A stretch of DNA of 34,097 bases from a virus: the IMG/VR virus record IMGVR_UViG_3300049491_000161, positions 1 to 34,097 of that record; one strand, written 5' to 3'. Under the pieces are notes generated by a model. The model saw only the letters and a program-made list of their open reading frames with translations, did not search any database and was not told the origin of the DNA. Positions 1 to 34,097 of the stretch are shown here, one piece after another (within the stretch, counting starts at the first letter, position 1; each line of letters opens with the position of its first letter). The position numbers and the translations under genes were made by a program.

Positions 1-2
1 GA

Positions 3-725
3 GAAGAATGGGAACATCTCTGCCTGCCGGCGCTGCGTGAAGATGGCTCGGCGATCTGGCCCGAGAAACATTCGGTAGAAGACTTGCGGCGCATGGAGCG
101 GGCGGCGCCCTACACCTTCGCCGGGCAGTACCAACAGCGTCCAAGTCCGGGCGAGGGTGGCGTCTTCAAGCCGGCGATGCTGGAGGTGGTCGACGCGATC
201 CCAGCCGGCGCGATCCGCTGGGTGCGCGGCTGGGATCTTGGATCAACGATAACTGGCGACTACAGCGCGGGCGGATTGCTCGGCAAGATGCCTGACGGCC
301 GGTTTGTGATCGGCGACGTGGAAACGATGCAGAGCGGTCCCGATCAGCGCGACCAGGCGATGGTCAACATCGCGCAGCGCGACGGCACGGAAACGCGCAT
401 CAGCATCCCGCAAGACCCAGGTCAGGCCGGCAAGACGCAGGTGCTGTACCTGACGCGGCGCCTGGCCGGATACAGCGTCAAGAGTTCGCCCGAGTCTGGC
501 GACAAAGTGACGCGTGCAGAGCCTTTCGCCGCCCAAGTCAACGTGGGCAACGTCTTGATGGTGCGCGGGGCGTGGAATGGCTCTTTGATCAACCAGATGC
601 GGGATTTTCCGAATGCGAAACATGATGACCAGATTGATTGCTTGTCTCGGGCATTCGCCGAATTCGTAGGGCCGTCGCAAGCCATGTCCATTAACCTTGG
701 CACCGCTGCCGCGAATGGCCGCTGA
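3..725 (+). CDS. Terminase large subunit, C-terminal nuclease part (5' partial)
   Basis: The frame is open from the left edge, so this is the C-terminal 240 residues of a phage large terminase, the motor and nuclease that cuts concatemeric DNA and packages it through the portal. The visible part is the RNase H-like nuclease domain. The first catalytic aspartate lies in GWDLGST (about 228-248), a second acidic site in GDVET (about 313-327), and the terminal motif HDDQIDCLSRA (621-653) supplies the last metal-binding aspartate. A QYQQRP segment before the nuclease is also typical of these proteins. The ATPase half lies outside the window. The stop overlaps the start of the portal gene, as expected for a packaging operon. 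Family assignment rests on these motifs and on the neighbour. Confidence 0.93.
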   Translation, partial: EEWEHLCLPALREDGSAIWPEKHSVEDLRRMERAAPYTFAGQYQQRPSPGEGGVFKPAMLEVVDAIPAGAIRWVRGWDLGSTITGDYSAGGLLGKMPDGRFVIGDVETMQSGPDQRDQAMVNIAQRDGTETRISIPQDPGQAGKTQVLYLTRRLAGYSVKSSPESGDKVTRAEPFAAQVNVGNVLMVRGAWNGSLINQMRDFPNAKHDDQIDCLSRAFAEFVGPSQAMSINLGTAAANGR

Positions 726-2643
726 CAACGACATCCGATTCAGCCGAATTCCGGCGGATGCCCTGGAGCGGTGGAAGGTCGTCGCCGATGTCATCGCGGG
801 CGATCAGGCTGTGCGGTCTTACCTGCCGTACCTCAACAAGGCGGACACCAGCGACGACAACCGGGAGCGCAACGCCGCCTATCGCGCCGGCGCAGTGCTC
901 TACACCGCGACGAGCTTCACTCTCTCCGGCATGCTCGGGTTGGCTTTCCGACACGAGCCAAAACACGAATTGCCGGCGCAGTTGAAGTACCTGCTCAAAG
1001 ATGCCGACGGCGCGGGCGTGAGCGTTTACCAGCAGTCGCAAGCCGTGCTCGCGCATGTGCTCGGCCCAGGCCGGCATGGCCTGTACGTCGATTTCAGCAG
1101 CGCGCTTGCTCGGCCGATAGTCAAAAGCTACTGCGCCGATGACATCATCAACTGGCGCACGTCCAACGTCGGCGGCAAGACCGTGCTGTCGCTGGTCGTG
1201 CTTAAAGAGCGCGCCGAGAAGATCGACGAGTACGCGGTCGAGTGCATCGATCAGTGGCGCGAAATCTGGCTCGCCGATGGCGTGTGCAAGGCCCGCGTGT
1301 GGCAACTCGACGCCGACGGCAATCCTGTTGTTGTGCCCGTGCTCGACGCAGATGGGTTGTCAGTTGACGAGCTGGTGCTTCGCTCCAGTAAGGCGCCGCT
1401 TGACTTCATCCCGTTCTCGTTCGTCGGATCGCAAAACAATGACACCGCGATCGACGAAAGCCCGCTCTATGGCCTAGCCAGGATCAACTTGGCGCACTAC
1501 CGCAACTCGGCCGACTACGAAGACAGCGTGTTTTTCGTCGGCCAGGTGCAGGCCTGGATAAGCGGCCTGGATATCGAGTGGCGCGATCACCTGGAGAAAT
1601 CCGGTGGCATCTACATCGGCTCGCGTAATCCGATGCTGCTGCCGTCAGGCGGCGCTTTCGGGTTCGCGCAGGCGCAGCCGAACATGCTGGCAAAAGAGGC
1701 GATGGCGCACAAGGAGGCGCAGATGGTCGCCTTGGGCGCGCGGATGATCGACAAGGCCGCAGCCGTCAAGACGGCGACGCAGGCGCAGGGCGAGCGCGAG
1801 GCATCGACATCTATCTTGGCGCTGTGCGTCTCAAACGTCAACGAGGCCTATCAGACGGCGATCCGCTGGTGCGCTCGCTACCTGGACATGTCGATTCCAG
1901 ATGACGCCGAAGATCTATACGAGATCAATCAGGACTTCGCGTCCGTGCCGTCCGACCCGCAGACGATCACCGCGCTGGTGACGGCGTGGCAGCAGGGATT
2001 GCTCGCGCGCAGCGATGTGCGGGCGTTCTTCCGGCGCCAAGGCACGGTCGATCCGGATCGGTCCGACGAAGACATTGATGCAGACTTGGCCGGCGAGCCG
2101 AAGCCTGCCGAAGCGGTGCAGCCCGGCGCCGATCCGCGTGTTGCTGCGCTGCTCAAACCTGCGCAGGCCGCTTCGCCCGCCGCCGCGGTTGCATCGCCGC
2201 CCGCGCCGCAACCGCTGGACCTGTCGCCCATCGTCGCAGCGATCCGCGAAGGCAAGCCGCAGCCGCTGGACATTGCAGCGCTGGTCGAGATGGTCAAGGC
2301 CTCTCAGGTGCAGCCGGCGCCGCAGCAGCCGGTTGACATGACGCCAATCGCCGACGCGATGCGCGCAGGCATGGGAGCCGTAGGCGTTGCCGTCAGCGCG
2401 ATCGGTGCAGCCGTGGCCGCGATGCAGCCTCAGGCCGCACCGTCGATCACGGTCCCGGTGCAGGTTGATGCGCCGGCCGCCGTGGACCTGTCCGCAATCG
2501 CCGAAGCCATCAAGGCCAACGGCGAAGCGATGGCCGCCGCTCTCGGCGCCATCAAGCCGGCGCTGACGCTTGTGCAGCAGCGCAGCAACTCGGCCACGAT
2601 CAAAGAGTCCGACGGCACTGAAACGCAAATCACACTCAACTGA
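715..2643 (+). CDS. Portal protein (DUF4055 type)
   Basis: Portal proteins form the dodecameric ring at the capsid vertex through which DNA passes and to which the neck attaches. The N-terminal two thirds resemble the DUF4055 phage family: a stretch around TLSGMLGLAFRHEP, then LPAQLKYLLKDADGAG, a glycine-rich GPGRHGLYVDFS segment, and later MLLPSGGAFGF. I chose ATG at 715, which overlaps the terminase stop; a TTG at 697 in the same frame is possible. The last 170 residues or so are an Ala/Pro/Gln-rich tail with repeated PxxLDLSPIV-like units (PLDLSPIVAAIRE, PLDIAALVEMV, PVDMTPIADAM, AVDLSAIAEAI), a low-complexity extension not needed for a portal core. Position directly after terminase supports the call. 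Confidence 0.88.
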   Translation: MAADNDIRFSRIPADALERWKVVADVIAGDQAVRSYLPYLNKADTSDDNRERNAAYRAGAVLYTATSFTLSGMLGLAFRHEPKHELPAQLKYLLKDADGAGVSVYQQSQAVLAHVLGPGRHGLYVDFSSALARPIVKSYCADDIINWRTSNVGGKTVLSLVVLKERAEKIDEYAVECIDQWREIWLADGVCKARVWQLDADGNPVVVPVLDADGLSVDELVLRSSKAPLDFIPFSFVGSQNNDTAIDESPLYGLARINLAHYRNSADYEDSVFFVGQVQAWISGLDIEWRDHLEKSGGIYIGSRNPMLLPSGGAFGFAQAQPNMLAKEAMAHKEAQMVALGARMIDKAAAVKTATQAQGEREASTSILALCVSNVNEAYQTAIRWCARYLDMSIPDDAEDLYEINQDFASVPSDPQTITALVTAWQQGLLARSDVRAFFRRQGTVDPDRSDEDIDADLAGEPKPAEAVQPGADPRVAALLKPAQAASPAAAVASPPAPQPLDLSPIVAAIREGKPQPLDIAALVEMVKASQVQPAPQQPVDMTPIADAMRAGMGAVGVAVSAIGAAVAAMQPQAAPSITVPVQVDAPAAVDLSAIAEAIKANGEAMAAALGAIKPALTLVQQRSNSATIKESDGTETQITLN

Positions 2644-2655
2644 AAATGGTCATAA

Positions 2656-3090
2656 ATGGCAACGTACAACAAATTCCAGGACTACGCCGAACAGATCAAC
2701 AAAGGTGTTCACAACTGGTCGGGGCACACCTTCAAGGCTGTTTTGACGAACAGCGCTCCGGTGGCCACGAACACCGTGCTGTCAGACCTCACGCAAATCA
2801 GCAACGGCGGCGGATACACCGGCGGCGCTGGCGGTGGGTTGACGCTTGACAGCGTGACGCTCACCGAGACAACGGGCACTGCCAAAGTGACCATTGCCGA
2901 TGAGGTCTTCACCGCCACAGGCGCCAGCGTGGGCCCGTTCCGCTACGTCGCGATCTACAACGACAGCGCTACGTCGCCTGCGGATGCGTTGATCGCATGG
3001 TACGACTACGGCAGCAGCATCACGCTGCTCGACGGCGAGTCATTCACCATCGACTTCGACGGCACCAACGGCTTCTGGCAACTCGCCTAA
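2656..3090 (+). CDS. Small phage structural protein, unknown role
   Basis: A 144-residue protein starting MATYNKFQDYAEQ. It is rich in Thr, Ser, Gly and Asp with alternating hydrophobic residues, consistent with an all-beta fold. It ends with a segment around ALIAWYDYGSSITLLDGE that I recognise as a recurring pattern in hypothetical phage proteins near head or fibre genes. No signal peptide or membrane segment is visible. It starts 12 bases after the portal gene and shares its strand, so it is probably co-transcribed. A virion decoration or fibre-associated role is an inference from context; no enzymatic motif is seen. Confidence 0.8.
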   Translation: MATYNKFQDYAEQINKGVHNWSGHTFKAVLTNSAPVATNTVLSDLTQISNGGGYTGGAGGGLTLDSVTLTETTGTAKVTIADEVFTATGASVGPFRYVAIYNDSATSPADALIAWYDYGSSITLLDGESFTIDFDGTNGFWQLA

Positions 3091-3102
3091 AAAAGGCACT
3101 AA

Positions 3103-3354
3103 ATGGCAACCACAAAAGAACTCCTGCAAGCGCGCATGGCGGAACTGCGCGCCGATGTTTCCGGCATCTTGGCCAAGACCGAAGGCATGCGCAAAGAGCG
3201 CGAGTCCATATGCGCAAAGGCCAGCGAAGCGAACGGAAAGGCGAACGAACTGACGGCCAAGATTGACGCCATCGAACAGCCGGCCCTGGCCGAAAAGAAG
3301 GCGGAACTCGCGGCCGTGGCCAGCGCGCTTGGTTCGCTCAAACTCAACGGCTGA
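3103..3354 (+). CDS. Small coiled-coil protein, unknown role
   Basis: An 83-residue, highly charged protein with heptad-like spacing of Leu, Ala and Ile through most of its length (for example KELLQARMAELRAD and LAEKKAELAAVASALG), so a single long coiled coil is likely. It has no transmembrane segment and no known catalytic motif. It lies 12 bases after the previous gene and 6 bases before the next in a tightly packed run. A structural or chaperone-like role in the virion block is possible but not shown. Confidence 0.72.
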   Translation: MATTKELLQARMAELRADVSGILAKTEGMRKERESICAKASEANGKANELTAKIDAIEQPALAEKKAELAAVASALGSLKLNG

Positions 3355-3360
3355 CCTGCA

Positions 3361-3717
3361 ATGCCCTACATCGCCGATCGTGTCAAAGACACGACCACCA
3401 CCACCGGCACGGGGGCGGTCACGTTGGCAGGCGCGGCACCGACCGGGTACCGCACATTCGCTGCTGGCCTCGGTTCGGCCGCGCTGCTGGTGCCGTACTG
3501 CATCGCACTCGGGGCTGAGTGGGAAGTTGGCAAAGGCACATTCAACGGCACGACGGGTTTGACTCGAGATGTTGTCCGGGCCAGCAGCAACGGCAACGCT
3601 CTGGTGAATTTCAGCGCGGGCACAAAGGAAGTCTTCTGCACCGCGAATGCCGAGCTGCTCGACAACGCGAATTTAGGCGTACTGCTTGCGAACGTAACCG
3701 GCATGCCCATGCCGTAA
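3361..3717 (+). CDS. Phage structural protein, beta-rich, unknown role
   Basis: A 118-residue protein starting MPYIADRVKDTTTTTG, then TGAVTLAGA and a C-terminal half with LTRDVVRASSNG and LVNFSAGTKEVFCT. This arrangement (a threonine run, then a beta-strand array ending in a 'fill value' style SAGTK motif) recurs in short hypothetical phage proteins next to fibre genes. No membrane or signal segment is present. Context within the portal-to-capsid accessory block suggests a virion or fibre-attached component. The family resemblance is from memory of the pattern, so function stays open. Confidence 0.78.
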   Translation: MPYIADRVKDTTTTTGTGAVTLAGAAPTGYRTFAAGLGSAALLVPYCIALGAEWEVGKGTFNGTTGLTRDVVRASSNGNALVNFSAGTKEVFCTANAELLDNANLGVLLANVTGMPMP

Positions 3718-3729
3718 ATCGGAGACAAC

Positions 3730-4164
3730 ATGCCTGGAAATTCAGACCCAATCTACAGCCGGCAGGGTGATGTATCGGCCAACGGAACCACTGGGATGCC
3801 TGCCGACATCCTCACCGCGACGGGCGACTACACAGGCGTCAGCGCGAACCACGTACTCGTGTTCACGGCCGACGCCACAAACGGCGGCTATGTCCAGAAG
3901 CTGCACTTCAGCGCCAAGGGCACGAACGTCGCCAGTGTGGCCCGCATCTACATCAACAACGGCAGCACAAACACCACGGCAGCAAACAATGTCTTCTACG
4001 GTCAGCTCAGTCTGCCCGCCACCACGGCGACGAACACGGCTTCTACGGCCGAGCCTGAATATCCGCTTACTTTCGCGCTGCCGCCTGGATTCAGAATATA
4101 TGTCGGGCTTGGCACAACGGTAGCCGCGGGCTGGGTTTGCACGGCCATCGCCGGAAAATACTGA
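3730..4164 (+). CDS. Phage structural protein, beta-rich, unknown role
   Basis: A 144-residue protein preceded by a good ribosome site (GGAGA, 6 bases before the ATG). It is low in charge and rich in Thr, Asn, Gly and Ala, with strands such as ANHVLVFTADATNGGYVQKL and FRIYVGLGTTVAAGWVCTA. This looks like a beta-sandwich of the kind found in virion decoration or fibre-tip proteins. It shares strand and spacing with its neighbours. No catalytic or export signal is visible, and the function is not known. Confidence 0.77.
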   Translation: MPGNSDPIYSRQGDVSANGTTGMPADILTATGDYTGVSANHVLVFTADATNGGYVQKLHFSAKGTNVASVARIYINNGSTNTTAANNVFYGQLSLPATTATNTASTAEPEYPLTFALPPGFRIYVGLGTTVAAGWVCTAIAGKY

Positions 4165-4167
4165 ACC

Positions 4168-5100
4168 ATGCTTGATTTGATGCACATACCAAGCGCCACC
4201 AGGGGGCGGGTGTGGGTTTGCAATGGCAACAGCGCGGCAAGCGGGGTTGGCTGGACGGCGTGGCAACGCCAGCGCGGCGAAACGTTCGCGCACATGTTCT
4301 TGCTTGCCAACGGGGGGGGTGGCGGGACTGGCGTGATCGGCGCGAACTCGACAGCGGCCGGCGGTGGCGGCGGCGGATCGTCGGGGCAATCGCGCATTGA
4401 GATCCCTCTCTACGGGTTGCCAGATCAGTTGTGGGTCAGCGTGCCTTACCCCGCCGCGGCAGCTAGCAATGCCTACATTTCCATCGCACCAAACAACACG
4501 ACGAATCACCTAATCCTTCACGCATCCGGCGGTGGGCTTGGCGGCAACGCAGCGGGCGCAACGCCTGGCGCAGCCGGGGCTGCGGGCAGCCTGTCGAACA
4601 TTGCGACAGCCCCGCTCGGTGGCATGGGCAACCCCGTCTATTTGTCCGGGCAGGCTGGCCTGGTTGGATCTGCAAATAGCACTGGCGCTGCGCTAACCCT
4701 GCCTGTGACCGGCATTCTATGCACCGGCGGCACCGGTGGTGCTGGGTTAGGCGCCGCCGCGTCTTCCGGCTCAGCGGGCGGGTCTTTCATTGTGCCTGCT
4801 GCACCAAGCCCATTCCCGCCGCAAAACGGCGGCGCAGGTTCGGCGGTGGCCACAACGCCACCAGAACCCGGTAGAGAAGGCCTTGCCGGCTTCACGCAGG
4901 GCCTGCGCTACTTCTACGGAGGCACCGGTGGTGCCTCCACCCATGGCACTGCCACCGGCGGCGGTCTGGTGCAAGCCCGTGGCGGCAATGGTGTAGGACC
5001 CGGCTGCGGCGGTGGCGGCATGGGTGGGGCGCTCACCGGCAGCACGGCGGCGGCGGCCAGCCTGGGCGGGCCTGGCATTTGCATCATCATTTCTTGGTGA
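4168..5100 (+). CDS. Glycine-rich adhesin-like phage protein
   Basis: A 310-residue protein with a short N-terminal region and then a very glycine- and alanine-rich body: many GGxGG and GGGG runs separated by short hydrophobic stretches. It ends GGPGICIIISW. Polyglycine-rich domains of this style occur in receptor-binding tips of some tailed phages, where they form stacked polyglycine helices, so a host-binding role is a reasonable inference. An in-frame ATG at 4180 is an alternative start. A run of eight G (4312-4319) sits early in the gene and would change the frame if its length varied. It belongs to the accessory block between portal and scaffold genes. Confidence 0.75.
   Translation: MLDLMHIPSATRGRVWVCNGNSAASGVGWTAWQRQRGETFAHMFLLANGGGGGTGVIGANSTAAGGGGGGSSGQSRIEIPLYGLPDQLWVSVPYPAAAASNAYISIAPNNTTNHLILHASGGGLGGNAAGATPGAAGAAGSLSNIATAPLGGMGNPVYLSGQAGLVGSANSTGAALTLPVTGILCTGGTGGAGLGAAASSGSAGGSFIVPAAPSPFPPQNGGAGSAVATTPPEPGREGLAGFTQGLRYFYGGTGGASTHGTATGGGLVQARGGNGVGPGCGGGGMGGALTGSTAAAASLGGPGICIIISW
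4312..4319 (+). repeat. Homopolymer tract of eight G
   Basis: Eight consecutive G bases lie about 145 bases into the glycine-rich gene and encode part of a polyglycine stretch. Long G tracts in surface-protein genes can expand or shrink by slipped-strand mispairing, switching the frame. They are also a common place for sequencing errors. The reading frame is open as given. Confidence 0.6.
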
Positions 5101-5105
5101 GCTAG

Positions 5106-6266
5106 ATGCTTGGGTTTTCTCCACTATCCGCTGCGCCAATATCGGGAAACGCGTCGGAAGTTGGTCAGTATTCAATTGCTGCCGCGCAGGGCATTTACAC
5201 GCTTTCCGGCCAGGTCGCCGGGCTAGGCGCTGCGCGTCAGCTCACAGCAAGCCCTGGCACATACGCGCACGTTGGGCAGGCCGCGGGGCTGTTGCCGGCC
5301 AAGCGGTTGTCGGCCGCGCAGGGCGCATACGCCATCACGGGGTTTGCGGCAGCGCTTGTCGTCGGCCGCGCGGTAGTTGCGCAGCAAGGTGCCTACTCCC
5401 TGGCTGGGCAGTCTGCTGGTTTGCGTTACGCGAGGCTGCCACTTGGTGCGGCGCAGGGCGCCTACGCGCTCAGCGGCCAGGCGGCTACGTTCGGCATCAG
5501 CAAAACGCTTTCTGCCGGCGCCGGCACCTACTCCATTGCAGGGCAGGCGGCTCGTGTGGCTGTGGAACGCAGACTGCTAGCTGCACAGGCTGCCTATGCG
5601 CTCACCGGTGTTGGCGCTGCCCTGAGAAAAACAACCTCGCTTGCCGCCGGCCAGGGCCTGTATTCGATCTCTGGCCAAGGCGTGACGTTCCGCGCGGCGC
5701 GATCCATGCCGGCAGTAGCGGGTGTCTACGCGCTGGTCGGGCAGGGCTCGAGTCTGCTGATCGGGCGCGCGTTCCTGGGGTCTGTTGGGGCATACGCCGT
5801 CACTGGTCGAGCGGCGAACCTGCGGGCAAACCGCTCGTTGGTGGCCGGCATCGGCAGTTACACGCTCAACGGGCAGCCGGCACAGCTTGCACGGTTCGCC
5901 ATTCTCGCCGCCCAGCTCGGCGGCTACGCACTCACCGACACCGCGGCCACGCTGCGCAAGGCATCAGCGCTTCTCGCCGCTGCTGGCACGTACACCTACA
6001 ACGGCCAGGCCGCCACGCTCACCTACACCCCATTTAGCGGCGGGGCGACGGCGGCGCAGGTTTGGAACTACACGCTTTCAAATGGCATGACGGCCGGCGA
6101 AACCCTGGTCACGCTGCACCTCATGATTTCCGAGCTGCACGACATCCACGGGCTGAAGGTCGGCTCGCCGCTCACGGTCGATACCGTCAACGGCCTGCGC
6201 GCTGCGGCGGGAATTGTGCAGACCATGACCTCGATTGCCGGGGTCGATACGGTGACGCGGCAATGA
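5106..6266 (+). CDS. Tandem-repeat phage protein, thirteen 22-residue repeats
   Basis: A 386-residue protein with a short leader (residues 1-28), thirteen tandem repeats (about residues 29-309), and a C-terminal domain. Each repeat is 22 residues (one has 23) with the pattern G-x-Y-[AST]-[LIV]-x-G-Q-x-A-x-L, about five variable residues with a frequent Arg or Lys, then a small-residue stretch. The regular alternation suggests one or two beta strands per repeat, so a solenoid or beta-prism fibre is plausible. The C-terminal part carries TAAQVWNYTLSNG and then DIHGLKVGSPLTV, and the same domain is repeated as a separate small protein in the next gene. The start lies 5 bases after the previous stop. 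A virion fibre role is inferred; no enzyme motif is seen. Confidence 0.8.
   Translation: MLGFSPLSAAPISGNASEVGQYSIAAAQGIYTLSGQVAGLGAARQLTASPGTYAHVGQAAGLLPAKRLSAAQGAYAITGFAAALVVGRAVVAQQGAYSLAGQSAGLRYARLPLGAAQGAYALSGQAATFGISKTLSAGAGTYSIAGQAARVAVERRLLAAQAAYALTGVGAALRKTTSLAAGQGLYSISGQGVTFRAARSMPAVAGVYALVGQGSSLLIGRAFLGSVGAYAVTGRAANLRANRSLVAGIGSYTLNGQPAQLARFAILAAQLGGYALTDTAATLRKASALLAAAGTYTYNGQAATLTYTPFSGGATAAQVWNYTLSNGMTAGETLVTLHLMISELHDIHGLKVGSPLTVDTVNGLRAAAGIVQTMTSIAGVDTVTRQ
5190..6032 (+). repeat. Thirteen 66-bp coding repeats
   Basis: The DNA encoding the 22-residue units repeats with a 66-base period (one unit of 69). The repeats are diverged at DNA level and better conserved at Tyr, Gly-Gln and Leu positions, so this is an old protein-level array and not a recent tandem duplication or a CRISPR array. 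Confidence 0.8.
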
Positions 6267-6478
6267 CGACGGCCGCGCAGGTCTGGGCATTCGCTCTCGC
6301 GGACGGGAACGCGGCAAGCCTTGATCTTGCGTCCGCCAGGCAGTACGGGCTTGACGTGCATCGGGTGCACGGGCTCTCCGAGCCGCTGGTGATCGACTCG
6401 GCGCAACGTGTGGCAGGACCGATCGAGCAGAACGTCAATACGCTTCCGGGCGGCGTGGAATTGGAGCGCACAACGTGA
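6263..6478 (+). CDS. Small protein sharing the C-terminal domain of the repeat protein
   Basis: A 71-residue protein whose ATG overlaps the stop of the repeat-protein gene (ATGA), implying translational coupling. It starts TTAAQVWAFALADGNAA and continues with VHRVHGLSEPLVID and a QRVAGPI-like end. This follows the same order of motifs as the last 75 residues of the previous protein (TAAQVWNYTLSNG, then DIHGLKVGSPLTV). The two are probably duplicates of one domain, one fused to repeats and one free. The function is unknown; a fibre or capsid-associated role is inferred from context. Confidence 0.75.
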   Translation: MTTAAQVWAFALADGNAASLDLASARQYGLDVHRVHGLSEPLVIDSAQRVAGPIEQNVNTLPGGVELERTT

Positions 6479-6963
6479 CGCTCGACGCCCGACGCATTGC
6501 CCTACAAGGCATCGGTTACGGCGTCCTGTTCGTCGCGTTGCAGGGCTTTGGCGGAAGCGCTCAGGTTGAGCAACCGCCTTCTGGCGGCGGATTCACGGCA
6601 CAGCAGCAGCGCGCGCAGCAGGTCAATCGCCAGATCGCGCCGCCGCAACAGGAAGAACAAAAACTCCCGCAACTCACGGGCGAAGAACAAGCCGCGAAGG
6701 CGGCAGGAACCGAAACCTGGGCGCGACCAGGCGCACCGCAAAGCAAGCCCGCAGGCGCGCCGATCGCTCCGCAGGCCACGCCAGTACCGGCAGCCACGGA
6801 AAACGCTGCCACGGCCCGAATTCAGGCCGCCGTTGACCAGATTTCGGCGGCAGCGATCGACGCAGACCAAGCCGCGGCCAACCAAGACGCCACCGACCGA
6901 ACGAAAGAACGTCAGCGCCGCGTCGCAATCGCGCTGGCGTTGTTGTTGCTCAACGACGCCTGA
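6475..6963 (+). CDS. Hypothetical phage protein with hydrophobic ends
   Basis: A 162-residue protein starting at GTG, which overlaps the previous stop (GTGA). The N-terminus (TLDARRIALQGIGYGVLFVALQGFG) is moderately hydrophobic. The middle is a Gln/Pro/Ala/Glu-rich low-complexity region, and the C-terminus ends RRVAIALALLLLNDA, a short hydrophobic stretch. No known family is recognised. It is the last gene before a strong terminator, so it closes the first transcription unit. Confidence 0.72.
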   Translation: MTLDARRIALQGIGYGVLFVALQGFGGSAQVEQPPSGGGFTAQQQRAQQVNRQIAPPQQEEQKLPQLTGEEQAAKAAGTETWARPGAPQSKPAGAPIAPQATPVPAATENAATARIQAAVDQISAAAIDADQAAANQDATDRTKERQRRVAIALALLLLNDA

Positions 6964-6988
6964 CCACCGTCAGGCCCGACCGACCCCA

Positions 6989-7012
6989 AGCCCCGCCAAG
7001 CGGGGCTTTTTT
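6989..7012 (+). terminator. Rho-independent terminator
   Basis: A perfect 7-bp stem (AGCCCCG with CGGGGCT) around a 5-base loop is followed directly by six T. It separates the portal/accessory block from the scaffold and capsid genes. Confidence 0.88.
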
Positions 7013-7059
7013 CATCCGGCGCCAAGCGCCTCGTTTCAACCATCCCAAGGGGATCAACC

Positions 7060-7854
7060 GTGTTCACTCGCAATCATCAGCATCGTTTCCAGAATCCAGC
7101 CGACGACGGCAGCGGCGCAGGCGCAGGCGCAGGCGCAGGCGGTGGCAATGCACCCGCGATCACGCCTGAGCTGCAAGCCATCATCGATTCCAGGGTCAAC
7201 GATGCCGTTTCCGGGCTGAAGGCCAAAAACGGCGAGTTGATCGGCAAGCTGAAGGACGCCACGACCAACCTGCAACGCTTCGACGGCATCGACCCCGATG
7301 CGGTCAAGACGATGCTGTCTCGTTTCGCATCCGACGAAGAGGCCGGCCTGATCAAGGCCGGCAAGATCGACGAGGTGCTGAACAAGCGCACCGAGCGCAT
7401 GCAGGCAGAGCACCTGAAGGCTGTGAAGGCCGAGAACGAGCGCGCCGCCAAAGCCGAAGGCAAGGCAGCAAAGCTCGCCGACCGCACGCTGTCGGCCTCG
7501 CTGAAGGACGCGGCGGCAAAAGCCGGCGTGCACCCAACAGCGCTAGACGACATCGCGCTGCGCGGACGCGGCCTGTGGCGCCTCAATGACGACGGCGATG
7601 CCGTCGCCATGAACGGCGAGGACATCGTGCTCGGCAAGGATGGCAAGACGCCGCTGACGCCGACCGAATGGGTTGATTCCCTGCGCGAGGTCGCGCCGCA
7701 CTTTTGGCCCAAAGCCCAAGGCAGCGACGCACTCGGCAGCAACACCGACAAAGCAGCAGCGCGCAAGGGCAAGGCGCCAGAGCGCAAGGAATTCCAAGAC
7801 GATATTGCCTACAGCAAGGCCGCTGCGCGCTACCACGCGCAAGCCGAAGCGTAG
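7060..7854 (+). CDS. Scaffold-like head assembly protein
   Basis: A 264-residue, highly charged, helical protein directly upstream of the major capsid gene, the usual place for a scaffolding protein that shapes the procapsid. It starts at GTG with an AAGGGG ribosome site 6 bases upstream. After a Gly/Ala-rich leader come ITPELQAIIDSRVNDAV and GLKAKNGELIGKLKDA, a coiled-coil start pattern common to phage scaffolds, then an EHLKAVKAENERAAKAEGKA helix. A smaller folded region (GRGLWRLNDDGDAV, LTPTEWVDSLREVAPHFWP) and a basic tail follow. No separate protease is recognised. The call rests on position and composition. Confidence 0.75.
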   Translation: MFTRNHQHRFQNPADDGSGAGAGAGAGGGNAPAITPELQAIIDSRVNDAVSGLKAKNGELIGKLKDATTNLQRFDGIDPDAVKTMLSRFASDEEAGLIKAGKIDEVLNKRTERMQAEHLKAVKAENERAAKAEGKAAKLADRTLSASLKDAAAKAGVHPTALDDIALRGRGLWRLNDDGDAVAMNGEDIVLGKDGKTPLTPTEWVDSLREVAPHFWPKAQGSDALGSNTDKAAARKGKAPERKEFQDDIAYSKAAARYHAQAEA

Positions 7855-7925
7855 GCCACTTCCACAGCACCTACGGCCCCCGATCAGGCGGGCTACGGCA
7901 CACAAACACCTGAAAGGGCCACATC

Positions 7926-8927
7926 ATGGCAACCGGCAAAGCATCCGACTTCAAGATCTACAACGACCAGTTCTTCGGCGGGCTGATCGAGCAGCTCGCG
8001 CAGAACCTGTCTCCGCTCGGCAGCGTTGGCATCCGCATGCGCGCGAAGATGATCAAGGGCGACTACGAACTCCAGTCGCTCATCAAGAAACTGAGCGGCA
8101 TCATCTCGCGCCGCGACACCACGTCCGTTGCCGCAGCAACCGACCTGGCCGTGACGATGGACGAAAGCATCAGCGTCAAGCTGAACCGCAAAATCGGCCC
8201 CGTCGCGCAGACCCTCGACGCGTGGAAGAAGGCCGCGCTGCCGTTCGAAGCCGATTGGGACGCATCCGGCATGAAGGGCTTCAGCCGCTACCTGGGCTCG
8301 ATGATCGCCGGCGACGTTCAGGCGGATATGCTGAACAACGCCCTCGTCGCTTGCCGCGTGTTCCTCGAAAACGCCAACAGCGGCAGCAACCTGCACACCA
8401 TCGCAGCCAACGGCACGATGACGACGGCGGCGCTGGTCACCGGCCTGTCGAAGATGGGCGACCAGGCGAACCGCGTCAAGGCGTGGGTGATGCATTCGAA
8501 GGTCTACTTCGACACGCTGAACTATCAGATCAACCCGGCGAACAACGGCTCGGATCAAGCGTTCCAAGCGATCCAACTTGCATCCCCGGCCACGCTGAAT
8601 CGCCCGGTGTACGTGACCGATTCGTCGTCGCTGTTGGTCGCCGGCACGCCGGACCTGTACCGCACGATCGGCCTCGTTGACGGCGGCATCGACCTGACCA
8701 ACAGCGAAGAGCAGACGGTGATCACCGACCTGGTGACCGGCTTGGAAAACATCGTCGCGCGGCTGCAAGGCGAATTCGCCTACAACCTCGGGATCATGGG
8801 CGCCAAGTGGGACATCACCAACGGCGGCGCGAACCCGTCGAGCGGCACTCTTTCCACAGCGACCAACTGGGACCAGTACTGCACCTCGATGAAGGACTCT
8901 GCGGGCGTGGTGATCGTCTCGGGCTGA
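7926..8927 (+). CDS. Major capsid protein
   Basis: A 333-residue protein of the size and position expected for the major head subunit. It starts KASDFKIYNDQFFGGLIEQL, a pattern I associate with the gp13-like major capsid family of HK97-type fold proteins. It also has GISRR-like basic loops, a central AWVMHSKVYFDTLNY segment, VYVTDSS, and a C-terminal LGIMGAKWDI-type strand region. The ribosome site (GAAAGGG) is strong and lies 8 bases before the ATG, consistent with high expression. The scaffold-like gene lies upstream and neck genes downstream. Confidence 0.86.
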   Translation: MATGKASDFKIYNDQFFGGLIEQLAQNLSPLGSVGIRMRAKMIKGDYELQSLIKKLSGIISRRDTTSVAAATDLAVTMDESISVKLNRKIGPVAQTLDAWKKAALPFEADWDASGMKGFSRYLGSMIAGDVQADMLNNALVACRVFLENANSGSNLHTIAANGTMTTAALVTGLSKMGDQANRVKAWVMHSKVYFDTLNYQINPANNGSDQAFQAIQLASPATLNRPVYVTDSSSLLVAGTPDLYRTIGLVDGGIDLTNSEEQTVITDLVTGLENIVARLQGEFAYNLGIMGAKWDITNGGANPSSGTLSTATNWDQYCTSMKDSAGVVIVSG

Positions 8928-8937
8928 TGACGATGCG

Positions 8938-8965
8938 GGGCGCCTTGCCTTCTTGGCCGGCGCCC
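8938..8965 (+). other. RNA hairpin after the capsid gene
   Basis: A perfect 7-bp stem (GGGCGCC with GGCGCCC) encloses an inner GCC/GGC stem and a small loop, beginning 10 bases after the capsid stop. There is no T tract, so it is more likely an mRNA-end stabiliser or partial attenuator than a full terminator. A strong AAGGAG ribosome site for the next gene follows. Confidence 0.55.
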
Positions 8966-8981
8966 ACTCAAGGAGAAAAGC

Positions 8982-9320
8982 ATGACCAATCGAACCATCG
9001 GCCTGTATGTCGGAAACGAGTGGGCTGGCGCGAAAGCCTTTGCCGACGAATTACGCCAGGCGGAGAAGTGCGCCGTGCGAGTGCGCAATGGCGCAGCGTT
9101 CACGCCCGATCAGATCGAGACCTTCGACGCGGTGCTAGTGCGAGGCGACTTTCCGGCCGTGATGGCGGCCTATCCGCAGGTCAAAACGCTCGACGCTGCG
9201 CCCAAGGCAGAAGAAGCAGCGTCGCCATTGGGCAGCGGCGACAGCGACCCGGCCACTCATAACGCGACGCTTGATGCCGCGCCCAAGCGCGGCCCCGGTC
9301 GGCCGCCGAAGGCGCGCTGA
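8982..9320 (+). CDS. Hypothetical head-region protein with AT-hook-like tail
   Basis: A 112-residue protein after the major capsid gene, with a strong ribosome site (AAGGAG). Residues 1-65 look like a small alpha/beta domain (GLYVGNEWAGAKAFADEL, then TFDAVLVRGDFPAVMAAYP). The rest is a flexible acidic/Ala linker ending in KRGPGRPPKAR. The GRPPK core resembles an AT-hook, but a short basic tail of this kind could equally be a structural anchor. The stop overlaps the next ATG by one base. A head completion or decoration role is inferred from position only. Confidence 0.72.
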   Translation: MTNRTIGLYVGNEWAGAKAFADELRQAEKCAVRVRNGAAFTPDQIETFDAVLVRGDFPAVMAAYPQVKTLDAAPKAEEAASPLGSGDSDPATHNATLDAAPKRGPGRPPKAR

Positions 9321-9709
9321 TGCTCACGGACGCGCAGCGCACCGACGTGCGCCGGTACATGGGCCACCCGGTTCTCAATGCCGGCGAGCCGGACACGGTC
9401 TACGCCAAGGCCTACTCGCGCGCCACGTTTCCGGTGTCGCTGACCGTGCGTCTGGACAACCTCACAGCGACCGAACAGGACGTGCTGACCAATACATTCC
9501 TGTCCACGCTGGCGACCCTAGAAGCGGCGATCCCGACCGCTGGCGACAATCTCGACACCGAGATTGCAGGACCGTGGACGGCGCGCAAAGACGAAATCGC
9601 GCAGCGATCGTCGCTGTTCGACCGTTGGCGCCGCGAGATGTGCGGCTTCCTCGGCTTCGCGCCAGGGCCCGCACTGGGCGGCGGTGGCTTCACGCTGGTG
9701 CGGGCTTGA
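9320..9709 (+). CDS. Head-tail adaptor-like neck protein
   Basis: A 129-residue protein starting LTDAQRTDVRRYMGHPV, a pattern familiar from small phage proteins encoded after the capsid gene. It continues with a helical region around LTATEQDVLTNTFLSTLATLE and a conserved-looking WTARKDEIAQRSSLFDRWRREM segment. The all-helical content, the size and the place between capsid and tail completion genes fit a head completion or adaptor protein that extends the portal channel. It starts at the ATGA overlap with the previous gene. The specific family is not certain. Confidence 0.72.
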   Translation: MLTDAQRTDVRRYMGHPVLNAGEPDTVYAKAYSRATFPVSLTVRLDNLTATEQDVLTNTFLSTLATLEAAIPTAGDNLDTEIAGPWTARKDEIAQRSSLFDRWRREMCGFLGFAPGPALGGGGFTLVRA

Positions 9710-9747
9710 CGCACACACATGACAACCCCCATGAAAGGAAACGACAT

Positions 9748-9888
9748 ATGAGCAACGATCACGCACTCGCGCAGGCCACGGCCAAGCACGCGAAGAAAGA
9801 AACCGGCAAGGCGAAGGCGATCCCGCCTGCGAAGTCGGCGCCGGCGCCGGTAGCAAAGGCGCCGCCTGCGAAGTCGGCGAAGGACTGA
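9748..9888 (+). CDS. Small basic Ala/Lys/Pro-rich protein
   Basis: A 46-residue protein with an AAAGGAAA ribosome site just upstream. It consists mostly of Lys, Ala and Pro, with an APPAKSA-like unit appearing twice. It is too simple for family assignment. Its charge suggests nucleic-acid or virion association, but this is a guess. The good ribosome site and the lack of any competing frame support it as real. Confidence 0.5.
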   Translation: MSNDHALAQATAKHAKKETGKAKAIPPAKSAPAPVAKAPPAKSAKD

Positions 9889-9927
9889 AGGGACCGGTGC
9901 GCGCATGAGCCCGACTGATCTGCTGTC

Positions 9928-10554
9928 ATGAACGGCGTCCGTCTCCAAGAGCAGATCTACGCCGGCTTCATGCGCGCGGCGAAGCACGTCGGCCGGGCCT
10001 ATGAAGTCTTCCGCGCCGACACCGCGCTAGAACCTACCGATTCGGCCTACAGCATCGGCAGCCAGTTCTGCCTGTTCGCCGCCGAGAAGAAATTCGAGGT
10101 GCCGCAGAAGTTCAAAATCCCTGCCCGCTACCTCTACGCCGATGGGCGCGAGTTAGCGCCGCGCGACATCCTGATCGGCCCATACGGCACGTTCTACGTC
10201 GGCGACATGCAGCCGAACCTGCCGATGCAAGCGGTCTGGTGCAACGAGACGGTGTCGATCGACCGGCCTGGCTACATCGGCGCCGAGCAGACGACGAGCC
10301 CGATCGCATCGGGCCTGCCGTGCTTTCGGCAACTGAAGAAGGTCGACCAGAAGCCGACCAGCGCAATCGGCGGCTCGTCGACTGCCGCGGTCGCGTTCGG
10401 CGAGTTCTACCTGTTCACGCCGCTGCCGCTCGGCCTGGTCATTCAGGGCGACGTGATCACCTGCGCCAGCGACAACCGGCGCTTCTCGCTCGACACGATC
10501 GACAACACCGAAATCGGCGTCGTGCTCACGATGCGCCAGGCCGACGCGATCTGA
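9928..10554 (+). CDS. Phage neck/head-tail connector-region protein
   Basis: A 208-residue protein with an N-terminal helix (RLQEQIYAGFMRAAKHVG) and a beta-rich remainder including GPYGTFYVGDMQPNLPMQ and VWCNETVSIDRPG. Its ends pair with the next gene through a one-base TGATG overlap. Proteins with the YVGDMQP-type motif occur in hypothetical genes between capsid and tail completion genes of siphoviruses. It is most likely a virion neck component. No enzymatic motif is seen. Confidence 0.7.
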   Translation: MNGVRLQEQIYAGFMRAAKHVGRAYEVFRADTALEPTDSAYSIGSQFCLFAAEKKFEVPQKFKIPARYLYADGRELAPRDILIGPYGTFYVGDMQPNLPMQAVWCNETVSIDRPGYIGAEQTTSPIASGLPCFRQLKKVDQKPTSAIGGSSTAAVAFGEFYLFTPLPLGLVIQGDVITCASDNRRFSLDTIDNTEIGVVLTMRQADAI

Positions 10555-10982
10555 TGCTGTCGATCGATACACGCCTGAGCCTCGCAGCGCTGGAGGCGAT
10601 GCTGCTGCGCCTGGTCAATCCCGAGCCGGCGCTCGCGGTGATCGGGACCAAGCAGCGGGACGCCATCCGCCAGCGCATCGAGCGCGGCAAGCACGAGCCG
10701 GACGGCAACGCCTGGGCGCCGTGGAGCCAGAGCACGCGCGACTACCGCGAGGCGAAGGGCAACGTCGGCAAGGGCCTGCTATGGGATGACGGCACGCTGC
10801 TCGACAGCATCGTCTCCGTGCCCAGCGCGACGGAAGTCGTCATTGGCACGCCGGTGCACTACGCCGGCTTCTTGCAAGACGGCACGAGCCGCATGGACGC
10901 GCGGCCGTTCATGGGCTGGACCGACGACGACAAGCATCACGCCGAGATGACGATGCTGCACTTCATTGAGGGCGCGCTGTGA
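10554..10982 (+). CDS. Tail completion / virion morphogenesis protein (Mu gpG-like)
   Basis: A 142-residue protein that fits the phage virion morphogenesis family (Mu G-like, PF05069 type), which completes the tail end for joining to the head. Recognisable parts are GNAWAPWSQSTRDYR, the GLLWDDGTLLDSI turn, VVIGTPVHYAGFLQDGT, and the closing MDARPFMGWTDDD, with a final amphipathic helix. The start ATG overlaps the previous stop, and its stop overlaps the GTG of the next gene. This order (connector, morphogenesis protein, tail terminator, tube) is standard. Confidence 0.87.
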   Translation: MLSIDTRLSLAALEAMLLRLVNPEPALAVIGTKQRDAIRQRIERGKHEPDGNAWAPWSQSTRDYREAKGNVGKGLLWDDGTLLDSIVSVPSATEVVIGTPVHYAGFLQDGTSRMDARPFMGWTDDDKHHAEMTMLHFIEGAL

Positions 10983-11422
10983 TCGCTGGCCTGACGACCG
11001 ACTTGCTCACCAAGATCCGCACGATCCCCGATCTCTCGACGCGCACGGGCCTGACCATCGGCGGCAAGTCGCAAGACCCCGGAATGCTCAAGGTGCCGCT
11101 GCCAGCATCCTGGGTTTCATTCAAGTCCGACCAAGTCGACGAGCGCGATTTCACGCACGGCCCGGCGTCGGGCTACATCGTTGATGTTGGCGTCCTGATG
11201 GGCACATGGGCCGCGATGATCTTCGTCCCATACAACGACGACGCTGACATGCTGTCCGTGCAACTCCCGCTTCTCGAGGCCGTGGCCGGCGCGGTCCACG
11301 GCACCGAAGCACCTTCCGGTTTTCGCTGGCGCTACATCGGCCAGCGCATCGCGCTCGTCTACCCCGACCGGCTCGCGTACGAACTGAAGTTCACGGTGAA
11401 CTTCTGCACCACTCCAACTTGA
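10979..11422 (+). CDS. Tail terminator-like protein
   Basis: A 147-residue protein starting with GTG in a GTGA overlap. It has an alpha/beta layout with VGVLMGTWAAMIFVPYNDDADML, followed by a helix and a strand-rich end (RWRYIGQRIALVYPDRLAYELKFTV). Mu gp37-like and related terminator proteins have this size, this fold outline and this place between the tail completion and tube genes, where they cap the tail tube. The assignment is from position and general shape. Confidence 0.65.
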   Translation: MIAGLTTDLLTKIRTIPDLSTRTGLTIGGKSQDPGMLKVPLPASWVSFKSDQVDERDFTHGPASGYIVDVGVLMGTWAAMIFVPYNDDADMLSVQLPLLEAVAGAVHGTEAPSGFRWRYIGQRIALVYPDRLAYELKFTVNFCTTPT

Positions 11423-11441
11423 TACCCAGAAAGGGCACACC

Positions 11442-12227
11442 ATGCCGATCATCTCGAATGCAAACCTGACGACGGTCGTCGACAAACTGGGCCGATGGGC
11501 CGCAATGAGCGTCGGCGACCCGAACTTCAACAACGCATTCAACGCCGGGATGGAAGCCGGTAACGCCGCGGTGATGAGCGGCGCTGGATCGTTGTTCACC
11601 TTCCTCTTCGAGACGCAGACGGACGGCGACGTGGCGGCGGACCTTCTGCCGGCCGCGCGCAATCTCGACGAGGACAACCCGGTTCCACCGAAGCGCTTCA
11701 TGTTCGCGATCCCCAGCATTAGTGAGATGTTCGCGGCGATCAATGCGCACATCGCCCGGTACAGCGCGTATACCACGCTCGATGCGTACCTCACGAGCCT
11801 GAACACCTCGGCGCCGACCCTGCGCGTGCACCAGGCGCTGCACGATCACCTGAAGGCGTTCAGCCGCAAGAACGTGTTCATCGGCAACGACACGGTGCTG
11901 GCGACGTTCAGCGCAACCGGCGCGACGACGGGCACCTTCGCGAGCGTGACGACCATCGGCACCAGCTACGCCGGCGCGCAGCTCGTCGTGAAGAACCAGG
12001 GCGCGGTGACCACCGGCGCGACCCTGAGCGTCACCGGCAAGAAGCTCGACGGCACCACGGCCGTGATCACGGCGACGATCGCCACCGGCACCGACAACAC
12101 CGAGACGAACCTGTCGGTGACCACGAAGCTGTTCACCGAGGTCACCGCGATCAGCATCACCGGCGGCACGAACGCCAACGTGTACGAAATCGTCGCGAAG
12201 ACCGATCGCAACATCTCGGCGGCCTGA
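11442..12227 (+). CDS. Hypothetical tail-region structural protein
   Basis: A 261-residue protein with an AAAGGG ribosome site. The N-terminal half is helical (NLTTVVDKLGRWAAMSVGDPNF, SEMFAAINAHIARYSAYTTLDAYL). The C-terminal 110 residues are strand-rich and full of Thr, Gly and Ala with short repeats (LATFSATGATTGTFASV, GATLSVTGKKLDGTTAV), resembling an Ig-like or decoration domain. It sits between the terminator and tube genes. It may be a minor tail or decoration protein. I do not recognise the family. Confidence 0.7.
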   Translation: MPIISNANLTTVVDKLGRWAAMSVGDPNFNNAFNAGMEAGNAAVMSGAGSLFTFLFETQTDGDVAADLLPAARNLDEDNPVPPKRFMFAIPSISEMFAAINAHIARYSAYTTLDAYLTSLNTSAPTLRVHQALHDHLKAFSRKNVFIGNDTVLATFSATGATTGTFASVTTIGTSYAGAQLVVKNQGAVTTGATLSVTGKKLDGTTAVITATIATGTDNTETNLSVTTKLFTEVTAISITGGTNANVYEIVAKTDRNISAA

Positions 12228-12270
12228 TCCCAAGCATCCATCCCCGGCCCTTCGGGGCGCGTCATCACCA

Positions 12271-12293
12271 AGCCCGCCTAGTGCGGGCTTTTT
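12271..12293 (+). terminator. Rho-independent terminator before the tail tube gene
   Basis: A perfect 7-bp stem (AGCCCGC with GCGGGCT) with a 5-base loop is followed by five T. A second short hairpin (CCCCG/CGGGG, 12242-12257) lies just upstream. Only about 20 bases separate it from the next ATG, so read-through, or a promoter further upstream, must supply the tube gene. Confidence 0.8.
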
Positions 12294-12314
12294 CAATTCC
12301 GAAAGGGCCTCACC

Positions 12315-13070
12315 ATGGCATACAACGACATCAGCCGCGGGCTGTTCCAGGGCATCCTCTCGCTCGCTCCGCGCGACTTCAACAGCAACCGGACCGGCGG
12401 CTACAAGGATCTCGGACAGGTCGACCTGTTCACGATCGACCCGAAGCCGAAGTTCGAGGACATCATGGACTCGCGCACCTCGCCGGCCGGCACGATCGAT
12501 CACATCCTCACCGAAATCGACTTCACGGCCAAGATCAAGATGCTCGACATCGCGATGTACAACTGGGCCTTTGCCAACTACGGCGAGTGGTCCGGCGCGG
12601 TGGATGCGGCGACCGGCGCCACCGAGACGATCACGCTGTACAACGGCACGAAGACGCACCTGGCGCACCCCGGCGTGACGAATGTCGTCATCAGCGGCGC
12701 AACGCTGACCACGGACTACACGCTGAACGCCGCGAGCGGCACGATCAACGTGGTGGTCGGCTCGACCGCTGTCCCGGTAGGAACGCCGCTGACCACGACC
12801 GTGACGTACGACTACGCGGCGTACAACGGCGCGGTGGAGGCCTTCACGATCCCGCAGAAGTATTTTTCGCTGCACCTCGAAGGCATCAACGTCGCGCAGG
12901 GCGGCCAGCCGGTCGTCGTCGACGTGTGGCAGTGGGCGCCGGACCCGGTGGCGATGCTGAACTTCATCGACAAGAAGCATTTCGCGCAGGAATGCAGCGG
13001 CAAGATGCTGAAGGACGAGTCGATCACGACCACGGGCCTGTCGGCCTACTACAAGGTCAAGAAGGCATAA
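12315..13070 (+). CDS. Major tail (tube) protein
   Basis: A 251-residue protein with a strong AAAGGG ribosome site, placed between tail completion genes and the tail assembly chaperone, where the tube subunit is normally encoded. The N- and C-terminal parts form the likely tube domain (RGLFQGILSLAPRDF, then YFSLHLEGINVAQGGQPVVV and VDVWQWAPDP). A central insertion (about residues 95-165) is Thr- and Gly-rich and Ig-like (TITLYNGTKTHLAHPGV, TTDYTLNAASG), as in tube proteins with surface decoration domains. Hairpins lie on both sides of the gene. The call rests on context, size and fold pattern. Confidence 0.82.
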   Translation: MAYNDISRGLFQGILSLAPRDFNSNRTGGYKDLGQVDLFTIDPKPKFEDIMDSRTSPAGTIDHILTEIDFTAKIKMLDIAMYNWAFANYGEWSGAVDAATGATETITLYNGTKTHLAHPGVTNVVISGATLTTDYTLNAASGTINVVVGSTAVPVGTPLTTTVTYDYAAYNGAVEAFTIPQKYFSLHLEGINVAQGGQPVVVDVWQWAPDPVAMLNFIDKKHFAQECSGKMLKDESITTTGLSAYYKVKKA

Positions 13071-13090
13071 GCCGAACCACCGTTGTCAAC

Positions 13091-13147
13091 GCGGGGAGCC
13101 GGGCTTCGCGCCCTGGCGGTGCCACACCATCGCCCCCCGCACCTTTT
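13091..13147 (+). terminator. Possible terminator after the tail tube gene
   Basis: GCGGGG (13091-13096) can pair with CCCCGC (13135-13140), enclosing an inner GGGC-TTCGC-GCCC hairpin, and is followed by ACC and four T. The structure is strong but the T tract is short, so partial termination is more likely than full termination. Confidence 0.5.
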
Positions 13148-13165
13148 GCCGTGTGAGGGCAATCC

Positions 13166-13630
13166 ATGACCGATTCAACGAGCGATGTCGCCGCGCTGTT
13201 CCCTGCGCGCGAGGTCGTGATTCAAGGCGAGACGATCAGCATTTCCCCGTTCAAGTTCGGGCAACTCCAGAAGGTCTCCAGCTTCCTCGCGCCGATGGCG
13301 GCGGCGGTGCAGAAGGCGCGACGCGAGCAACTCGCGGATGCCGCAGGCTCCGACCCGCTCGCGTGGCCGCTGATGCTCCCGCAGGTCATCGCCGAGTGCG
13401 GCGACTTCGTGCTCGGGCTGATCGCGTTCGTGACCGGCAGGCCGCTCGAATGGGTCGAGTCGCTCGAGGCCGACGACGGCCTGACGCTCGCGCGGACGAT
13501 CTTTGAGACGAACGCCGATTTTTTCGCGCGCCGCCTGGCTCCGATGATGACCGGGCTGCCGGCAGTGCCGGGCGGCGGGGACGGATGGGCGGACAAGATG
13601 ACGGCTGGGCCTGCGTCGTCGGCCGCCTGA
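13166..13630 (+). CDS. Tail assembly chaperone (gpG-like, zero frame)
   Basis: A 154-residue protein between the tube and tape measure genes, the position of the gpG/gpGT-type chaperone that coats the tape measure during tail assembly. It has a compact strand region (REVVIQGETISISPFKF) and helices (LQKVSSFLAPMAAAVQKA, LPQVIAECGDFVLGLIAFVTG). Residues 118-120 are encoded by GAT TTT TTC, a perfect -1 slippery heptamer in the zero frame. The -1 frame is open from 13507 to 13809, so a 214-residue fusion (120 zero-frame plus 94 -1-frame residues) is predicted, as in many siphoviruses. The zero-frame tail after the slip site is Pro/Gly/Ala-rich. Confidence 0.82.
   Translation: MTDSTSDVAALFPAREVVIQGETISISPFKFGQLQKVSSFLAPMAAAVQKARREQLADAAGSDPLAWPLMLPQVIAECGDFVLGLIAFVTGRPLEWVESLEADDGLTLARTIFETNADFFARRLAPMMTGLPAVPGGGDGWADKMTAGPASSAA
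13519..13525 (+). promoter_or_regulatory. -1 ribosomal frameshift site T TTT TTC
   Basis: The heptamer matches X XXY YYZ exactly and is in phase with the chaperone frame (codons GAT, TTT, TTC). The -1 frame has its last upstream stop at 13504-13506, only 12 bases before the slip site, and stays open to 13809. GC-rich sequence follows that can form small hairpins. This is the standard arrangement for making a long form of the tail chaperone. Confidence 0.75.
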
Positions 13631-13809
13631 TCCACAGCGGCGGCGGGCACACCTGGGAGACGGTGCAGGGCTACACGTTCGGGCAGATCCGCGTGTTCCT
13701 GCGCGAGGCTATCGCGGCCGAGCGCCGGGCGTTCCGACTTGCTGCCTTCGCCGCGCGCATCGCGCAGGCCGAGGGCGACGACTTCCGCCGCGCGATGGAG
13801 GACGACTGA
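13585..13809 (+). CDS. Tail assembly chaperone, second-frame extension (GT-like)
   Basis: The downstream part of the chaperone in the -1 frame. It is most likely made as a fusion through the slip site at 13519-13525, in which case it begins at 13525 and adds 94 residues. The ATG at 13585 gives a 74-residue version and has only a weak G-rich ribosome site, overlapping the upstream frame by 46 bases. Its content, TWETVQGYTFGQIRVFLREAI and a helix with many Arg and Ala, fits a helical T-domain, which in lambda-type chaperones recruits the tail tube protein. The next gene starts at an ATGA overlap. Confidence 0.72.
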   Translation: MGGQDDGWACVVGRLIHSGGGHTWETVQGYTFGQIRVFLREAIAAERRAFRLAAFAARIAQAEGDDFRRAMEDD

Positions 13810-14144
13810 TGATGATCTACCGAACGATCACCATCGCATCACTACTTGTCGCTGCGTGCGGCGGCGGGCAATTTGCTGATGCGGCCCGGCAGAGCATCTC
13901 TCTGACGTGGGCGAAGCCGTTGGCAAACGTCGACGGCACGAAGCCGGCCGACCTGTCCGGCTACCGCATCTTCTACGGCACCGCCGCCGGCGCGCTGACC
14001 GCATCGGTCGACGTTGCCGGCGCCGACGTGCTCGGCTACACGATCACAGGGTTGACGCCCGGCACGTACTTCGTTGCCGTCGCCTCGCTCAACGCCGCCG
14101 GGCTTCCCGGTCCGATGTCGTCGGTCGCGCAGGCGCCGCGCTGA
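13809..14144 (+). CDS. Fibronectin type III domain lipoprotein
   Basis: A 111-residue protein with a basic, hydrophobic N-terminus and a lipobox (LLVAAC, Cys 17), so it is probably exported and lipid-anchored in the cell envelope. The mature part is one fibronectin type III domain: ISLTWAKP at the start, LSGYRIFYGTAAG in the middle, [22 protein letters not shown] at the end. A tail gene would not normally carry a lipoprotein signal, so this may be a lysogen-expressed envelope protein, possibly for superinfection exclusion. A virion role is the alternative. Its start overlaps the chaperone stop, and its last 56 bases overlap the reverse-strand nuclease gene. Confidence 0.75.
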   Translation: MMIYRTITIASLLVAACGGGQFADAARQSISLTWAKPLANVDGTKPADLSGYRIFYGTAAGALTASVDVAGADVLGYTITGLTPGTYFVAVASLNAAGLPGPMSSVAQAPR

Positions 14145-14697
14145 TCGAGCAGGGCACGCGCGCAAGCGCCGCGAGTTGCGAAAGGTCCGCATGGCTGAGC
14201 AGGAGAACCCCGTTCGAGTCTGCAAGCTTCTTGGCGGATCGGGTGTAGCCGACCGGGCAGACGACGACCGCGATCTGCGCGCCGTGGTGCCGCTTGCCGG
14301 CGACGACTTGCTGCACAGCGGCGTTGCCCGCTGCGCGCGTGTACTTCTTGCACTGGATGGCAGCACGAGTTCCGCGCAGGACAGCGAGAACGTCGACGCC
14401 TTGATCGCCGCCTGCGCCGATGCGCCGGACGCTCCAGCCCGCTGCGCGCAGTACCTCGGCGCAGTGCATCTCATAGTCGACGGGCGACATGCTGGCGATG
14501 TCAAGGCTGAGGATGATCCGCTGCTGGCGCTCGACGACGAACTGCCGGGCGAGGACGAAGCCGATCCAGGCGACCAGGGCGCTCTGCCATGGGTATTCAG
14601 CAGCCAGCGTCGCTACCCATAGCAGCGCAACGGCAACGATGCCGAAGGCGCCAGAGACAAGCCGAAACATCCAGACAAGGTAGCACATGAGTGACAT
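14089..14697 (-). CDS. Membrane-anchored Mrr-type restriction endonuclease-like protein
   Basis: A 202-residue reverse-strand protein in an otherwise forward tail operon. Two hydrophobic segments (about residues 13-33 and 37-50) predict a membrane anchor. From residue 71 a Mrr_cat-like PD-(D/E)xK nuclease domain follows: [14 protein letters not shown], then GGDQGVDV (Asp 102 catalytic), then AAIQCKKY (Gln 115 and Lys 117, the QxK motif), and a strand around [12 protein letters not shown]. These residues are all intact. ATGs at 14688 and 14670 are alternative starts. Its 5' end overlaps the tape measure start and its 3' end overlaps the lipoprotein gene, so it fills a gap in the tail operon. 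A role in degrading foreign DNA at the membrane is an inference. Confidence 0.8.
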
Positions 14698-17600
14698 GAC
14701 CGTCCGAATGCTGCTGACGCTGACGGATACCGCCAGCGGTCCGCTTCGGGCGTTCATCGGCCTCGTCGACCAACTCCAGGCCGCGACCAAGACCGCCGGC
14801 ACGCGGCTCGCCGGCATCGCCGAAGGCATCAACGCGGTCGCGGCGGCCTCGGGCCGGTCTTCTGCCGTGCAGGGTATGGCGACGGCAGTCACCAACCTGA
14901 CGGCGCGGCTTGCGACCGTCCGCGCAGAGGCGAACCAAGCCGCAGGCGGCATCGGCAACGTCGGGCAGCGCGCGAGCGCCGCCGGGACCGGCGTCTACGC
15001 GCTTGAGCAGGCGCTCGCCTCCGCTGTCGGCACGCTGACCCGCGCCGCCGGTGTCTTCGGCGGCGCGGCTGCCGGCATGCAGGCGCTGGGGCAGGGCGCG
15101 CGAGCCGGCGCAGGCCACCTCAACGCGGCCGGCACAGCGGCGCAGGGCGCGAACGCGCACGTCCAGACGCTCGGGCAGACGCTGAAGGGCGTTGCCGCGC
15201 TATGGGGCGCGATGGAGATCAAGAAGGGCTTGAAAGGGTCCGTCCACGTCGCGGGCGACTACTCGGTGCAGGTCGCGACGCTGAACTCGCTGAACCTCGG
15301 CGCCGAGAAGACGAGCGAGATCCTGGGCAAGTCCTGGGACGACTCCCGCGTGCTCAAGTTCGCGAGCGCGCTGGATGCGCTCAAGGCTCGCATGGCCGCG
15401 ATCGGTGGCCTCGCGCAGACGCACGATCAGCACGTCATCGACGCGACGCTGCCGTCCGCCATGACGCTCGCGAACAACCTGAAGGTGATGGGCGAGCACG
15501 GCAGCTCCGAGGACATGGTGCGCAACGCCTACGGCCTCGCGGAAGCGCGCGGCCAGACGCACGACCCGGAAGGCATCAAGCGGTCCTTCGACTTCATCCA
15601 GCGCGCGTTCACCGCCACCGGCGGGAAAATCAACATGCGCGACTGGGAGCAGATGCTCCGGCAGCTCGGGCAGGGCGCTTCGCAGATTTCCGACCAGGGC
15701 CTTTTCGACCTGATCGGCGTGATGGATCAGATCAAGATCTCAGGCGGCGCGAACAGTGGTGGCGGCGCGCAGCGCGTGGGCACGGCCTTCAAGATGCTGC
15801 AAGCGTACGGCTTGGGCAAGCCGATGAACAAGCAGGGCGCCTCGCTCTTCGAGGACGCCGGGATCATCATGCCGGGCTCGCGCGTCCCGTCCGGCGACGG
15901 CACGCTCTCGCAGAACATCAAGCCCGGAGGCTTCCGCGACGCACAACTGCTCGCCGAAAACCCCGTCGCCTGGGTGCAAAAGATGGTCCCGCTGATCCTC
16001 GAATACACGAGGCAGCACAAGGATAAGTTCTACCAGGGTGCCGACCCGAACGACCCGCAGGCCATCGCGGTCGCGCTACAGAAGTTCATCACTTCGACCG
16101 GGATCTCGGTCACCGCCGCTCAAGCGCTCGGCATCGCCGCGCAGCCGACGACGGCGAAGCGAATCCAAGAGCAGTCCGAGATCGCGAAGAACGCCTTCGG
16201 TGTCGACAAGACGAAACTTGAACTCGACAAGACGCTACCTCAGCAACTGGAGAACGCGAAGGCTGCATTCGAGAACCTCTACATCGTGATCGGCACGAAG
16301 CTGCTCCCAGTCTTGATGCCGCTGGTCGAGAAGTTCGCGCAGTTCGTCCAGTGGGCCTCCAGGTTCGGCCAGGACCATCCGATCATTGCCGGCTTCGTTG
16401 CGTGGGGAGCTGTCCTCGCGAGCGTCGCACTGGCGATTGCCGGCATCGTCGCGCTGTTCGGGCCGCTGGCCGGACTGCTCGGCGGCGCCGTCGGCATCAT
16501 CGGGCGCCTGGCTGGAGCGTGGCGCGCGATCACCGCTGCCGTGACCGCCTTCGGTGCCGCCTTCTCGGGCGTCTTCGGCTTCCTCGCCCGCGCCTTCATG
16601 GCGATGAATCCATGGGTCCGCGCTTTGACCGCGGCATGGGCGCTCGGCACGTTGATCGGCAATCTCGAGGTCGGCGGGAAGTCGATCAAGGCCTGGGCGG
16701 CGGAGCTTGTCGACTGGGTTGTGGGCATGTTCCGCAAGGGCTGGCAACTTATCGGCCGCATCGTCTATAGCATCATCCCGGGCGCGCAGGCAGCCGGGCG
16801 CACTGGCGCCGCTGGGCCGACCGGCATGGAGGGGTTCACCAGTCGCGCGGTCACAGGCACCGTGACCGATGGAGCGGCGCCGGCCTACCCGCGCCAGCCC
16901 TACAGCGAAGCGCGCGATGCGGCCAACAGCGCGCCGATCGCGGTGGGCGGCAAGCTGTACCGTGGCGTCACCGGCCCGGATGAAGAGGAGGGCAGCGCTG
17001 CGGCCGTCGGCGGGCGAGCCTCGAAGCCCGTGATCCGAACCATCAAGCCGGAGGCGCTCGATCCTTCTGCCACGACGCCGATCGATTCGGAGTGGCACAA
17101 CATCCTGCGCATGCCGACTGTCCAGGCAGGCGAGGTCATGCACCCGGTGCAGACCGGCGACATCCAGCGCTCGCCGCGCGCCATGACCTCGCAAATGCAG
17201 TTCGCGATGGAGGCGAACGTCAAGCTCGCGACGGAAGCACGCGACGCCTTCGGCGGCATGTTCTCGTCCATATTGCGCGGCACGGAGAGCGCCGGCAAGG
17301 CGCTCGAAAAGTTTGTTCAGGGGATGAAGGATCGATTCCTCGACCTGATCGGCAAGAAGCTCGGCGACGCGCTGTTCGACAGTCTCTTTGGATCACTGTT
17401 CGGCGGGAAGGATGGCGCCGGCGGAGGCCTCGGCGGGCTGATCAGCGGTGCGATGAAGTTCATCGGCATCCCAGGCTTCGCCAGCGGCATCGACTACGTG
17501 CCACACGACATGCTGGCCGTGATTCACAAGGGCGAAAAGGTGATGACGGCGCACGAGAACTCGGCCACGCGCGGCGGGCGCGGCGCATCCGCCGGAAGCC

Positions 17601-17704
17601 CGGCCGCGCAGAGCTTCACGCTCGCGATCCACCCGGACGCCGCTCGCATGACGCTGGGCGACTGGTTCAACGGCGAGTTGGCTCGCAACATGGCGACGCG
17701 ATGA
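14687..17704 (+). CDS. Tape measure protein
   Basis: A 1005-residue protein, the longest gene here, which sets tail length and helps DNA cross the envelope. It has an Ala/Gly/Thr-rich helical N-terminal part ([19 protein letters not shown]). A central region is typical of tape measures ([19 protein letters not shown]), and a hydrophobic cluster at about residues 565-640 predicts several membrane helices. The C-terminal region has [20 protein letters not shown] and [11 protein letters not shown], the usual tape-measure ending. An AAGGT ribosome site precedes the ATG. The gene follows the chaperone genes after the inserted nuclease and is followed without a gap by tail tip genes. Confidence 0.93.
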
Positions 17705-17919
17705 GCATCACCGTCTATCCGCCGAAGGTGCGCGTCGGCGCGACGGCGCTGCTCGTTTTCGAGGGCCGCCCGAACGTCACCATCGCGTGGTACGTCGAGG
17801 GCAGCGGCTACGTCACGCCGAAGTCCGCCGCGACGGACAGCCGCGGGCGCGCCTGGGCGATCTATACGCCATGGCTCCCGGGGAACTCTCGAATCACGGT
17901 GGCGTCCGGCGGTGCTTGA
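17701..17919 (+). CDS. Small Ig-like (Big_1-like) tail protein
   Basis: A 72-residue protein starting at the ATGA overlap with the tape measure stop. It is a single beta-sandwich with the Big_1-like pattern [31 protein letters not shown] and a closing ITVASGG. The same pattern ends the next protein, so this may be a free copy of a domain that is otherwise fused. The downstream gene starts at an overlapping GTG in another frame, so the two could be one gene split by a frame change, but each has a good start. A tail-tip role is inferred. Confidence 0.68.
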
Positions 17920-18841
17920 ACTCCTGGCGGGTCCGTTCTCCGTGCTCGACGCAGAGAGCGCGGCCGTCGACGTGACGGAATATCCGCAGGCGATCTACAC
18001 GGATGCTTTCGGCCTGTTGACCTTCGTCTCAGGCTTTGGCGGCACCATGCAGTCCGTGCAGGCCGACGGCCTCGCCTATGGCCGCTCGGGCATCCTGGCG
18101 AACTCGTTCTTCCTGCTCGACTTCGAGTCGGGAGGAATCCTTGAAGGGGTCGGGTCGCTGCCGTGGAAGCTCGCTGAAACCGGCGGCGCGACGGGCGCCA
18201 GGCCTGCCGCCGGCGCCAGCATCGGCCCGGATGCCCGCGTGCGCCTGAAGGACCGCTACCTGCGCGTCGCGAACATCAGCGGCGCGCAGCGCGTGCAGTG
18301 GCGCCCGCTCACGGCGTACACGACCGACGACTGGACGACCGAGTGCACGCTGCTTGGCGCAGGGGCGGGCGCCCCGTCGTTCTCGCTGACCCGTTCGCCT
18401 CGCCTGCTCGTGATCGCCTACCCGACTGGCGAGGTGCTGCGATATGACACCGTGGCGCTCGAGCAAGTCGGCTCGGCGCTCCTCGGACCTGTAAACGGCG
18501 GGCTCTGGTTCAGCGCCGTGCATGGCGTGTACATCGCCCTTACCGGCACGACGACGAACCATGTTTCGGTCTACGCAGACGGCCCGCTGCCGACGACCAT
18601 CAGCGACCCGGCCGGCTCGCTCGCGTTCGGCACCGTCGCCACGATCACCGTGCGCGTGCTGGGCGACGACGGCGACCCGTGCGTCGGCGAACTCGTCGAG
18701 TGGTCGCTGGTCGGGCAAGGCTACCTGATCGACACGCAGAGCCGGACGAACGAGAACGGCTACGCATCGGCCCGCTACGCCGCGCCGCTGGCAGACAGCG
18801 GCGCCGGCGACCCGACATTTACCGCGACGCTGACCATCTGA
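17912..18841 (+). CDS. Tail tip-region protein with C-terminal Ig-like domain
   Basis: A 309-residue protein starting at GTG, overlapping the previous stop by 8 bases. The N-terminal part has WT/FG-rich beta strands (YTDAFGLLTFVSGFGGTM, SFFLLDFESGGILEGVG). The middle is repetitive, beta-propeller-like (RLLVIAYPTGEVLRYDTV, GLWFSAVHGVYIALTG). The last 85 residues form a Big_1-like domain (ATITVRVLGDDGDPCVG, VEWSLVGQGYLI, RTNENGYASARY). It lies between the tape measure and hub genes. A tail tip or adhesion role is likely. No catalytic residues are recognised. Confidence 0.72.
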   Translation: MLELLAGPFSVLDAESAAVDVTEYPQAIYTDAFGLLTFVSGFGGTMQSVQADGLAYGRSGILANSFFLLDFESGGILEGVGSLPWKLAETGGATGARPAAGASIGPDARVRLKDRYLRVANISGAQRVQWRPLTAYTTDDWTTECTLLGAGAGAPSFSLTRSPRLLVIAYPTGEVLRYDTVALEQVGSALLGPVNGGLWFSAVHGVYIALTGTTTNHVSVYADGPLPTTISDPAGSLAFGTVATITVRVLGDDGDPCVGELVEWSLVGQGYLIDTQSRTNENGYASARYAAPLADSGAGDPTFTATLTI

Positions 18842-18843
18842 CC

Positions 18844-19935
18844 ATGCTGAAGAAGCTCATTGAGTCTCAGCCGATCGCGTACCGCACGGAGGCGCAACTG
18901 CAATCTGCGCTAGGGTCGCACTGGATCCCTGACGCGAGTTACAACGCATTCCTGACCACGCCGCCGCGCGTGTTCGGCGAAGCGCTCGCGGTGTCCTACG
19001 GCGTCGCCGTCTCCAACGAGGCGACTGCGACAGGCGAGTCAATGATGCTGCTGTTTGCGCTCACCGCGCAGACATGGTTCCCTGGCTCGAACTCCTGGGT
19101 CTTCCGCTGGAACTGCGCGACGGGCGAATTCCTCGGGTCGGTCTACGTCACCCGCAACGACCACGACGGGCAGATGACGCAGAGCCTCGACGGCTCGATC
19201 TGGATCATGAACCTCGCCGGCTTCTACCGGCTGAAGATCGCGGACTACACCGGCGACGCGGACACGCTGCGCGATTACGACGAGTTCGAGTCGGATGCCA
19301 TCGGTACCGCGTACTTCGCGATGCGCTCGGTCGCCATCGACCAGTTGAATGACCGGATCGTGATCGCGGGGAACAACCAGAAGGGCGTCAGCGTCAACGA
19401 GTGGACCAGCGGCGAATTCGTGCGCTTCGTGCAACTGCCGACCGAAGCGATTTCGATCGCAGCGGAGGACGAGACACGGGCCTACGTGCTGACGAGCGAG
19501 TCGATCATCTATCTGATTGACACAGACTCTGGCGAGGTGCTGTCGGCGATCCGCACTCCGGTCCCGGTCACACTGCTGTGCTGGGACGGCCTGCGCCGTC
19601 GCCTGCTCGCCTTCATCGCGCGTGCCGACGCAACAGACGGGGCCTGCCAGTCCAATTTTGAGGGCTACTACCCGATCGCGGTGGCGACGCACATCACCAC
19701 GCCGATCCCGCTCAAGTCGCCGCGGAAGTACCGCCAGATTCCGGTCTGGATGCGCTGCGTCGGTGACATCGGCGAGCCGATCGGCGGCGCCGTGCCGACG
19801 GTCGAGGTGACGGGCGATGCAACCATAGCTCGGCGCCCATCCGGGTCAGACGGAAACGGTGACCTGGTGCTGTTCCTGAACTGCGACGACGCCGGCAGCG
19901 CGTCGATCACCGCGAGCATCGAGAACGGCCTATGA
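18844..19935 (+). CDS. Tail tip-region beta-propeller-like protein
   Basis: A 363-residue protein starting 2 bases after the previous stop. It is built from repeated strand motifs with WI/VF and D/N turns, such as LDGSIWIMNLAGFYRLKI, DRIVIAGNNQKGVSV and YLIDTDSGEVLSAI, which suggest a beta-propeller with about five or six blades. The final 60 residues (GAVPTVEVTGDATIARRP, DLVLFLNCDDAGSASIT) again look Ig-like. With the two preceding genes it forms a series of beta-rich tail proteins. I do not recognise a named family. Confidence 0.7.
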   Translation: MLKKLIESQPIAYRTEAQLQSALGSHWIPDASYNAFLTTPPRVFGEALAVSYGVAVSNEATATGESMMLLFALTAQTWFPGSNSWVFRWNCATGEFLGSVYVTRNDHDGQMTQSLDGSIWIMNLAGFYRLKIADYTGDADTLRDYDEFESDAIGTAYFAMRSVAIDQLNDRIVIAGNNQKGVSVNEWTSGEFVRFVQLPTEAISIAAEDETRAYVLTSESIIYLIDTDSGEVLSAIRTPVPVTLLCWDGLRRRLLAFIARADATDGACQSNFEGYYPIAVATHITTPIPLKSPRKYRQIPVWMRCVGDIGEPIGGAVPTVEVTGDATIARRPSGSDGNGDLVLFLNCDDAGSASITASIENGL

Positions 19936-20462
19936 GTGTCCTCACATCATCCGCGACGCTCGCCATCGCAGACGGCGCCTACGAGTACGAAAGCGTCATC
20001 GTGACGGTACTGCCGGCAGCCATGGACGGCACAGGCACGGGCCGGCTGACGCATCCGTCGCTCGGCAGCTATGACTACGAGCGCCCGCCGGACGAGTGGA
20101 CCAACATGCGCGGCGATGCCGTCATCGCGCCGATCTGGGCGACCACGAAAACGCTGCTAGGCGCGGCGAACACGCTTTTCGCTGGCGATCTGCGCGACGT
20201 GATCGTCGAAGAGCGCTGGACGCAATCCATCGTCTGGAAAAGCTCCATGGTCGACATGTTGCTTTCCATGTGGACCACGCCGCCGGACCCGACCGTCGCC
20301 TTCGTGCAGTGGTTCCCGAGCTACGCGAACGACCTCGGCTTCAACGTCGTGATGATCGGCATGACGCTCGGCGGGCGCGACATCACGACGACTTCGCTTT
20401 CGCACGGCGGCTATGACCGCGGGCCGCTTACCCTGCGCATGCGCATCGTCTCCCGCGTCTGA
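19932..20462 (+). CDS. Tail protein, distal-tail region, unknown family
   Basis: A 176-residue protein starting at an ATGA overlap and ending at a one-base TGATG overlap with the hub gene. Its middle has IWATTKTLLGAANTLFAGDL, IVEERWTQSIVWKSSMVDMLL and VQWFPSYANDLGFNVVM, with a mixed alpha/beta content. Tight coupling and position directly before the hub gene suggest a distal tail component. No motif allows a specific name. Confidence 0.68.
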   Translation: MSVLTSSATLAIADGAYEYESVIVTVLPAAMDGTGTGRLTHPSLGSYDYERPPDEWTNMRGDAVIAPIWATTKTLLGAANTLFAGDLRDVIVEERWTQSIVWKSSMVDMLLSMWTTPPDPTVAFVQWFPSYANDLGFNVVMIGMTLGGRDITTTSLSHGGYDRGPLTLRMRIVSRV

Positions 20463-23095
20463 TGTACGCCGACGGCTTCGAATACGCGCAGGACTCGCTG
20501 CGCGAGGTGGCGCTCGTGCTGTACCCGGCCGCAACGCCCTTCGAGGTGTTCTCCGGCACGGCGACGGGCGGCGTCGACTTCGCGCCGTTCGCCTCCGCAC
20601 TCACGCAGAGCGCGCACGAGGCCGAGGTGTCGCTCGCGTGGCATGACGAACTGTATGGGACCGGCCAGCCCGCGCCGGGCCAGGTGCTCGAGATCAAGCT
20701 GCAGGGCGCCTCCTACTGGCTCGGCATCGTCCAGGCGATCAGCGACTACCGGCTCGCGTCCGGCGAGAAGAAGATGCGCATCACCGCGCGCAGCCGCGAC
20801 GCCACGCCAGCAATGCGCGACATACGCCGCGCGACGCAGATCTACCCGACTGCAACGCCGATCGACTACATCGCGCGCCAGATCGCGCGCTCTGTCGGGC
20901 TCGACGACGACGAGATCATCGTCAGCGACACCGGCGCGCGCACGGTCCACAGCAACACCCAGTTGGCGGATGTGACGCCGTGGGAGATGCTGCGGACGAT
21001 CTATCAGCCGGCGGGGCTTGAACCTTACGTCGACTGCCGGGGCCGGCTGAAGTGCATCAGCCGAGAGACAGCGCGACCGAGCGACTTCGTGCTTTCCGAC
21101 AACCGCCGGCTTGTCTCCATCAGCGGAAGCAAGGGCGTCCCGCCGCTCACCGAGTACCGCGTGCGCTGGCTCGACCCGGAGTTTTCCCAGGTCACGCAGG
21201 TGCCGAAGAAGCTCTTCGAGTCGTCCATGACGGCGGGCTTCTTCCAGCTCAAGCAGCAGAAGGACGCGCCCTTCAGCAGCGACGGAACGCAGCGGGCGAA
21301 GAACACATACCTGGTCGTGCGCCAGTCGTGCAATTCCGGCCTGCTGCCGGTGGCAACCGAGCGCTACGAGCAAGTGACGCCCACGATGGGCCGCATCACG
21401 CTTGAGACGAGCGCATGGGTTCCTGGACTTGCCACGGGCGCGATCATCACGAAGGGCATCGCGCACAACACGCCGGACATCGCGCCGCCATCCGGTGGCC
21501 CGGTCCAGCCCGTCGGCCGGCTGTACGAGTTCACCGCTGACGTGGTGCTGTTCATGACGATGATGAGCATCGGGACGGGGCACTACGAGGTCTGGGGCAC
21601 GCCTTACGACTATGTGCACGCGCGCAACACGACGACGGCGTTCAACGAGAACGCGAAGCCCTGGGAGATCAAGCCGCAGGAGACGGAAAACGACTTCGTG
21701 ATGAACGCGGATCAGGCGCACGCCTTCGCGGTGCGCGAGTTGATCTACCAGGCCGCGAGCGCGACGACCATGAGTCTGACGGTCGTTGATGACACGCGCA
21801 TCGAGGAAGGCGACATCATTGAACTGCGCGACGGCTCGCGCATCTATGTGACCGGCTACCGGCGCGACCTGAGCCATGGGGCTCCGGCAGTGCTGCAGAT
21901 CGACGGCTTCGGCATCGTCAACGGCGCCGCTGGTGCTGGCGTCGACACCGGGGCGCCCGGCAGCGAACTCGGCACGCCGCCGACCGTGGCGCCGATTCCG
22001 GTCCCGGCGCCGTTCCCGCCGTACCCGACGCTCCCGTTGCTGCCGCCGTTCCCGCCGCTCACGCCGCCGCCTGCGCCGCCGCCGGCAGACCCGGGGACAA
22101 TCGCGATACCGGAAATCCAGAACCCGGCAGCGAACGGCTTCAGGCTGCTGTTCAGCCCAACCAAGATTCGCGCGCCAGGCCCTGGGAATCTACAGATCGG
22201 CGAGTGGCGGCTACCTGGCGCGGTGGCTACAGGCGTAAGCAGTCGCCTACCTCTGGACTACCAATCTGCGCCGGCAACAGGGACCGCAAATAGTTCTTCT
22301 GGCGAGTCCCCTGGCGACGGCTTTCTGGCATTCGGACACGAGGGATACCAAGCCGGCGTCACGACCCCTCTCGCTGGCCCGCAATACCTTGAATTCAGTT
22401 GGTATGACAGAAACGAAAAGTACGTTGTCGATAACGTAATTCTTAGCATGGCCGGCGACCCGCCGACGAACTTCGATTTCCAGGCCAAAGGCGAAAACGA
22501 GACGCAGTGGGTTACGGTGATGAAGTTCCGCGATTCCATCGCCTACATCAGCCCGACCGATGGCGCATTCTCAAACACTTGGCCTGGGGAATCGATCTTC
22601 ACGTACAAATCAAGGCTGCAGGGCCTGAACTTCTATCGCCTCGTGCTGCGCGACATGGGCCTGCCGATGGGAGTTGCTTACTACATCACGGTCAACCAAG
22701 TCCAGCTATACCAGGAAGTCGGCGGCGCCAACATTTGCGGCAGCGGGCCGGACTACTACGCAGTTGGCGATTGCGGCGATGCGCTGGGGGGCGATTCGCC
22801 AGATTCCGTATTCCAACCATCTGTCGGCCGTGTCGCGCTGCCGAATACGCTAGATCCAGATGGAGAAACCGCCGCATGGGTGCGCATCCAGTTCGCAAAC
22901 TCGACTACGGTCAAGCAGTACGGGCTTGTCTTCGGTCTTGACATAGGCACTCCGCGGACCATCAGGGAATGGACATTCGAGGTCAGCCCGAACGGCGCGC
23001 AGTGGACGGTCGTTGACCGCCGATTCAACGTGACATTCGCGCCGGGCGTGCTGCAGAAGTTCACGCTCGCCCTGTACCCGGTGGCGACGAACTGA
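20462..23095 (+). CDS. Tail hub / baseplate-like protein with C-terminal binding domains
   Basis: An 877-residue protein. The N-terminal 480 or so residues look like a phage tail hub: EVSLAWHDELYGTGQPAPGQ, then GASYWLGIVQAISDYRLASG, then QIARSVGLDDDEIIVSDTG, and VDDTRIEEGDIIELRDGSRI. Such hub domains sit at the tail tip around the tape measure. A proline-rich linker follows at about residues 510-546, then about 330 residues of beta-rich sequence with EWRLPGAVATGVSSRLP, QYLEFSWYDRNEKYVVDNV and TFEVSPNGAQWTVVDRR. These look like discoidin-type or galactose-binding-like domains for receptor contact. The DNA of this part (about 22170-22950) is visibly less GC-rich than its neighbours, suggesting separate acquisition. 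Confidence 0.75.
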   Translation: MYADGFEYAQDSLREVALVLYPAATPFEVFSGTATGGVDFAPFASALTQSAHEAEVSLAWHDELYGTGQPAPGQVLEIKLQGASYWLGIVQAISDYRLASGEKKMRITARSRDATPAMRDIRRATQIYPTATPIDYIARQIARSVGLDDDEIIVSDTGARTVHSNTQLADVTPWEMLRTIYQPAGLEPYVDCRGRLKCISRETARPSDFVLSDNRRLVSISGSKGVPPLTEYRVRWLDPEFSQVTQVPKKLFESSMTAGFFQLKQQKDAPFSSDGTQRAKNTYLVVRQSCNSGLLPVATERYEQVTPTMGRITLETSAWVPGLATGAIITKGIAHNTPDIAPPSGGPVQPVGRLYEFTADVVLFMTMMSIGTGHYEVWGTPYDYVHARNTTTAFNENAKPWEIKPQETENDFVMNADQAHAFAVRELIYQAASATTMSLTVVDDTRIEEGDIIELRDGSRIYVTGYRRDLSHGAPAVLQIDGFGIVNGAAGAGVDTGAPGSELGTPPTVAPIPVPAPFPPYPTLPLLPPFPPLTPPPAPPPADPGTIAIPEIQNPAANGFRLLFSPTKIRAPGPGNLQIGEWRLPGAVATGVSSRLPLDYQSAPATGTANSSSGESPGDGFLAFGHEGYQAGVTTPLAGPQYLEFSWYDRNEKYVVDNVILSMAGDPPTNFDFQAKGENETQWVTVMKFRDSIAYISPTDGAFSNTWPGESIFTYKSRLQGLNFYRLVLRDMGLPMGVAYYITVNQVQLYQEVGGANICGSGPDYYAVGDCGDALGGDSPDSVFQPSVGRVALPNTLDPDGETAAWVRIQFANSTTVKQYGLVFGLDIGTPRTIREWTFEVSPNGAQWTVVDRRFNVTFAPGVLQKFTLALYPVATN

Positions 23096-23607
23096 TGAGC
23101 ACGCTCACCTGGCTGACAAACGCGGTCATTCGCGACAACAAAGCCGAGATGGACGGCCGCGTCCTGTCCAGGCCGGCGCTGCTCGTCACCGACGGAACCG
23201 CGCTGATCTACGCGGTCGATGTCGATGTCGGCATCGTCGACACGACGGGATACGACGAGGCGCAAGACCTCGTGAATGCGAAGGTGCTCGGCTCGATCCT
23301 GCACGCGGTGCCGATCGCCCGCGGCAACCAGGATCTGATCTACGCCGATGTCGGCGCCGCGGTGCGCGTGCGCCGCTCAGCCTCCGGCGGCTACGAGGTC
23401 GTCGGCTTTTCGCAGACGATGCCCGGCAAGAACGTCCGCATTCCCGTCGACCTCGACCTGTTCGCGATCGGCGAGGTGGAGGACCGGACCATCACCGCGC
23501 GCCCGCTCACGCTCGGCGAGATCGCGACATTCGGCGGCTTCGGCGTCGTCCCCCTCGGGGCCGTGGCTGTATTCCGCGGCTCGACCCTCATTCGGCTGAC
23601 GGCCTGA
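23095..23607 (+). CDS. Hypothetical tail protein
   Basis: A 170-residue protein starting at an ATGA overlap with the hub stop. It is strand-rich: ALLVTDGTALIYAVDVDVG, LIYADVGAAVRVRRS, YEVVGFSQTMPGKNVRIPV, and a final VVPLGAVAVFRGSTLIRL. No signal, membrane or catalytic motif is seen. Its position between hub and fibre genes suggests a tail-tip or fibre-attachment protein. Confidence 0.7.
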   Translation: MSTLTWLTNAVIRDNKAEMDGRVLSRPALLVTDGTALIYAVDVDVGIVDTTGYDEAQDLVNAKVLGSILHAVPIARGNQDLIYADVGAAVRVRRSASGGYEVVGFSQTMPGKNVRIPVDLDLFAIGEVEDRTITARPLTLGEIATFGGFGVVPLGAVAVFRGSTLIRLTA

Positions 23608-23613
23608 CAACAC

Positions 23614-25479
23614 ATGGCAATGCTTCCCTTCGCCACCGGCGACACCGACTACGTTTCGAAGCTGAACGCGAACTTCGCGGCAGCTCAGGCGGCAGCGGAT
23701 GCTTTCGACGCCTACACGGCTTCCGTCGTCGCGGCGTCAGGCTCGCTCGGGTCGACCCTCGCGGCGTTGTTCGGCACCTCCGCTGCGGTCGTCGGCCCGG
23801 GCAGCTACGAGTGCACCGGCAGCGGCACGGACCTCACTGTCGCCGCGGGCTACCTGTGGCGACCGACATCGCAGACGGTCGTGGCGCTCGCGTCGCCGGC
23901 GACGATCAGCTTCGCAGGCGCATCCGCCGCGACGTATTACATCGAGATCGACTCGAGCGGGACGCCGGCGCGAAGTGCGACGATCGACGTCGCATCGGTC
24001 TACTCGGTCGTCTGGACCGGCTCCGCTTTCGGGACGATCACGCTTGTTGCCGTGGTCGCTCACAGCAACATCAAGGCGGCCCTTGTCGCGCTCGCCGCGC
24101 TGACGCCGGTGGCCGACAAGTTGCCCTACTACACGAGCGCGAGCGCCGCGGCTCTGACGACGCTCACTTCGGCCGCTCGAGCGCTGCTCGACGACACAGA
24201 CGTGGCGACGATGCGCACCACGCTTGGCCTCGCCATCGGGACCAATGTCCAGGCCTACGATGCCGAACTCGCGGCGCTGGCCGGCCTCACGAGCGCAGCC
24301 GACAAGCTGCCGTACTTCACCGGCAGCGGCACGGCCGCAGTCACGGATATAACGTCGTTCGCTCGTTCGATTCTTGACGACGCCGATCCTGCCGCTGTTC
24401 GCGCGACGATCGGTGCCGGCACGGGGAACGGCAGCGGGACGGTGACTACCGTCTCAGTCGTCACCGCGAACGGCGTCAGCGGCTCGGTCGCGACCGCGAC
24501 ATCGACGCCAGCAATCACGCTGACGCTTGGCGCCATCACGCCGAGCACGGTGAACGGCGTCACGCTGTCTGGCAGTTCGACGCCGACGCTTGCGGTCACG
24601 GGCACGACGACGGTCAGCGGCGCGAACACCGGCGACCAGACCATCTCTCTGACCGGCGATGTGACAGGCAGCGGCACGGGGTCTTTCGCGGCGACATTAG
24701 CGACGGTGAATGGCAACGTCGGCAGCTTCGGCAGCGCCACCAAGGCGTCGACGTTCACGGTCAACGGCAAGGGCCTGCTCACAGCCGCAGGCGAGGTGAC
24801 CGTCACGCCAGCGGTGGGAAGCATCACCGGCCTCGGAAGCAACGTTGCGACTCTTCTCGCAACGTTCTCCAGCGCAAACCTCGCTGCAGCGCTGACCGAT
24901 GAAACAGGCAGCGGGGCGGCGGTGTTCGCAACATCGCCGACTCTCGTCACGCCTGCGCTCGGCACGCCTTCGGCCCTGGTGCTGACCAACGCCACCGGCG
25001 CGACGGGCGCTAACTTCGGCACACAGACAGCGAACACCGTCTGGTCCGGGCCGAGCAGCGGCAGCGCGGCGAACCCGACATTCCGTGCCCTGGTGGCGAA
25101 TGACATCAACGGGCTTCAAGGAACTGGCCTGACGGCAAACGATGTCGGTTTCCGCCACATCCCGCAGAACAGCCAGTCAGCCGCCTATACGACTGTCGCG
25201 GCAGACTCCGGTAAGCACATCCTTCACCCGAGCGCGGACACGACAGCGCGGACGTTCACGATCGACTCGAATGCGAACGTAGCGTACCCGGTCGGGACGG
25301 CTATCACCTTCGTCAACCAGGCCAGCGCGGGGACGATGACGATCGCTATCACATCGGACACGATGCGCCTCGCAGGAGCCGGGACAACTGGATCGCGCAC
25401 GCTTGCCGACAACGGCATCGCGACGGCTTTGAAGGTCACGAGCACCGAGTGGATCATCAGCGGGACAGGCCTCACATGA
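23614..25479 (+). CDS. Tail fibre protein
   Basis: A 621-residue protein of low complexity, rich in Thr, Ala, Gly and Ser. It starts with an anchor-like [20 protein letters not shown]. Two related units follow ([20 protein letters not shown] with a later [15 protein letters not shown], and [20 protein letters not shown] with [15 protein letters not shown]). A long fibre-type region comes next, with the common [20 protein letters not shown] segment. A compact C-terminal domain with [32 protein letters not shown] and a final TEWIISG is the probable head or trimerisation part. These motifs are widespread in phage fibres. It is the main candidate for host recognition. Confidence 0.83.
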
Positions 25480-26267
25480 GGTTCCGCCACGACCCTGAAT
25501 CTGGCCTGCTCATCCCGCGCGAGCGGCGTATCGCAGAGACATCGCCTCGCGCCTGCTCGGCCTCAATGCAGCAGGCGCTTTTGTCCGCATCTGGGGCAGC
25601 GGCGACAGACCCGAATACGGTGCTATTGATGCACTTCAACGGCAGCAACGGGGACACAACCACGAGCGACTCGTCCACGGCGGCACATACGTTCTCGCAA
25701 CAGAACAGCGCCACGCTTTCGAGCACGCAGAAGAAGTTCGGCGCCACGTCGGCAGACACATCAAGCGGCAAGGCCTGGGAAACAGCAGATTCCGCAGATT
25801 GGGCTTTCGGGTCTGGAAAGTTCACGATCGAATGCTGGGTCTACTTCACCAGCGCCCCAGGCACGTATGTGTCGTTCGTTTCTCAGATGGACTACCTTGC
25901 CAGCAAACTCGGCTGGATGCTTGGTTTCTGGACATCGCAATTCTCGTTTGGCCTTTCAACGAATGCTCTTGACTGGCGGTTGACGCAGGCGTCATGGAGC
26001 CCAACGCTGAATACTTGGTATCAAGTTGCAGTCGATAGAGACGTTAGCAACGTGATTCGTATCTATGTTGATGGCACTGTGAAGGCCAACACAACGGATT
26101 CGTCGACGCTTGTTGACTCCGACCGGAAACTTGTCGTCGGTGGTACGGCTGGAAACTGGAGCACCATTTACGGCCCTGTCGGATATATCGACGAGGTGCG
26201 AGTAAGTAAGGGCGTTTCTCGTTATGCCGGCGCATTCACAGCGCCGTCTGCTGAATTCTCACCATAA
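25476..26267 (+). CDS. LamG/concanavalin A-like domain tail protein
   Basis: A 263-residue protein starting at an ATGA overlap with the fibre gene. After a short basic N-terminus, residues 55-260 match a LamG (concanavalin A-like) fold: [72 protein letters not shown]. Such domains bind carbohydrates and fit a fibre-tip role. The coding DNA is less GC-rich than its neighbours and uses more A/T-ending codons, suggesting recent gain. Confidence 0.82.
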
Positions 26268-26317
26268 GCCCTCGGCGCGCGGGCCTCGGCGCGTCCCCAC
26301 CGACAGGACTTCAACCA

Positions 26318-26638
26318 ATGACCACGGCAACCGTCACCGTCACCGCGACCTTCACCAACACCGACATGCCTGGCAACACGCCTTCCGTGCAGAGCTACCG
26401 CGCTCGCCTTCTGAATGGCGCCGGGAGCCCGCTGTACATCACGACCGTGGACCCGGTGACGGGCGCCGCGACCTTTCTCAATGTCGCGCTCGGCACCTAC
26501 ACGCTCAGCGTCGAGGCGCTCGACATCGGCGGCAACATCATCGGGACGCCGGCCACGAAGCCGCTCGCGGTCTCGGGCCCGCCGCCGGTGACGCGCAAGG
26601 TGCCAACGGCCGCGGACGGCGCGATCGTCTATAGCTGA
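26318..26638 (+). CDS. Small Ig/Fn3-like protein
   Basis: A 106-residue protein with an AGGA ribosome site. Its pattern SYRARLLNGAGSPLYI, AATFLNVALGTYTLSVEALDI and a final TRKVPTAADGAIV fits a single beta-sandwich of the fibronectin or Ig type. No export signal is visible. It closes the tail-fibre block before the exported proteins begin, and is probably a virion component. Confidence 0.66.
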   Translation: MTTATVTVTATFTNTDMPGNTPSVQSYRARLLNGAGSPLYITTVDPVTGAATFLNVALGTYTLSVEALDIGGNIIGTPATKPLAVSGPPPVTRKVPTAADGAIVYS

Positions 26639-26658
26639 TCTGGCAGGACACCGCAGAC

Positions 26659-27144
26659 ATGGCACGACTACTCCGCGCGCTGGCCTTTGCGCTTGCGCTT
26701 CTGCTCGGCCATGCCGAGGCACAGATCATCAACCCGGCCGTGATCGAAGCGACGATCGAGACCACGGTCTGCGCCAGCGGCTGGGCTCGCGGCATCCGCC
26801 CGCCGACGAGCTACACGCGCCCGATCAAGCGCGCCCTGTTCAATGCCGCGCGTGACGCCGGCGACCTCAAGGCAGGCGAGACCATCGCCAGCTTCGAACT
26901 CGACCACATCACGCCGATTGTGCTGGGCGGCCACCCGCGCGACCGGCGAAACCTGCGGCTGCAGCGCTGGCATGGCCCGGACGGCGCCTACGCCAAGGAT
27001 GCGGTCGAGCGCTACCTGGCGCGCCGCGTGTGCGGAGGCCATGCCACGCTTGCCGCCGCGCAGCGTTGCATCTCGCGTGACTGGAGCAAGTGCGCACCAG
27101 CCTCCCGCGGCCCCATCAAGATCGAGAACAGGAGAACCGAATGA
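26659..27144 (+). CDS. Secreted HNH endonuclease-like protein
   Basis: A 161-residue protein with a clear signal peptide (hydrophobic core to about residue 17, likely cleavage AEA-Q at 21/22). The mature part carries an HNH-type motif: FELDHITPIVLGG (Asp 82, His 83), then RDRRNLRLQ (Asn 98). Cysteines at 38 and later may form disulfides in the periplasm. It resembles small secreted HNH proteins of proteobacteria and not packaging HNH enzymes. The location just before the lysis genes is unusual. It could degrade DNA outside the cytoplasm. The family is clear, the role is inferred. Confidence 0.78.
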   Translation: MARLLRALAFALALLLGHAEAQIINPAVIEATIETTVCASGWARGIRPPTSYTRPIKRALFNAARDAGDLKAGETIASFELDHITPIVLGGHPRDRRNLRLQRWHGPDGAYAKDAVERYLARRVCGGHATLAAAQRCISRDWSKCAPASRGPIKIENRRTE

Positions 27145-27845
27145 TCCGACGACTCATGACCGCTGCCATGCTGATGCTGTTCGCGGCGTGCGCCGTGGCG
27201 CAGACCTTTTGCTTCCCGTCCGACAGCCTGGCGAAGCCAGAGCTACAGGGCGGCGAGCTGATGCAGGGCCGCGACAACACGCTGAAAGGCGACTGGTCGG
27301 CGATCTGGTGCCCGAGGGACGCCGCGCGCACGCAGTGGTCGCTGCAAACGCATGCGGTGCTCGACGCGTACAAGACGATGAGCTTCACGGTGCTCACGCA
27401 AGTCGCCCTCGGCATCCTGCAATCCTCCGACCCGATCGCGGCACTCACGATGGCGATCAAGGCTGCGGAGGTCATCCCGCCGGCCGGCAGCGCCGACCGA
27501 TTCGCATGGGAAAGTCTGCTCTACACCGCGTGCAAGCAGGGCGTCGCGCTGCCGCCCCAGGGAAGCCCGGTCGTCGTCGACAACTGCAAGCCGCCGACAC
27601 CGATCCAGCCGCCAGTGACGACTACGGCGTACGTCGTCAGCGGAGCAACCGCCTACGGCGCGACGTCGGACGCCTCTGGCACATGGACCCGCTCCATCGT
27701 GGCGTGGCCGACGAAGCCGACCGCCGGATCGCCATGCGACTGCGTTGCAGCGCAGATCCTCCAATTCGGCGCGCGCTTCTGCAAGGTTCCGGCCTTGTCG
27801 AGTGCAAGCCAAACAGTCGTTGCAGGCTGCAGCGCCAAGAAATGA
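27141..27845 (+). CDS. Exported hypothetical protein
   Basis: A 234-residue protein with a strong ribosome site (AGGAG) and a start that overlaps the HNH stop. An N-terminal signal peptide (RLMTAAMLMLFAACAVA, likely cut before Gln 22) predicts export. The mature part has several cysteines (CFPSD, AIWCPRD, YTACKQG, VDNCKP, CDC, CKVPA, GC), a helical middle (LQTHAVLDAYKTMSFTVLTQ) and a Pro/Thr linker. No family is recognised. Being coupled to the secreted HNH gene suggests they act in the same compartment, perhaps as a pair. Confidence 0.68.
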   Translation: MIRRLMTAAMLMLFAACAVAQTFCFPSDSLAKPELQGGELMQGRDNTLKGDWSAIWCPRDAARTQWSLQTHAVLDAYKTMSFTVLTQVALGILQSSDPIAALTMAIKAAEVIPPAGSADRFAWESLLYTACKQGVALPPQGSPVVVDNCKPPTPIQPPVTTTAYVVSGATAYGATSDASGTWTRSIVAWPTKPTAGSPCDCVAAQILQFGARFCKVPALSSASQTVVAGCSAKK

Positions 27846-28237
27846 CCAACTTCGAGCAGCAGCTTTTGCAAACCCTCGCACGCATCGACAGCCGGCTCGA
27901 CCGCCTGTCGATCTCTGTGCTTTCCCAGTCCCGCAACCTTTCACTCTGGAACACCATCATCATGAGCACTTTCGCAGACCTCCAAAGCGGCCTGGCCGCA
28001 CTCGAAGCCAAGGTCGACGCCGACGCGCAGCAATCCGCCGCTGCTGTCGCGCTGCTTCAGGCCCTGACCGCGACCATCGACGACCTGAAGTCGCAGATCG
28101 GCGCCGGCGTCGCCGTGTCGCAGGCCGACCTCGACGGCGCTCTGGCCCAGATCCAGGGCATCACCGGCAAGCTCGACGCGAGCGACGCGACCCTGGCCGC
28201 CGGCATCACCGACGGCACGCCTCCTTCGGGTCCGTGA
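27842..28237 (+). CDS. Coiled-coil protein, unknown role
   Basis: A 131-residue protein starting in an ATGA overlap. It is almost wholly helical and charged with heptad spacing (LLQTLARIDSRLDRLSISVL, LQSGLAALEAKVDADAQQ, LLQALTATIDDLKSQIGAG). An in-frame ATG at 27962 (start MSTFADLQ) gives a 91-residue alternative, and the segment before it could be an independent N-terminal addition. No signal or membrane segment is seen. The function is unknown. Confidence 0.62.
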   Translation: MTNFEQQLLQTLARIDSRLDRLSISVLSQSRNLSLWNTIIMSTFADLQSGLAALEAKVDADAQQSAAAVALLQALTATIDDLKSQIGAGVAVSQADLDGALAQIQGITGKLDASDATLAAGITDGTPPSGP

Positions 28238-28321
28238 TGGACGGCCCGGAAATCGGGCCGAAGTCCAGCGGGCAGCGATGCCCTGGCGCAGCACTACCGG
28301 CCGCGCCGAAGCGTCGCGCTG

Positions 28322-28456
28322 ATGCGCGCGAATCGAGAAGCCGCGGAAGCGGTCATCATTCCGCGCATCGGCAACGCCGCCTTGGCGCAACGACTGCGCG
28401 CTCGAGATTCCGCGGGTGACCTCATCAATGACCCGATGAACTGCCGCTTCGGCTGA
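28322..28456 (+). CDS. Possible small ORF, 44 residues
   Basis: An ATG-started frame between two genes. Its translation (REAAEAVIIPRIGNAALAQR, ending NDPMNCRFG) has a balanced, protein-like composition, unlike the Arg/Ala-rich shadow frames around it. There is no clear ribosome site. It fills most of the gap 28238-28462, which otherwise holds nothing I can identify. Confidence 0.35.
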   Translation: MRANREAAEAVIIPRIGNAALAQRLRARDSAGDLINDPMNCRFG

Positions 28457-28462
28457 TCCACC

Positions 28463-28672
28463 ATGCCACGCCAACCCGCACTTGCTCTGAGCGCCGAGGA
28501 CGAGGCCGCGATCGCCGAGGCGTTGACGCGCGTCAGGGCGCCGACCGACGACGACCGCACCGCCGGGCTCGTCGCGCTCTACAGCGTCGCGCATGTCCCG
28601 TCCGTTCGGCACCGCTGGCTCGTGCGCGTCGCGCTTGATGCAATCCGAGCCAAAAGGCGGTACACCAAATGA
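28463..28672 (+). CDS. Hypothetical small protein
   Basis: A 69-residue helical protein (LSAEDEAAIAEALTRVRAP, VRHRWLVRVALDAIRAKRR) with no membrane segment or signal. Its stop overlaps the next start (ATGA), so it is part of the pre-lysis operon. No family is recognised. Confidence 0.62.
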   Translation: MPRQPALALSAEDEAAIAEALTRVRAPTDDDRTAGLVALYSVAHVPSVRHRWLVRVALDAIRAKRRYTK

Positions 28673-29013
28673 GCCTTGACGATGAACGCAGGCGAATCGA
28701 GGACATCTTGAGACACCTAGAGCGACGTATCGACGATCACGAGCAACGGATCGAATCCACAGATGTCCGCCTGAAGGACATGGAAACCATCCCTGCCACA
28801 TTGCGAGCCCTTCGCGGGGATGTGCAGTCAATCACGAAGGCGCTGGAGCGGATAGAGCCGGTCGTCAACGAGACGCACGACAGCCGAACAGCGCGCCGAG
28901 TGATTCGCGAGGTCGTGCGCGACTGGTCGCTTTTCATCGGCGGCCTGATCGTCGTCGCCGGCGCCGTGGCGTGGTTCATCAAGACATCGATCACGTTGAC
29001 TTCGACAGGTTGA
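28669..29013 (+). CDS. Coiled-coil membrane protein, possible lysis accessory
   Basis: A 114-residue protein with an N-terminal charged coiled coil (EDILRHLERRIDDHEQRIES) and one C-terminal membrane segment (LFIGGLIVVAGAVAWFI, about residues 87-105). Coiled-coil plus tail-anchor proteins of this shape (XhlA-like) occur beside holins in phage lysis modules. Start and spacing fit an operon with the holin candidate. The lysis role is inferred. Confidence 0.7.
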   Translation: MSLDDERRRIEDILRHLERRIDDHEQRIESTDVRLKDMETIPATLRALRGDVQSITKALERIEPVVNETHDSRTARRVIREVVRDWSLFIGGLIVVAGAVAWFIKTSITLTSTG

Positions 29014-29029
29014 CATGGAAGGGCATCCC

Positions 29030-29230
29030 ATGAATTCATCCGCATCGCTCGTTGTCGCCGCAGACGGTTTCCAGGCCGTCTTCATCGACGAGATGGGCGC
29101 GCTGAACTACGCCGCGAGGTGCCACGGCATCGTCTATGCGCTGTACCGACTGACGAAGGCGCAGATCGCATGGCTCGAGCGGATGCCGATGCCGCCTAAG
29201 GCCGCGCCGGCCATGGGGGAAAACGCATGA
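29030..29230 (+). CDS. Hypothetical small protein in the lysis region
   Basis: A 66-residue protein. The ATG at 29030 has a GGAAGGG ribosome site 6 bases upstream, so I prefer it to the in-frame ATG at 29015. It contains FQAVFIDEMGALNYAARCHG and a short helix KAQIAWLERMPM. No membrane segment. Its stop overlaps the holin candidate start. Confidence 0.6.
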   Translation: MNSSASLVVAADGFQAVFIDEMGALNYAARCHGIVYALYRLTKAQIAWLERMPMPPKAAPAMGENA

Positions 29231-29421
29231 TCTCGTTCGGAGGCCGGAAGTTCATCCTTGCGATGGTTGTCGTCCTGATCACCTCGGCGCTCGTCGCGTT
29301 CAAGGTGATCGACCAAGGTGGCTACGTCACCGTCGTCATGGCAGTCGTCGGGGCCTACCTCACTGCCAACGTGGCGCAGAAGAAGGTCGCGCCGATGGCC
29401 GACCAGGCGGCGCCGCAATGA
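29227..29421 (+). CDS. Holin-like membrane protein
   Basis: A 64-residue protein with two hydrophobic segments (about residues 8-25 and 33-48) separated by a short turn, with a basic N-terminus and a polar C-terminal tail. This fits a small two-helix holin, which forms membrane lesions that let the endolysin out. It lies directly before the endolysin gene with an ATGA overlap. Confidence 0.75.
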   Translation: MISFGGRKFILAMVVVLITSALVAFKVIDQGGYVTVVMAVVGAYLTANVAQKKVAPMADQAAPQ

Positions 29422-30185
29422 TCGCGCTACCAGATCCGACCCTGCCGTGGCCGATTCCGATGGAGGCGGTCGCGCTGATCGCCGAGGCGGAATCGCTGCA
29501 ATTGAAGGCGTACAGGTGCCCGGCTGGCGTTTGGACCGTCGGATGGGGCCGCACTGATGGCGTGAAGCCTGGCGATACCTGCACGAAGGATCAGGCCGAC
29601 CAATGGCTATGCGACGACTTGGCGACACGCTCGCGCACCGTCCAGGCGATGTGCACGAACCCGCCTGCCGACAACGAGATCGGCGCCATGGTCTCGCTCG
29701 CGTACAACGTCGGCACCGAGGCGTTGCGCAAGTCGACCGTGCTGCGACAGCACAACGCCGGTAACCATGAAGCCGCGGCGCGCGCCTTCGGGCTGTGGGA
29801 CAAGGCGCGAAACCCTCGCACCGCCGCGCTCGAGGTCTTCCCTGGGCTCACCGCGCGCCGCGCTCGCGAAACGGCGCTCTACCTGACGCCGGACAGCGCG
29901 GACCAGCGCGAGGCGATGCCTCAGGCCGTCGACCACGAATCGAGCATGACGGAAAGCCCGATCAACCGCACCGGCGCTGCGGCGACGACTGCCGGTGTCG
30001 TGGCGACGCTCAATGAGGCGCGCGACAAGCTCGGCGCCGTCGGCCACCTCATCAAGCAGGCGCGCGATTTCGTGGTCGACACCTTTGGCATCCCGGGCGA
30101 CTTCGTTCTGCCCGTGGTGCTGATCGCCTGCGGACTCGGGGTCATCTGGTGGCGCAACAAGCAGCGCAACGAGGGTCGCACATGA
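29418..30185 (+). CDS. Endolysin, GH24 lysozyme with C-terminal membrane helix
   Basis: A 255-residue protein that cleaves peptidoglycan glycan strands. The catalytic triad is the variant E-8-C-5-T: Glu 25, Cys 34 (Asp in T4 lysozyme) and Thr 40, around LQLKAYRC and VWTVGWGRT. The lysozyme domain runs to about residue 160 (AMVSLAYNVGTEALRKS, then a helical end). About 95 further residues follow, including a membrane segment (FVLPVVLIACGLGVIWW, about 228-244). A standard GH24 endolysin is about 150-165 residues, so this extension is unusual. It could anchor or retain the enzyme until lysis. No N-terminal signal-anchor is seen. Confidence 0.87.
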   Translation: MIALPDPTLPWPIPMEAVALIAEAESLQLKAYRCPAGVWTVGWGRTDGVKPGDTCTKDQADQWLCDDLATRSRTVQAMCTNPPADNEIGAMVSLAYNVGTEALRKSTVLRQHNAGNHEAAARAFGLWDKARNPRTAALEVFPGLTARRARETALYLTPDSADQREAMPQAVDHESSMTESPINRTGAAATTAGVVATLNEARDKLGAVGHLIKQARDFVVDTFGIPGDFVLPVVLIACGLGVIWWRNKQRNEGRT

Positions 30186-30697
30186 ACCCACTCGCGCTCC
30201 TGTCGCCGATCCTCGGCCGCATCCCGGCCGTCGCGTGGCTCGTCATCGTCCTGCTCGCATGGGGCACATGGAACCGCCACCAGGCACGCACCGAGCAGGC
30301 CCGCGCGGCAGCCGCAACAGAGGCCGCGCAACAGCACGCCGCAGCCGCCAAAGGCGAGCGCGACGCACGAGAGTTCGAACATCAGAGCGCCGTCAAGGCG
30401 CAGGAGAACGCCGATGCCTACGCCAAGGAACGCACGCGCGCCGCTGCTGCTGCCGCTGGTGCTCGCTCTGAGCTTGACCGCCTGCGCGACGCACTTGCCG
30501 CCCCCGCTGCCAGTGCAAGCGCCGCGGCTACCGGCGCCGCCTGCGGAACTGATGGAGCCGCCGAGCTCCGGGCTATGGTCCGATCAGGTGCTGAAGCTCT
30601 TTCAGCAATGGCGACAGCGTGCGACGCCGAAGAATCCAAGCTGAAGGCGCTACAGGGCTGGGTTAGGTCAACCCGCGGCGGCAGTCCTTCAGACTGA
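30182..30697 (+). CDS. Rz: Rz-like inner-membrane spanin subunit
   Basis: A 171-residue protein with an N-terminal membrane anchor (AVAWLVIVLLAWGTW, about 17-31), then a long Ala-rich, charged coiled coil, and a C-terminal part with Cys residues. This is the layout of Rz, the inner-membrane spanin. It joins with Rz1 across the periplasm and disrupts the outer membrane at lysis. The start overlaps the endolysin stop, and the Rz1-type gene is nested inside in another frame, the classic arrangement. Confidence 0.85.
   Translation: MNPLALLSPILGRIPAVAWLVIVLLAWGTWNRHQARTEQARAAAATEAAQQHAAAAKGERDAREFEHQSAVKAQENADAYAKERTRAAAAAAGARSELDRLRDALAAPAASASAAATGAACGTDGAAELRAMVRSGAEALSAMATACDAEESKLKALQGWVRSTRGGSPSD
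30414..30644 (+). CDS. Rz1: Rz1-like outer-membrane spanin lipoprotein, nested in Rz
   Basis: A 76-residue protein wholly inside the Rz gene in the +1 frame, with a GGAG ribosome site 6 bases before its ATG. It has a lipoprotein signal (LLLPLVLALSLTAC, Cys 24) and a mature part of about 53 residues that is proline-rich (LPPPLPVQAPRLPAPPAEL), just like known Rz1 proteins. It would anchor in the outer membrane and bind Rz. Confidence 0.88.
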   Translation: MPTPRNARAPLLLPLVLALSLTACATHLPPPLPVQAPRLPAPPAELMEPPSSGLWSDQVLKLFQQWRQRATPKNPS

Positions 30698-30737
30698 AGG
30701 ATCGGCGGCGAGCGGTGCCGGAAAGTGAGACGCCCGC

Positions 30738-30749
30738 GGCCGGTGTAAA
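30738..30749 (+). repeat. Direct repeat copy 1 (GGCCGGTGTAAA)
   Basis: An exact 12-base repeat whose second copy lies 154 bases downstream. It may be an arm-type binding site for the integrase or excisionase; this is inference. Confidence 0.5.
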
Positions 30750-30891
30750 TCCGGGTGGAAACTGAAGGCGGAACCGGGCCGCCAAGTTGCGCCATTGGCT
30801 GGCTGCGCACCTATGCCACGCCTGTCAGACATTTGCCTTCACACGGCAGGGGTCTACCTATATGAATCAATAGGTTATGTTCGGTTGTCGT

Positions 30892-30903
30892 GGCCGGTGT
30901 AAA
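30892..30903 (+). repeat. Direct repeat copy 2 (GGCCGGTGTAAA)
   Basis: The second exact copy, ending 15 bases before the tRNA gene starts. Confidence 0.5.
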
Positions 30904-30918
30904 ACGGCGGTGAAGATC

Positions 30919-30993
30919 GGGCGGTTAGCTCAGGGGTAGAGCGCGTCGTTCACACCGACGAAGTCGGGGGTTCGAAACCCTCACCGCCCACCA
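30919..30993 (+). tRNA. tRNA-Val (CAC), including encoded CCA; probable attachment site
   Basis: A full cloverleaf can be drawn. The acceptor GGGCGGT pairs perfectly with ACCGCCC, and the D stem is GCTC/GAGC. The anticodon stem CGTCG/CGACG has loop TTCACAC (anticodon CAC, valine), and the T arm GGGGG/CCCTC (one G-T pair) has loop TTCGAAA. The discriminator is A and CCA is encoded. The 3' end lies two bases from the integrase stop codon, the usual place for a tyrosine-integrase attachment core. Because lysis genes lie on one side and the integrase on the other, this is better read as attP of an unintegrated phage genome than as a prophage end. Confidence 0.9.
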
Positions 30994-30995
30994 TT

Positions 30996-31997
30996 TCACC
31001 CGGCTCTCTGCAACGGCGGGCCGGCGTTATCGACGGCAGCGCCGAGGCCTTCCAGGGCATCCCGCTGCGGCGCCGTCATCACATGGCTGTAGCGCTCGGT
31101 CGTCTTGATGGACGTGTGCCCAAGGATCTCCCTGACAACGTGCATCGGCGCGTTGATCGGGGGCGCCAGCAGAATCGTCGCGCAACTGTGCCTCAAAGTG
31201 TGGAACCCCACGCTCGGCAGGCCAACCTTCACGCGCGCACGGCGGATGCCGGACTTCACCCCCTCGAAAGTGATCGACAACGGTAGGTGCTCGAGCCAAG
31301 GCCGCAGGGCCGGCACGATGGGAACCTCTCGGTAGCGTAGCGTCTTGGTGTTGCCAGCCAGGATTCGCAGTGTGTCGGTCCCGATGTCGGCTCGCTTGAT
31401 CTTGCAGATTTCTCCGCGCCGGCAGCCGGTCAGCAGACCGATCCAGATCGCCGCGCGCACCGGCTCGCTGGCGGCGTCGGCAAGCGAGCGCACCTGCTCG
31501 ATGCTAAGGTACAGCGTCTTCTGGTTGTTCTCGGGCAGGCGCTTGACGAGCCCGCTGTAGTCGGCCGGCACGCGCCCGCGCTCCCATGCCATGCGAAGCG
31601 CCTTCTTCAAGGCCCCAAGGCTGCGGTTGATCGTGGCGGGGGCATAGTGGCCGGTCAGGTCTTGCACGATCGCAGCGGCCACCTCTCGGGCCTCGCTTGC
31701 GCGCCTGCCTTCAAGCCAGCGCCCGATGCGGTAGCCGTGATACTGCGCCGTGTCGGTGCTTCGCAGGTGCAGCGCGTGGCGCTCGGTGTAGTCGGCCATC
31801 AGCTCGGCCAGCGGCGGGTCGCCAGGGATCGAGACGGCCTTCGCGGTCTTCTGCGTGTGCAGCGCCCGGACTAGTTCTGCTTCGACTCGCTTGGCATCGC
31901 TCGCACTTGCACCCGCCGGCAAGCGTCTGTGAAGGCGGCGGCGCTGGACGCAAGCTTCGGCGTGCCAGCGGCATTCTGGGTCTCTTCGGATCGGCAC
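30996..31997 (-). CDS. int: Tyrosine-type integrase
   Basis: A 333-residue site-specific recombinase that would insert and excise the phage. The catalytic residues are all present: Arg 193 (TGCRRGE), Lys 218 (GNTKTLRY), His 266 and Arg 269 (FHTLRH), His 294 (LGHTSIKTT) and nucleophile Tyr 303 (ERYSHV). The N-terminal part has the SAM-like core-binding domain (PPLAELMADYTERHALHL, INRSLGALKKALRMAWE). I chose GTG at 31997 because AGGGAG lies 5 bases upstream; the frame is open further to 32060 but that part reads as Arg-rich shadow. It overlaps the excisionase-like gene by 127 bases and ends beside the tRNA. Confidence 0.9.
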   Translation of the reverse strand: MPIRRDPECRWHAEACVQRRRLHRRLPAGASASDAKRVEAELVRALHTQKTAKAVSIPGDPPLAELMADYTERHALHLRSTDTAQYHGYRIGRWLEGRRASEAREVAAAIVQDLTGHYAPATINRSLGALKKALRMAWERGRVPADYSGLVKRLPENNQKTLYLSIEQVRSLADAASEPVRAAIWIGLLTGCRRGEICKIKRADIGTDTLRILAGNTKTLRYREVPIVPALRPWLEHLPLSITFEGVKSGIRRARVKVGLPSVGFHTLRHSCATILLAPPINAPMHVVREILGHTSIKTTERYSHVMTAPQRDALEGLGAAVDNAGPPLQRAG

Positions 31998-32146
31998 GCG
32001 CGCTCCCTGTTCCAAGCCTGAACGGCGGCTAGATCGTACCGCCGGCGCTTGCCGGCCCACTCACAGGGGCAACCCTCGGTGTCCCATCGCGCGACTGTGC
32101 GCGTGCTGACGCGGAAGTGGGCGGCGAGATCGGCTGGCGTCAACAT
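31871..32146 (-). CDS. Excisionase-like HTH protein
   Basis: A 91-residue protein with an N-terminal winged-helix DNA-binding pattern: MLTPADLAAHFRVSTRTVAR, then WAGKRRRYDLAAVQAW. This is the MerR/excisionase-like layout, with a helix-turn-helix followed by a basic wing. A GAGGAA ribosome site lies 9 bases before the ATG. It is the gene directly upstream of the integrase and overlaps its first 127 bases, so an excisionase or recombination directionality factor is the likely role. A small regulator is the alternative. The C-terminal 35 residues are low complexity. Confidence 0.75.
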   Translation of the reverse strand: MLTPADLAAHFRVSTRTVARWDTEGCPCEWAGKRRRYDLAAVQAWNRERACRSEETQNAAGTPKLASSAAAFTDACRRVQVRAMPSESKQN

Positions 32147-32457
32147 CAGTGGAAGTTCCTCGCCGCCAGCATGCGCGGGACGCTCGCCGCGATGAGCCTG
32201 AGAAGTTCCTTCAGGGCCGCACAGTGGACAACCTCGCCGGTCTGCACGTCTGTCGCGAGCCAGGAGACGAAGCCGATGCGAGGCTCGATCCACAAGTCGC
32301 GGTAGCCGATGTGCGCGAGCGGCATCAGGAATGGCCGCCGGATGTCGTCGTCGAGCGGTAGGTCCGGGATGCCCGCATCGCGCTCGGCCTGCGCCTTGTC
32401 CATGCTCCAGCGAGCGTGGGCTGCGCGAACGTGGCGTTGGGATTTGCGGCGTTGCAT
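32146..32457 (-). CDS. Hypothetical early protein
   Basis: A 103-residue protein with a basic N-terminus (QRRKSQRHVRAAHARWSMDK) and then a small domain with DLWIEPRIGFVSWLATDV and GEVVHCAALKELLRLI. The stop and the next start overlap (TGATG). No family recognised. It belongs to the reverse-strand integrase operon. Confidence 0.65.
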   Translation of the reverse strand: MQRRKSQRHVRAAHARWSMDKAQAERDAGIPDLPLDDDIRRPFLMPLAHIGYRDLWIEPRIGFVSWLATDVQTGEVVHCAALKELLRLIAASVPRMLAARNFH

Positions 32458-32481
32458 GGGATGAAAGTCTGTGGAAGTCTG

Positions 32482-32706
32482 CTAAATCACGTTAGGGCGC
32501 TTCAGCACCTCGTACAGTGGCACTGCCCGCAGCCCCATGGCTTCCAGCGTTTCAACACTCGGGGCAACTTTGTGGCCGTTCATCAGGCGGCTGATGAAGC
32601 TCTTGTCCACGCCGGTCGCGCGCTCGGCGGCCCGGACGCCTCCGTGGCGATTAACCACGGCCTGCACTGCGGCCTCCAGCGTCACCAGCTTGCGGCGCAA
32701 AGTCAT
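32482..32706 (-). CDS. Cro/CI-type HTH regulator
   Basis: A 74-residue protein with a helix-turn-helix: VVNRHGGVRAAERATGVDKS, then FISRLMNGHKVAPSVETLEA. This is the standard Cro/CI-like order with the recognition helix at SFISRLMNG. The start at 32706 lies in an ATGA overlap with the previous gene; a longer frame to 32802 is an overlap shadow. It may control the lysogeny module or the early operon. Confidence 0.75.
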   Translation of the reverse strand: MTLRRKLVTLEAAVQAVVNRHGGVRAAERATGVDKSFISRLMNGHKVAPSVETLEAMGLRAVPLYEVLKRPNVI

Positions 32707-33029
32707 GGCTCGCGCATGAGAAGCCGAAGCTTCATGCTGTCCAGCATCAAAGCGTCTTCCTGGTTTGCGTAGTTTTGTCGGTGCAGTTGGCTGTATGCCC
32801 ACCCCACCATTTCGTCCAGTTCATCAACAAGCGAGCCAACATGGCCAGCGGCGGCCTCAAAAGCAAATGCCCGCACGCGCAGCAAGTTCATGTCGTGCTC
32901 AGTGTAGAGATATTGCACCCCGTCGCCGAGCTTCTCGCGCAACGTCGCATCAGCGCTGCCAGGCAAGCGGTGTAGGTCAATGCTTCGAGCGCTGACACTG
33001 ATCTGCGCTACAGGCAATTCCTCGCTCAT
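32703..33029 (-). CDS. Hypothetical early protein
   Basis: A 108-residue acidic protein with a strong AAGGAGG ribosome site. Middle and C-terminal helices (YLYTEHDMNLLRVRAFAFEA, LVDELDEMVGWAYSQLHRQ) suggest a small helical protein. No membrane segment or catalytic motif. It lies between the methyltransferase cassette and the HTH gene, and is co-directional with both. Confidence 0.65.
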   Translation of the reverse strand: MSEELPVAQISVSARSIDLHRLPGSADATLREKLGDGVQYLYTEHDMNLLRVRAFAFEAAAGHVGSLVDELDEMVGWAYSQLHRQNYANQEDALMLDSMKLRLLMREP

Positions 33030-33094
33030 GCCGCCTCCTTCGCAAACGCTTCGTCATACACATTGGTCGCCGCGTCGTTAGAGCGCAGCCTCAT
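33026..33094 (-). CDS. Possible 22-residue ORF across the cassette boundary
   Basis: An ATG-started frame (RLRSNDAATNVYDEAFAKEAA) that begins in an ATGA overlap with the methyltransferase stop and ends in an ATGA overlap with the next start. The composition is protein-like. The left boundary of the proposed cassette (33077/33078) falls inside it, so it may be the remnant tail of an older ORF given a new start by the insertion. Confidence 0.3.
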   Translation of the reverse strand: MRLRSNDAATNVYDEAFAKEAA

Positions 33095-33961
33095 GCCAGC
33101 GCCAATACTTCCTGCGCGATCCGCTGCTCAGCTATCGCGCAGTATTCTGGGTTCACTTCCAGCCCGATGAACTGGCGCCCCAGCGCCTTCGCTGCCTTCG
33201 CTGTCGTGCCACTGCCCATGAAAGGGTCGAGCACCACGTCGCCTGGTTGGCTCCACGTCGCCACATGGTCACGGGCCAAATTCTCCGGGTACGAAGCTGG
33301 ATGTCCGAGCCCGGCCGCTGCGGTTGGGTAGCGCCATACATTGCTGCAAATCTTGGTTTGTCCCGTGGTCTGCGTCGTTCGTCGCGCAACCGGGTCTAGT
33401 CTCTTGCTGCCGCTTGGGTCGCGTTGGCTCGTCAAAGAACTGCGCATGCCAGCCGTGATACTGTCTTCCAGTATGTAGTTGCAAGTCGCTGGCTTGCCCT
33501 TTGCAAAGACGAACATGAATTCTGTTGCTGGCGTGTATCTGTGGCAGTCTGGGTCTTGCGGCGTCGGGTTCTGTTTCTCCCACAACATCGTGTCATGCAG
33601 CCGAAGGCCAATGCGACGGAAATGCAGCGCCTGTTCAAAGCTGCTTCCTGTCTCGCTCCCGTCAACCGTCGCATCATTTACCACCCACACGATCACGCCG
33701 CCAGGTTTCAAAACCCGCTTCAGGTGCCACGCCACGCCAAAGAAGTCCCAACTATGCCCGCCGTAGGTGCGCAAGTTGTCATAGGGTGGGCTCGTCACCA
33801 CCAAGTCAACGCACTCGCGCGGCATCTGGCCCAGCAATTCGCAGTTGTCGCCGCAGTGAATCCGGTTCAGTTCAAGCATCGTCTACTTTCTCCACCATGC
33901 GCTCTAACCAGCGGTTCGAGACGGACAAGCCCGGGTACGGTCTTGCCGCTCAACCGCAACG
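33078..33961 (+). mobile_element. Integron-type gene cassette carrying a DNA methyltransferase
   Basis: An 884-base unit bounded by G|TTAGAGC on the left (33077/33078) and G|TTAGGC on the right (33961/33962), the cut context used by integron integrases. GCGCTCTAAC just upstream of the right-end palindrome (33899-33908) is the exact reverse complement of GTTAGAGCGC at the left end (33077-33086). This is expected if both were joined in the circular cassette form. The unit holds one gene and an attC-like site, with almost no other sequence. The gene runs opposite to the attC direction, which is less common, but in the same direction as the phage operon. Confidence 0.65.
33091..33879 (-). CDS. 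DNA methyltransferase (beta class, N4/N6 type)
   Basis: A 262-residue adenine-N6 or cytosine-N4 methyltransferase. The catalytic motif TSPPY (residues 29-33) comes near the N-terminus. The S-adenosylmethionine-binding motif DPFMGSGTT (about 218-226) comes near the C-terminus, which is the beta-class order. A GGDVV-like VVLDPF lead and LGRQFIGLEVNPEY follow the standard fold. The central part (about residues 90-190) is the target-recognition region. SPPY is more often seen in N4-cytosine enzymes, but base and target cannot be told from sequence. A GGAGA ribosome site lies upstream. No partner restriction gene is adjacent. It would protect phage DNA or alter host regulation. Confidence 0.9.
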   Translation of the reverse strand: MLELNRIHCGDNCELLGQMPRECVDLVVTSPPYDNLRTYGGHSWDFFGVAWHLKRVLKPGGVIVWVVNDATVDGSETGSSFEQALHFRRIGLRLHDTMLWEKQNPTPQDPDCHRYTPATEFMFVFAKGKPATCNYILEDSITAGMRSSLTSQRDPSGSKRLDPVARRTTQTTGQTKICSNVWRYPTAAAGLGHPASYPENLARDHVATWSQPGDVVLDPFMGSGTTAKAAKALGRQFIGLEVNPEYCAIAEQRIAQEVLALA

Positions 33962-33967
33962 TTAGGC
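33899..33967 (+). other. attC-like recombination site
   Basis: An imperfect palindrome with integron attC anatomy. Outer arms TAAC (33905-33908) and GTTA (33961-33964) are followed by unpaired spacers (2 and 3 bases). A long stem then forms: GCGGTT with AACCGC, GAG with CTC, CGG with CCG, CAAG with CTTG. Three extra bases (C 33917, A 33921, A 33925) are all on the same arm, which in attC sites are the extrahelical bases that set recombination polarity. The right core GTTAGGC matches the GTTRRRY consensus. No other attC copy is visible in the window. Confidence 0.7.
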
Positions 33968-34097
33968 GCTCGCAAAGTCCTTCATCACCACCTCAGCAGC
34001 GCCTTCGGGCAGCAGTTCGACGCAAGTCGAATACTTGGCGTCCATCCACGGCTGGTTCGTGTCAGCAACCTTGCCGCCCATGAACTCGCCTCGGTTC
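33962..34097 (-). CDS. Partial gene at the right edge, C-terminal 44 residues
   Basis: An open frame from the right edge to a TAA at 33962-33964, with a protein-like sequence (EFMGGKVADTNQPWMDAKY, then CVELLPEGAAEVVMKDF). The start lies outside the window. Its stop codon is formed by the TTA at the right boundary of the proposed cassette, so the insertion lies exactly at the end of this gene. No family is recognised. It is co-directional with the integrase operon. Confidence 0.6.
   Translation of the reverse strand, partial: NRGEFMGGKVADTNQPWMDAKYSTCVELLPEGAAEVVMKDFASA

Follow-up and report, generated by a model that had tools for sequence, protein, structure and literature searches.

By computational analysis we identified a single-gene cassette of the integron type, carrying a DNA methyltransferase gene and its own attC site, in a phage genome. 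The DNA analysed here (the window) is an entire virus record, 34,097 bases long, which the source lists as linear and a possible fragment, and its genes include portal, tape-measure, endolysin and integrase genes. On the evidence below, the cassette very probably belongs to a pool circulating among temperate phages and served by a phage-borne integron in relatives of the window. Beyond this individual case, we consider it probable that temperate phages own an integron system, with a phage lineage of the integron integrase (IntI), an attI site, a pool of inverted single-gene cassettes, and arrays that are replaced between close relatives. Integrons are known as the means by which bacteria stock and shuffle genes, and reports of integron pieces in phages described scattered cases. 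If the proposal is true, viruses would own a gene-shuffling device of this kind, in the form of a phage lineage equipped with integrase, attI and cassette pool and with a polarity suited to phage transcription.

A genuine attC site and the boundaries of the cassette

The features of the window on which the analysis rests are as follows.

30996..32060, minus strand: phage integrase, not IntI (PF00589, 1.7e-18; 81% to G017)
31871..32293, minus strand: excisionase-like gene (phrog_66 excisionase, 4.3e-8; 77% in L093, 45% in L109)
32482..32802, minus strand: helix-turn-helix gene of the early operon (weak HTH_3 match, below cut-off)
32703..33029, minus strand: hypothetical gene downstream of the cassette (no relatives found)
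33077..33086, plus strand: left cassette end, G|TTAGAGCGC (exact 10-base inverted repeat, complementary to the cassette's own R'')
33078..33961, plus strand (the attC top strand): integron-type cassette of 884 bp between two G|TT crossover points (repeat, R' box, covariance model)
33091..33879, minus strand: N6/N4 DNA methyltransferase of 262 aa, the cassette gene (PF01555, N6_N4_Mtase, 8.5e-43; phrog_67, 7.6e-63)
33899..33967, minus strand (the bottom, recombining strand): attC (covariance model and fold)
33962..34096, minus strand: 3' end of an upstream gene, truncated by the contig end (translation)

The exact inverted repeat that a preliminary description had seen framing the methyltransferase gene is present, as GTTAGAGCGC at 33077-33086 and GCGCTCTAAC at 33899-33908, and has no further copies in the 34 kb. 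The right copy is the R'' box of the attC site, with its R' box, GTTAGGC, at 33961-33967. The G|TT contexts that had been proposed as cut sites at both ends do mark the cassette ends, placing the crossover points at 33077|33078 and 33961|33962. A single gene lies between them, and the cassette end is complementary to its own R'' at 10 of 10 bases, again as had been described. The site has the paired L arms expected between such boxes and carries extrahelical bases on the L'' arm. All three, reported earlier as lying on one arm of the palindrome, were located on the left arm (C 33917, A 33921 and A 33925); on the folded bottom strand they read T, T and G from 5' to 3'. Folding of that strand, which the preliminary description had proposed as a check, gave a z of -5.8 for the palindrome as single-stranded DNA, with the usual protruding bases (-4.9 for the plus strand). 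Among 200 dinucleotide shuffles there was none whose fold matched that of the palindrome.

A covariance model trained on 30 attC sites, exclusively bacterial and drawn from 20 regions beside bacterial integron integrases, returned a sole match at E <= 10 over the window, at 33902-33967 on the minus strand (47.7 bits, E 2e-9), which bears out the earlier identification of the palindrome as an attC. Thirteen of 15 phage records with the same portal gene as the window gave no match to this model, which thus does not fire on phage DNA generally. Our attC scanner accepts at least 5 of 7 paired R bases under stricter bulge rules; a demand for 6 of 7 misses the window site. An exact attC half-site pattern gave zero matches in viral contigs because attC sequence varies. 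The attC of the window is genuine, and its reading as a chance hairpin was abandoned in view of the covariance model together with the negative controls. We therefore treat the element as a true integron gene cassette, and recombination by IntI at its G|TT points is predicted from the sequence.

Gene context of the cassette

The cassette lies upstream of the excisionase and integrase genes, which is roughly the position of the array and intI in IntI-bearing phages; in two of these, G017 and L109, the integron integrase is directly upstream of the counterpart of the excisionase-like gene. The window itself carries no integron integrase, in agreement with the preliminary description: its only candidate, the phage integrase, scores 37.9 bits against the integron-integrase model TIGR02249, for which the cut-off is 265. 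An attI was looked for at 33077 and not found. Since intI and attI are absent from this incomplete contig, the window is said to hold a cassette, not a complete integron.

The same account had called the cassette solitary, a word that the sequence does not support. About 130 bp of contig remain beyond the attC, and the TAA stop of the upstream gene (33964-33962) falls inside the R' box (GCC TAA C), so that the array may continue beyond 34097; the upstream gene may itself be a cassette gene. Other contigs end in or near a cassette array as the window does (window, 34097; G392, 45560; G393, 33672; L017), which suggests that arrays break assemblies and are under-counted.

An allele lacking the cassette would read, on the minus strand, ...GCGAGCGCCTAA joined directly to CGACGCGGCGACC. 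Among viral contigs the gene at 32703-33029 had no relatives, no relative of the integrase had genes in common with the window between integrase and cassette, and peptides flanking the insertion gave zero matches, leaving no relative with the window's genes on either side. The first 25 kb of the window likewise had no near relative among 50,697 cultured-phage records.

The methyltransferase and its relatives

Relatives of the methyltransferase were found in 17 viral contigs, most at 58-65% identity, and attC sites flank nearly all of them, often in arrays of up to 12 sites. Cultured phages carry relatives at up to 49%. No close relative was present in 84,980 bacterial and archaeal species genomes, where the best match had 35% identity. 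Judged from the family alone, the enzyme is likely used to methylate phage DNA against host restriction.

Nucleotide homology between the window cassette and those of three contigs (L037, L040 and L033) extends from the R'' core to just past the far crossover. Methyltransferase cassettes with 85% identity have different attC stems, a result that simple cassette transfer does not predict and that counts against the reading as a phage cassette pool. In another contig, L034 (G015), an array of about 12 attC sites contains a full methyltransferase of the window type preceded by a gene that shares only about its first 27 residues (the pair at 9693-10433 and 10529-11302); from its sequence, the latter appears to be a hybrid or a degraded copy.

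Cassette genes in the related phages are mostly inverted relative to attC

The unpaired bases of an attC lie on the L'' arm and distinguish its top from its bottom strand. As a check of the scanner, all attC hits from the bacterial regions had their bottom strand on the same strand as intI, as expected. The extrahelical bases of the window site make the plus strand its top strand, so the methyltransferase gene, on the minus strand, is inverted relative to its own attC. A stop codon next to R'' is the typical, though not universal, orientation of a cassette gene; here the start of the gene is next to R'', with the attC 5' of the gene.

This polarity recurs across the arrays of the related phages. 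Between consecutive attC sites, with gene direction judged from codon composition, the best coding frame was on the attC bottom strand in 22 of 26 phage intervals as against 6 of 38 bacterial ones (Fisher p 6.6e-8). Calling the longest open reading frame in the phage arrays gave 17 to 9, noisier than the 22 to 4 obtained from codon composition, and with covariance-model sites the phage count, also noisier, was 69 inverted to 23. In related arrays, 26 of 69 genes have their stop inside R', and about 45 of the 69 have it inside or within a few bases. The published phage TJE1 showed normal polarity by the same test.

Because they are inverted relative to attC, the cassette genes of these phages read along the phage early operon, and the earlier observation that the methyltransferase gene is oriented along the operon is upheld. 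The inversion has a further consequence: an inverted gene would be antisense to the usual bacterial integron promoter, which weakens the route for moving genes between integrons and phages that had been proposed. The polarity difference predicts a testable barrier between the phage and bacterial cassette pools.

Phage-borne integron integrases and their attI sites

IntI proteins were found in 22 viral contigs, one of them G017, whose IntI scores 423 bits against the cut-off of 265 and can be aligned full-length, through residues 51-359, with the structure of a Vibrio IntI (2a3v; E 6.7e-77). Their identity ranges from 54 to 100%, and from 68 to 95% in the phage-integron set, defined as G017, L095, L101, L102, L104 and L108, with an IntI that has the integron-specific region. 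In a phylogenetic tree the phage proteins form one group, joined only by one protein from a bacterial genome (support 100/99). As a single protein served as the seed for the set and bacteria were sampled to a limited extent, 'one clade' is provisional. The contigs are metagenomic. The bacterial-genome member (L125, G355:C17, 7702-9334, minus strand) lies in a prophage-like region with two attC sites and an inverted cassette gene, beside phage integrase and exonuclease-like genes. An IntI-like protein (46%) in Virus Rctr41k (L124, KX853513), a phage from a DAMO enrichment (4680-5678 and 7921-8813), was considered as a member of the phage clade and rejected, as it takes a different position in the tree and has two weak attC-like hits only.

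Directly upstream of intI, in the direction of the gene, lies an attI block consisting of TAA|CNTSAATTCGACCGC, a short variable stretch and then GTAACACC. Its other strand presents two GTT boxes, which we take to be the layout of known attI sites such as attI1. Thirteen contigs share the block: their sequences are unrelated as far as the crossover base and agree from there on. The motif was found in 18 viral contigs. In the phage integrons attI adjoins both intI and the attC array; three contigs (L099, L108 and G017) have a weaker model match or fewer sites. The intI gene sits at the integrase-proximal end of the array in IntI phages, and is missing beside the arrays of G004 and G393 as it is in the window.

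Families of phage tail and phage integrase genes occur beside IntI in L101, L102, L104, L108 and L109, and on this ground a reading of the IntI contigs as mislabelled bacterial integrons was rejected. A short contig with 12 attC in 4.5 kb (L009) may be mislabelled in this way.

Replaced arrays and shared cassettes among related phages

Two phage integrons, L104 and L095, are 94-97% identical on either side of their arrays, while the arrays are wholly different save for short attC-like pieces; the region of difference is bounded by the first R' box and by attI. Single cassettes are also shared. L037 and L102 have one in common (an attC and a second methyltransferase) that is 87% identical from crossover to crossover between different flanks, and L029 and L101 share another at 90%, which adjoins attI in L101. 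Since L037 holds both a relative of the window cassette and the cassette shared with L102, the window cassette is tied to the IntI phages. Taken together, these sequence comparisons favour recombination of cassettes with inverted genes at the crossover that is usual for integrons.

The highest score among viral sites, 72.3 bits, belongs to an attC at 5257-5316 of L036 (G010). We presume that it closely resembles the aadA-type attC found in class 1 integrons; a recent link with bacterial cassettes is possible.

Cargo of the arrays

Recognisable families of cassette genes are DNA methyltransferases, RNA ligases, a SpoU methylase, an ASCH protein and a Lar restriction-alleviation protein. The Lar-like gene (L030:8700-8942, minus strand; 2.9e-8) is over the cut-off; an Acb2/Tad1-like gene (L034:8162-8524, plus strand) is a weak match below it. 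With methyltransferases, a Lar homologue and RNA ligases among the cargo, the system may supply counter-defence genes.

A probable cassette pool of temperate phages and alternative readings

The reading of the window cassette as a member of a phage pool draws on the attC, the IntI genes, attI, the replacements bounded at crossovers and the inverted polarity, each recognised at the level of sequence. A phage integron would comprise a phage-clade IntI, an attI immediately before the intI gene and a cassette array that ends at this attI. IntI would bind the folded bottom strand of attC and join it, at G|TT, to attI or to another attC. A cassette could thereby enter the early operon of a phage with its gene along the operon, to be read by early transcription without an integron promoter. 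Several arrays, that of the window included, stand beside a phage integrase without intI in the available sequence; they have probably lost their IntI or are served by one acting in trans.

The preliminary description had proposed instead that a free cassette was inserted at a secondary GTT site in the early operon; on this reading it would have left a bacterial integron and entered the phage in a single event, through a bacterial IntI. The window has a single attC, without attI or intI, as that would leave, and insertion of cassettes outside integrons, at attG sites, is known (Loot et al. 2024, as cited in PMC11389934). Against this origin, the gene lacks a close relative in the bacterial and archaeal genomes, the methyltransferase family is phage-borne with its relatives in phage arrays, the inverted polarity is common to the phage pool, and related phages have an IntI and attI of their own; we judge it unlikely. 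We find it very unlikely that the window shows just the last cassette of a complete phage integron whose array and intI lie past the contig end. The nearness of that end to the attC, the upstream stop in R' and the other contigs that end in or near arrays would fit, but the integrase-proximal end, where IntI phages keep intI, is sequenced here and has none, and G004 and G393 share the arrangement without intI.

Finally, the palindrome could be a transcription terminator or another fixed hairpin of the operon and not a recombination site, given its strong fold on both strands; attC hairpins are themselves thought to be weak terminators, as cited in PMC9892861. We regard this as scarcely credible in view of the E value of the covariance-model match, the attC order of the bulges, the complement of R'' at the far cassette end, the breaks in homology at the crossover points, and the portal-sharing phages in which the model found nothing. 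Membership in a phage cassette pool accordingly remains our preferred account.

Relation to known systems

Part of this picture is already known. Qi et al. 2023 (PMC9892861) reported clusters of attC sites without an integrase (CALINs) and methyltransferase cassettes in phages (TJE1, P12002L, PH101 and MW202573), and 5 of the 6 phage attC sites that they tested recombined with attI1. The window resembles the phage CALINs in having an attC in a phage genome, methyltransferase cargo and no intI beside the cassette. It differs in that the reported clusters had at least two attC sites and in polarity, which is normal in the CALIN phage TJE1 and inverted in the window and its relatives. The phage IntI clade is not described in PMC9892861, and we found no account of an inverted, IntI-bearing phage lineage in the literature searched, which took in a minority of subscription papers and no bioRxiv preprints.

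Complete integrons in temperate phages, namely Vibrio anguillarum phages, P1 with a class 1 integron and Shewanella M16-3, are described in PMC9892861 as pieces of bacterial integrons. They too place intI, attI and cassettes in a phage genome, with an IntI that is 42-54% identical to the phage IntI found here.

The sedentary chromosomal integrons of Gammaproteobacteria share with the phage systems the structure of attC and the geometry of intI, attI and attC, and the model trained on them finds the phage sites. Their cassette genes, however, point away from intI (32 of 38 intervals), whereas those of the phages point toward it. In integrons with a reversed intI, the intI gene itself is flipped, and intI and cassette genes are read the same way. 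The phage integrons resemble these in that intI and cassette genes are co-directional, but in the phages the geometry of intI, attI and attC is normal and it is the cassette genes that are flipped.
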